A DNA stretch of 64,000 nt from Gloeopeniophorella convolvens (lineage: Eukaryota > Basidiomycota > Agaricomycetes > Russulales), in the NCBI GenBank assembly GCA_022496205.1, contig WTXD01000008.1, positions 620,001 through 684,000 on the forward strand, in the 5' to 3' direction. The position numbers and the translations under genes are program-made. The notes under the pieces were generated by a model. The model did not search any database, was not told where the DNA came from, and worked only from the letters and a program-made list of their open reading frames with translations. Positions 1-64,000 of this stretch are shown here, piece by piece (the stretch's first letter is position 1; each line of letters opens with the position of its first letter).

Positions 1-1795
1 CAGAGGCACGGAATGGAGCCGCGCTCATCGATCACATCTACATGGACGCGATGGGTTTCGGCATGGGCTGCTGCTGTCTCCAGTTGACGTTCCAATGTTG
101 CAATATAGAGCAATCAAGGCGCATGTATGATGCTCTCATCCCTATCGGGCCCATAATGGTACGTTGCTCTACGTATTCGAAGCTGCAATCTGTCTCATTA
201 CGTCTACAGCTGGCCCTGACAGCAGCGAGCCCACTTTGGCGTGGGTACCTCGCAGATGTAGATTGTAGATGGAATGTCATCGCAGGAAGCGTAGACGATC
301 GCACAGAAGAGGAGAGAGGGTTAAAGGTACGACATCCATGGTACACGTAAGGTACTGGACTCATCCAGACTTTTCGCCTAGCCTTTGAAAGAAAACAAGA
401 TGCAAATACCTAAATCTCGATACGATAGCGTCGACTTGTACATCTCGGAACAATGGATGAACCGCCCGGAGTACAACGATAGTCCCCTTCCCATCAACCA
501 GAGTATTTATGATCGCATGCGCAAACATGGTATGTACCGCCAGCGCAGAACTTCGCTGAGGACTGACGAGGTGCCGCGCAGGAATCGACGATCTCCTGTC
601 TAGACATATCGCCCATCTTTTTATTCGTGATCCTATCGTTATTTTCTTAGAGCTCATTGATCAGGATGACAGCAAGAGCACCGACCATTTCGAGGTTTGC
701 ATCCCCTGACGCCACCTCTCCGTGCATGGCTTGACAGTTCATGGTAGAACATACAATCTACAAACTGGCAAACTCTTAGATTCAAGCCGCCGCCACCAGA
801 TTCTCAGATCGGCTGGCGTGTCGAGTTCCGCAGTATGGAGGTCCAGATGACGGACTTTGAGAACGCCGCTTTCGCGGTGTTCATCGTGCTCCTGTCGCGC
901 GCGATCATGAGCATGAACCTCAACTTCTACGTACCCATCTCCAAGGTGCTCCACCCTCAATTCCCCACGCACCGAACCGCCAGTCTAATAATGCGCAGGT
1001 CGACGAGAACATGCGCCGCGCGCAGCAGCGCGACGCCGTGCACCAGTCCAAGTTCTACTTCCGGCGCGAAGTCTTCACGCCCGCGTCGCGCGTCAACTCG
1101 GGCGCCGCGACGCCGATGTCGCGCACGTCCTCATCCTCCGGCGCGCCCTCCCCGACCTCGCCGAACGGCGCCAACGGGACCAACGGCGCTACGAACGGCT
1201 TCCACGCGCCGCAGCACCACTACCCGAAGCAGCGCGTGATGCCGAACTGCTTCCCGCCGCCCCCGCCGCCGGACGAGGGCCTGCCCGGCGGGAGCGTGAG
1301 TGAGGAGTACGCGGAGTACACCATGGACGAGATCATCAACGGCCGGGTGCGCCCTTCTCGCCCTCCTCTTCTGTGATACGTGTGCTGATGCGTGCGCGCG
1401 TGAGCAGGGCGACGCATTCCCGGGCCTCGTCGGCCTCGTCGAGGCGTACCTCGGCACGCTCGACATGTGCGCGGCCGAGGAGCGCAAGATCGCGAGCTAC
1501 CTCGACCTCATCCGCCGGCGCGCGAGCGGCGCGCTCAAGACGCCCGCGACGTGGATCCGCGAGTTTGTGCGCGCGCACCCGGCGTACAAGCACGACTCGG
1601 TCGTGAGCCAGGAGATCAACTACGATCTCATGGTCGCCGTGGACGAGATGTGCGTCTTCGCTGCTGATCTTCCGTCGCTCCTCCGTCCTCACGAGCGCGC
1701 GCATTTGCAGAGAGCGCGGGGTGCGCCGGGCGCCAGACTTGTTGCCCGAGGACTACGTTGGCGGTGACAAAGACTCTGGTTCGATAGATGGATGA
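1..1795 (+). CDS. GSH1: Glutamate-cysteine ligase catalytic subunit (partial, 5' end outside window)
   Basis: This enzyme makes gamma-glutamylcysteine from L-glutamate, L-cysteine and ATP, the rate-limiting cytosolic step of glutathione synthesis. The reading frame is already open at base 3 and the family blocks appear in order: [17 protein letters not shown], then [50 protein letters not shown], the [16 protein letters not shown] block, and a C-terminal [20 protein letters not shown] segment. Seven GT-AG introns are read at 159-209, 327-381, 530-581, 695-747, 946-998, 1347-1407 and 1650-1710. Spliced, about 467 residues remain, the C-terminal two thirds of a fungal Gsh1. The last intron rebuilds [18 protein letters not shown] before a TGA at 1793-1795. 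A Ser/Ala/Gly-rich insert near 1100-1250 is low-complexity and probably lineage-specific. No frame damage is seen. Confidence 0.95.
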
Positions 1796-2025
1796 TTCGG
1801 GATTCAGGACTCGGTTCTTCTCGGTCGTGTGCAGGGTGTAGCCAATATTTATATATACTTGGATTTGTAGAGCCAGCAGACTAGAGAGCGAGCACAGGGC
1901 GAAAGCGTCGGGCTATTTATCGCAAACAGCGTTATATCATTTTTATTAGCTGAACAAGATGGGGCAAACAGCAACAGCAGCGATACAACAAACAAGCACG
2001 ACACGATACGCGGTACGGGCGGCGC

Positions 2026-5000
2026 TCAGAACCCGCTGGCGGTGACGCGCAGCTGCTCGAGCTTCTTGAGCACCTCGCTGACGGTGCGGTCGAGCTCGCC
2101 CGCAATCGCACTCTGTTTCGCGGGCGGCAAGCGCGCGAACGTCTCGCACAGGTCGCCGTCGACGGCTGCCTTGACGGGTACGTAGTACCCGCGCCACGCG
2201 AGGTGGTCGCGCCCGACGGTGCTCGTCTGCTCCGTGCGGATGTGCTGCTCGAGCGTCGTGATGAAGTCGACGTCCTCCTTGGACGCGAGCGGGACGAGCA
2301 CACCGATCGTGCCGTGCAGCCCCGTGTAGAGCAGCACCTCGCGCCCGCCGGCCACCAGCGCGGCCTTGTGGATGCTCGTGACGAGGTCGCCGACGTGGAA
2401 GTGCGCGAGCAGCTGCGTCTTGTGCGGCGCGCCCATGAAGAGGCCCTTCTCGTGCAGGATGCCTGCACCGGTCGGGTCGTCGTCGACCTGGTCGGACACC
2501 TTCGAGTCGAGCCGGTTCACGAACACGTTCCCGAAGCGGTCGCCCGCGGCAACGGTCGTGTAGTCCACCATTGTTGAGCAGGTGATCCAACGCGGCTGCG
2601 AGTCGTCCGCGAAAATGAGTAACCGGTTCTCGGGCGCCTTGTAGACGGCGTAGTACATCGATTCTTGCATGTCACCGACGAGAATGCGCGAGCCTTGCGT
2701 GGCGAGAGTGACAATGGCAGAACCGAAAGACTGGAATATGAAAGTGAGTAAAAGAAGCCAGCCCGAGCACTCCGCGGCGTACCTTATTCTCCGCTTTCCG
2801 CAGCATTTTCTTCTTGCCAATATCGTATACCCTCAGCGCCTTGCCAACACCACCAACCAATCGTCCCTGGAACGCAAGCAACGCAAGCGGAACGTCATCG
2901 ATTTCCGTCTGCACAGCGTCAGTCGCCGATCCCGAGCGTGATTCAACTCGGAGAGCACACCTTGTGCACCAACTCCAAGCCGGTCCCCTCACCCGTGAAC
3001 TTGTACACCCGCAAGAACCCACTCGTACACGACCGCGGCGCAAGCAGCGTATCTTGCGCCGTGCCCACAACGAGGTGCAGCTCGTTGTTGCGCGCCTCGA
3101 AAGGCACGACGGCGAGCGAAAACGCAGCTTCGTTATTGTCGAGGTGGATCACGCTGACCGTTTTGTTCTGCCCGGCAGGGAATTATCAGTATATCTTCGC
3201 TCCGACGCTGAAGGAGGGTGGGATGCTCACCTCGACTGGGTCGACAATCCGCACGCACGAGCCCCACGTACCCGCTTCCGCACGCGGGTGCCCGAACTGG
3301 TCAAGTGGCAAGTCGAGCAGACCCTGGTCGACCTCCTTGCCCTTCGACTGCTGCAAGACGCGCATATAGTCATTATGCAGCATTCACGCTGATAATCGTA
3401 GATACACACGAGTTCCAGCGTCTTCACGCGCACCGCCTCCTCGCCCAGCACACGGTGGTCCGACTCGGCGATGTAGAAGTAGCTGTTGCCCGGGTGCGTG
3501 ACGAACTTGCGCGGCGTGTATGAGAGTGGAAGGGCGTCCTGCTTCAGTTTCGTGCCTAGTTTTGGTATTTGGAAGATCCTTTACAGCAAGATATCAGCAA
3601 CACGTCTCGAAAACCCAAACCATCATCGAGAAAAAAGAAGATTCAGTAGGAACAATTGGTATGAAAAGTTTCTTCGGCATGGATATGGGTTCTTAGACCC
3701 TCCGATTCCGTTGTGCTCATCTCGTAGGCGGCCGCAAAGACCGCGCACAGGAAGGTACAGAATAGATTCTCACCGTAATACATTGCCCGTTATGCCGATC
3801 AGGCCCTCCGGACACAGCTCCGCCGAGAAACTCCACGCATAGTCGAGCGTGTCGAAGATAAGCGGAGTGAAGTGCATCAGGTTCTGGTGCGTGTAATTGA
3901 GCCACGTCCGGGACGATAGCGCCAGGATCGCGGGCTGTGACTTGATCTGCACGCGGATGAGGCGAACCGGGCGCGTGCCCAAGAATCTGCATTTTCAGTT
4001 AATACCCCACGCTCCTGGAAGGCGAAGCGCGCGCATACCTGGTTCGCGTATCCGTGAGCTGCCCGCTCACGGGGTCCAGCACAGTGCGAAGCAGTACACC
4101 CGTCTGCAAGCCGATGTTGACAAACATTGTCGGCTGATTGCGGTTGATGCCCGCATCGAGCATGTCTGCGATACAGATCGACGACGGCGGAGACGTGAGC
4201 GCTTGCAGGCTGATCGTCTCGAGTGTGCTCTCCGGGTCGAGTGAGATGATGCGGACAGTCTGGTCCTCGCAACCGACCGCCTGCACCTTGCGCGTCAGTC
4301 GACGGTCCCGATGCACTCGAAGGATGAAGAGCGTACAAGATATGGCGTGCGTTGCCGCCCTTCAGGCACCTCCCCGATGCTCATTGCGAGCACCGTGCTG
4401 CCCATCGCCTTGCGGTCCTGGTACTCGTTCAACTGCCCGTCAAGGTCCAGCTCGAAGTACACAAGCTCGGCTGAGCTCAGTGCGACGACGACTTGGCGCT
4501 TGTTTGTGGTCGCTGCCACGATGGTCTTGCCCGACGGCACCCGCCACTCGTTGACCCGGCGGTCTGATAGGACGTGCCGGATTCCCTGAGGATGTACCTG
4601 CAGCAGCGCGTCGTCGCCGATCTGCTGCACCGCGAGCGTTGGCGCGGACGAGAGGAAGCCGGTGTCTTGTACCTCTTCAATGTTCTCACCGATGGAGAGG
4701 ACGAGCGTGCCGTTGACGAAGGAGAGGATAATGTACGAGTCGTAGACGTCTACACGAGAGTGAGCTTGTGGGAATTTCGACACGTATGTATAAAGACCTA
4801 CCCTCACTCCCAACCTTGACTGTCCAGACGGCGTTCGGAATACCGGGTAAGTCGGAGCTCACGGTCTCCTCTACTTCCAACCCGTGCCGTAGCGTTCGGA
4901 GCATGCTCCGCGAGCCACGTCCATTGAGGGTGAAGATCTGAGGTGTATCAGAATTAGGGTGCAAATTCAAGACCTTGGCATCGAGGATCGGATTGAGCGA

Positions 5001-6468
5001 TTCGATTTCGTCTGCAAGCGCCAGATTCTCGAGCGGCCGCGGTCGGAAGTATGCGCGAGGAAGTGGATGCGTGGGTTGCGCCATCCCATATGCGGGGTAG
5101 TCACGCGAGCTGCATTCTGCCTCATTGTCGTCGTCTCCCAGCTTTTGAAACTGGTACAATTGCCTAGAAAAGAAAGGTTCGCGTCAACTCGATATGAGAG
5201 GCAAAATTCAACAACACGCACTGGTTACCGAACTCGGACGCGACGAAAAGAAAACCTGATTTCAGAATGCACAGGCTAGACGCGACAGGTACAGTGTCAA
5301 AGTACTTGATTTTAAGCGCTTTGACTTCTTCCTCCTCGTGTTCGATCGTGATCTTATACAGATCCCCCTCCTCGCTCTGAAGAAGGAAGAAGAAGGCGCC
5401 CTGTCCGCGGCACAATCAGCGGCGCCACGTGTGATACGACAACGAGAATGTTTGACCTTCATTTTGTGCATCACAGCAGCGATGATGATGATGCCACGCT
5501 CCGTGTCGCGGAAGGGATGCCTTCGTCGGGGAATGGGTACACGGTGTTGTGGCGCGTCTGCATTACGATAGATGATGTGGTCTTCTGTGCAGACAAGTAC
5601 ACCGGAAGGCCCATCGAAGCGCTCTGACGATGCAAGCTGCCCACCAGGGACCTGGACAAGGAAATTCGCGCGCGGGTCCGTTGGCTCGCTCCATTTGCGT
5701 ACGACATGATTCAGACCGAGGTCGAGCTCATAGTACGTCAGCAGCTACGCACATCATCAGCACATGGGCAGCAAATGGGAAGGAGGGCACACTTTGCTAG
5801 CGTTCGCGGCCGCCTCGCCTGTCGGGTCCTGGTCCGCTTCAGTATAGTCGACCTCAAGCGCGGCAAACATAGGATTCTCAAACCCAACATCAACGCCAAC
5901 GATGTGGTGGATGATGGATGAATTTCTGTGCGCCTCCAGAGGGGATGAAATGGTGAGATTGGCTGCGGCGTCACGGTTGAGGATGTAGACGAGCTTCGCC
6001 TTTTCCGTAGCGGCAACCATAACGGCACGGCCCTTAGGGTCGGTTGCAAGATACTGGCCAGGGACGATACGACGCGCACCCGACTTGCCAAATGTCTCTT
6101 GATGGACCTTGACGAAGCTACTCGTGCGGGGGTCATAGTCGAGGATGACGATGCGGCCCGAGTCCGACCCTACAATGGCGTAGTCTGAGGCGGGTGAGTA
6201 CTGAGTGCACAAGGACAGATACTCACGAGGGCTAGGGCTTACCCTTGGTCCCGCCGGTGAGACGGAAGGCGGCTAGGGAACGGATGGAGCCGAAGACGTC
6301 CGTTGCAACGACGGTGGATAATTTTCCGGTTTGGACATCGGGACGGAGGAGCTGGAGTCGTGTGCCATGAGAGATGATAATTTCCTGCGTCCTTGCACCA
6401 GAAAAATTGCCCACGATAGCCTGTGGCGATGCGGTGGGAGGTTGGAGGGTCAAGTTGTAGAGGTGCAT
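2026..6468 (-). CDS. RSE1: Splicing factor 3B subunit 3 (SF3B3 / SAP130 / Rse1)
   Basis: This nuclear beta-propeller scaffold belongs to the SF3b complex of the U2 snRNP, which helps recognise the intron branch site. It reads from MHLYNLTLQ at 6468 through [14 protein letters not shown], the [18 protein letters not shown] block, [34 protein letters not shown], the [13 protein letters not shown] block, [39 protein letters not shown], and ends [17 protein letters not shown] ... [11 protein letters not shown] with TGA at 2026-2028. Many short introns interrupt it; one at 3579-3773 is unusually long (195 nt), and those at 3351-3409 and 3168-3230 are typical. The full-length order matches the roughly 1,200-residue family and no lesion is seen. 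Two damaged pieces of this gene lie elsewhere in the window (11600-11770 and 18656-19884). Confidence 0.95.
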
Positions 6469-8595
6469 TGCCGTTCGACCACGAAGACCGTGAAAGAGCG
6501 CGCGCCAGCGCGTCTCATGGCACAGTCGCTTACATACTCAACGTCAACATCGACGCGTGCCAGTGCCCCAATCGACTTATGTAGTCGTCCGGATTGCCCG
6601 CACTGGTGAAATTTGGGCCCTACATGCCACCGACGCCCAGCTCTTCTAGAAGGTCCAGAAGACGGGATATCATAAGATATACCCAGAGCCTCAATACATC
6701 GGCACCTCTCTTTCTACCAGCCTCCTGGAACTCTCTACCTCGCGCCGCTGCGTCTCCACTGGCCGCCGCCTGCTCTCGAGGCTTGTAACTACCTCTGCAG
6801 ACCTTGGTGCTTGTCATCTCAGGGGGAATCTGGGCTTCTGTGTACATAAGTTGCATTCGAGTTGTGCGAGGGGTGCAGTGCCCTTGGCACTACATGCTAC
6901 TATCGCGGCACATATACCAAAGTGGCGACTGCCAACCCTTCATCTCTTCGTCCCCTTTCCTCGGAATGCTTAACCGCGACGCTTCTTCTCTGCCACTAAG
7001 TCTCTTTTAGCTACTACATCCTCTTCATGTAAGTGATTTTTACTGGACGAGGGAGTACTTTGACATGACTTACAGTATTGTGCATACATGCTCCCCTCCC
7101 CCCTCCCCCACTCCCCTTTCTGAATTTGAAGGCCCAGATGCAAGCCAGTAGTCCTGTATTAGTACCTATGCGGGGCGGCAGTGGCGCATGACGAGGGTAA
7201 TTTACCAGTGGCACCGAGAACAGGACCTGACCATAAGACAGACAACGTATAATATCAAGCTCTGGAATATGGCATGTTCAAAAATATCAGAGGCAACGAA
7301 GTTTCAAGGAAAGGAAACAGTACGGAACTTGTTTGGTTAGGAACTTCCTTGTTGGACCTCGAAAACGACTGATGCGGAAGTTGATAGGCATGTGAGGGTT
7401 TCATTTCGCCGCCTGCCGTGACAAATCTGATGATTCGTAGAAGCTGATACAGGAGGTGGCACCACAGCCCCTTCGTGGGTGCCCGGTGCATGCCATTGTG
7501 GGCTTTGCCAGGCTCGTCGCAAGAGTGTGCTGCGAGATCCGTGTGCCGATGCATGCACTTCGAGGCTGGAACAAAAACACAAGGGGTCGTCTCACTGAGA
7601 CTCAGCTGGTAGTGTGTGGCCGGCGCCGCTAACAGTGTGTTGTGCTGACAAGGTCGGGAAAGGTAGACAGGAGCCTCCAAGATCTGTCTGCCATGGCGGG
7701 ACGGTGAGACGTCCAAGGTGACCGGTGACCGTACGGGGAGCGTGCAGCTGCACAAGCCACGAGGTCGCCAAACCATCGTGCCTCAGGATAACTCGGGACC
7801 CTAGCACCGTCAAGCGCGTCAAGGATAAATCGAAGACATTCGACTTCGGCGACCGGGCCTCTTCATGCTGCGTTGGTAAGTAGCTTCTGTTTGTAGGTGT
7901 CCTCCTCAACTTGTCACCCTCTTCTCTGTCACGCAGCTAAGCGCTGACCACCACTCGGAGACAAGGAACACAGGCGTACCTAATCCACAGACTTTGCCGC
8001 TGAAGCGCTGATCACCTGAAGGGAGTTAAGGTGCCATCCGTAAGTTGAGCCGCAGAGATTCGGGCCGCGGCCCACGCAATGTGATTCCCTCCAGGACTCC
8101 CTTTCAGCCCAAACTTTCCATAGGGAACCCGCTCGAGGGTGCCGTTGCGCTGCACGCGCATCTATATTTTCGTTCAACTGTACTTATGTCGTAATATCCC
8201 ACAGTTTGGCGCACTTTCATGACCAACGACCAATGGCCGGGCAACGGGATTGAACGTCTTTGGGCATGGCAGCAGACTCCGTATTATCCACCCACCATCA
8301 ATTCTCCTGCGTTCATATTACCTTGCCGCCCAGCACGGCATCTTATACTACACGTTCGACTTGCCAAAGCAATCCAAGATCGCACCACGTTGAACCCTGT
8401 ACCACCGTGAGTCAGTCGCACCTTCAACCTGCGAGGTCACAGCCTCGCGGCCGCATACGGTTCGGCTTCTCAGACGTATTGCCGCGTGTTTCTGGAGTAC
8501 TTAATCCCTCCTTTTCTGGCTCTCAGAGAGCATCTCGTTCCGCTGCATTACTATTCTCCGCACTTCCCTTGTAATACCCTAGCAATACTCTAGCT
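6469..8595. other. Intergenic stretch without recognisable gene
   Basis: About 2.1 kb separate the SF3B3 start from the next zinc-finger gene. Open frames exist (for example 7255-7776 on the minus strand) but are rich in Cys, His, Pro and Ser without any family motif, lack convincing splice continuations, and look like chance frames. The segment holds the 5' regions of SF3B3 (left) and of the gene at 8596 (right). No tRNA, repeat array or transposase remnant was recognised. Confidence 0.5.
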
Positions 8596-10053
8596 ATGTC
8601 CCACAATTACGATAGTCACGCAAGGTCGTTGAGACCGAACCCCACTGGCGGCGACCCTCATATTGGTTCGTCGTTTTCGGAACAGGGTAGGACTACATTA
8701 CCTCCGCTCACTATAGCGTTCCCAACCTCTGACTCTCCAGGTTTGTCATCTGATGTTGCTCCAACACATGTGGACTCAATCTTCGGGTCTTCCGATAGTC
8801 ACCGACAACTATCTAGGTCATTACCTGTCTCACCAACACTCTACTCCAGTGCCATACGACCTCCACTACTGTTCGTCGTATCATTTGAGATATCTGGCTG
8901 TTGGTTCACTGATTTTTACCACCAGACGCGTCCGCTCAGCAGCCGCCTCAAACTGGATACCCAGGCTATGCGACCCCGACCCCGTACCAGCAACTCTCCG
9001 ACACGAGATACGCTAGTGGCCAAGCGTACAGTTCTCCCAGAGTTTCGCCTTCTTCTGGTGCCACCGACCCAAGGAGACTCCCGCCTCTGAGCGTACCGAT
9101 AAACGACATATGGCCAAGCGCCCAGTACTGTGATTTACCATGGCATGCTGATATGCAGATGTCGGGTGCAGCCAACGACATGCGATCTCCGCACGTCGGA
9201 TACTCCAGCGCCCTACTTAGCCCCGTCAGTATCTGCAGTACCAGTCTCTGGCAACAACCACCTATACATCCGGTCATAGTCCTTCCAGAGGCACAGTCTC
9301 CACGGCTGCGGGTGCTGATCCGCACTACCACCAGCCGATGCGCCAAAGCGAACGCACCACCACCATAGACCCGCGACTTCTGCGATGTCTGTCAAGGACC
9401 CTGGGTTTGCTTCGCCCATTCTTGGTTCAGAGATGCGGCACTCGAAAGAGCTGCATCTACCAGTGGCCGCTTATGATGCACCTCCGACGGCCCCTCACGA
9501 ATTAACACCCGTATCTACCGAAGTGAGTGTCATCGTTGAACGTGGACAGGGCATGTACTTACCTTCATGTATGCAGGAGATGCCGGGCGCGGGTTCGACG
9601 GACGTCCAACCCGTCCTGGGCCTAGCCATATCTCCCAAGCGCCAACTCACAGAAATATCCGGGCATGTGGTTGACTACGGCTACTCCCACGGCACCAAGG
9701 CCCCCGACAGACCCCCAAACCCCCGGAGGCATAGACTTGCGACGTCCCAAAGCCACGATCGTATACACAGGACCAAAACGTCCCGCCTTCCTTGCCCCGA
9801 CTGCCCCAAGCGTTGCGGAAGGAAGCAAGAGCTCAAGCGCCATGTCTTTGAGAGACATGATCCGGGAAAGCCTTTGGAGTGCCCCTTCTGCGCTGACTAC
9901 AAATGGAAGCGTAGCGACGCGATCAAGAAGCATATCCTAACCGTCCACAAGGACCACTTGAAGATGGACGAACTAGAAGAAATCTCTGCATTGAGAGGCT
10001 TCAGCCAGACGCTTGAGTACCTCGGGAAGTCGCGGACGATTTCAAACTTCTGA
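8596..10053 (+). CDS. C2H2-type zinc-finger protein (putative transcription factor), copy 1
   Basis: A nuclear DNA-binding role is inferred from two C-terminal zinc-finger-like units. The first runs CPDCPKRCGRKQELKRHVF to ERH, the second CPFCADYKWKRSDAIKKHIL to VH. The N-terminal half is Pro, Ser, Gln and Tyr rich and probably disordered. The start is the ATG at 8596. An intron with good consensus lies at 9523-9576, after HELTPVSTE. Further introns are needed around 8849-8925 and 9130-9220 to connect the Ser/Gln-rich exons, and those joins are uncertain. The finger region and its tail (DELEEISALRGFSQTLEYLGK) closely match the minus-strand gene at 12487-13274 (DEIRTLGGFHAVLRYLGK), so the two are paralogues facing each other. 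Target genes cannot be inferred. Confidence 0.7.
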
Positions 10054-10320
10054 GAGTCCGTATAAATTTCTAGGAGCTAGGGTCTACTGACTCTTCAAGC
10101 ATACTGCGTGATGTCTGGCGTGAGCAACGATGAATTGATATTGTAGAATAAAACATACGAACAAATATACAGTATGATTGTAGCCATCATACATACTCCA
10201 GCAACTGGGAGCTCTCTTCGTGTATCGCTTACTCATGTTTCATGAGGGACATCCTAGGAATCCTTATCGCATATGCGCGATGATCGGGGGAGGTCGTCAG
10301 CAAAAGAGGGAGGTCCATAC

Positions 10321-10863
10321 CTGCTTCATTGCGAGTATGGTAGATCGCCGGTAGACCGCTCCCTCACCAAACAAACGACGCCAAACGCACCTGGAATATG
10401 GTTAGGAGGCTCTGTGCTCTTGTGGGTCGCGAGAAAAACTCACTTTGACCGATGGTCTTTGATTTGACGAACACACTAACGTCGACCTTGCGACGTTGTT
10501 CTTGGAGATAGCCGTTTCGCTCCGGCGCCAACCCGCTCGGAGTTCCTCTTTCCGGGGCTCGGTCAAGCCCATGTTCAGCATGTCCCTTTTCATGGCGAGC
10601 CGCCGTTGTTCCCCTGAGGGAAGATGACGGAACGGAGGAAAGTAGAGGTTTTCGAAGTAGATCCTCGCAGAAACAACCTTCTCCAGCGTAGCCAAGGATG
10701 GCGTAATAACCCTCGGAGGCCTGGGCGCTGGCTGAGCGTCCACAGGAGGCCGTGCACTGGTCTTGTCTTCAGGCTCTTGTTCAGGATGAGCTGTGAGACC
10801 ACCACCCCAATGTGGAGTTTTTCGGACGACCAGGCATTCTGTCAGTGATAAAGAGGCGCACAT
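10321..10863 (-). pseudogene. AGC/NDR-type protein kinase fragment (N-terminal regulatory region and glycine loop)
   Basis: The minus strand encodes the N-terminal part of an NDR-like AGC serine/threonine kinase: SARIYFENLYFPPFRHLPS, then EQRRLAMKRDMLNMGLTEPR. After a one-base deletion, near 10507 where an ET-D-YL sequence is expected, the next frame gives YLQEQRRKVDVSVFVKSKTI. A retained intron (gtgagt to ccag) follows, then the glycine loop GAFGVVCLVRERSTGDL. A second small insertion breaks the segment that should hold the ATP-binding lysine (AMKQ), and the match ends at an intron donor at 10320. No catalytic loop, DFG motif or C-lobe follows. With two frameshifts and no remaining kinase domain, this is a dead gene fragment. 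It lies downstream of the zinc-finger gene at 8596-10053, on the opposite strand. The family call is by motif memory; exact subfamily is uncertain. Confidence 0.6.
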
Positions 10864-11599
10864 TCTCCCTCGCAGCTGTAGTGATTACAAAAGAGCTTGA
10901 TGTGCCAATGCCGTTGGCTACACGCAAAGGTGCATCCTCTCTGTTCGCTCTTCGGCCCTGTTCCGGTTTGAGGGCGCTCACAACCTCGTTGGTCGCACAA
11001 GCCTGGTTGGCCTCTTATTCGAGATTCGGTGGGGATGGCCCAACTCGGGTCTGGCAGGAATGGCCGTGTTTAGTGTGACTCGAGACACCAAGGACGGGAC
11101 GACGGACCACCCAGCTTGCCGAGGCCATCAGGACCCCGACGTTTCAGTAGACTTCCTTTCTAATCGATATCAGATGCATGCACTGAATGGCTGGTCGATG
11201 TTAATGCTCATAGGTAAAGAGGTCTAGCGATCACAAACGCACATGAAACCTACTGACATGTTGCACCGTGTTCAGCATGAACCAGGATACCCGTACACCA
11301 TGTACTTGCTGATTAGCCTTCTCGTTTTGGGGGATATGGGTATGAAGCTAGAAGGCGACGGCGCGTCGATAGGTGTCGTGGCAGGATGGCGATGAGGCGC
11401 AGCGTTTGTTTTCGGTTAAGTCCTCGTATCTCGTGCCAGCTACCGCACCTGGTGGAGGATCTGCGCTTGCTCCCCAAATGTATCGGGACGGAGAAGGAGT
11501 CGGTTAGTACGAGCGCGAGCAGGTCGTAGAATCCTTTATGGAAAATGGCGTCGCCACGTAATGTAGCGTGTCGTCAACAACGGCTCGGAGCAGGGATAC
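10864..11599. other. Non-coding stretch between gene fragments
   Basis: No conserved frame, RNA gene or clear repeat is seen here. It lies between the kinase fragment and a decayed SF3B3 piece, and may hold more decayed duplicated DNA too divergent to read by eye. Confidence 0.4.
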
Positions 11600-11770
11600 C
11601 ATAGGACGGGTGCGGGGTGCAGGATGTGACGAGGGGTCTCCGGCCGGTTCTTCCCGCTATGGCACCGGGGCGGGGAGAGAATGCTGTGCCATGGTTTAGA
11701 GGAGTTTCCTACGATAGCCTGGGGCGATGCGGCGGCGGTTGGAGATCGCGGAGGGCCAGAGGATCCCGCG
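11600..11770 (-). pseudogene. Decayed copy of the SF3B3 first exon
   Basis: On the minus strand the phrase ASPQAIVGN occurs at about 11705-11735, as in the SF3B3 N-terminus ([13 protein letters not shown]). At the DNA level a block with ACGATAGCC, GGCGATGCGG and GGTTGGAG matches 6411-6455 in the same order and orientation, and a TGTGCCATG match lies just to the left in both places. The copy lacks the start codon context and about 25 bases between those blocks, and cannot be translated as SF3B3. It is separate from the larger SF3B3 fragment at 18656-19884. The similarity is short and was judged by eye. Confidence 0.45.
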
Positions 11771-12486
11771 AAACAAAGGTTGACGTAATCGGGCGTCTGC
11801 CTCTGGGAGACATCTGAGAGCCGGCCTGTCCGGCCGGCCCGGCCCGGCCTGACCGGGAAAGCTTTGCCTTTGCGTTTGGCACCCACCCGACACCAACATG
11901 TCTGCGCACGCGCAATCCAACTCCGGTACGCGCCAGATTCGCACTAGATCATGCCCCGCGCCGCCCTACTACCCGAACCACAAGCTACCGAAGATAGGAC
12001 ATGCTGACAGTCGTGCACGCCTTCTTGAGCCAACCTGAGCCTGAACTTCACTTCCTCTTGGCATACCCGCTCCCGATATCGACAACCCCCGGGGCCATTA
12101 CTTCTATGCTCCCGCAAGCCCCCCAACCCTGCCGTGGCGTGCGTTCGTCGTGTCTAGGCGTGCGTTGTGCCCGTAGTGCCAGAGCATAAACTGACTTCTG
12201 TTTTTGGCGCGTCAGTCAAATCTTCACTGGTGTCGCATATTCTCGCCATTGCCCACATATCCCGTCCGTCCTTGATGGGTGCGTACTCATGACCGTGCAT
12301 GCAACCGGCTTTGGCCCCTATACTCAGCCAACACTCACCCATCAAGCAGGCGCAACATAACACACTGGCATAGACATACAGGGCACAGGATGCATACAAT
12401 AGTCCAGTCAAGGGATATCCGATACATATAGGAGAAAGCTCGCAGTCGCACCTTTGGACCCTGATACCCTATCGTATTACTGGTGC
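11771..12486. other. Intergenic stretch with no recognised feature
   Basis: About 0.7 kb downstream of the minus-strand zinc-finger gene. It contains a run of GGCC/CCGG-type bases near 11820-11850 and no conserved open frame. Confidence 0.4.
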
Positions 12487-13274
12487 CTAGCAGTTGTCCA
12501 AGAACCTAGCGCTCGGCAGTCTGTACTCCCCAACGAAAGTCACGGACATCCACTTCCCGAGGTAGCGAAGGACCGCGTGGAAACCTCCCAATGTGCGGAT
12601 CTCATCCAGTTCCCTCTCTGTCAATTCACCGTTGTGATTCTTCAGAATATGTTCTTTGATGTCCTTGCTGCGCTTCCATCTGAAATTGAGGCGGCAGACC
12701 GGGCATGGCAGGGCTTTGCCATGTTTCTCGAAGACATGACGCTCCAGTTCTTGACCCCTCCCGCAAACTTTAGAGCAAGTGGAGCCGTATGGGCACCTGC
12801 GGCGTTTCTCGGCTCTCCGTGCCCGGTAGCGGCTTTGGGAAGGTGTCCGTTTATCCCCGAGTCTGCTTCCCAACCTGCCGCCTTCGTCAATGCGTTCATC
12901 GCTCGTGTGGCCTCTGTTGGGCTTGGCAGTCTGGTTCACGTCCAGGACGGACTCGGTGTTCGTCAACTGTGGGTTCAATATATCTTGCGCATTTGGGAGT
13001 AATTCCGCGTCCTGTATGGTCTCAATGAGGGAGATGGGGGATTATTCCAACGGGTTTGCCTCACCGTATCTGGCACTGGGATGTTTGGAGGGACATGGCA
13101 AGTGACCGGCATGGACCCTGGGAGTAGCATAGAGAGTGCTGCATGTTGCACTTCGGGCTGGCTGAGCGATGTACCCTGGTTACGTCCCGCCGGGAGGCAC
13201 AGAAGTTGTGGGTCTATCATCCCTTGCTGGGCCAATGTCACTGATGGCTCCATCGGCACCTCTTCAGTGACCAT
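12487..13274 (-). CDS. C2H2-type zinc-finger protein, copy 2 (5' end uncertain)
   Basis: This is a paralogue of the gene at 8596-10053 and probably a nuclear DNA-binding protein. Exon 13065-13274 ends ...PNIPVPDT, a 53-nt GT-AG intron spans 13012-13064, and exon 12487-13011 begins DAELLPNAQDILNPQ. The finger region reads CPYGSTCSKVCGRGQELERH then CPVCRLNFRWKRSKDIKEHI, followed by the shared tail DEIRTLGGFHAVLRYLGK. The ATG at 13274 directly follows an acceptor-like CAG, so an upstream exon may exist and the true start is unknown. DNA upstream is occupied by a large inverted repeat (13596-14694), and a short mirrored copy of the exon start (MATEE) lies at 14118-14152 on the plus strand. The locus may therefore have lost its original 5' end. 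Confidence 0.6.
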
Positions 13275-13595
13275 CTGTCGCCGATGCGGTCAGGAGCTTC
13301 CCACGACATCCGGGGCCACCGCGTTCCTGAAGCGACTCACCTGACCATTGATCCAGGTAAGTCCGGCGAGGATTTGTTCGTTCGCAAGTTGATAACACAC
13401 CAGCGTGAAAGGATCTGCACACGTTCGCGGATGAGTGTAGTTAAGCGGAAATATACTTGGGCCTACCGAGGTTCTGTGGCAAAATTTCATAGTCCCCGCG
13501 CTTAAAATCAAGCCCAAGATGCCTCATGGTGGGTGGGGGTATGGGGCTGGGGTCTAAGGCTGCAGTGTTATGATTGGGAGAGAGCGCGCATCGGA

Positions 13596-14694
13596 GCAGA
13601 TGACTGAGCAGCCTTTTGTAGAGTGTAAGAACATCTGGCACCGTTGCCAACACGTTCATAGGGTGTAGCAAGATCCACGATATCGTCCCGACGCAGTATG
13701 CGGGGCGCCCACCCGTCGCCATCAGTTCTGCATCGTGCACTAGGTACCGAGGCAAGTACCGAGGACCGAGGTATCCCGAGGTATCCTTTGCACAGCCGCT
13801 CGGGAATCCAGTGTACCTGGGGAGGACCCCAAAACCCCGGCAAATGTCTTCTTCGGTGCCGGGAGGTGGGAGGTCCATGCTCGATCTGTAGACTGCCATG
13901 CTCGGCTGTGCCAAAATAGTCGGTGGTCTGGAAGCACTAGATTCTGAGGTAGATATGGCGGTAGTCGGTGGTCTGAACTTGCGAGTCCCTGCTTGGTTCG
14001 CAGTCGCCCAGGCTGGTCCTCTCCGTCTGCGACCCGCCGTTTTAGGAATGCGGCTTCTCCGAATGTTGTAGAATTATGATTTATATTTATAAATCTATAT
14101 CAATATTTTGTTTTAAATAACCGCATCGGCGACAGATGGCCACTGAAGAGATGGAGTCCCCCCGCATATGTGCAGGCCGCCCGGGCGCCCGGGCAACTGA
14201 GCGGCACTGCAGCGCACTTCCTGTATGCTGTCGAAAGTTAATGGCCGTGAAGGACTGGCCTGCGAACGCGGGGAGAACTAGCCTGAGTGACTGCGAACCA
14301 AGCAGGGACTCGCAAGTTCAGACCACTACCGCCATATCTACCTCAGAATCTAGTGCTTCCAGACCACCGACTATTTTGGCACAGCCGAGCATGGCAGTCT
14401 ACAGATCGAGCATGGACCTCCCACCTCCCGGCACCGAAGAAGACATTTGCCGGGGTTTTGGGGTCCTCCCCAGGTACACTGGATTCCCGAGCGGCTGTGC
14501 AAAGGATACCTCGGGATACCTCGGTCCTCGGTACTTGCCTCGGTACCTAGTGCACGATGCAGAACTGATGGCGACGGGTGGGCGCCCCGCATACTGCGTC
14601 GGGACGATATCGTGGATCTTGCTACACCCTATGAACGTGTTGACAATGGTGCCAGATGTTCTTACACTCTACAAAAGGCTGCTCATTCATCTAC
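13596..14694. repeat. Inverted repeat, arms of about 435 bp with about 226-bp spacer
   Basis: Left arm 13596-14035 and right arm 14262-14694 are near-identical reverse complements, differing by scattered substitutions and small indels. Each arm carries the same open frame outward from the centre, containing PPPGTEEDICRGFGVL, GYLGPRYLPRYLVHDAEL and GRPAYCVGTISWILLHPMNV, with no family I recognise. The arms include a TACCGAGG-type short repeat. The AT-rich spacer (TTTATATTTATAAATC near 14080) also carries, at 14118-14152, a plus-strand copy of the junction at 13260-13290 of the zinc-finger gene. No terminal motif or target duplication is obvious, so it may be an inverted duplication or a palindromic non-autonomous element. 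Confidence 0.7.
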
Positions 14695-15004
14695 CCCGAA
14701 TCCGGCTGTTTGACAGGTACCGATGACCTAGAAACAATGAATATGTGGTTTGCAATGTACAGAGTTGAGATATGAACAGTAGTCGCTTGAATGCGAACAC
14801 TGCGCCACCGCCGGTGGCAGGTCCATTCTTGCGCTTCTGAGAGCACCGGCGGACCAGCATAAGTTTGCTCAGGCTCCCCTGGCATTGGCATGGCGTCGCA
14901 GTTATTCTCCTCACAAAAACTTCGGAGTGTGGGGATATCTCGCATCAGGCATCTTTGGGTGGCCCGGGACTGTGTATAAACTGTTTTTTCATGGTGATAT
15001 AGGT

Positions 15005-17998
15005 CCGAGAAGTGTTCCGATTGGCAGCGGGAGAACGCCACGAGGGAAGTGGACGCTGACCAGATGTGTCTCGTGCACCGGTGACGCATCTTGCCCATGC
15101 AACTACTCAGGCTCATCATAAGCCTGAGGCGGCCTTGAGCCACGGTGCTGAACAGGAACGCCGGCATGGATTTGGCCGGTTTCAACCTCATGTTCTATGG
15201 AGGTCTTGCTAGGGCTGAGGATTCAGCAGTCACGGTTACTGTCATGGAGGAAGTGCGGGTCATCGGCAGTGTAGGGCATCAAAGGGTGATTCGTGGCAAC
15301 CCATCATTCGTTTCGTGTCAAATAACATAACGGAATAGAGGACTCTCGTCGCCCATATCCCGGTACTTTTCCTTCATGCTCTCATCTATTCCTTCGCGCG
15401 CGCATAGCTCTTCCTTCTCCTTGTTCAAAATATGGTATCTCCACATCAAAATGCTGCTGCATGCAATACTAGGAATCGGCGTGTTAGAAGGAATACCAAT
15501 ACCCATAGGGAAAGATCACGGAATGCGCACCTCAGGCCAAGCCAACCGATGATTGTTCCGTGGCCTTTGTGGAAGCGCGGAGGCTGATAGTAGATGAAAG
15601 AGGAGCAGATCCTATGGGCTCTTGTCACACCTGATCCCCGCGAAGATAGAAAGAGGCCCACATACCCTCCAAGATTCCCGATACCAATGACCATGGCAAT
15701 GACAACACCTCGCTTCATATCACCACCGGCGTTCCCGCCGGCCCACGCCAGGTCAACGGCAATAGTTGGATAGACGCCAGTGGCGGCGATGACAGCTGCA
15801 GCGTATCCAGGACCGGGCTTACTTGTCGTATACGCGATAATGTATCCAATCATGGAAACCGCGGCCCCAAGTATAACGAATGGGCCGCGCGAGTTGAGCT
15901 TATCAGAATAGATGCCCACGATAATGGTGCAGATACACCCGCAGACGAAGGGTGGGATGGAAAGAAGCTGGGCGCCCGCGGCAGAAAAGCCAAGATTTGT
16001 GATGATGGTGGGTGTGAAGAGCGCGACAGCGTAGGCCTGGATCAGCAGGCTATATGCGCAAGGATGTTGAAAAGAGGCAGAAAAGCTGGTGATAGAAGGC
16101 GCACCCCATGTTTGCGACGATCTGCAGGTAGGTCTTCCAGTCTGTAAGAGCCTGCCAGACGAACTTCATGTCAAAGTGCGTGGCCTGGCCTTTGGCATCT
16201 TCTTTCAGCGTCTGTACGACAAATTGCCGCTCTTCCTCCGTAAGGAATCCGGCAGTTTCCGGATACTGATGATCGTCAGCCGGCGTACGGTGATGATCAA
16301 GAGCATACTTGCATCGTACATGAAGAAGTACGACGAGAATGCAATGATCACGGTCACTGTCTGGCTGTCAGAACAATCCTCACATCAGAGTGTCTACGTA
16401 CGCAAGCCTTCGATGAGGAACTACATGAATACCCATCAGCTACTAGTGGAGGCTAAGTCACAAGACAGGGACGTACGATCCATTGCCATCCATGGAGCCC
16501 GGCTTTCCTGAGGCCGCATAATTAGCGCGATGGAATATTTTTTGGAGCAAGTTCCGTACCCTTCCAAATGCACAATTCCATATGCAAGGATGCCACCAAA
16601 CGCGCCAGCAACCGTGGCAGCAGAGAAGAATATGGCGACACGCTTAGCCTGCATCTGCCGAGGATACCACAGAGAGATATAGTATGTCACCCCAGGGAAG
16701 AGGCCTCCCTCAGCCAATCCCAGGAAGATGCGTGCACTTTGCAAACGGTGTCAGAACGTACAAACGTCGGAGAGATTGAGGCAATGTCCTTACATGACGA
16801 GGCCCTTGTAAGTGTTCACCAAGCACATAAGAGTCATAACTAAGCCCCAGGCAACCATGATTGTCGGTACTAATGTGCAGGGAAGTCAGCGCTGTGCAAT
16901 CCGAACAATTGAGCAGGGGAGTAGTACGCACTCCATCGAGAAGGCCTGAACAACTTGAGAAGAATGTTTCTATCACAAGAAGCCTCAGAAACGCGACTCG
17001 GGAAGCGAGCTGCATGTGCGAATCTCACGAGGGCACCTCCACGAGGCAGTACGGAATCTGATAGGAACGTCGTTGATTAAAAATCCCACGGGATCGGGGA
17101 TTAAAGGGCTCACAAAGAAGAGCGCGGCAGCAATATTGTAACGCAGACCTACGAGATGGAGATCTTTCGACATTCCAGCGACCCTCGCATTGCCTGCAGT
17201 GTTCAGACGGAAACGAGGCCGGTCAGCCTCAATCCCGTAAACCGTAAGCCGTAACGGGGATGACTGACCGATGTTGCTCCGGTCCCTTCGAGCAATAGAC
17301 CTGGGTCAAAGTTGGAACCGTCATGAAGAGGCTCTGGACTCACAGGAAGGACAGAAGGTAGAGCAACGAGACAAAGGGTAGAAGATAAACGTCTAGCTTA
17401 CGCCATATGCGCCGCTGCTCCGCGTCGCCCACTCGTGAGAATGGCTCTTCGGGCTGATACTCGCTGCCGGTGAGCACATGCTCATTCCCGAGCTCCTCCT
17501 TTTCGAGGGAATCAGACATGATTCAGATGCAGAACGCAGTAGGCGTGGGGATAGTCGCATGCGAGGAAAGTGCAGGGAAGCAGCGGGACCCAGTGGGCAG
17601 TCCGGGGCTGGTGGCGCACGTCCTGTCGCTAGTCTCAACTTATATGCAAAATAACACGAGCGGGCGGCTTCAAGAGGACGTAAGGCAAGCGCTCGGGGCA
17701 GCACCGCAGATTGGTCCGCGCTCATCTGACCTGCTGGGCAGGACGGCGCTGCAAGAGGGTGCGGCCGATGCGATTCCCGACACATGGAAGGTGACCAAAG
17801 CTCAATTGATTCCGGATGATGCCTGTATGCCTCGTCAGTTTGGTGGTTCAAACGTTCCTGTCCGCGCGTACCCATCGGACCGCCCTGACGTTGGCTATGC
17901 TTGCGATTTCTTCTGTTCAAGTTTAGCATGATGATACCCTTCCAGCGAGGTTTCCATTCCGGGACGCCCGCAGAAGCTCCACGTGCATCAGGCTTCTT
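15005..17998. repeat. Segmental duplication, copy A (contains MFS-A)
   Basis: This 3-kb segment aligns collinearly with 20843-23860, covering the permease gene plus about 310 bp downstream and 480 bp upstream of it. Coding parts are almost identical, while introns and flanks carry more substitutions and indels. At the right edge copy A continues directly into the membrane-protein fragment at 18009, whereas copy B runs into the F-box gene region. Confidence 0.85.
15318..17519 (-). CDS. MFS anion:cation symporter-family permease (allantoate/nicotinate permease-like), copy A
   Basis: A plasma-membrane 12-TM permease of the fungal Dal5/Tna1 type, which takes up small organic anions or vitamins; the actual substrate is unknown. 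Spliced, it starts MSDSLEKEELGNEH, then RRIWRKLDVYLLPFVSLLYL, DRSNIGNARVAGMSKDL, YNIAAALFF, IPYCLVEVPS, LGLAEGGLFPGVTYYISLWY, GKAGLHGWQWIFLIEGL, PETAGFLTEEERQFVVQTL, LNSRGPFVILGAAVSMIGYI, and AGGNAGGDMKRGVVIAMVIG, and ends DMGDESPLFRYVI. About ten short introns are needed and each preserves frame, so the gene looks intact. One intron (16266-16312) has a GC donor (GCAAGT) where copy B has GTAAGT. The divergence of introns with conserved exons suggests both copies are under selection. Confidence 0.85.
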
Positions 17999-18008
17999 CC
18001 AGCTGCCC

Positions 18009-18525
18009 CGCTCGTCAGCACGCTCTGATAGTTGATCTAGCTTTTCATCACGGCTGCGTATCCGAGGGCACCACAAAGTGTGAATCTCACCAAGCCGACA
18101 AGATTCCAGAAACCGACTTGCCAGCAGAAGGAGGTTAAGTTCGGGATGAAGGACGGTTTCTGGTCTTCGGTCATCAACAAGGGGGCGATGGTGAACCTCG
18201 TCCCGCCGTTGACCTGAGGCGTCTAGAATAAGACGTCAGTTGTCGCTGGTGGAGGGTCATGTGGGAAGCCGCTGATGAATCGATGGCGCCTGGAAGACCG
18301 GCTCTGGACGAAACCGTCAGCGTCTTCCCGGGACGTTCGCAAGGACGGATAGCAACGACGTACAATGTCGAAACACAGAAGATGGTAGCCGAGAAGAGCT
18401 GGATGACAGCCGCAGACAAGGCAATTTCACGCCAGTCGCCCATTCCCTTAGAAAAGTATGAACCATAAATAAGAAGCAATGCAGTGCACTCATGCTCCAC
18501 GCAGAAGCGACCTACCACCATCAAA
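18009..18525 (-). pseudogene. Truncated copy of the membrane-protein gene at 29057-30409
   Basis: This block aligns with 29137-29647, the 3' part of the multi-TM membrane-protein gene, in the same orientation. Shared blocks include the CTGCGTATCCGAGGGCACC region and the stretch encoding GMGDWREIA...SAAVIQLFSATIF. Both gene ends are missing and small indels shift the frame, so it cannot make the protein. It starts 11 bp from the end of duplication copy A and is followed 130 bp later by the SF3B3 fragment, which identifies the junction of a tandem duplication. Confidence 0.75.
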
Positions 18526-18655
18526 GACATAGTCGGTCAGCCTCGCTTAACTTGGCGCTGCTCGCGAAATACGAAGGTCCAACTGAGGCTCGAAAATGTT
18601 AAGAAAGGGATGCGGATAGCCAAGGGTCAGTCCACGAAAGATGACGTGAGGTAGT

Positions 18656-19884
18656 CGCCACCCGACGGTGCTTACCTGCTCCGTGCGAGTGCGCCGCTCG
18701 AGCGTCGTGATGAAGTCAACGTCCACCTTGGACGCGAGCGGGACGAGCACCCTGATTGTGCCGTGCAGTGTGTAGAGCAGTACCTCGCGTACGCGCACGG
18801 CCTTGTGGCAGCTTGTGAGGAGGTCGGCGGCGTGGAAGTGCGCGAGTAGCTGCGTCTTGTGGAGCACATCCATGAAGAGGCCCTTCTCGTGCAGGACACC
18901 CGGTCGCCCGTGAGTAGTTGACCATCATCGAGCAGGTGATCCAGCGCGGCTGCGAGTCGTCCGCGAAGATGAGTAACCGGTTCTCGGGTGCCTTGTAGAT
19001 GGCGTAGTACATCGATTCTTGCATGTCGCCGACGAGAATGCGCGAGCCTTGAGTATTGAGAGTGACGATAGCAGAGCCAAAAGACTGGAGTATGATAGTG
19101 AATAAAAGTAGCCAGCTCGAGCACTCCCCAGCGTACCTTGTTTTCCGCCTTCCGCAGCATTTTCTTCTTGCCAATATCGTATACCCTCAGCGCCTTGCCA
19201 ACACCACCAACCAATCGTCCCTGGAACGCGAGCAACGCAAGCGGAACGTCATCGATTTCCGTCTGCACAGCGTCAGTTGCCGATCCTGAGCGCGATTCAA
19301 CTCAGAGAGCACACCTTGTGCACCATCTCCAAGCCGGTCCCCTCACCCGTGAACTTATACACCCGCAAGAACCCACTCGTACACGACCGCGGCGCAAGCA
19401 GCGTGTCCTGCGCCGTGCCCACAACGAGGTGCAGCTCGTTGTTGCGCGCCTCGAAAGGCACGACGGCGAGCGAAAACGCAGCTTCGTTGTTGTCGAGGTG
19501 GATCACGCTGACCGTTTTGTTCTATCCGACAGGGAGGTATCAGTACGTCTTCACTCCGACGCCGAAGGAAGGTGAGACGCTCACCTCGACTGGGTCGACA
19601 ATCCGCACGCACGAGCCCCATGTCCCCGCTTCCGCACGCGGGTGCCCGAACTGGTCAAGTGGCAAGTCGAGCAGGCCCTGGTCGACCTCCTTGCCCTTCG
19701 ACTGCTGCAAGACGCGTATATAGTCATAATGCAGCATTCATGCTGATAATCGTAGATACACACGAGTTCCAGCGTCTTCACGCGCACCGCCTCCTCGCCC
19801 AGTACACGGTGGCCGCCTGGTCCGACTCGGCGATGTAGAAGTAGCCGTTGCCCGGGTGCGTAACAAACTTGCGCGGCGTACAGT
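18656..19884 (-). pseudogene. Truncated, internally deleted copy of SF3B3 (C-terminal region)
   Basis: This block aligns with SF3B3 positions 2208-3515, same orientation, including intron positions. Recognisable pieces are [57 protein letters not shown] and [20 protein letters not shown]. It lacks the last 60 or so codons (after the LVGRD-equivalent), has a deletion of about 90 bp that removes the VDYTTV to DPTGAG segment, and a small insertion near 19812 shifts the frame at the [12 protein letters not shown] block. Exons and introns have diverged to a similar degree. Not functional as a splicing factor. Confidence 0.85.
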
Positions 19885-20060
19885 AAGGGTATAATTCCCA
19901 AAACAAGCACATTTGTGTGCTGATTCACTATAGATTATGGACAGAATGTTATCTTATCATGCATAATGGTCCAAATCTACAATGCAATATCAGATATCAG
20001 ATAAATTGCATATTTTCGCTGGGACGGAGCCCGTTCCCACACTAGGTGATGCAACTTGAG

Positions 20061-20771
20061 ATACTATGCCTGTACCCTAAATGGGACACGGAATGCTGAG
20101 TTGGACACTCACAAATCGTGTGCCTCTCCACAACGCGAGCTCAGCACACTTTCTCGATTTACCTGATTTTTCTGCCATGTATACTCATACCTACCTGGAA
20201 GTATGGAGTGAATCAGATGAATGGCCAACGAATGAAAAATCGGATACTTCAGGATTTTGCTGATTTAGCCACTTCTGGCTCAGGAACGGGGTTTTGAGAC
20301 ATGAGAATGACAGGATATTCTCAACACAGGACAATAATGTCAATAGCTTCATCATGGGTCAATTTTTGTGTGCTCGGACTGCGTTGATCAATGGATCTGC
20401 GCTGTGTCTCCTCAGAGGGGGGGGGGCGTGACGGCGGTATTTGAATCTCCGCTCGTATCGAGATCAGGACGGTCCGCTTCTGCCACGGCGCGATCCCCGT
20501 TGCGAAGTTCATACAGCGATCATCGGCTTTGCGGCAAGTGTGACAGCTTGTGACGAAATCACGGACGCTCCTCCACTCTCGCGGACGCTTTGGACCCGTC
20601 TTCGGCATTGCTCTGGCACGCTAAAGGCTTCACAGAACAAGACAAAATTTATTTAGACCATGTAATATATGATATGCTACATTTTGGAAAGTTTTGGGAC
20701 CGTTCTGGCTAGATTTGACGCCGGGGGACGCTCAATGGGACACTGTCCCATTGAGGGTACAGTCATAGTAT
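20061..20771. mobile_element. MITE-like element with about 29-bp terminal inverted repeats
   Basis: The left end (ATACTATGCCTGTACCCT, continuing AAATGGGACAC) and the reverse complement of the right end (ATACTATGACTGTACCCT, continuing CAATGGGACAG) match at 27 of 29 positions. The right terminus also contains a perfect hairpin of the CAATGGGACA/TGTCCCATTG type. The 711-bp body is AT-rich and carries no convincing transposase, so a non-autonomous DNA transposon is the simplest reading. I could not find a clean target-site duplication. It sits between the SF3B3 fragment and duplication copy B, where the rest of the duplicated SF3B3 would be expected. Confidence 0.6.
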
Positions 20772-20842
20772 ATGCATCACAAGGATATGCAAAGTGAGAT
20801 TATGTACTGTATGGCCTATCTCTTTTGTAGTAAAATGAGTCC

Positions 20843-23800
20843 GACAAGTGTTCCCGGCGGCAGCAGGGGGGTGCCACGAGGGAAGCGGGCGTGTCTCGTG
20901 CACTGATGATCGATGATGCATCTTGCCTGTGTAGCCTACTCAGACTTATCATAAGCTTGAGGCGTGATGCGACCTTAAGCTTGAGTCACGGCGCTGAACA
21001 GGAACACCGGGGTGGCTCCAGCTGGTTTTCAACCTCATGTTCTGTAGAGATGTCGCTTGGGTTAAGGCTTGAGCAGTGACGAGCACCGTCATGGAGGAGG
21101 CGCGGCTCGCCGGTAGTGTAGGGCGTCAGGAGGTGACTCAGTGCAACCCATCATTCGTTTCGTGTCAGATAACATAGCGGAATAGAGGACTCTCGTCGCC
21201 CATATCCCGGTACTTGTCCTTCATGCTCTCATCTATTCCTTCGCGCGCGCATAGTTCTTCCTTCTCCTTGTTCAGAACATGGTATCTCCACATCAGAATG
21301 CTGGTGCATACAATGCTAGTAGTCGGCGTGTTAGAATTTTGGGTACCTGTAGGGGAAGTTGTGAAACGCGCACCTCAGGCCAAGCCAGCCGATGATTGTT
21401 CCGTGGCCTTTGTGGAAGCGCGGAGGCTGATAGTAGATGAAAGAAGAGCAGATCCTATAGGCTCTTGTCACACCTGATTCCCGCAAGGATAGAAAGAGGC
21501 CCACGTACCCTCCAAGATTCCCGATACCAATGACCATGGCAATGACAACACCTCGCTTCATATCACCACCGGCGTTCCCGCCGGCCCAAGCCAAGTCAAC
21601 AGCAATCGTTGGATAGACGCCAGTGGCGGCGATGACAGCTGCAGCGTATCCAGGACCGGGCTTACTTGTCGTATACGCGATAATGTATCCAATCATGGAA
21701 ACCGCGGCCCCAAGTATAACGAATGGGCCGCGCGAGTTGAGCTTATCAGAATAGATGCCCACGATAATGGTGCAGATACACCCGCAGACGAAGGGTGGGA
21801 TGGAAAGAAGCTGGGCGCCCGCGGCAGAAAAGCCAAGATTTGTGATGATGGTGGGTGTGAAGAGCGCGACAGCATAGACCGGGATCAGCAGGCTATATGC
21901 ACAAAGATGTTGAAAAAAGGCAGAAAGGCTGGTGATAGAAGGCGCACCCCATGTATGCGACGATCTGCAGGTAAGTCTTCCAGTCTGTAAGAGCCTGCCA
22001 GACGAACTTCATGTCAAAGTGCGTGGCCTGGCCTTTGGCATCTTCTTTCAGCGTCTGTACGACAAATTGCCGCTCTTCCTCCGTAAGGAATCCGGCAGTT
22101 TCCGGATACTGATGATCGTCAGCCGGGATGCAGTGATGACCGAGAGTATACTTACATCGTACATGAAGAAGTACGACGAGAATGCAATGATCACGGTCAC
22201 TGTCTGGCTGTCAGAACAATCCTCACATCAGAGATTGTTTGCGTACGCAAGCCTTCGATGAGGAACTACATGGGTACCCATCAGCTAGTGAAGGCCAAGT
22301 CACGAGACAGGAACGTACGATCCATTGCCATCCATGGAGCCCGGCTTTCCTGAGGCCGCATAGTCAGCGCGATGAAAGATGTTTGGGAGCAAGTTCCATA
22401 CCCTTCCAGATGCTCAATTCCATATGCAAGGATGCCACCAAACGCGCCAGCAACCGTGGCAGCAGAGAAGAATATGGCGACACGCTTAGCCTGCATCTGC
22501 CGAGGATACCACAGAGAGATATAGTATGTCACCCCAGGGAAGAGGCCTCCCTCAGCCAATCCCAGGAAGATGCGTGCACTTTGCCAGCAACGTCAGAACG
22601 TGCAAACGTTGAAGAGATTGAGACGAGGCCCTTACATGACGAGGCCCTTGTAAGTGTTCACCAAGCACATAAGAGTCATAACTAAGCCCCAGGCAACCAT
22701 GATTGTCGGTACTAATGTGCGTTGCGGTAGGGAAGTCAGCGTTGTGCAATCCGAACAATTGAGCAGGGGAGTAGTACGCACTCCATCGAGAAGGCCTGAA
22801 CAACTTGAGAAGGATGTTTCTATCACAAGAAGCCTCAGAAACGCGACTCGGGAAGCGAGCTGCATGTGCGAATCTCACGAGGGCACCTCCACGAGGCAGT
22901 ACGGAATCTGATAGGAACGTCATTAATTGAGATCCCACGGGATCGGAGATCAAAGGGCTCACAAAGAAGAGCGCGGCAGCGATGTTGTAACGCAGACCTA
23001 CGAGATGGAGATCTTTCGACATTCCAGCGACCCTCGCATTGCCTGCAGTGTTCAGACGGAAACGAGGCCGGTCAGCCTCAATCTCGTAAGCCGTAAGCCG
23101 TAACGCGTAACGGCTATGACTGACCGATGTTGCTCCGGTCCCTTCGAGCAATAAACCTGGGTCAAAATTGAGACCGTCATGAAGAGGCTCCGAACTCACA
23201 GGAAGGACAGAAGGTAGAGCAGCGAGACAAAGGGTAGAAGGTAAACGTCTAGCTTACGCCATATGCGCCGCTGCTCCGCGTCGCCCACTCGTGAGAATGG
23301 TTCCTCCTGACATTCGCTACCGGTGAGCACATGCTCGTTCTTGAGCCCCTCTTTTTCGAGGGAACCAGACATGATTCAGATGCAAAGCGCGGTAGGCGTG
23401 GAGATGGTCGTGTGCGAGGAAAGTGCAGGGAAGCAGCGGGACCCAGTGGGCAGTCCGGGGCTGGTGGCGCACGTCCTGTCGCTAGTCTCGACTTATATGC
23501 AAAATGACATGCAAGAGGACGTAAGGCAAGCGCTCGGGGTGTAGGGCAGCACCGCAAATTGGTCCGCGCTCATCTGACCTGCTGAACAGGACGGCTGCAA
23601 GAGGGTACCGGTACGGCCGACGCGGCCCCCGACACATGGAAGGCGACCAAAGCTTGTTTAGTTCCGGATGATGCCTGTATGCCTCGTCAGTTTGGTGGTT
23701 CAAACGTTCCCGTCCGCGCGTACCCATCGAACCGCCCTGAGGTTGGCTACGCTTGCGACTTCTTCTGTTCAAGTTTAGCGTGATGATACCCTTTCCAGCG

Positions 23801-23860
23801 AAGTTTCCATTCCGGGATGCCCGCAGAAGCTCCACGTGCACCAGGCTTCTTCCAGCTGCT
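20843..23860. repeat. Segmental duplication, copy B (contains MFS-B)
   Basis: Collinear with 15005-17998 (offset about 5.84 kb). Homology begins at the TCCGA-AAGTGTTCC block, spans the permease, and ends where copy B passes into DNA upstream of the F-box gene. In copy A the next bases are the membrane-protein fragment, whose counterpart here is not reached until 29137. Confidence 0.85.
21165..23372 (-). CDS. MFS anion:cation symporter-family permease (allantoate/nicotinate permease-like), copy B
   Basis: Tandem paralogue of the gene at 15318-17519, with the same predicted 12-TM permease and unknown substrate. It starts MSGSLEKEGLKNEH at 23372 and ends DMGDESPLFRYVI with TGA at 21165-21167. 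All exon blocks of copy A are present, including DRSNIGNARVAGMSKDL, LGLAEGGLFPGVTYYISLWY and AGGNAGGDMKRGVVIAMVIG, with conservative changes near both termini (for example IVCTSILMWRYHVL against IACSILMWRYHIL). All introns found are GT-AG, including 22109-22155, whose counterpart in copy A has a GC donor. No stop or frameshift is seen. Both copies being open suggests a recent duplication or selection on both. Confidence 0.85.
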
Positions 23861-24432
23861 TTGCGGACACTTGGCGGCGCCGCGATTCGAGCAGGATGAC
23901 AAGCCCTCCGGGCCAACGTGACATTTCGTCTTGCAGAATACGGATGAATGTGTTTAGATCGCCGGGTCGGCCTGAGACGAAACTGGTCGATCGCGGCCGT
24001 TGATAAGGTTCGGAATGTGGAGCAAATGCGGGGGTACTGCACTGGAGCGCTCACCCAACTGAACATATGATTCGGGGAGGGCACTACTCAGTAATAAGTC
24101 TTTCTGCTGCATGCCGAATCCACTACACCGGTCGCAGATCTTTGCCCCTGCCGCAGTTGTAAATGTATCATGTCATTCGAACACCTAACTCTGGTTTCGG
24201 CGCACCTAGCCCTTGAACGTCCCATGCTCTAGTGTAACCCAGCAGGGGGTTGATCATGCAATGGAAAACTTTCCGGTGAGGGTTTCGGCCTGGGAACGTT
24301 GAGCGCTTGCACGGCGTCTCACTCTCCCACGAGACCACGTGTTTGATCGCAACTGTGACATTCGTGACAATACTGTGACAGAAAGCTCGGAGTTGCTCGG
24401 CGACCGCTGCGGCCACTGCCATCACCGTGACG

Positions 24433-26094
24433 ATGTCCGAGTCCCCAGCCTGCCGCAACCCTGCGACTAGCAGCTTGCTCGACCTACCAGACGAAGTCCT
24501 CCTTTCCGTAGCATCTCATCTATCCCCGGGAGAGCTCCTGTCATTCGCACTACTATGTCACCACCTGTCTACCCTAGTCGCAGAGTCTGCAACCTTGCAA
24601 TATCACTTCCTCCTCGCGCGCCATGGCCTGTATGAACCATTCATCTCTAACGAGACCATCCCCGAACGTCTTCGCGCTTTGAAGACTTGGGAGCGCGCTT
24701 GGATTGACCTGAGAATTGGCGTACCATTGGCATCCTACAATCTGACAGACCCGAATGTCAAGGGAGCAACCCGACTTCAGGATGGGTTTACTATCTTCAT
24801 CCACCGTTCGTTCGAGGGGTACAGCTACATCGACCTGTCGCGCCCGACAAGTTCCAAACCAGACGAAGCTCCCATCGTGAATTTTCGTCGTGCGTCGGAG
24901 CGGCATTCGTTGCTCAAAGCGGCGGTATATGTCCCGGAAAGCGACCTCATGGCGGTCGTACTTCAATCAGGGTTGTTCATATATCAGTTATGGGGATAAT
25001 CCTGGAACTGAAGTAGCTTTCTTCATTCTAGGATGGACATTTCCGTATCTTTACATCTATACCAGTTCTCAGCTGGCGTGCCGCACCCCGATGCTGCAAA
25101 GCCTTGCGTCATTGAGATCAAGCGAGCCCAAAGCAGGCTGTTCTCACCCGATGTACATCTGGACTGTTGTGGTGAATTCATAGTCCTGATCGTCTTCCCC
25201 TCCACCCACCGGCCTCCTACTTCCAAAGAAGAAGGTCAAGGCAGTGTTTTCCTCATTAACTGGAAGTCTGGCCGCGTTTCTCAGGCAGGTCCATTCGGAT
25301 AATTTTCGACAACGGTGATTGTCTTACGGCGTAATTGTTGTTAGCTCCGGGAGAAGTTGTCTCATACGTATAGCGCTGCAATCGCCTTCCTCTCCGAAGA
25401 TACCGTGGTGCTCTTGCGACGAGATCACCTCACGTTGGAGATCTGCAAGTTAGATAACTCAGACGGGGAAGCGCCACAGCTGCAAACAATAGCCTTGCTC
25501 GAACTTCCGGCATATTCGGGAGAACTTGAAGACTTTCGTCTGCCCCAACCGTTCACAATCCCAACATACAGCGCCTTGCGTCAGGGCTCTTCGTTTTCCT
25601 TCCAAACCAGACCAGAAGACGAGATCCTAGGCTTCGAGGTGAACTTTCGCGGCGATCCAGAGAGGCGAAGAGCATATATCTTCATCGTGCGTAGGCGTAC
25701 TCTCCTTTCCATCGCGGAGGCGGCATATCAGTCGGGCACCTTACCGATCAAGAAAGTATGGGAAGAGTGGGGACCACACGCTACGAATTGCATAGCCATG
25801 AACAGATCATATGACACGATCCGCTTCGTGGGCTCTCGGTGCACGCTCATCAGGTACCTGAGTGAGCCTGGTCGCTTTCATGCCATGGAAGTGCGGGACT
25901 TCAATTCCTACCGTGTACGCACTTCCGAAGGGGAGAAGGTCACCCGAAGTATAGTGCCTGCTTCCATTCATTTCCAAGACGACGTCGTGTCGGAGCTGCC
26001 CTACATCTGCAGCAGGAACCCCGGAGTAGGAGGGCACGTTTTGCTGGATGATCAGCTTCGCATGTTGCATTTCCGAGTACGCCTTCCCCTTTGA
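24433..26094 (+). CDS. F-box protein
   Basis: Predicted substrate-recognition subunit of an SCF ubiquitin ligase, binding Skp1 through its N-terminal F-box (LLDLPDEVLLSVASHLSPGE, residues about 15-55). The remainder is a long beta-rich region, common in basidiomycete F-box proteins, that may form a propeller; substrate unknown. I start at the ATG at 24433 (MSESPACRNP). An intron at 24972-25031 joins ...AVVLQSG to MDISVSLHLYQF. A second one, probably 25276-25344, joins ...INWKSGR to LREKLSHTYSAAIAFL in frame. The protein ends MLHFRVRLPL. The gene faces the Crinkler-type kinase tail-to-tail. Together they form a block found only on the copy-B side of the segmental duplication. Confidence 0.8.
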
Positions 26095-26549
26095 GATATA
26101 TGTCACGCCGATGCTTAATACCCTGTTATCAGAAGAGCCGCCGTCATGTCATTGGAGTCACTGCAATGAGCGTCTACCAGATCGGGGTGTCGACTGACTC
26201 GCTTGTGGAGTAGTGATGTAGTTGACAATCGCTCAACACATTATTCTCTGTGCGCAGGCTAGCCTTCAGCTTCACGAAGATTTATTCTGAATCCGCACGA
26301 GCAGTCGACATCACTGCAGCGTAACAGGATAGACCCTTTTGCTACTTCGGAGTTGTAGGCAGTCAGGCTAGGGTTGAATCCGCGGTTTTGGCCAGTGGTC
26401 GGTGGGGACGCCGGGGGTTGTTTCCTTCCTCTTCCCCTCGAAAGCATATTTAGCATGTATGTCGTGTGCCTACAATACATCCGGAGGTACTCCCAAGAGT
26501 TGATGAACATTCGCCTAGGTGGCGACCCAGCGAGCGTCCTGATGACGTC

Positions 26550-28570
26550 TCAGAGATGCTCGAGCATAAACAAATCGTGCTCCTTCCTCATTATCCCCGC
26601 AGCCGTAACACCAGGAGCCCATTTGATCTCGCCGGAATCGTTGATGACAGGTGGATACCTCCCTTGGACTTCTTCCGCCGCCCAGTCAAAGTCAATGAGC
26701 ATCCCGCCTTCTTCGTCTCCTTCTCTGTTGACAATCAGGATGTTGGGTTGACGCAGGTCCCCGAAGACGATATTGTGTGCGTGCAGAGTCTTCACAGCCT
26801 TTTCCACATCCCTGCGCACGCCATCAGATACCGGACCGCTCATAAACTCGTCGATTTTCGATGGATGAGGCTTGAGGAAACGATGATATGCATTGCCGTT
26901 GGGTATGAGGTCCATGACAACCATATGCAGCCCTCCGACGACCTTAGCGCAGAGGTGAAGCCTCGGAGCAAGTCCTTGGTCGGCAAGAAGTCCATGAGCG
27001 CGTGCATGGTACACTTCACAGAACTTGACCACAACATCCTTGTCGCCCGTTCTAGCGCGGAAGAGCACCTTGCGATAGCCGTCCTTCTGTATGCCTAGGT
27101 AGTTCAGCCTGTCGACGTACTTCAGCGAGTTAACCAGCTCGCTTTCTGTCGGATCCAGGGACTGCAGAAAGAGCGGCCGAGGAAAGAGGCAGGAGAGTTC
27201 CAGCTCATCGTTCCCTTTGAGACTGTTATACTCCCGCCGTAGACCATGCATAGCTTCGGAAACTGCGCGGAAGATACGGGCGAGCCGATCGATACGTGCC
27301 CTCTTCAAGGTTTGTCCGCCGAGGTAGATGTAATCAGTGAGGTGCTCGACGACTGGGACCGGTGCGAATACGGCGCCTTGAAAGCATATGTATGGACCTG
27401 CAATGGCGACAATGATGCAAGGACAAGGCGACACGTTTCGCACCCTTTCGTACTGCAGATCGATCAAGTCACTCAGTCTCCCACAACGGAACACAGGGTA
27501 GAAGGGACGGCCTCACGGATGATTGCGCAATATGCCTTCGGTAGGTGAGCGCTGCCTGAAGTCCAGCGTCTCCAAGCTCATTCTTGACTTTGATATAGCA
27601 GAACACGGCCTTCTCTCCAGTCTCCAAGGATGTTATTACGGCGCCATCCCCCATAACTTGACTCTCCTCGAGCTCCTGAGGTTTCACCTGGACGTTCAAC
27701 CGTAAGAGGTCTTGAAGATGTCTGAAAATCCGCCGCTGGCGTTGTTCTTCTCCCTCGTAGATGGCCAACGCAGACTGGAGGAGACTCCCAGTGGCAGCTA
27801 GCTCTTCCTCTGAGGGAGCCTGGCCTGGGACATCCCGCAACGCGTCGATGAGGCGCGCAAGAGCCGGGCTGTATAGAGCGATGGAGGGGCCACTTCGACT
27901 TTCGGACCGTTCATTGTAAATGGGGTGTACTTGCTGCTCCTCGATATAAAGCTCGACTGATTCAGTTACAATCGACGGCGGCAAAGCGGAGCGCGCATCA
28001 CGGATAGCCGCGAGGCGGGCTGGGGTAACGGTACTTCAGATGAAACCGCCACAACGACCCTGATGCCCCGAACGAACTGACCTTCGACCATATTAAGCAC
28101 CGATATCCGCGCTAAGACGCCATTGAACACAGAACAATGTGAGCAGAGATACGCTGCTTACGTGCGTAGTCGTCTAAAGTTATCACGAGTTGGAAAGCGC
28201 CTGTATTGAAACATGACTTGGGAAGCTCAGACAAGGTAGTGTCCGGTTCTATACGCGTCTTCTTTTGGCCTACAGCGTCGCGTGTCCTCTGCACCAGGGT
28301 CTCGACTGGAAGAGACTTCACCGGTTGGGGCTAAGGGATTGACCGTCCATTTCAGCGTTCGTATGAAGCCACGAAGGAACGGGGAGAGTATACCAACAAC
28401 CAGAGCGATAGCCTGGAGAGGCTGGCGTGAAAATTGCGCTCTAAGTGAGGTTCTTGTTGAAGGATGACGCGGAGCAAATCAGAGACATCGGCATTCTCGT
28501 CCACGGGAACACGGTAGTATCCATGGCCTTCAGGTACAAGATATTCGTTGTATATGTTGATTTTTATCAT
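26550..28570 (-). CDS. Crinkler-type protein with C-terminal kinase-like domain
   Basis: Spliced from MIKINIYNEYLVPEGHGYYR (28570). The N-terminal 110 or so residues resemble the ubiquitin-like head of Crinkler (CR) proteins (LSRLSLWLL, then EPDTTLSELPK and FQLVITLDDY). A helical middle follows, then a segment with KVKNELGDAG and RRHIAQ, then CPCIIVAIAGPYICFQGAVF. The C-terminal part is kinase-like: VVVKFCEVYHAR, a catalytic-loop equivalent HAHNIVFGDLRQPNILI, and LIDFDWAAEE in place of DFG, the pattern of fungal FunK1-like kinases. Introns (for example after LSLWLL and after HIAQSS) keep frame, so it looks intact. Such proteins are proposed conflict or effector molecules; the role here is inference. 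The CR-head call is weaker than the kinase call. Confidence 0.65.
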
Positions 28571-29056
28571 TGAGTAGGTAGGCAGAGTCAATATATCAAC
28601 ACTGGGGAGGATTGGCCATGGGTACTGTCTACTACTACATAAAATGTTGCATTGAACAAGCACAAGCAGAGCAAGTGACTAGCGGTTGCATTTTCTCACG
28701 CCGGCCCGCGAGGACGAGGGCCTGGCCACTGCGGCCCGGCCCACCGGGATAGGCCGGGATCCCATCCCAACGCACCCACCGTCACTGTACCTCGCTATAC
28801 TCATTGTCGCTTGGGCCCTTGGCTTACGCTGGTGGTGCGGGTGCGAGAACTCCTCATGCCCATCGCCATGGGCGCGTGTTGCATCAACGTAGAGCCTATC
28901 ATCGACGAGACTCGCCGAATTAACGTGTGCAAGGCGCCTTATAATCCTATAATCCTCTACGTCATCCGTTAAGGTATACATTAATTTTGCCATTGTATGG
29001 TATCCCACTACTAAGCGCAGACTCTATACCTCAGTAAACCCGGACATAAGGGCAGG

Positions 29057-30409
29057 TCACTTTGATGGAGGTTCGCGAAAGACCACCTCCCATAGTTGGA
29101 TGCAGCTCCCGATGAGAAATCCCCAACCTCCCCAGAACGTACTCAACACGCTCTGGTAGTTGATCCAGGTTTTCGTCAAGGCTGCGTATCCGAGGGCACC
29201 GCAAAGTGTGAATCCCACCGCGCCGACAAGGTTCCAGAAACCGACTTGCCAACCGAAGGAGAACAGGTTCGGGATGAAGAACGACTTCTGGTCTTCAATC
29301 ATCAACAAGAAGGAGGCGATAATGAACCCCGTCCCGCCGATGACCTGGGGGGTCCAGAATAAGACGTCGGTTATCGCTGTCGGAGGGTCATCTGGGAAGC
29401 CGCTGATGACGCCTGGAAGACCGGTTCTGGACGAAACCGTCAGTATCTTCCCGGGACGTCCATAAGGACGAAGAGATAATAGCGTACAATGTCGAAACCC
29501 AGAAGATGGAGGCCGAGAAGAGCTGGATGGCAGCCGCAGACACGGCGATCTCACGCCAGTCGCCCATTCCCCTAGACAAGCACGAACCATAAGTAAGAAG
29601 CAACGCAGTGCACCCATGCCCCACACAGAAGCGACCTACCACCACCGAAACCTGACTTCTTCGGAACTGGTGCTACTATCAGCGTCCTTCTCTGGATCCG
29701 CCGGGAGCGTGTCGGAACCTTTACTCGGATGACGATGTCTCCACCCAATGACGCCCCAAATTGCTTTCGCAAAGAGCTTCTCATGACCACTGTTGATCGC
29801 TTCGATATATTGGAGGTACGCGCCAATCTCGAAGCTCGTGCCGCCGACGAATCCCCAGGCCGCGGCCTGACTACTGTTATCCCCGGCATCGCCGAGCAGG
29901 GGCAAAAACAGCAAGAAGCCGTTGATGACCTGAAATCAACAACAAGGCAGTCTCAGCAATGGCGCGCGGACGCAAGATGGGCGAAGCCATACCCAAGCGA
30001 TCGACCCAAACGTGAACCATATTGCGACCCAGAACGAGATGTCGGGAAGTATATGCGGCTGCAAGTGGTTCCCCGGCCGTTGGAGCTTCGGCATGACGCG
30101 TGCATGCCTGGAGAACTCCCCGCTGGCAGCGCTACCCTCTCCCGCACCGGCGTGCTCGTGCACAAACTCGATCGCAACCGAGCTGCGCCGGGACTTGCGC
30201 GACGCGCGCGACGACCACACGGCGGGGCCGGCGCCGTCCTCGGGGTAAAACTCGACGCGCGTGGGGTGGACGAACGGCAGCGGTTGCGTGATGGTCGACG
30301 AGCGGGTGAGGTGTCGCCCCAACGGCGCGTCGTGTGTGTAGGTGCGGTAGCTGGCCGTGCTCGCGCGAGGTCGCGGGGGCTCGCTGATACTGGCAGGTGG
30401 GCGGGGCAT
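29057..30409 (-). CDS. Multi-pass membrane protein of unknown function (fungal family)
   Basis: Starts MPRPPASISEPPRPRASTAS (30409) with a cytosolic-looking Ser/Pro/Arg-rich head of about 140 residues. Hydrophobic segments follow: SFWVAIWFTFGSIAWV, LLFLPLLGDAG..., AAAWGFVGGTSFEIGAYLQY, IAVSAAAIQLFSASIFWVST, PQVIGGTGFIIASFLLMIE, FWNLVGAVGFTLCGALGYAA and STFWGGWGFLIGSCIQLWEV. It ends REPPSK. Short introns separate the segments. About seven or eight TM helices are expected. I know similar uncharacterised fungal membrane proteins but no function. Its 3' part is duplicated as a fragment at 18009-18525, which makes this the intact right-hand end of the tandem duplication. Confidence 0.7.
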
Positions 30410-31445
30410 GGCTGCGGGGTGTGCGTGGACTCCACTATAGTGACACTGCGGCGCAGGCTATATACTAGCCATGCAGATCCTGATCGGCTATTTATACATA
30501 TCATGCGTCGCTCGCAGAATCTGGCGGCATAGTGCTCGGAGGCCGGGGTGAGCGTTTGAGCACCGGTGCCGGTGAGCAGGTGGCCAAGCGCAGGATTGGC
30601 TCAGGCGTGCGAGTGTGCCTGCGACAAGGAGCCGGAGATAGCCGGAGACTCGGCGGGCCCAGGCTTAACGTCACGCGACCGCGCCCACGACACCACGTGG
30701 CTCCCGACGCGTCCGATGTCGCGTGCAAAGCACAACCCCCCGGATCTGTCTACCGTCTAGACCCAGCAGTTAGTAGTCAAAGCGCACGCCTGGAATACGC
30801 TTCAACGTAGCACCGGATGCATGCCCAAAAAAAATGTTCGCCAAGCCTGATCCTCGAACTCCATACAATCTATCCGTAACGTCATATCGGCGGCCCCGAA
30901 TGGGTCCACTTGAAAGCCGTAGTCTATCGTGAGGGCAGCGCGTCAGAGTTGTACCTGTATCATAAATTCCAGAGCCACGCCCAATATAATCTTATGTCGC
31001 GCTGAAAACTGCGAGATAAGAGCTAGTACGTTGAGCGGAGACGCGCCCGACGCATCAGCGTAGTCAGTCTCTGCAACGTAATCTTCGCAGAATAGCACCT
31101 GGTCATTGGTAGAGCTAGGGTTCATGACAAGCAGAAATATTGCAGTACCTCGATAAAGATAGAAAGAGGGAGAGAGGTCACGCGAGCAAGAAAGAGCGAG
31201 GCTTCGGAGGTGTGGGGAAAGGCGGCGCGCGGGGTACCGGGTGGATTAAGGGCTATCTCTGATAAGTGGTATCAAAGCCAAAAGACCGAGCGTCCGTCGA
31301 TCGCATTCATCAAACGAGATCTAGAGATGCGTCTGGCAAGAAGATGGTGCACGGGGCAAAAGCGGCGTGATATCCAAGAACGAACCGCGCAGAAATACAT
31401 ACGTACATGAAGACATCACGTCATAGTCATATTGTAGCATCTTCA
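30410..31445. other. Intergenic stretch between membrane protein and chitin synthase 3' end
   Basis: About 1 kb. It should hold the promoter of the membrane-protein gene (left side) and the 3' end of chitin synthase (right side). Small open frames show no family motif. No repeat or RNA gene recognised. Confidence 0.4.
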
Positions 31446-34400
31446 TTATCCCGTGAATACGCGTGCGATTAAGTAGCAAGTAGATCCTGTGAAGCGCTAT
31501 GGAATACGGCATTGATAAGAAGAGCGAGGAGAGAGGACGGTGGGACCGCACTATGATGCTTGTGAAGCCTACGAATGCCAGTACAAAGGTCATGTAGGCC
31601 TTTGCGGCCGTGATGCCGCCGCCAGGCTTGAAGGTGTCGACGGACTGGCCGCCGCCAAGGATCCCAGCGAGAAGTAAACCCTGTCCAAATCACGAGTCAG
31701 TCCAACACCGGCACAAGCGAGACGGCGACCGACATTCGACAGGACCCATGCAAGCAGCACCTGTGCAGAGCAGACACGTCAGCTTCGTGCGTCCGTGCAG
31801 AACACGGTGAGGCACGCACGTTTGTCCGCACGCCAGCGTAGTAGTCCTTCGCGGCCTGCTCCTTGTCGACCCGCCCGTCCTCGGGGCGTATGACCGGCGT
31901 GCGATATTTGAGGTTTTGTGTCGCCTCGTCATAGAGCGCATTCGCATCCGCTTCCTCCGTGATCATCTCAACGTCGACGCGCGATTGTGAATCCTGGATG
32001 ACTGTCCCGAGATCCATGTCGACAGTGTCTTCGCCTTTTGTGCCCCATGAGATCTAATAAAGTCGGTGAGTCACAGGACCTCGAGGACCGGCTGAGAGAC
32101 ATACGTCGTCCAGGTTGGCAAACGCGTAGCTGTCGGCAGCTACTGAGTATGCTTCCAGAGCATCCGTGAGATCGTACGTACATGTTAAGAATATTGACGT
32201 AGGTGGGGGATAGTAGCAGATAAGGTATGAAACTCGTGAACATGTGCCATGGGTCGAGCGCCAAGAAACTAGACACCGTGTAGACTGTAACGGGCTCAGC
32301 TTCCGCAATGACTGCGTGGTGAATCACGCTCACCTCCGTACGTCACGAAAATGCTAAACCACATGATCTGGTATGCAGTGCCGCCCTGCTTGGCCGCCTG
32401 GATTGCGCACTCGACCGCAGCGAAGATGAGGTAGACCATGAGCACGGCGAGGATCACCGCGATTGACATGTACTTCCAGTGCGCGCTGAACCCGTCGTGA
32501 GCACAATGCGTATGCTGGATGCCGTTCGTGAAGAACTCACGATCGCGGCTTGTTGCCCATGGAGAACAGGAAACATGCAACTACGATGGACGCCATAAGG
32601 TACTATGAGAGCAGGTGGTTGTGAGACGTCCATGGCAGCCAGAAAACCAAGAAGTACCTGGATAACCGAATTGAAATATCGAATCCAATGCATGTGGAAA
32701 TCAGGCGACTCCAAGGACGACGACAGGATCACAAAGAACAGATAGAAGTTGCCCTGCATAAGCGCCGCGCTATCAGCACCCACCGCGCCACATTATCGCC
32801 AGCCAACAAGCAGACTTACTATGGCAAACCACGACGCGATCAAGTTGATGATATTGTACAGCGTCTGCACCAGCAATGCCGCCTTGCGGCTGATGCTGTG
32901 CCCCGACGACATCATCTGCCCAACGTGCGCGACGGCGTATGTCGCGGCGAAGAACGAGCCATTTAGCCACCGCCGGCGCTGGTTGATGAACTCGGGGAGC
33001 CCGTCGGGCACGTCAGTCTCACCGACGGCGCTCTTGACGAAACGAAGGACCCTGAATAGGCGCTCAGAAAGCGGGACAAGCGACGAGGGGCAGTGGCGCG
33101 CACCAGCTGGAATTGGCCTTGGCGACCAACTCAAAGCACAATATCCGCTGCGGGGAGGTCAGGCAGGCTGTTGTGTAAGGCGAGGGCGCGACATACGTCC
33201 TCAGCAAGGTCTGTCGTACAATGTCAGATGCACGTCGAGCGAAAGACAGCCGGGCTAACGTACACATGTTCGACGTGAAGATATCGGTGTCCCGACCATG
33301 CAGGACCTCACCCTTAAAGTACGATGCCAGCGGTCCCCGCCCACTCTTGTCATTCTGCAGCGCGTGATACCTGTACGCAGAGAAAGCGCCGGGCTAGGGC
33401 AGGCTGTCAGGCAGGAAAAAGAGCACCTCCACGCTCAACGCACCAGAACGCTGATGTAGCCAAAGAGGCTCTCAGTCGGCTTGTCCAAGATATTGCTGAT
33501 CTTGTACTCGAAGTTTTGCGCTGCAACTGATAGTATACACAGGATGGTTAGAGCCACGTCATATCGGGTCCTCCAAGGAAATGTTCACCTAACGGATTCA
33601 GCAATGCAGACCAGTTCTTGCCCTTGTATGCGGCAATCTCGCCACAGGCGCCGGCCACATTCGAGTTCAAATCGAACGTCTTCCAGAGGTAATACAGACT
33701 CTTGTGGCTCGGTCTCGTGCCAACGTCGATCAGCACACACACGTTCGGCTGCCGCGCCCTTAGTATGACACAAATAGAGCGCCATGGGCGAGCGCACCCA
33801 CCTGTAAGAGCGGGCCAAAGGCATTGAAGAACCACCGGTGGCTGTTGATCTTCTTCTGGTTGCGCTCCTTCATGCAGAAGATAATCTGCGTCGGCACGAT
33901 GCCCTTGTCCGGGTACTTGAAGTGCAGATTCGCGTCGATCCCAAATGTCGCCGTGTACTCGAACAGGTGCGCCATGACCGGCTTGTGGTTGATCGCGTTG
34001 CGCATGTGTCCGCCAGGCTGGTACACGCCGAGCAGCGTCAAGCAGTCGAGCACGCGCGGGTGCACCTTCCGCCGGCCGTCCGCGACGATGCACACGACGA
34101 CCTGCCAGCAGTTCGAGCTACGACAAAATATATGCGCACAGAAACAAACTTACCTTTTTCCATGCTTCGACACCCCATGTATGCGAATTTTTGCGCGTGC
34201 ATAGGTGTGCAATATTGCGCATGACGCCGTAAAGCGTCCGGCAAAACAATATCTCGTCTTCCTAGAACCAAGCCAAGTCAGCGCACCACACCGCGAGCCC
34301 AGCGGCAATAACAATGGCCCACATTATACATAGTGATGCAGACGAACAGCTCCGTACGGCGGCCTGTCTGGTTCTGGCGCAGGAAGTGCCCGCTCCTCTC

Positions 34401-36107
34401 AAAGTCGTCCGGGTCGCACGTCACAGCCGTGTAGCGCGTCTTCATGACCTCGGGCTCGCCGACGCGGGGGAGCACAAGCTTCGGCGGGACGGGTAGGTCG
34501 AGCACGAGGTTTCCGTTCGTGAGCGGCACCCGCTTCGTCGTCTTGTTGCGCCGCGCGACGCGCCCGACCGGCGCGGGCCCAAAGTGCCGCGTCTCGACTG
34601 GCGTCCCGGGTACTGTGGGTGACGCGGGCGAGGGGAAGATGACGCGGCGCGGGTCCGCGAAGATGCTCAGTGCCTTGGGTTCCTCATCCGTCGTTTTGGT
34701 CCCCGGAGCCGCCGCCGCCGCGAGGTCGGCCGCAGCATCTTGCTGTTTGGCTGCTGCGATGGCGGCGGGAACCATGATACGCGCCAGCTCTGCAAAGGTT
34801 TTTGGTCTGCTCTTCTCCGCAGGTTTGTCTTTCTCTTCTCCTTCCTCGTCATCCTCGTCGTACTCATCGTCCTCTTCTCCCTCCAGGCTTCCCTTCTCGT
34901 CGGAGTATTCTTCCTCGTCTTCTCCAGTATACTGAGAATCTCCTGTGTGATGGGTGCGCGTGTAGTACGACGTGCCTGTAGAATGCCCATTGACTGGTTC
35001 TGCCTCGTAGCTAACGTCACCAATCGCCGGTGTGGGAGACCGAGATCGAGGGATGATGTATGCGGGGCCGGAGTTGCGCCCAGAGGCATACGCCTCCGTA
35101 TCATGCCGAAAATGGTCGATCGGCGAAACGGGCTTGAGCGGGGAGCGGCGCTGGACGATGCGGTGCGCCGGCGGTGTGAGGGCTTGCGCCTGCGATTGGA
35201 ACGGGTTGTACGGGCTGTACTGCGGCGGCGGTAGTTGTGGCGGCTCTGGCCTCGGAACCAAGCTGACAGCAGGCTGTGTAGCACTGTTCTGAGCGGCAGA
35301 CGACAGTTGCACCATTTGTTGAGGCGCAGGCACAACTGCACCGACAGGCGACGGGCCCCTGCTCTGAGCGCGGACGGTCGAAGCCGAGAGCCGTGAGGAC
35401 GGGCGTGGGGGGTGGTGCACTCCGCCAACCGGTGATGGGCCCCGACTACGATTGCGGACCGTAGAGGTATCCGAAGAACGACGCTGGACCGCCTGAGATG
35501 GGTACGGGACGACGGCATGGGAGCCATCTGAGAAGGGGTCTTCATCCTCTCCATCGAAACTCATATCATCCCAATCGAGAGGCTCGCCGGAGTCAATGGT
35601 GGGAAGAAAAGGTGTACGTTGTTGAGACGACTCTCGGGTATCCGACGCCATTCGGTAGGCCTGGCTAATCTTGACCGGCGCATCGTAGTCCGTCTCAACG
35701 GTGTACGTTGAAGCGCTGGAGGCTCTCGATGGCGGTCGAACAGCTGGCGGAGTCGGCGGTCTGGGGGCAGGACGTGATGATGAGGCAACAGGAACGAGGG
35801 GTGGGTTGGAGGAATAGCGGTTCTGCAGTTTGTTGACTGCGTCGGTGATGGTATCAAAGGTAGGGATATCCTGAGGAGGGCGGGAGGAAGAGGATCCTAA
35901 TGCGTATTGAAGGGTCTTAGAACCCCCTGATGGGGAGTGACCTTGAGGGGGTATCGCAGGTCCATCGGCGTCGTATTTGTCGTCCTCTCCGTCCTCCTCT
36001 TCATATTCGTACTCGTAATCGTCGGTTTCGGTTTCATCTTCGTTGAGGGAGGGTGCTGCCGATGCGCCTTGAACGTACCTATACGAGAAGCCTTTCCTTA
36101 CTGCCAT
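31446..36107 (-). CDS. Chitin synthase (division 1, class I-III type)
   Basis: A plasma-membrane GT2 glycosyltransferase that polymerises UDP-GlcNAc into cell-wall chitin. It starts [19 protein letters not shown], with about 480 acidic, Pro- and Ser-rich disordered residues. The conserved core follows: [127 protein letters not shown] (split by an intron), and the hallmark [20 protein letters not shown]. Several C-terminal TM segments follow (for example [38 protein letters not shown]), and it ends [13 protein letters not shown] with TAA at 31446-31448. Many short introns keep frame. No myosin motor domain is present. The acidic head is the least conserved part. Confidence 0.93.
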
Positions 36108-36474
36108 GGATAAGCTTGCCGACGTGTGGTTGGGGGGAGGCGTGAGAGAGGGATGATTAGTCGGGCGCGCCCGCCGCTCGGGGCAGGGTCGGAGTCCAGG
36201 CGCTCAGCGCGGGCAAACTTGAGCGTAAATAAAGTCCGCAACCGCGACAAGTCGCGTTCTGTTCACGCCCACGTGATCGCGCCTCCTTGGCCCGAGTATA
36301 ATCATCATCATCGCAGTAGGTAATTGATCACTGCCCCTCAGCGAGCGCCGCTGAGAAGTAGTCGTACTGCAGGTTTTGACGCAATATACGATTGATGGCT
36401 CGGTACTATACAGGGTGAGGGATACTGTAACTACGTGATTATCATTTCAGGCTACTACTTCAATACTCGGGGTT
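36108..36474. other. Short intergenic region upstream of chitin synthase
   Basis: About 370 bp, likely the chitin synthase promoter plus the 3' end of the F-box gene to its right. No further feature seen. Confidence 0.4.
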
Positions 36475-38359
36475 CTAGGGTCGTCCTACTTCCGCGCTAC
36501 GAACAGCCTTGCGGCACGGAAAGCCGCGGTTGAAGATTGTGCGTAGATCTCTACCATCAGCCTCCCGCTCGGCCAGCTTCTGCACGACGCAACTCAGGAC
36601 CTCCAGGTCACTTCGACTATAGTAATAGCACTGGTCAAGGACCAGGACCGCCAGCTTCATCCCCGCCCCCGACCGCCTGGTGAGCCATATTCGGAGCCGT
36701 TCAACGGGTAACATCGTCCTTCCCACTGAGCCGCAGGCTGTGTGCTCCCCATATTGACCTTTGAGAGCCAAAGCTGCTGGAGTCCAGGACAAAATAAGGC
36801 ACTTGGCGCGGCCGATTCCGGTCCGGGTTCATCGCCAGTCCAAAAGAATGCTTCGGGCAGGCAGAAACGTACATACAGGTGCTCCATGCTGGTAAGCGTT
36901 AAGAGTCCGATGTACTGATAATGCATGACCTCGTTGACTGTTTTCTCTTCGCCCGCGAGAAAGACTGTCTTCACATTCTCCAATCCAAGTGAGTCGCAGG
37001 CCGCCATGGTTTCAGCGAAGGTTTCGCACGGTATCTTTTCCCTGTCCTGTGAATGCAAAACGATCTTCAAGTCCTCGGTTTGAGGGCGAACGGCTTCTCC
37101 CCATGCGGTCACCGGGATCGCGCGACACGCGCCAAATTTGAAGGGGCCCGCCATATGGGCAACAGTGATGCCGATGCCTTTGAGTGTATACACGTGCGCG
37201 GAAGTCACGAAAGCGGGAAGAATGGCGGCAATTTGAGGGCGCTCCTGGTTCGACAACACGAGGTCTACAGAGAGTCTGCAAGATGAGGGGAATGTACAAT
37301 GCTGCAGGACCCACGAGACATCGGCCGGGCGCCGACGAAGGCAAAGGGAGCGGAGGGATGGAAGGGAGGCGGGTCTTCATCCTCAAGAGCATCGACAACA
37401 GATGGGAGCCACCCAAGACCAAGGGCAAGTGTATGTAGATTCTGCGAGGAGCGGAGAACGTTCAACAGTTGTTTTTGTGTGGGTGGTCGGATGCCTGGTG
37501 GAGGACGGTCGATGAAGGTGAAGCCGCTTAGCTCTTTGGCCGTCCTGGTGATTGACAGCTCGCAAAGGTTGCGCAAAAGCTCGGAGTCCCACGATAGATG
37601 CACGCCTTTGAAGCGTACATTGCGCAATTGCGGGGCGTACCCCGCAAATAAGTCGGCAGGAAGAACCATGACTGCGCCTTTGCATTCGAGAGTCAACGAC
37701 TTCAACATGGGTGCGGGCCTAGTAAGGGTGTTCGCAAAGTTTTGCATGGCTGTGACGTAATGCGAAAGGCCAAGGTCCACTGTTCGATCCGATTGCTCTG
37801 AGAGGATTTCGCTGATGAACGAGGTGGAATTGGACGGCAGGGACTCGTCACATCGTATGACTAGACCAGCGGATGCGGCTCGCGTGATGAATTCCCGGTC
37901 CCGACTACACCCAAGGAGAAATGGAGGTCGAACCCAGAGTGAAGCGTGCGTCATGGCGACATGTCTCCACCGATGGCAAACGTGCGTGTTGACGAGCCAT
38001 CCCAGACGAAGAGAAAGTGGCGTCATCGCTGTGCTACATAAAAATGACGGTGGCTGGTTTTCAGCGTGGAATGAGATAATCAATGCAATCAATTCGTCTG
38101 GTAACTTGGCAACAGGACTCAGGTCGTTCCAACGGCGTTTGACAGAGATTGTGAGGTAGCTTAGAGCATGCAATTCAAGGCCAAGTTGAGTTTGAAAATC
38201 CCAGGTCGGACGCGCACCAGGCGATGCCGCTTCCCTGGAGCCGCTCAATTCCTGCAGACGGATGTCAAACGCGCCTAGTAGCCAGTAATCTCGCGCGGAA
38301 GCACTGTAGTAAGGGTTCTGCAGTCGGTAACGATCCTCGTAAGTAATGGAGATGGACAA
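36475..38359 (-). CDS. F-box / leucine-rich-type protein
   Basis: Predicted SCF substrate receptor of the type expanded in mushrooms. It starts MSISITYEDRYRLQNPYY at 38359. An F-box-like block LPDELIALIISF (residues about 85-97) is followed by VNTHVCHRWRHVAMTHASLW, the usual context in this family. Leucine-rich, F-box-LRR-like stretches follow (LKSLTLECKGAVMVLP, LRNVRFKGVHLSWDSELL, NLHTLALGLGWLPSVVDALE). An intron near 37270-37315 joins ...FVGARPI to LSVDLVLSNQERPQIAAILP in frame. A further junction near 36700-36760 to the final exon (MKLAVLVLDQCYYYS...) is less certain. Substrate unknown. Confidence 0.7.
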
Positions 38360-39027
38360 CTGACAAGGCTTCTTGATGATGTACGTCTATGAGTGATTTG
38401 TCCACCATTCTGGGGATCGACAATCCTGGGCCTGGCTGGTGGTAATCAGAAGGCGGCTGGGTCGCTCTTTAGAGAAGGTGCTGAGGCGACCGAGAGAAGC
38501 TCTGCTGGGATTGTGGGGCGTTCAAAAGCGTCCGCTGACAATGGTGGTTAGCGTGGTGCGCTTTCAGCCAGTGGCCAGGCCATTGCAAGCGTGTGAGAAT
38601 TGTGGCCTCCTATGGCATGACGCTGACACTTATCACCGGGCCGAGGGCGCGCCGGTTTCGCCGGCATCCCCTCTGCCGGCGCCAGTGCAGCGATTCCGTC
38701 AGGCCATCCCCGACCCGTAATTGTCGTAGATACTCGACGACCGCGTCTTAGTGTAGCATCACTTGCTGCGGTATACAAATGCAGATTTAAAAAAAAAGAT
38801 TCCGTCAGGCTGCAGTTATCGATTTACAAACGCATGCCGTTAGATAATTATGGCATGGCAGAACCTGTAAGTACATTAAGGAGATCCTAACCATTGATGC
38901 GGGCTCCTAGACCGAGGGATCACTAAATTGCTTGTCTTCGCCTTCGTGCCCGTCTGTATCTTCACCCGCGCCTTCGCCCTGAGTCATCGACATCGCCCGG
39001 ACCGTCTTGATCCTCGTCCCCGCCTTC
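38360..39027. other. Intergenic stretch, no feature recognised
   Basis: About 670 bp between the F-box gene start and the 3' end of the NTPase/nuclease gene. A poly-A run lies near 38786-38797. Small open frames show nothing conserved. Confidence 0.4.
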
Positions 39028-42000
39028 TTATTCACCTTCGTATTCATCGTCTACCGCCATGTTAAGATCGTCACAAGTCGTTGCGCCCAGGTCCACATAT
39101 TGGCTAAAGAACTCCGCGCCTATGTCAGTAGCTGGATTCATCTGACGCCGCATCTCTGGACGCTCCTTTGGAACATCGCGCCGGAATGGGATTTTGTTTA
39201 TCCCAGCTTCGTAAGGGTTGTAGAACTTCCCATATAGCTTGAGCAGCTCCTGGTAACCGTCCTCGCTCTCCTTGCCGATGACGGGGAAGGTTTTGGCCGA
39301 TGCACCGGCGCACCATATGTCGTACGCAGTAAATTTGTCCGGAACTAGCACGGAACTCTGGCGCAGAGGTGGCCGGCGGATTTTGACCCCTGAATTGCGA
39401 GAGCCAAGCGCGAAGACCATACGGATGATCGGCAGCGCTGGTTGCGAGCTCTTCTTGCGGAACAGCCCGACGAAGAAAGGGTCCATAAGGTTGAGGAGGG
39501 AGGGGTTGATGGACGTCTTGAAGATTTCGTCGGTTTTCACTTGGATGAGTATCGCTGAGACATTGGATGACGCAAGGATCTTGTCTTAGTATATGAAGGG
39601 AATGACAACATCCACCCCACGTTCATTTTTCGCGCAGCAAGCGGCAGCACCGCGAACCATGAGGCGCCACAAGTAGCAGCGGTTGACTAAGTGTGGCTGC
39701 TCGATCTTGACCAAGTGGTTGAACCAGATGCGGCTATGCTCGAAAGTGACCCTCAGCGGGGTCTCCCTCTCAAGCGGCATACGTCCTGAAGTAACGTCTC
39801 CATCCTTGAAGCGACAGGGCCCAACGTCCTGTGAAACGACGTTTTTACCTAGAAGAACTTCTAGAAAGTCCACGACCGACGCTGTGTAGGGCTCTGAAGG
39901 TCGAGCGGCGGCGTCCCGAGCGGTCAGGAGTATCAGGGCCGCGGCGAGCTGTCCGCAATTACCCCTGCTCAGCCCAGAGTGCAGAAGATTTTCGCGTAGC
40001 ACTTCGGGAATGCTGGTCTTGAAATGCTGGGGCTGCGACATGATTTGTTTAGACGCCTCGGCAAGGAGAGGCTCCGACGGTGCGATGGTAACCAGTCCGT
40101 TAAACCCCGGTTCCGCGGATAGACAGACGCGCAAGTGCCTCTCGACTTGGATTCGCGCATTTTCACCGGCTAGCGGCGATCCCGGGTCAAATTCCAGTGG
40201 AAGCCTCACGGCCAAGCAAGCGAGAGTATACTCGTGTCCCAACATGCCGATTCCTTCAAGGGGCGCGGCCAACAGCTTGTCCATAGCAAACTTGACAATC
40301 TTCTTCTGGATGCTCTCGCCTCCAGAGCGATAGCGAGCCGCAAACCTAGAACAATCACATCAGACTCTGTCGAGAAACAGGGAAAAGGTGACACGCATTG
40401 GTCGTCCAAGAGAGCATATGTACTCCAGGCATGCAACTTCGTCCAATTTGAGCTCGCCGTTATCGGCGGCCTTCTTAGCCAGAGTGTCGAATCCGAGCTC
40501 AGAGAAAGGATTCAAGGCTCCGAGCTCGCACAGCTGATGGAATTCGTTGTGATGGACTGGGGGCGTATATGACTCAAAATTGCTCGTTGTTGATAAAAAT
40601 GCTGAGAATATCGGATACTTGCGGACTTGTCGAAGGATTTTGCGAAGTTCAGAATACAGAGACCATGGGTGGACTCCTTCCAATTTATCGATCTCTGGCG
40701 TACATGAAAGGGTGTGTGCTTCGTCGAAGGCAAGGAGGACAAGAGGCTGAGCGGGACTCGAGGCGTCTCCTTGCAGAATCTCCCAGTCGCTGCTAGTATT
40801 GAAGATGCGAGTGCGCAGGGCATTCATCAATGCCTCTGCAGCTTCTTGGAGGGGCGAGGATGCTGTAAAATAGGTATGACACCGCGGTGTCATATGCAGC
40901 GCATGGTCGCTCACCCTTGACTGGCGCCTTCCCTGAGACGTTGGCCGGCTGGGCCACTTGAAATGAGGATAGAGGTGCAGATCCGGGTGCGTAATCGGGA
41001 TCCCTTTCGATTATCTACGAGATCGTCAAATCAGGACCGCAGCCTCACGATATGCGGGCGAACCATATCTGCCTCCCGGACCACCTGTTTATAAAAGTTG
41101 CTCCGATAATACTCTTGAGATTTTTGATCCTCGGGGCTCATCTTCTCCCTGAAGCGCTGAGCTAATTCTTCAAGGCTCGTTTTTCTATCTCGATCTGACC
41201 CCTTGCTGATCAGTTCTTCCAGCCGGGATAATAACGCGATGAGTAGAGATGTCAAGAATGCGTGGCACCGAGTAGCTGCTTTCTCCTGGGAATACCTAAA
41301 CGTAGGGTGTCGATCCGTGAAGCCTCCGATCCCATCTTTGTTCGTCAGCCAATGTTGCAGCAGTCCATCTGTAGGAGGGTACCCTACATGTACGTATATA
41401 CATGAGTATGAGTAGGAATCAGCAGGAGCAGCGTAGAACAGGCCTGTATTCCTGGAATTCAAGTTCATAGGGATCGTCAATAGTGCTTTTCCAACTTCGT
41501 CAATCATGCGGGACTTTCCCATCCCAGAAGATTGCACGATGACAGTCAGACGGGCATCCGATGAGTGAGAGAGGCATCGCATCAGGTGGTTCTGGAATGC
41601 TTTAGCGGCGTTTCCTCGGTATTCCAACTTCCAGGAGCGCTCAGTCGCTGTCACAGTGCAAAAAATCAGACGCATATCCGTACATTGAAACGAAGTAATG
41701 GACATACCCTTCTGAGACTCCGCACGCCCGTCAAACTCCATCGTCAACACTGGGGTATGGAGACAGTGAGCATGATTAGGGGCGTCTGCGTGAAGCCTCT
41801 TACTATGAGGAGGGCGTGCACGCCTCAAATGCTCTACATGGTCCGAGAAGCGTTCCGAAAAAACCCGATGAAGGGGCATACCTGATCGGCGAAGCTCATC
41901 AAAGGAGCCTCTCTGGAGACACCGTTCTGCTACTTCGATGATCTCCGGATGCTTCTCCGTGAGGGTTATTACAGCGTTCATATTGTCGAATTTTTCATTG

Positions 42001-42479
42001 AGTATATTGGCGTTAGCTTCGAGCTTGATGAAAGTGTAGATCATGAATCGCATTATCGTGCGCTGTTGTTGTGGAAATTTTTCGAGCGCCAAGTGATGCT
42101 CATAGCTGATATTGCATGACTGGAGGAAAGCTTTGTCCTGACGTTGATACTCAGTAAGTTGGGAGGGGGGACCAGGCTCAGGCTCAGGTTCAGGCTCGGG
42201 CTCGGGCTCGGGCTCGGGTCGCTCTGGGAGAACGGCTGGGGTTCGGGGCTCGGCGGTAACGTCGGCTTGTGGGTGTGGCTCGATGGCGGTCCGTTTAGCT
42301 GGCGGTAAGCCCTCCGTACTGGGGCGTTTGACTCCGGCGAAGAGAGGGATGTCTGCAGTCGGTGATTGTAGGTGAGACATGGGGAGATAGATAGGTTGTG
42401 CAGACTGGGCAGTGAGGGGCCGGGAGGACCACCCTATCGTACTGCCAGGGGTGTACATAGTACTGCTCAGATGCGTCAT
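39028..42479 (-). CDS. Crinkler-type P-loop NTPase with PD-(D/E)XK-like nuclease domain, interrupted by one in-frame stop
   Basis: Starts MTHLSSTMYTPGSTIGW at 42479. A disordered head carries a Pro-Glu repeat (42174-42219). The NTPase core has Walker A in VIVQSSGMGKSRMIDEVGKA and Walker B in LVLLAFDEAHTL, plus GYPPTDGLLQHWLTNKDG and CSLGRPMFAARYRSGGE. The C-terminal part reads GVDVVIPFIY, TAA at 39586-39588, then without change of frame DKILASSNVSAILIQVKTDE and 170 further open codons to 39028. D...QVK fits a PD-(D/E)XK nuclease core, as in CR-type NTPase-nuclease proteins of basidiomycetes. As written, translation ends before the QVK lysine. Introns mostly keep frame; one junction (40346-40396) needs a GC donor. 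Either a recent pseudogene or a truncated protein. Confidence 0.65.
42174..42219 (-). repeat. In-frame hexanucleotide repeat encoding (Pro-Glu)n
   Basis: A run of about seven units of the type GGCTCG/GGCTCA on the plus strand encodes alternating Pro-Glu in the disordered head of the NTPase/nuclease protein. Unit identity is highest at the left-coding end, suggesting slippage. Confidence 0.8.
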
Positions 42480-42627
42480 TTTAATTTCCCACTGTGGCTC
42501 ATCACGTGCGTAAAGAGTAGCGGCGAGGAACTATGACTCGGACGTTGGCCTCAGGGTCCCCGAATCGACCCAGTCCCACGACACGGAGAACTAGAAGACG
42601 CACACGCATACATAAGAACTACATGAC

Positions 42628-43747
42628 TCACGCAATCTCCACACTCCAGAACAAGAAGTACGGCGCGACCCTTCCCGTGCTCACAGATGCGTCGACGGAC
42701 CTCAGCTCTGCGTCCACTTTGACTCGCTTCGCAAACTCGGGACCATCAGTCGTCTCAAAGACCGTCTTCCAGAGGCGCTCCCACGACGCAGGGGAGTGGC
42801 CATACCGCACCCTGCACAGCCGTATGTGTATGATACCGACAGCATGACCAACGGGGAACACACCTTTGCATATGATCGTCGATCATCCCAGCTTCAGGCA
42901 GGCCCTGATGTCTTCCAAAGACGGCAGAGCCTGGTTGGCGCTTGAGGAGCAGCGCGACACGCAGCGCGATCGCGTGCTGCGTGGATTCATCGAAGAGATG
43001 GAAGAGTGCTCCCGTGTACACGAAGCTCACGCGCCCGATCAGCTCCTCGAACGAGGACACCCCGTTCAGCGTTTCGACCTGCGGTGCAGGAGCCGGAGGC
43101 AGGTTTGCGGGGATGGAAATGGAGAACATGTCAGCGGCGAAGAAGTGGATAGGGCATGTGTCCGCGTCGCTGTAGAGCTTGTGTCCGAGGGTCAGGAACT
43201 CAGGGCGGAGGTCGACGCCCACAACACGGGATGCGGGGTAGCCGTCGTTCACAAGCTTCCGAACGTCCGTGCCCACTGGTCCCCGACATAAGATTGACGC
43301 GTACATCCGAGTAGAAACGCACGCACTGCAGCACCCAATGTCGAGCAGGATGGCCGAGGGGTCCTCCTTCGCTCGAGACAGAACACGGGGGTAGATGTTA
43401 TTGAGAGACATCTTCAGAGAGATGTGGTGGTACGCGCGAACGCAAGGGTAGGGGTGGCTCGCACTGCATACCGACACGAGATGAGCGCCCAATCTGACCA
43501 CGAAAGAGCGGGAACGCGTACTAGGCTCTGTAAAAGGGCTTGCATGAGTGCTGCGGAATGAGCGATAACGAAGGACGCACTCATGCTGCACCTCGTCTAC
43601 GCGTCTCCGGATCTCCGCCTCATCATCCGAGATGGCTGTCTTCAAGAAGGAGAGTTCGTCCTCACTTGGCTGGAACAATGACGGATCCAGAGGAGGTATG
43701 ACCCCCGCGGGGAGCGTAGCTTCGGGGGTGATCACAAGAGAAGTCAT
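42628..43747 (-). CDS. Class I SAM-dependent methyltransferase
   Basis: Predicted small-molecule or lipid methyltransferase; substrate unknown. It starts MTSLVITPEATLPAGVIP at 43747. SAM motif I is ILLDIGCC continuing, across an intron, into GTDVRKLVNDG. Motif II follows with RVVGVDLRPEFLTLGHKLY, and later blocks are IHFFAADMFSISIP, FVYTGALFHLFDESTQHAIA and LLLKRQPGSAVFGRHQG. A 3' intron near 42800-42860 leads to the last exon with SWERLWKTVFET and ends APYFLFWSVEIA (TGA at 42628-42630). This domain order matches a common Agaricomycete methyltransferase family. No neighbouring biosynthetic genes suggest a pathway. Confidence 0.8.
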
Positions 43748-44375
43748 GGCGAAGCACGTCCAGGTCCGAATGCTCTGGGAACGCAGTAAATATATCTCCC
43801 TCGGAAGCGGGGGTCCGCGAAGTTGGCCAACAATCGATGACGACGAATGGTCCGGCAGTGGGAGATATCATGGCAAGAGGAGGATGACAAAAGCTTTCCC
43901 ATGAGAAATTCGAAATAACAGTGACCATGGGGCTGTTTGCGCGATGTCCCTGGTGTCCCTGATCAGCAACCGCACCGGCAAAGCCGATGATTGGCTGAGC
44001 TTTGCGCGGTCCCGCGCAGCGCAGGATCGACCATGCTGCAGTCCTGACATTCTATTGGGCGCGTCAATGGGGATTTTCCGGAACGAAATGACCGAGGCAA
44101 GCCAGGAAAATGGAGAGTATGTGCATGAAATGGAGAGCGAATGCGATTGTGTGAAAGAGGCAGGCGAATCGAATATGGTGTGAATATGTTCGCGAGACAA
44201 AGTGGTACCGGAAAATCCCGTAGGTGCACACAAGCGCCTACTACTCGCCCGAACCCTCGCTGGAGGACTCGAGACAACGCAGCGCACCGGAACCAAACCG
44301 ACCTCGGAGTAGTGACTAGCAACCCGCCTCTGCACCAGTGGGGCTTGGAGTAGCCGAAAGTGCTCCTCTAACTTG
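43748..44375. other. Divergent intergenic region
   Basis: About 630 bp between the starts of the methyltransferase (-) and the mitochondrial protein (+), so it should hold both promoters. No conserved frame seen. Confidence 0.4.
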
Positions 44376-46536
44376 ATGCAGCCATGTCCAGGGTTCCCCG
44401 CGCGTGCCCAGTTGGCCTCCCACAGCCGCCGAATAGCGCACAACCTCCTGGGCTCTCGCACGCATCACGCGCTGAGCGCGAAGGCCATCCGGTTTCATGC
44501 TACAGCAGCGGCACTCGCCCAAAAGACACCCTCAGCAACACCAGCGCAGACAGCACCCCCTGCCGTTGCGCCGAACAAGCTCCAGCACGCGCAGGCACTG
44601 ACTGCCCTACACACGGCTCGCGAGCTCATCCCGCGCATTCTCCCTCCTCAATCGCCTGAGCTGTCCTTCTGGAACGGCGTCTTGAGGGATGTGTCGGAGG
44701 AGACTTCTCGTGCGAGTCTGACGTCACAAGGGGACAATGTAACAGTCGTTGGTGCGTCTGGCTCAGAGCTTGTGATGTGTTCGCGCTAACGCATTCTGTA
44801 CAGTCTACCCTGTAGACGAGTTCGCCGAAGGAGAAGAACTTGTCACTGCGCTCCTACAAGACCCATTCTCTTCAGAAGAGGATAATGCGCGTATCGTGAA
44901 GCGTTGGGAGGGACGCGAACGGGATACAAGGCTTGATATTGAGTGAGTGAACTGCGTATGCACCGCTCATATGTCCAATACTCTTTAAGGTATTCTCCTC
45001 CCCCAGAAACCCCAAAACAACCCTCAGAGGGTGCTCTAGAAGAAACACTCAACCCGCCCTCACATGTTTTGCGCGTGTCATCCTCCCTCCTAACATCTTC
45101 GTCTCCTTCTGTGCGCCTGATAGAACTGCGACCAGGCCATCAGCTATTCTACGACTACCTACGGCTCCTCTACACTGCACATATCCCCATAGTGCTCCTA
45201 AACCCTCTGACCACCCCGCTCGCGTCTCTCGCCCCGCCTGCAACTCCCACCACCCAACCCACAAAATTGCCATTCCCACTCCCACCACATGCGCTCCTCC
45301 TCATCACATCCCCTTCCCCCGCCTCCGTCAGCACCATCGCCAGCACTGTCGTCCCGCTCGGGATCGACCCGGCCCGCGTGCTCCTCGTCGACCCCTCCCG
45401 CGCGCTATCGGCCTTCCGGGCGCTGCGCACCAACTCCTCCGACGCACTGCACGTCCAGCGCTTCGCCGACGACGCACTCGGCTCGGGGCTCAGCGCCCTC
45501 CGCGCACGCCTGCACCCTGCCCCCACGCTCACCCAGCGCGCCAGCGCCGTCGTGCGCGCCACCACCGCCGCCCTGCACGCGCGCCTGCGCGCCGCCGAGG
45601 CTGACGCACACGACGCAGCCGGTGCGGTGCACGCGCTCCGCGACGAGGCCGCGCGCGCCCGCACGGACGCCCAGTGCGCGGCGTTCGGTACCGGGACTGG
45701 GACCGGCCCAGCGAACCGCGTGCGCGCCGCGCTCGCGGAGGCCGACAGCGCCGTCCTGCCCGCGCTCGCAGCGCTGCCGTGGTGGCGCGTGCTCTGGGCG
45801 CCCGACGACGCGGGCTGGCGCGTGCGGCACGCCACGCGCGACGCGCGCGTCGCGCACATCGACGCGGGGCTGCTGCCCGCGCTCGCGCCGCTCCCCGCGG
45901 TGCAGGCGCGACTCGTGCGCCGCGCGCTCGAGCGCGCCGAGGCGCTTCCCCCGAGCGTGCGCTCGCACGTGCTGCTCAACGCGCTGCAGCAGCGCGCGGG
46001 TGCGCCGGGCTTTGCGCTGCGCGCGGACGCGCTGCTCGCCCCCGTCGCGCGGCGGCTCGCGCAGCTCGACGGCGGCGCGACGACCGGGCTCGCGCGCGCG
46101 GCGCAGGACCTTGTGCTGCGTGTGGCAGGCGCGCTCGGCGCGGGCGTGGGCGCGGGCGCCCTGGTGCTGTCACAAGGCGTTGGGGAGGCGGTGGGCGCAG
46201 GGCTGCTCGTTGGGGTGCTCGGGCTGCGGTGGGCGATCGGGAAGTGGGATCGCGTGCGTAGAGGGTGGACGGCCGACTGGGTACGTGTGAAAGAGGCTGC
46301 GGAGCGGGACGTGCAGGTATGGTGGTTTCGTTATTTGGGCTGCGGAGCGCTGATATACTGGTACATAGGCTGCGCTCAACGAAGCGCTCGCAAAGCAGGT
46401 CCTCGCTGTGCCTGTGCAAGCGGCGGACGGTATTGAAGAGCTCGTTGCAAAACGGCGAGACGAGATCGAACAGCTACGGCAGGAGGTCGACAAGCTGGAA
46501 GCAAGGGTTAACACTGACTCTCAGTCCCCTAGCTGA
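44376..46536 (+). CDS. Mitochondrial membrane protein with C-terminal TM hairpin and coiled coil (possibly Mmc1-like)
   Basis: The N-terminus (QLASHSRRIAHNLLGSRTHH, then SAKAIRFHATAAALA) is Arg/Ser/Ala-rich and acid-free, like a mitochondrial presequence. Introns at about 44752-44803 and 44943-44989 join in frame (VYPVDEFAEGEELVTALLQD, then YSPPPETPKQ), and another lies at 46317-46368. The body (about residues 200-600) is Ala/Leu/Arg-rich and helical. Near the C-terminus a glycine-rich hydrophobic pair (GALGAGVGAGALVLSQGVGE, then GAGLLVGVLGLRWAIG) suggests two membrane segments, followed by a coiled coil (ELVAKRRDEIEQLRQEVDKL). The stop is at 46534-46536. The layout resembles fungal Mmc1-type proteins, but that assignment is from memory and tentative. 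Extreme GC richness creates long shadow frames on both strands. Confidence 0.6.
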
Positions 46537-46790
46537 TGAATAGAAGCTCCTGTCATTCTTAGATCTTTGACTATGTCGTGGCACCTTCAGGCGTCTAGGA
46601 TGCAATCTATTTACACAGGACATATTATATACTGAGAGGGGTAATGGTAACAGCAAACGACGAGAGTGCAGCCCGAACGGTCTGTTCGGTGTAAGAGTCC
46701 CAATCACAGGTCATGTATGAGTACACAACAGCGGAGGTCGTGTTGGGATGTGGGGTGTGAGACGGAAAGCGAGGAGAGCAAGGTGCGGGA

Positions 46791-47500
46791 TCAGATGGTA
46801 GCAGGAGGCGACGCCTGAGGAGACATAGACTCGGGCACTAGTGGACGAGTATGGGTAAGCGCCAATCTGGATGAATTAGATTGGTTACTCACAGGGAGGG
46901 AGCTGCGGTCGTGTGCCTTCCGAGAACACGCGGCCCAGGAGAACACCGACGCCCTCGAATACACCGAGAAGGATACCGCAAGCCACTGCGGAGCCGAATG
47001 CAGCTTTTGGACCGCCTATAGAGCAGTTAGATCCATGTCCCAGACATATCCCCTGGCCACTCACTTCGCGCTGCCAAGCAACCACCGGTCATGAAACCGG
47101 AGATGATAGCATTCCATGCATCCTCCTTTTGCCGGTACCCCTTCACTGCACAGTCGAATGTCGAGAACATGCCACCCCACACGCCAAAGTTGCCACCGGT
47201 GACGGGTGCACGGGCTTTGATGGTGGAGATAGAGCCCACCAAGCGCTCTCCCTAGGTCCATGACATGTCAACAAAATGCCTGCATTGTAGGGTCGAAAAG
47301 AGCAGGACCACGCACCCTCGGCGAGTTCCGTGCACCCTTTATTCCGTGCCAGATGCCACCACCAACGGCACCCATGGCAAAGGCACCGCCAAAGTCATTG
47401 AGGATAACCCATGGGCTGCGGATGAGAAATCAGAGTCTGGGCATTGCCTCTCAGAGCAAGTGGCGCACCAGGGGTCGCGAGTGTGGTCTGCGTGTGCCAT
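46791..47500 (-). CDS. TIM17: Mitochondrial import inner membrane translocase subunit TIM17
   Basis: A channel-region subunit of the TIM23 complex that imports presequence proteins across the inner mitochondrial membrane. Exons splice to [100 protein letters not shown] and [20 protein letters not shown], ending with [18 protein letters not shown]. This is the typical length of about 160 residues, with four membrane segments and the conserved Tim17 signatures. Four short introns are used, the last separating the tail exon. The start at 47500 is fixed by the conserved N-terminal DHTRDPCPW block. The gene is transcribed away from the zinc-finger gene at 47765, sharing a roughly 265-bp region. 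Confidence 0.95.
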
Positions 47501-47764
47501 GGAGGGAAGAAAGGGCGGTTAAATAGAGAGGGGGAGGAGGAAGGGGTATGGGGCGGCAGTGCGCTGGACGTGAACCGTGGAGACTCGGAGTGGCAAGCGG
47601 GGAAAGCGCCGGGCGAAGATTTCTGTTCAGGGCCGGCGCAGGATCACGTGCAAAGACGCGTGACCGCGGCATGCACGTGACTAGGATAAATGAAGTCAAC
47701 GGAACGCGAGCTGAGCGCGGCCATCTCTTGGTTTGTCCGCAACCACATCCATCATCGACATCCC

Positions 47765-50433
47765 ATGTCCGTGCGCTCTCCTCCGCCTCGTGCCCCACGC
47801 GCCTCTCTTCCCGCATCAAAGTCGCGCCGCACTTCGGAAGTATACGTCCTGGTGCCATCCTCCCCTTACGCCATTGGCACCTCTAAACCGACTGCCACCC
47901 TTAAAGCTGACGACGCTCTTCCCCCACCCACTCCCTTGCGCGCTCACAATATGCCGAGCACGAGCGCATTTTCGAACTCTATCAAGCGCAAGCGCTCGGA
48001 AGCCAATCTCAGTGACGCGGAGCAGCGCGCACCTGAGACAAAGACAAAGAGACCAAGGCTCTCCGCTTCGAGGGCCAAGGCTCAGAAGACGAAGAAAGCC
48101 AACGAGGTCCCTTCTAACGCTACTCCGGACTTCCCCAATGGCTTCTTCTATTGTCACCAGTGCAACAAGAAGCGCGATAATCTTGGTGAGTGAATGCTGT
48201 GATGCCACACTCGATCCACATTCTCATGTCTCTCACCAGTCGGATTGTACTGCACATTCAAGACAAAGACAGGCGGCACTCTGGCTCGCTGCAAAGCCAA
48301 GTACTGCCGTCCGTGCTTGAAGAATCGCTATGGGCAGGACCTAGATGCGATCAAGGGTCGTGGTGTCAGCCTGCAGCCTAAAGAGATTGTGGGCCATGAC
48401 AAGACACAGGGGTACATCTTCAAGTAAGTTTTGACCACTGTGCCATGCACTCTCCTACATCTCGACGTCGTTAGGTGCCCACGGTGCGACGGTAACTGCA
48501 ACTGCCGCGGGTGCCGCAAAGCCGCCGGCCTTGAGCCAACTGGGTATGGATCAGCGCTCCGCTCGGGTGTATCATCGTTCCTCATTGTGTTCCCTATAGC
48601 AACTTGACCTTGGCAGCTAAGAAATCTGGAGCTGATTCGGTCGCCGTCATGCTCACCGGTGATGCCAAGATGACCGGCATTCTCCCGGGAAAAGGCAGAC
48701 AGATCCCGGACCCTCCAAAGAAACCTAAGGAGCCTAAGGTCATGAAGCAGCCAAAGCCCGTTGCCGAAGCCGTGGCACCCAAACATAAGCGCGCATATAT
48801 CCGGAAAGCCAAGCCACTGCCGCAAGTAACTTGGACACCGGTGCCCGTACCACCATCCTTCACGCTCGAGCGAGCGCTGCCGCGCATCGCCATCCGCGAG
48901 TTCGTTCTCCGCTTTGGCACCCTTCTCGACATGTCCCGCGCGCACCTCGAGGAGCTTGAGGAGATCGGTGGGCGCCGCCCTCACGAGTTCGACGACGACG
49001 GCGAGTCAGACACTGAGCAGGAGATCGACGTCGAGATGGGCTGGGTGAGCGAGACTTGCGTGCGCGGCATCCTCCTGGGGCTCCTCGGCCTGCTTGCAGG
49101 GAGCCAACTCCAGCTTGGCGGCACGCGCGGGAAGATAGCCCTCCAGGAAGCAACCCAGGAGATCAAGGCATCACGGGCGAACCTCGCGCGCATGTGGAGT
49201 GCGCTCGCTGAGCTGCGCGCCGAGCTCGAGAAAGAGGACCTCTTCGAGATCTTTCCGGACCCGCTCCCCCCACCGCAGCACACAAAGGTGCACACCACGC
49301 GCAGTGGCGCGCTCAATGGCACCGGAATGCACGTCACAAGCACGGCGCAGCTGGTGCCGGTCATCATGCCCCTGATCGAGATGGTGCTGGAGACGCAGGC
49401 GGTGCGCGAAGAGCTGGACGAGGGTGCCAAGGAGGCGAAGGAGCGCGCCAAAGAGGAGAAAGAGCGCGCGCGCGAGGTCCGCGACAAGTGGGAAGAGACG
49501 CGCAAGGCAGGCTCGGTGGTAGGATTCTCCTTTCTTGCCCGCGCCGAAGTTATGCTTACGCGCGCCGCTCCGCAGGACAAGGCCGCCCGCGCAGAGCATA
49601 AACGGAGCATCGCCGCACTTGAACAGGCGCACCGCGTCACCCTGCACGCGCATGCGCCACGCTTCACGCCGCTCGGCACCGACCACGACGGCCGCACGTA
49701 CATCGCGCTTACGCCGAGCGTCGCGGAGCGCGATGCCGCGTCGGCGCTGCTCGCCGGCGACGCAAAGAAGGGCGGCAAGGCGCGCGGCCGCGCGGCCGTG
49801 GGCGCGGACGAGCGCCGCGCGATGCGCCGCTGGGGCTGGTTCGTCGCCGTGTGGGGCCGTCGGCCAGCGGACGCGCTCGCGCCGCCGCACTCGAGGTCCG
49901 CCAGGGATGACAGCGACGAGGAGACGGTGCACGATGCCGACGCCGAGCGCTGGTGGGGTATCTGGCAGCCCGAGGAGGTGCGCCGGCTCGCGGAGTGGCT
50001 CGCGGCGAAGAACGGAATCGCGGACGGCCAGCATAGCGGCGACGGCTTTGCGTACGAGGAATCGGTCGCGCACACTGCGAGCAACTCGGCGCCCACGAGC
50101 TCGGGCGCGTCGTCGAGCACCCTGACGCCACTCTCCGAGGACCACGCTGACGCCACCACCGACGACGGCGACACAGAGATGGAGTCGGACCTGTCTTCTG
50201 TCTCGGACGAGTCGGAGCCAGAGCCGGAGGCCCAGATGCAGAAGCCCACGCGGAACGAGCTGAGGGCGCTCGTGCATGCGCTGGAGGAGTATGCCGAGGT
50301 GCTGGACTGGCGCGTGTGGCGTATGCAGGACGAGCCTGGAGAGCAGCAACAGACCGGCAAGGAGAGTGGTGCCACCAGGGAGAAGGCCAAGCTCAAAGCA
50401 ATACCACCCTCAAACTTCTACGGCTCTGCATGA
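47765..50433 (+). CDS. zf-4CXXC_R1 domain protein (CDCA7-like chromatin factor)
   Basis: The Cys-rich domain shared with CDCA7/CDCA7L is clear: FFYCHQCNKKRDN, YCTFKTKTG, RCKAKYCRPCLKNRYGQDL and KCPRCDGNCNCRGCRKAAGL. It is split by introns at 48186-48239, 48424-48474 and 48544-48599. Downstream lies a DDT-like helix block (LERALPRIAIREFVLRFGTL), a charged coiled coil (AKERAKEEKERAREVRDKWE), and a region with GRTYIAL, RRWGWFVAVWGRRP and ERWWGIWQPEEVRRLAEWLA. A 60-nt segment at 49518-49577 is probably a further intron that happens to be open. The frame is open to an ATG at 47690, but I prefer 47765 (MSVRSPPPRAPRA), just before a conserved SEVYVLVPSSPYAIG motif. CDCA7 binds DNA and recruits the HELLS remodeller in animals; a fungal role is inference. 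Confidence 0.8.
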
Positions 50434-50663
50434 GCTTGTTGTTTGCTTCCCGTTTCTCGCTGTGTATGCTGCGTCTGGCTTGAAGACGCCTATACCTATT
50501 ACCGACTGCGTTAATTTATTCTGCGTCACCTCTACGTACGATTCGTCGACCCCCGCTGACCTAATTCCGTTTGTAGCAGCTTAGAGTATACCGAGATTTA
50601 CATCGACACGATACATGCTCCGGGAGTCGTAATGCCAGTTCCAGTTCTTGCTAGGTCACATTG

Positions 50664-51271
50664 TCATTGTGTACCCAGCGCGCCGGAGCCCAACTGCCGC
50701 GCGAGCACCGCGGCGAACTCGTCCTTCCCGAGCTCGCGCACGACGCACTTGGCAAGGCGCTCCGCGATCTGCGCGGCCAGGACGTGCTTGCACTGCGAGC
50801 GGGTATCAGTTAACCACGCCACCGCGCGGAGGCCACCCGGCCGGAGGGCGCACGCACCACGAGCTGCGACTGTGCGATGAGCACGGCGTACGCAAACGCG
50901 GGGCACGTGCAGAACGCGCGCGCCGCGACAGCGAGGCGCAGGCGCGGGAAGACGGTGTATGCGCTGGTCTGCCCCAGCACGCTGAAGTGCGCGCGGCCCC
51001 ACGGCGCGACGTACTTGACCACTGCGCTCGGGCTCAGCGCACGGAACGGGGCGGGCGGCGAGGGGCTTACCGCATTCGCGGTCGATCAGGTCTAGAGCGG
51101 CGAAGAGCAGCTGGGGCGGGAGGAGGGCGCCGAGGCGCTCGAGGGCTTCGTCCGGGACTGGGATGGGTCGGTGTGAGCGCGAGGTGCGGTGCAGGGGGCC
51201 GGCGTACGGTTCCCTGGTTCAATGGTCGCCAGTACTGCGTCGAGGACGTCGTATATCTCTACGGGCGGCAT
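50664..51271 (-). CDS. SWIM zinc-finger protein, SWS1/ZSWIM7-like (Shu complex)
   Basis: Predicted Shu-complex subunit that supports Rad51 filaments during homologous recombination, in the nucleus. It splices to MPPVEIYDVLDAVLATIEPG, PDEALERLGALLPPQLLFAA, LDLIDRECV, VKYVAPWGRAHFSVLGQTSA and YTVFPRLRLAVAARAFCTCP, then CKHVLAAQIAERLAKCVVRE, ending LGSGALGTQ. The SWIM signature CxC...CxH is FCTCPAF...CKH, with an intron between the two halves. The length is small, as for ZSWIM7. TGA lies at 50664-50666, and the ATG at 51271 is the first with a good continuation. It is divergent from TRM11 with about 220 bp between starts. Confidence 0.8.
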
Positions 51272-51493
51272 TGTGCGCGGGCCTGCTCATCGCAGTGGGC
51301 ACGGAGATGGTGGTCAAGGTCAAGAGGCTCTTTGAATACACAAGGACGCTGCAGAGGCGCAAGGGTAGCACGCGGCGGCTAGACAATGAGGGAAACTCCG
51401 TGGCCGAATGTAGACCGGTCCGCCATCCGGCGCGATAACTCGACAATCTTTCTTTCTTTCTTTCCACTCCACTCCTGCAACTGCGACCGATCA

Positions 51494-53382
51494 ATGCCGC
51501 GGGAGTACCTCTTTGTCTTCGCGCAGGCACACGACGACTTCCGCGTGCCCGAGCTGCGTTCCGTCGCCGAGCTGCACGGCTTCCCGCTCGCGATCCCGGA
51601 CGACTTTGACCCGTCGCGCCCGTTCGGCGTGCTCACGCTCAAGCAGGAGGAGCACGCGCGCCTGCTCGCGCGGCGGTGCATCTTGATCAAGTGCGTCCCG
51701 GCCCCTCTGTCGCGCGATGCGGGTACTCAGGTGTGCTTGCAGGGCGGTATACGAGTTCTACGCGCGCGGGGTGACGTACGAGGCGCTGCATACGCAGAAC
51801 GAAGCTGCGCGCGCACGGTGGGAGGGCTATATCCCCGACACGTCATTCAAGTTTGCTGTGAATGGGTACAACCACTCGATCTCGAAGGCGCGCCAGCGCG
51901 AGGTCATTGAGAGCTTCTCGTACATGGACTACCGCGGCAAGATCGACCTCGTCAATCCGGAGGTCATAATGGGGTGCTTTGAGGAGTGTGCGTGCCGGCA
52001 AATCTCCTTGCGTACTCGAGAGCTTATTATGCCACAGATAGGGATGTCTCTGGCACCACGCGGCGGAAGAATGAAGGCGCAGGCGACTTCCGCGAGGTAT
52101 TCTTTGGCAGGTTGGTGCGCAGTGGCTGCCACCGGCGCCTTCAGCCGGCCTAATGAACGCACCGCTATGGCTATACAGCTAGAGGAAGGAGGTGCACGCT
52201 CGCTGATCAAAAAGTTCGATGTCAAAAAACGGGAATACTTTGGCAATACCAGTATGGAGGCCGAGATCTCGTTGCTCATGGCGAACCAGACGCTGGTATG
52301 GGCCAAGTCGCGTTTTCATGAATTGTTGCTGATCATCGACAGGCATCTCCGGGGAAGCTCGTATATGATCCTTTCATCGGCACAGGTAGCATGGCCTACG
52401 TATGTCTTGTATATGATATCCGATCTGAATGTAGCTCACCCTCGCGGCCAGACAACAGCCCACTTTGGTGCTCTCGTGTTTGGTTCAGACATTGATGGGC
52501 GACAGATGAGAGGGAAAGGTACACGTCGCCAACGGGTTTCCTATCACGCTGCTCAACGATTTCCGCAGAGCATCAACCAGGGATCGTACGTGCTGCAACA
52601 CAGTACGGAGTCCGACAGCGCATCCTGGACTTGTGCACCTTCGACGTGACGCAAAACCCATGGCGCTGTGGTGGCCTGTTCGACGCCATCATCACCGACC
52701 CGCCCTGTACGTTCTCGATCGCGTTACGGGACCCGTCGCAGCCCACCAATTCGCCCCGCAGATGGCGTGCGCGCCGGCGCGAAGCGCCTCGGCCGCAAAA
52801 AGGAGCGCACGGGCACTCCCAGCGGGCCTCCGCAACCCCGCCCGTGAGTAGTTTACCCCCGTAATAATGCGTCTGCGTGCGAACTGACCCGCGCGCGCAG
52901 CGACGACCGGCCGTACGTCCCGCCAACGCGCCCGTACGAACTCTCCGCGCTCGCCACGGACCTCGTCGCGCTCGCGCGGCACCTGCTCAAGCCGGGCGGG
53001 CGCCTCGTCTTCTTCCTGCCGACCGTGACGGACGAGTACAGTGCGCTCGACGTCGACGTGCTGCTGTGCGACGGGATGGTGCTCGTCGCGAACTCGCTTC
53101 AGGACTTTGGCGCGTGGGGTCGCCGGGTGCGCGCGCTTGCCTTGCTGTGCTTCGTCACCTGTGTTGACTCTATTGTAGCTTATCACGATCCGTAAGGACA
53201 CGGATAGGGAATACCCGCCGCCCAAGTTTGACGCGCGGCCTGCTGTGCTGGGCGTGGTACCGGGTCCAGGAGCCTCGGAGGCACAAGAGGCCACACACGT
53301 GCCCGCACATCGCGACTTTCGCGAGAAGTACTTCCAGGGGTTCAAGAAGGGATCTGACCCTGTAAAACCTGAGGCGGAATGA
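51494..53382 (+). CDS. TRM11: tRNA (guanine(10)-N2)-methyltransferase catalytic subunit
   Basis: Makes m2G at position 10 of tRNAs with Trm112 as partner. It starts MPREYLFVFAQAHDDFRVPE, then FGVLTLKQEEHARLLARRCI, the THUMP-type region, QREVIESFSYMDYRGKIDLV, RSLIKKFDVKKREYFGNTSM and EAEISLLMANQTL. SAM motif I is LVYDPFIGTGSMAY, followed by FGALVFGSDIDGRQMRGK, FDVTQNPWRCGGLFDAIITD, the catalytic DPPYGVRAGAKRLGRKKE and HLLKPGGRLVFFLPT. It ends with DFREKYFQGFKKGSDPVKPE. Several introns interrupt it, including inside the DPP-Y motif. All conserved blocks are present, TGA at 53380-53382. Confidence 0.92.
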
Positions 53383-53443
53383 ATGCAGGTGGGCCAGACT
53401 CGATTGTAGCACCTGTAAGCATGTCGGCCACATTGCTTTACAT

Positions 53444-54004
53444 ATAGCCGTCTGTAAAACGGCTGTCAGTTCGCGGTTTTTTGGCCTTTTTCTTGGCCAC
53501 TCTGTTCATTAATTTGCGTGTCATGGGGTCTTTAGGATGGCAGGCGCTCGCATTTAGGCGCTGAGGGCGATGCAGGATATGAAATCAGCGATCGCCCTTG
53601 GGTGTGGCAGTATAGCAGCAGTCAACTGGTCAATATTTCAATGTCGAGCATGTGCCATGGCCCACAATGCACTTCTGGCTTGAATCCAGTGGATAATTGG
53701 ACTATAGGGAATCTCATGAACCTGCAGTTTTTGGTCCCATCACATCGCTACCAAAAGAGGTCGGATATTTGGCTCGAAGATGTTACTACTCAAACACTAC
53801 CAGCAGATGAACTTTGGAGTCGCAGATCGGTCGCAGAAGTGGATTGCTGCACACAGACTGTCCCACGCTGTCCGCTTGGCGTCAGCACTTGCTGCATTGC
53901 CAAGCGACTGACACACGACAGGCAACCCTGAAATGAATGCGGAGCGACTAAACAAACAGGCCAAAAAAAAACGCAGGACTGACGACCGTTTTGCAAACGG
54001 CTAT
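53444..54004. mobile_element. MITE-like element with about 45-bp terminal inverted repeats
   Basis: The left end (ATAGCCGTCTGTAAAACGG, then CTGTCAGTT, a poly-T run and GGCC) matches the reverse complement of the right end (ATAGCCGTTTGCAAAACGG, then TCGTCAGTC, a poly-T run and GGCC) with few differences. Each terminus is also a small hairpin (CCGTxTGxAAAACGG). The 561-bp body has no long conserved frame, so it is non-autonomous. The flanks GCTTTACAT (left) and GCTTTGCTC (right) agree at 6 of 9 positions and could be a decayed target duplication. It lies in the gap 3' of TRM11. Confidence 0.65.
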
Positions 54005-54582
54005 GCTTTGCTCTGACCATACTTAGAGCTGGCTGGCCAGCCACGACGTACCATGATCAGAATTGATCAGAAGTAACGATTGTCTTCAATCGGATGAGGG
54101 CGCCACGGACCGAGGAAATCCGAAATCCGAACGTTGTCCGATGTTTAGCGTTATTTGCATTCGCGAAGCACCCCCTCGTGAGCCGGGTGTGGACGCATCA
54201 CAACGTCTTGTGCATGACATACAGTACTATCCCAGCATGCAGTGCTAATTATGCAGCCGGCAGACCTATATCTGGGGATGTGAGTGAGGAAATAACGACT
54301 GCGCAGCGCCTCTGGAGTTTGAAGTCCATCTACGTATCAACATGGCGCGTCCGCCGTCACATCGGCTGCCTTTGACTTCCAATGAGCAAACGTGGAACCT
54401 TCTGGCATCTGGTACCAGGACGTCGACCGCTTTCCGCAGCACCGACATTCAATTGAGGGTGTGCCGCACCGATGCCATCAGCACGCAACCCGTCAACAGA
54501 GTAAAGCAAGTTGTAACCAATAATCCTTATACTATCACATAGATGTACCATCTCCGAAGAACCATCACCGCACAGCCGCGTG
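54005..54582. other. Intergenic stretch 3' of two genes
   Basis: No conserved frame or RNA seen. It lies between the MITE and the 3' end of the SLC49-like transporter. Confidence 0.4.
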
Positions 54583-56737
54583 CTACGGCTCCAGCGCCGA
54601 TGGCTGCTGCGCGCCGGCCTGCTGCTCGCGGAGTATCTGTTCGTCCATCTCGCGGCGCGCCTGCTTGCCGTGCAGGAAGAACACGAGCAGCGATGCTGCG
54701 AAGGCCCACACGCCGTTGAGGATGATCGCCCTGTGCATGTTCTTCGGCGGGTGCGCCGTGTCCGAGGCGCGCAAAGCATTTTGAGCTGCGGGAGAGCGGT
54801 GTCAGTGCCGACGACATCGACTGATGGGAGCTTAGTACGCACCGATCACGAAAATAGCACAAACAAGACTCCCACTAGACGTGGAGGTAGGGAGGTGAGC
54901 CAGTGCACGCGAGCGAGGAAAGGAGAGAAGAGGCGCACAAGAACCAGAGTACAGCGGAGCTTCCGTCTGCGTTGCGCGTGAATTCGACGCCAAGCTCGAT
55001 CGCGACGGGGAGGAGTGTGACAGAGCACACGCCAATGATCACGAACACAGCGTAGAGCGCGCCCGTGTTGTTGGGGCGCACTATGCACACGCGCCAGACA
55101 TCAGCTTATCAGCGCGTGGGAGCGGCGGAGGCGTGCGCACCTGCCCAGATGAGCGAGAGCCACGCGGCACCGATGATGGGACACAGTATCCGCACGGTAA
55201 TGCTCAGGTGGTGTGTAAAGACGCGGTCGAAGAGTGGCGAGGTGGCGACCGCCGCGACGATGCCTGAGAGCAGGAGCGCGGCGCCCATCAGGCCCGAGGT
55301 GTTATCGGAGTACCCGACAGGGGACTGCGTGCCAAGGGAACGGTCAGCGCTTGGGTCTATATAAGGTTTTGGAGGATACTCACCATCCATTGGTCGCTGA
55401 GGATGGAGTAGGTGTTGATGCTGCCAGCGTGTGTAAGAGCTAGTAGATGCGATGGCGGTCGGAAGAGACTCACGACGCGAGGAGAACCGCAAACACGGAA
55501 ACGAGGATGCCAAAGTCGAGCCGCTCACGTCTTGTCATGTAAGACTCAGGTGGGCACGGCAGCCCAATCGCCGCCTTGATAAGCGAGACGATTGATGGCG
55601 ACGTCGTCCGAGAGCCGGAGAAGGCTGGAGGAAGCACCTTAGCTACAATCCAACCGGGCGATGAACAAACCCATACAAGGTGGGGTTGGGGGTGCCTCCA
55701 AGACCAGGAACACTATCGGGACAGCAATAGTAGAGACGACTCCGAGCAGGAGAATCTAGGTAAACGCGGGTTGGATCAGCCTCGCAGATATGCAAATGTA
55801 CTGGGACATACACTGTTACGCGTATCTGAGCAAATCGGTGACAATATCTGACCTATTGCGCCTCCAATAGGATTCGCTGAGATGCTTCCGCTTTCAGTAC
55901 GATCCATAAGGTTAGACGAATAGGGCGCACCGATAGAGATAATCATCGTGGCAGTCGTGCGACCCTTCAAATCAAACCACACTTCCGAGTACTTTGGTGC
56001 CAAGATTTGGTACGTTGGCTGCGAAACCCCGGCGAAAGCCTGAAAAGGAGTGAGGAGATGGCGGACCACCATTACGTGTACCCACCTGGCCGAGGATAAT
56101 GAGAGCATAGGCACCGCTCTTGGATAGTGATCGCGCTGTCCCCGCGTAACGAACCCACGCGGATATCAGTAGGGCAACAGTGGCGATGTCACACTGAAGA
56201 GGGAGATCAACCATGCGGAAACATAAATTGAGCATGGTGCGTACACATCGTCGAATCCCATATCGCTTCGTGATGATGGGTATGAGAACGGCCGCCGGGA
56301 GGTACATGCAGGCGATGATGTTGCCCAGCCAGTTCACTTCGTTGAGCGTAAACCCGAAATCTCGCGAGACTGCAGACCTTATCAGCACAACATACTGCTA
56401 CAGCGAATAAATCGGGGCGCACTGTCGTTGGCTATAGGGCCAAACCATGGCCAGCTCATTCCAGCCACCGCTTCAAGAGTGAACTTGAGCACTGGGATTC
56501 AGAGGCATTCGGACCAAGATGATACGCCACGCACCAGAGCGAAAACCCCGACCCATCGCCGTTTATACAGTCGATAAGGTCCTGCTGAGGCTTCAGAGGG
56601 TTGTTCAACCACACGGGAATCGGGATGGGTGTCACGGCGGCATCATCCGAAGAGAGTCTCTTTTTGTCCGAGTTATCCTCAGACATCGAGCCCTTCCTGA
56701 CGGACACCATATGAATAGCTGGGGAGCCAGAAGCCAT
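54583..56737 (-). CDS. MFS transporter, SLC49/FLVCR-like
   Basis: A predicted 12-TM plasma-membrane or endomembrane permease; relatives carry heme or choline in animals, and the fungal substrate is unknown. It begins MASGSPAIHMVSVRKGSMSE, then (spliced) SWPWFGPIANDSA, FGFTLNEVNWLGNIIACMYL, PAAVLIPIITKRYGIRRC, ISAWVRYAGTA, YALIILGQ, AFAGVSQPTYQILAPKYSEV, WFDLKGRTTATMIIS, NPIGGAIGQILSP, SPVGYSDNTSGLMGAALLLS and VIIGVCSVTLLPVAIELGVE, ending QQAGAQQPSALEP. The VNWLGN and NPIGGAIGQ motifs are typical of this subfamily. Many short introns (about ten) are required, and I saw no frame damage but did not verify every junction. Confidence 0.8.
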
Positions 56738-57299
56738 GGTGGGCTCGAGGAGCTCCGGGAGCGTTTTAAGGAGTCGTGACGGGCGTTCAATTGAGAGCTT
56801 GAGTTGAGTTCATAGGCGAGTGAGTAGCAGTAACCGGAACGAGCCGGCTGTGGTGTGTCCTGATGGGCATATGACCACCGCGCAGGGGCATGGCATTCTA
56901 AGGGCGTCCAAGTGCCGAGTTTACGCACACGGGGGAGCGCAGAACCGCTGTGGGATGCGCGGGCGGACAGCTGTGAGAGTGGGGCGAGTTCACGTGTTCG
57001 GGGAATTAGCCAGTCCGCGCGAGAGTCTTGGGCGCGAAGAGGCGCGAAGATACAAAGGTCAACCGTCGGAAGCCGTCGGACCTGTTGCCCAACGCTTGGC
57101 GCACCTCTTTTCCCGCGCCTATTCCTACTTGTCCCCAGCTACATCGGAGTCTTCCTTCCGTTCCAGAACTTTGGTTATCGTTTCACTAAAGAGAGGGCGG
57201 CTAGAAAGACCCACAGACTGGGAACTGGGTGGGTCGAGCGTAAGTCAAACCAAGCTGTAGATCGTAATCCAATCATCTTCGTCCGAATTTATCTTATCT

Positions 57300-60050
57300 C
57301 GCTTAGTCATACCTGTGACCCAATCGCACAGTCATGACTTGGTCACGACCGTGCCAGCCGCCAGTAACGAGTCGACCGACGACGGCCTCAGTGCGGTGAG
57401 GCTGGTCCTCATTGCCCAGCCTCTTGAACGCCAATAGCCTCTATCGCGCGCCCAGGATCATGAGCGAATATTGGCGCTCTTATCAGCGCTGCTTCTGCAA
57501 TTGCTGCGACGTATGCATAGCTGATGATACACCATCGCGGAAAGCACTACTGCGAAAACGGTCTTTGGCGTCACAGAGATGTTGAGCGTTTGGTGCGTAG
57601 CCGCCGCCCAAGGTTGAAGAGAAGCAAAAGAAGGAGGGGGAAGGGATGGATTGAGAGACACCGTGGACAGGACTGGTGCGCAGTCGTCGGTTACCCGGTA
57701 CTGCTTCCTCCTGATTATGCTCTCTTCCTCTTGATTTAATTGTGCAGACTGCCGGTGTGGTGTTCAATCAGGACGCGGTGAGCGCGGAGCGCGCGTTTTT
57801 CTCACAACCACAACTGGAGCCTCGACCTCCGCAGCAGCTTCCTCGAACCAGAAACCCCGAGATGAAAGCTGAATCTCAGACTATTCCAGTCCCGGGTCTC
57901 TGGGCTACGCTGATCACGATATTGAACGTGCTCGTAAGTTGCTGAAGCCGAGAGGTGCAGGACGCAAGACGTCGCCGGAGATTGTCAACGCCGTGCTATA
58001 ACGGAACGACTGTCTGCCGTTCGTAAGTTTTGCTGTAGGAGACTACCCAAACGTAGGACCAGCGCCAACTGAGCTACTCCCAACGGGCACACTCGAATTG
58101 AGGGGATATTCCTCATTCTAACGCCGGCCCTGACATGAACAGGAAGCATCCTGCAACTAATAATGCGGATGAAGAGGAAGGGTGGCTAGAAGCTGAGGAA
58201 CAAAAAACTACCGCCATGGGTCTCAGGAAAATCTATCACCCATGGACCGTCAACTGACTCGTCAGCCTGCTTCCATCTGACTGGAGCTCACTTTATGGCA
58301 GCGGTGACCTAGGGTTTCCCACCTGCAGACGCAAGAGCTCTTTGGGGGAGGGGGGTGAGTTTGGCCATTGAATTCCTCCCCTTTGACCCCTGCCTTCATT
58401 TTGGGCTTAACGTTGATGACTCCGCAGGCTCTGCCGCCGACGCTACGCCAGGCCACCTGTGGGCAGTGCTGCACTTCCGGAAGAAGTTGTCGTCAAGACC
58501 GAGGTTGACGACACCGCCCCAGAGGCGAACCCCCATCAAACCATAGCGGCTGATCCTTCCGTGAAGAGTGGGGAGATCGCACCGCTGAGGGATCCGAGGC
58601 ATCTGCCGCGCCACCAGCGGGGGTTGGTCCGCAAGCACAAAACACCTGCAAGTGGGGGTGCAAGCAGCTGAGGGCGACAATCGCAAGGCTCCACTATGCA
58701 CGGACGTCATTACACGCCCTCTCGGGGATTGCATCCTCCGGCGCCGGAGATGTAAACTTAGGTACCCACTACATACTTGAGGAGCGACCTTGAGAATGTG
58801 CACAGGGAGACGCTGACGCTCGCGCGGCGTGTCGCAGTGTACCGCGCATGCGCGCTCGCGCTGGTCGCCGCCGCACTTGACTCCGTGCTCGACGCTGCGC
58901 AGGCTGATCTAGCGCAAAGTAGTGCCGCCTATGGCTATATGCGCCGCTCGGGGCCGCAGAGCTTCTATGACTACCTGTTTGCGTGATGTGTGGTCCCAGT
59001 CGCGCCAACAGAGCAGCAGTGCATGGCGGCAAGGATAAAGCTATGGGACGTCCGAAGTTGTATTTTGTGCGATGGGCAATAATTAATGAAAGCGTTCAAG
59101 CCAACACTGATCGCTCCCCAACCGGCCAGTGGCAGTGTTGCCAATCTAACTTACACAAGCAAGTCTACTGAGCGCGCTGCGCCAGGCACGTCCAATCAGG
59201 CACCATCTGGCGAGTCAGTTTTGGTGATACGTAATGGCTAGCGCGTGACGATCACGTGCTCTTGCCCTTAGGTTCAAACTTCACCGTTGACGTTCAACGT
59301 CGAGGTCATTGTGATCTTTTCCTCACAGACTAGCTGAGTCTCTGGCGCGCTATTATCATTCGTTTGCAGTCGGCGCTCCGAATCTCCTGTCGCTGTGGCT
59401 CGAATGGAAGAAGGTTGTACGTCACTCACCCGATGTCCTCAGCGGTTCTGCTATGACCGCGTCACGGCTCTGCCAGTCTGTGTCGACTTTTCACCGCGAT
59501 CTCACCGCGCGTTGCGAGCAGCGTTCTGTGTCACTGGGCGGCGCCTCCTCGGAGAAGCGTGCCGTGCGCGTTGTGATGTGCGCGCGCGTTTTCGTCTGCA
59601 CTGTCACGTGGATCAAGTGCCACCGCCCAGGGGTTGTGTGTCCTTACTCATGGACCCCCAGCTAGGCGATCCGCGTTCGAGGTAGGCTCGCATACCCCGC
59701 AACCGCCTTCAGTGAAGGCTGCGCAGAATGTGGGGTGCATGCGAGCTCGCACTGCTGCTCTCCGATGCATACCCCCGGCAAGTATGTGATCAGAGAAATG
59801 ACAGGCCCAGATATCCGTAATCGTGATTTTGCTTGGGCCCGTTGTTTCGCAGAAGCAGCGTGCTTGGATCCAGCGAGATTCCCAATAGGGATTATTCGCA
59901 ACTCATTTTCCTCATGACGATTCTGAAAGGTCGATGTGGCTGCAAATGCGAACAAGACACGCTCCGGTAGTAATTTGTCATTTCTAAACCCACTGCAGGT
60001 GACTCCAGCAGATGTGGCAGCGTTCTGCGCGAGGCGGTTGTGACTCGGGA
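57300..60050. other. Gene-poor stretch with unassigned coding-like pieces
   Basis: No gene can be joined here. Two pieces look protein-like: 57894-58001 (+), after an acceptor-like CAG, encodes GSLGYADHDIERARKLLKPR then GAGRKTSPEIVNAVL and a stop; and 58777-58986 (+) encodes SDLENVHRETLTLARRVAVY ... RSGPQSFYDYLFA. An acidic frame (58459-58671) lies between. They could be exons of one small unknown gene, or remnants. From 59000 to 60050 nothing was recognised. Confidence 0.3.
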
Positions 60051-60064
60051 TTGTATCGCTACAC

Positions 60065-60764
60065 TAGTCTACATCAACTTAAGGGGGTTTGGGTGGGGTA
60101 CAATTGGTTTCCCGTTTCGGACGAGCCATGTGCCACATTCGAAGGGTTGTGTCATTCCTAGTAGCATAATACAGTCACATGACCGGACGCGCCCCCAAGA
60201 CGCGTCCATTTCCTTTGTCCCAATAATCAGTAAACTCTGCTCCTTCCATGGGCTCCCTAGTCTTAGTTTCCATTCAGAGGAGAACCAGGGCTATTTTAGT
60301 CAATTATCTGTCTACTTGGTGGCCAGATGGGCCATGCGAGGCAGGTCAACGCTACGGAACCCACGCAAGAAATATGTCAAGACGAACGAGAACAACGAGA
60401 ACATGGTTTATATATTGACCAGATCAGACCTTTAGGATGTCCCTTTGGTGTAGTGGTTTTGTCCAATGGTTGCACATTCGTGAGTATTATGCAGGTTCGA
60501 ACCCGGATGGGGTGTCTTTTTTATTTGCATTGAGCGAGTGCTCAGCACATGCCACCCTCATCGTGTCATTGCCGTGATGAGTAGCCGGATATATCACACA
60601 TTTCTGATTACACGCTACTTCAAAACAATAAGAGACGAGGCAACGCGATAATCTAAATGAGGAAGGTGTGTGTACCCCCCTCAAACCCCCTTAAGTTGAT
60701 GCAGACCTTATCCATCGCGGAACGACTGTCTTCCGCGATCGGCATAAGGCCGGCAACGGAGACT
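60065..60764 (+). mobile_element. 700-bp non-autonomous element, left copy
   Basis: The element begins TAGTCTACATC and ends GGAGACT (inverted AGTCT/AGACT tips). Within it, the first 35 bases (TCTACATCAACTTAAGGGGG...) recur inverted at about 60670-60706, and the last 58 bases hold a strong hairpin (ATCGCGGAA/TTCCGCGAT). It contains a tRNA-like Pol III unit (60435-60522) and no transposase. It is exactly repeated in inverse orientation at 60900-61599. Its left target duplicate is ATCGCTACAC (60055-60064); the matching copy is found reverse-complemented at 60890-60899, next to the other element. The 10-bp duplication and inverted tips suggest a MULE-type non-autonomous family, which is inference. 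Confidence 0.85.
60435..60522 (+). ncRNA. tRNA-like Pol III unit (SINE-like or degenerate tRNA) in left element
   Basis: A perfect A box (TGGTGTAGTGG, 60446-60456) is followed after 37 bases by a perfect B box (GGTTCGAACCC, 60494-60504) and then a TTTTTT terminator (60517-60522). The D, T and acceptor stems do not pair well (only a weak GATGTCCC/GGGGTGTC pairing), so it is not a normal tRNA. It is more likely a tRNA-derived sequence that could still be transcribed by RNA polymerase III. Confidence 0.55.
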
Positions 60765-60899
60765 AGTACGCAGCTGGGTTTGGTCGAGCCGGTAGGGTTC
60801 GCAGCCTTTCCCGGGGGGCGTGGTTGGGACTTCTCCATTGTCCAAGACGTCCAGAGTGCGCCGCGGAGCCTGAAAGTCAACGGACAGACGTGTAGCGAT
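60765..60899. repeat. Spacer between inverted elements, flanked by exchanged target duplicates
   Basis: The 135-bp spacer begins AGTACGCAGC (reverse complement of GCTGCGTACT at 61600-61609) and ends GTGTAGCGAT (reverse complement of ATCGCTACAC at 60055-60064). Flipping the spacer would give each 700-bp element a matching direct 10-bp target duplication, so the spacer appears to be inverted relative to its original orientation. Confidence 0.85.
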
Positions 60900-61599
60900 A
60901 GTCTCCGTTGCCGGCCTTATGCCGATCGCGGAAGACAGTCGTTCCGCGATGGATAAGGTCTGCATCAACTTAAGGGGGTTTGAGGGGGGTACACACACCT
61001 TCCTCATTTAGATTATCGCGTTGCCTCGTCTCTTATTGTTTTGAAGTAGCGTGTAATCAGAAATGTGTGATATATCCGGCTACTCATCACGGCAATGACA
61101 CGATGAGGGTGGCATGTGCTGAGCACTCGCTCAATGCAAATAAAAAAGACACCCCATCCGGGTTCGAACCTGCATAATACTCACGAATGTGCAACCATTG
61201 GACAAAACCACTACACCAAAGGGACATCCTAAAGGTCTGATCTGGTCAATATATAAACCATGTTCTCGTTGTTCTCGTTCGTCTTGACATATTTCTTGCG
61301 TGGGTTCCGTAGCGTTGACCTGCCTCGCATGGCCCATCTGGCCACCAAGTAGACAGATAATTGACTAAAATAGCCCTGGTTCTCCTCTGAATGGAAACTA
61401 AGACTAGGGAGCCCATGGAAGGAGCAGAGTTTACTGATTATTGGGACAAAGGAAATGGACGCGTCTTGGGGGCGCGTCCGGTCATGTGACTGTATTATGC
61501 TACTAGGAATGACACAACCCTTTGAATGTGGCACATGGCTCGTCCGAAACGGGAAACCAATTGTACCCCACCCAAACCCCCTTAAGTTGATGTAGACTA
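60900..61599 (-). mobile_element. 700-bp non-autonomous element, right copy (inverted)
   Basis: Reverse complement of 60065-60764; every frame I compared between the copies is identical, so insertion or gene conversion is recent. Its right target duplicate is GCTGCGTACT (61600-61609), and the partner lies reverse-complemented at 60765-60774. It lies about 180 bp upstream of the zinc-finger gene start at 61777, so the insertion is in or next to that gene's promoter. Confidence 0.85.
61142..61229 (-). ncRNA. tRNA-like Pol III unit in right element
   Basis: Mirror image of 60435-60522: A box at 61208-61218, B box at 61160-61170, and a T-run terminator (AAAAAA on the plus strand, 61142-61147). 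Same caveats about poor tRNA folding. Confidence 0.55.
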
Positions 61600-61609
61600 G
61601 CTGCGTACT

Positions 61610-61776
61610 GTTTCCTGTACACGCGCCTGCTCTGTGGGTGTCTGCGATCAACAACGCTTGTTTGGCTACTTGGACCTAGATAAAAGCGCTCACCCACCCG
61701 CTCTTCTTCTTTGCTCATCCTCTATCGACTACACCTGCCCTTCACCACGAACTACAAACAGCGATAACCATCTACA
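61610..61776 (+). promoter_or_regulatory. Proximal promoter and 5' UTR of the 61777 gene
   Basis: A TATA-like ATAAAAG near 61679-61685 lies about 95 bp upstream of the ATG, followed by a pyrimidine-rich stretch (CCACCCGCTCTTCTTCTTTG) typical of fungal transcription starts. The transposon pair ends just upstream. Confidence 0.4.
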
Positions 61777-63809
61777 ATGTCCAACTACACCCCCAACTCC
61801 TTCCCCCAGATTGCCACCTCCTTCGCCGGCCCCACACCCCGTGCCACCCTTTCGGGAGCCTCGTACAATAGTGCTGGGGCCTCCATGGCGGCCCACGGAA
61901 ACGGGAATGTCAATGCCACTCATGCCACCTTCGGCCTCACCACCGGCATGAACGATCCCCACGACAACGGCGCAGGGAGTTTCGTTCATGGACAAAACGG
62001 CAGACCGTATACACTAGCGAACGCCTTCGGGCAAGACTTTCCAGTGGTTCCTCGCGTCGACCCCCAGGTTCGGACCACCGAACTTACCTATCCAGATTGG
62101 CCCTCGTACGCCAGCTTGTTGCCCCCGGCTACTCCATATACAGCTCCTGCCATCAATCCCAACACGTTCATGCCCAGTGCCACCCTCCCGGTACCTGACC
62201 TCAATGAACCTTGGCCCACCTCCACTTGCGCTTCTCGTATTGTGCTCAGGCCATGGGCAAACGCTGATCAGAGCCGAGTCGACACGGTACCGCAGACTAC
62301 GCCTCGTAAGTGACATCCTCCTATTTGCAGAGTCCCCCCGTATGCTCATTTGTATCGTAGCGCTCTTCAGTGGGCACTCGTTCTTGTCCTCCGAAAGCAG
62401 TGCCTGCGGGTTGGGGACCCTCCTTACGCCACCCGATTATATGGGCCTCCCATTTGCTGTGAGTTGTTTGACGCCTCCTTGGCAAGCTTCACTGACTTGT
62501 CTCCCTTGGAGCATCCAGATCAACTTGGGACATGGGAGGCAATGGCTCTCGTACCAGCGGCAGTGGGGGGAAAACTGCTCATCTGGCGGTCATGGCACTG
62601 CAATACCACCCGCAGCGTCGGGAGGTTATCCCTTTGATGGCCCCGTGCCTGGGCAACAGGCCCCATCCACGTTTGACGACTTTATCCCTAGTAACGTCCC
62701 GAACATGGGGTAAGCACATCGTCATAACCTTCTCCGTCATGATATTTATATCTCACGCCCTCGCTTTTAGGCAAATTGTCCCACTCACCGATGTCCCTGG
62801 CTCCCCCGCACCCGGCCCAGTCGCGCCAATGGCTAGCGCAGTCAGCCCCATCGTGCCATCCCAGCTGTCATGGGCTTTCCCTGTGCCCGCGCCTGCACCA
62901 CTCATGACATCTCGCACCAGGGCATGCGATGGCCAGGAAGAAGTCATCCATAACCTCCCCGAGTTCCCCATTTCCCAGCTTCTCCCCCAAACCACACTGA
63001 GGCGGCCCACATCAAACGGAGGGAAGACAAAGTCTGGGGTCAGCACCAACTCAGCGAGGATAGGGCCTACCCCCAGGCTTCGCAAATCCACCGCTGGAAA
63101 GACCCCAGCATCGACTAATTACAAATCCAGGCCGGTCAGCCACAAAGCGAATATGCTTGCGGACTTGGCCGCACAGGGACTTTGCAACCAGTTTCAGCTA
63201 GGGCCTATGGCTCAGCAGGAATTGAGAGTAAGCCCTGTGCCGGTGCAGCTGACCTGGCACCAAGAGGAGGGAGGAGAAGAGATATCGCTGCCCGCAGACG
63301 CGGAGGTGCAGCACGAGACCGCGTGCCGGGGCGCGGAGGCATCTAAACCCCCGAAAGGCCCCTTCAAGATGCCATCCAGAATGCAAGAGCGAGCGCGCAT
63401 CCTGCTTAGAGTGTCGGAGGGCGAGGAGTCTCTCGGCGTCGTCGACAACATCCAATGCCGGCTGTGTGGAACGTATTCTGGGTCCTGGCCAAGCTGGACC
63501 CGCCACGTCAACGCGCACGAAAGCCACCCCAATAAGGTGCACAAGTGCGCCTGCTGCGGGCTGTGGTTCGCACGCAAATCCCGCCTTGAATCCCACCAGA
63601 AAGAGGGGAATGATCGGTGCGGCGTGGATGTAACGTCAGACCAGCTCAAGCATAACAAGGAGTACGTCGAGAGGAAGCTCGAGGAATTCAACGAGGAGTT
63701 GCTGAAGCAGCCGAGGGGATCTGGGCGACTCCAGATGATCAGCTTTGACAAGACGGTTGAGGATAAGTTGAAGGGAGGAGTGAAGAAAAACATTCACCGC
63801 CAGTCGTAG
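61777..63809 (+). CDS. C2H2-like zinc-finger protein with long disordered head
   Basis: Putative nuclear DNA-binding protein. It starts MSNYTPNSFPQIATSFAG with a Pro/Ser/Asn/Gly-rich head. An intron at 62306-62360 joins ...TVPQTTP to LFSGHSFLSSESSACGLG. Another is likely after YMGLPFA (donor gtgagt near 62459), and one at 62710-62770 joins NVPNMG to QIVPLTDVPGSPAPGP. The C-terminal fingers are CRLCGTYSGSWPSWTRHVNA-H and CACCGLWFARKSRLESHQKE...C, followed by a charged helix (YVERKLEEFNEELLKQ) and VKKNIHRQS. It is not an obvious close paralogue of the zinc-finger pair at 8596 and 12487. Its promoter is crowded by the inverted element pair. Confidence 0.7.
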
Positions 63810-64000
63810 GGATGGTGATGGTCACTTGGGTCGTCGGACGCTAGATCAAGGCATTGTCCATATTGCTCTTCTTTTGTGTTCTGTTTCGCTTTGCTGGCCC
63901 TACCATAGTGTGTCTTGCAGCATTGAACCAAGGACGATGAACTTCTTTGCATAGATTTTGTACACATTCGCTCTGTTCCAGTCCGAGTCCTCCTCGCTGT

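Follow-up and report, generated by a model that had tools for sequence, protein, structure and literature searches.

On contig C383, two copies of a short non-autonomous DNA transposon, E1 and E2, lie in inverse orientation on either side of a 135-bp spacer, and the spacer is reversed relative to a second contig, C126, and to a diverged paralogous block. The account that we favor as a whole, with a probability of about 0.6, is that E1 and E2 are internally deleted AcademH-like relatives, that E1 came first and E2 was inserted nearby, and that the inverted copies then exchanged and flipped the spacer. The window, that is, the whole stretch of 64,000 nucleotides that was analyzed, comprises bases 620001-684000 of C383 in a 36.68-Mb assembly of 404 contigs from a basidiomycete fungus, very probably Gloeopeniophorella convolvens of the Russulales. 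The features that the argument needs are as follows, in window coordinates except for the last.

60055..60064, plus strand: left copy of the E1 target repeat, ATCGCTACAC; its partner is now inverted at 60890-60899
60065..60765, plus strand: E1, a 701-bp non-autonomous transposon (TAGTCT...AGACTA) whose last A is common to the flank
60067..60102, plus strand: 36-bp inverted repeat, 5' copy in E1 (GTCTACATCAACTTAAGGGGG...)
60671..60706, plus strand: 36-bp inverted repeat, subterminal 3' copy in E1, paired with 60067..60102 at 92%
60707..60765, plus strand: 3' tail of E1, with a hairpin; solo copies occur elsewhere in the genome
60765..60899, minus strand: spacer of 135 bp, inverted relative to C126 and the paralogous block
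60899..61599, minus strand: E2, the inverted transposon copy, with A at element position 77 as in E3
61600..61609, plus strand: outer copy of the E2 target repeat, GCTGCGTACT; its partner is now inverted at 60765-60774, and it is single and uninterrupted in C126
61777..63809, plus strand: gene region 3' of E1-spacer-E2, with an ATG at 61777
C383:684062-684761 (L010:5563-6262), 62 bp past the window end: E3, a third copy, with its direct repeat CCGTATTCC intact and A at position 77

The original prediction described two identical elements with exchanged target-site duplicates, at 60065-60764 (plus) and 60900-61599 (minus) around a spacer at 60765-60899. These positions were borne out, and so were the exchanged flanks: 60055-60064 is the reverse complement of 60890-60899, and 61600-61609 that of 60765-60774. 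Alignment of the two arms upheld their inverse arrangement but not their identity, as they agree at 699 of 700 positions and differ at element position 77. Reversing the spacer gives direct repeats for both E1 and E2; since the spacer is now reversed, the four target-repeat copies are wrongly paired. Chance can be excluded as the source of this pattern, because an independent contig carries the spacer in the predicted orientation.

That contig, C126 (17,589 bp), is collinear with C383 over 54156-71790 in the window frame at 99.7–99.9% identity, which drops to 97% over a stretch at the left end of C126, and is probably the other nuclear haplotype. Across three blocks totaling about 16 kb, the two contigs are separated by 9 substitutions and about 12 small indels. 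C126 has E1 alone, with ATCGCTACAC in direct orientation on both sides; its spacer is opposite to that of C383, with no differences at the 135 positions after reversal; GCTGCGTACT occurs once, and the sequence is uninterrupted at the sites of E2 and E3. The proposed spacer inversion is thus supported by an unflipped spacer, E1 direct repeats and an empty E2 site on C126, and the paralogous block has the spacer in the same orientation as C126. Among the results named beforehand as speaking against the prediction was an empty allele whose spacer would already lie as it does now on C383; it was looked for, and the opposite state was found. No haplotype with E2 and an unflipped spacer occurs among the matches listed in this assembly, so that insertion and inversion are not observed as separate steps.

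Seven of the nine substitutions between C126 and C383 cluster between E2 and E3, within 2.44 kb (window frame 61610-64061), and all seven are transitions (binomial P of about 5e-5, computed after the cluster was seen). Gene conversion from the paralog was considered as the cause and is not supported: at the seven sites the paralog has the C383 base once and the C126 base four times and is unaligned twice, several of the local alignments behind these counts being weak. The gene region within this interval contains long open frames at 61768-62313, 62018-62713 and 62496-63809, and is flanked by E1-spacer-E2 upstream and by E3 (window frame 64062-64761) beyond.

A diverged paralog of the element-bearing region lies further along the same contig (C383:690703-698067, compared with 54–64 kb in the window frame); it is about 70–79% alike and usable as an outgroup. 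The relevant block, at approximately 695.77–696.51 kb of C383 (L033:5771-6510) and 15 kb away, has no element at either place. Its alignment runs across both flanks and the spacer between them in the orientation of C126, with 306 of 403 columns alike. The alignment score is 345, vs. 180 with the spacer flipped; for the spacer alone the scores are 149 in the C126 orientation and 17 in the other. The E1 target is recognizable in the block; around the E2 target, an alignment gap takes up 12 bases, so that the block shows the absence of an element there and not the E2 target itself. C126 and the paralogous block together give the order of events: an empty site, then E1, then E2 plus the inversion. 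E1 was therefore present first, with its 9/10-bp duplication.

At least nine full-length copies were found in the assembly with a 700-bp query, a lower bound given that 40 of 75 candidates were scored: E1, E2, and E3 on C383, the C126 copy of E1, a single copy on each of C372, C231 and C24, and two copies on C334. The count of target duplications leaves out four partial copies (two on C2, one on C1, one on C223). Direct repeats of 9 bp or more flank all seven other full 701-bp copies, counting E1 on C126, and the two 6.04-kb copies described below; among the full-length and 6.04-kb copies only E1 and E2 on C383 lack them. The expectation that further genomic copies would have direct duplications of 9–11 bp thus held, with 9 or 10 bp at all seven non-rearranged copies. 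The base preceding the left 9-bp repeat is not the A that follows AGACT in four cases, namely C372, the second C334 copy (C334b), C24, and the 6.04-kb element on C334; the same applies to the base preceding the 10-bp repeat of C231 (CTGTAAGAAT). In C372, C334b, C24, and C231, therefore, the terminal A belongs to the element, making its length 701 bp (TAGTCT...AGACTA), and the element is better described as 701 bp long with a duplication of 9 bp, sometimes 10 bp. The inverted repeat at its true ends is only about 6 bp, and the long repeat is subterminal on the 3' side. Among seven further insertions, three have uninterrupted matches on the other haplotype (C231 vs. C1, C334a vs. C314, and the 6-kb copy on C334 vs. 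C309). The flank of the insertion on C356 lies within a dispersed repeat that has many uninterrupted copies. Nothing else was found for the remaining three among the matches listed (40 of 79 candidates scored); for two of these three the insertion's own flanks are likewise not listed, so that this absence is hardly informative.

The shared bases bear on how E2 arose. T at position 256 and C at position 686 occur in E1 (on both haplotypes), E2, and E3 only, among the nine full-length copies, and A at position 77 in E2 and E3 only. A pattern scan found T at position 686 in both 6.04-kb elements and in the majority of the solo 3' tails discussed below, and C in at least three of these tails (C383:336939, C342:70964, and C90:480213), so that the claim of lineage specificity is limited to full-length copies. 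Since T256 and C686 are common to E1–E3, E2 and E3 descend from the local E1 lineage, and this weakens the idea of two independent insertions, which is supported only in part; a one-step replicative inversion would also yield the same structure.

In the history that we prefer, the starting point is E1 alone with its direct duplication, the state seen on C126. On the C383 haplotype, a second copy of the local lineage took up a position 135 bp away and in opposite orientation, presumably as E2 entering GCTGCGTAC by ordinary insertion. Subsequently, the two inverted 701-bp copies may have exchanged strands, through a crossover or through template switching during replication, which would flip the spacer and leave copy number unchanged. 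Inversion between inverted transposon copies within a chromosome is a general process, and the C383 structure with its exchanged repeats is the outcome expected from it; the present case differs in being tiny, with a 135-bp spacer, and in that the pre-inversion state is kept on C126 and in the paralogous block. We prefer insertion followed by a flip because known processes suffice.

Alternatively, a one-step replicative intramolecular transposition of the Shapiro type could have joined the ends of E1, still unexcised, to GCTGCGTAC at a distance of 135 bp, keeping E1, making E2 in inverted orientation, inverting the DNA in between, and leaving one repeat copy at each outer junction. We consider this unlikely. 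It would lead from the C126 state to the C383 state in a single event, and it agrees with the membership of E2 in the E1 lineage, marked by T256 and C686, which only E1–E3 have among the full-length copies, with the presence of E1 on both haplotypes and of E2 and E3 on one, and with the RecQ-type helicase that a partner element supplies. However, the seven other 701-bp copies and the two long ones have simple direct repeats, with no other exchanged pair among them, and E2 differs from E1 at position 77, a base that it shares with E3, so that E3 is an equally possible source of E2. The mismatch itself is compatible with a crossover at any point to the right of it and with the absence of one, so that the two-step and one-step histories are not separated by the differing base. 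Replicative transposition of the bacterial Tn3/Mu/IS6 type does yield adjacent inversions, and the locus resembles their products in its two inverted copies, the reversed DNA between them, and one repeat copy per outer junction; the likeness is one of end product, whereas simple insertions predominate among the copies of this element. To our knowledge, strand-transfer inversions made by replication are not an established behavior of eukaryotic DDE transposons, and this lack of precedent counts against the single-step history.

It is very unlikely, in our view, that E1 and E2 are real and the 135-bp spacer was merely placed backwards between the 701-bp inverted repeats during assembly. Such repeats presumably exceed the length of short reads, and there is no direct support for an error. 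Against it, contigs reach 2.11 Mb, the 36 kb of C383 inspected contain no ambiguous N, and haplotigs at 99.7–99.9% identity were kept separate; long gap-free contigs and separated haplotigs suggest long reads, which would be able to span the 1.54 kb. Finally, alternative (reversed-ends) transposition through the facing ends of two elements, as with maize Ac/Ds, for which an excerpt of a published account reports inversions with target duplications at the junctions (PMC8225341), is barely plausible: E1 and E3 are indeed in direct orientation 4 kb apart, but such events rearrange existing ends and do not simply explain a third complete element, and the direct repeat of E3 is intact and its site uninterrupted in C126.

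E1 and E2 are related to a 6.04-kb DNA transposon of AcademH-like type and are shortened by internal deletions; two copies of the 6.04-kb element (L020:1661-7700 and L019) carry a RecQ-type helicase gene and a DUF6589 gene on opposite strands, in convergent orientation. The family had been predicted to be MULE-like on the basis of 10-bp duplications. MULE target duplications are 9–11 bp, and the 9–10-bp duplications of the element fall within this range; because MULE and AcademH have them in common, they are not decisive. A Pfam scan (E up to 0.001) of seven ORFs in the 6.04-kb element gave DEAD, Helicase_C, and DUF6589 only, with no MULE/Mutator transposase domain, so the MULE identity of the partner was rejected; the terminal inverted repeat of about 6 bp, with the long one subterminal on the 3' side, is a further difference. 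The helicase ORF (L020:2271-3581) scores 33.3 bits for DEAD (cut-off 26) and 20.4 for Helicase_C, below the cut-off of 23.5, and matches RecQ-family PDB chains (best 4tmu, E 2.2e-17). The predicted model of the DUF6589 protein resembles DDE transposases, making this protein a transposase candidate. A search of one literature library for DUF6589 found no papers.

Two other groups were considered and do not fit: KolobokH, whose target duplication is TTAA, in view of the varied 9- or 10-bp repeats, and Helitron/Helentron, which insert without target duplication, in view of the 9-bp duplications, although the 3' hairpin and asymmetric repeats are reminiscent of the latter. AcademH, reportedly defined within the Academ superfamily by Kojima in 2020 in Mob DNA 11:15, fits best, the comparison being with its description in the literature. 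Excerpts of two papers describe AcademH as having 9- or 10-bp target duplications and an encoded helicase (PMC10045372) and as low-copy in Basidiomycota (PMC10799480). The element agrees in its 9- or 10-bp duplications (seven of seven short copies, two of two long ones) and its partner in the helicase. The partner also encodes the DUF6589 protein with its predicted DDE-like fold. Possible differences are that the transposase candidate here is DUF6589, encoded convergently to the helicase gene, that the inverted repeats are asymmetric, and that there is a 3' hairpin tail.

Within the element, tRNA-like words were noticed by eye at 60437-60520 (A- and B-box-like, then a T run). ARAGORN on the window, Rfam at gathering scores, and Rfam at E up to 1 gave no tRNA in the element, and Rfam at E up to 10 again gave none, with one weak lncRNA match only; the strand over 60437-60520 folds no better than shuffles (z −0.33). 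A tRNA- or SINE-derived content is thus unproven, as it has no support from ARAGORN, Rfam, or folding.

The last 57–59 bp of the element fold into a hairpin (z −4.73), and the subterminal inverted repeat lies before it. Genome-wide, at least 39 solo 3' tails have an intact 3' end (L042-L076, L081, and L022; two duplicates dropped, the source lists being lower bounds). Direct repeats agreeing at no fewer than 7 of 9 positions flank 22 of the 39, vs. about 1.2 expected from 200 re-pairings of flanks, and 17 have none at this threshold. Their 3' end is fixed, and the left end varies from tail to tail: 24 of the 39 start at element positions 643–647 (tail-query 7–11), most others start inside the hairpin, and none extends left of about position 639. 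One tail of only about 31 bp has a perfect 9-bp repeat. For four of eight solo tails checked, search matches of 73–85% span the site but lack the tail (C57 for L081; C388 for L047; C35 and C179 for L073; C268/C266 for L056). These tails may be remnants left after loss of the part between the inverted repeats, or truncated insertions. At L061 (C346:76900-78000), two solo tails stand nearly in tandem, the second beside the flank of the first.

The locus on C383 provides an unusually complete record of an inversion made by transposons, with outgroup, intermediate, and final state present in one assembly at base resolution and with a gene adjoining. Among the titles and opening lines of abstracts listed by literature searches, none describes an event of this kind in an Academ element. 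It also links the Pfam family DUF6589 to a predicted DDE-like transposase fold and to a helicase-bearing mobile element. A bolder possibility, which we hold to be decidedly unlikely, is that AcademH-like transposons at least sometimes nick and replicate instead of moving by cut and paste, their own RecQ-type helicase opening the fork. The step from E1 to E1-flipped spacer-E2 would then be one adjacent inversion of the Shapiro type, here in a eukaryote, and the solo tails would arise where copying or repair jumps over the inverted-repeat stem. The findings also raise the question of whether helicase-bearing elements transpose replicatively, and why the 57-bp hairpin tail so often occurs alone.
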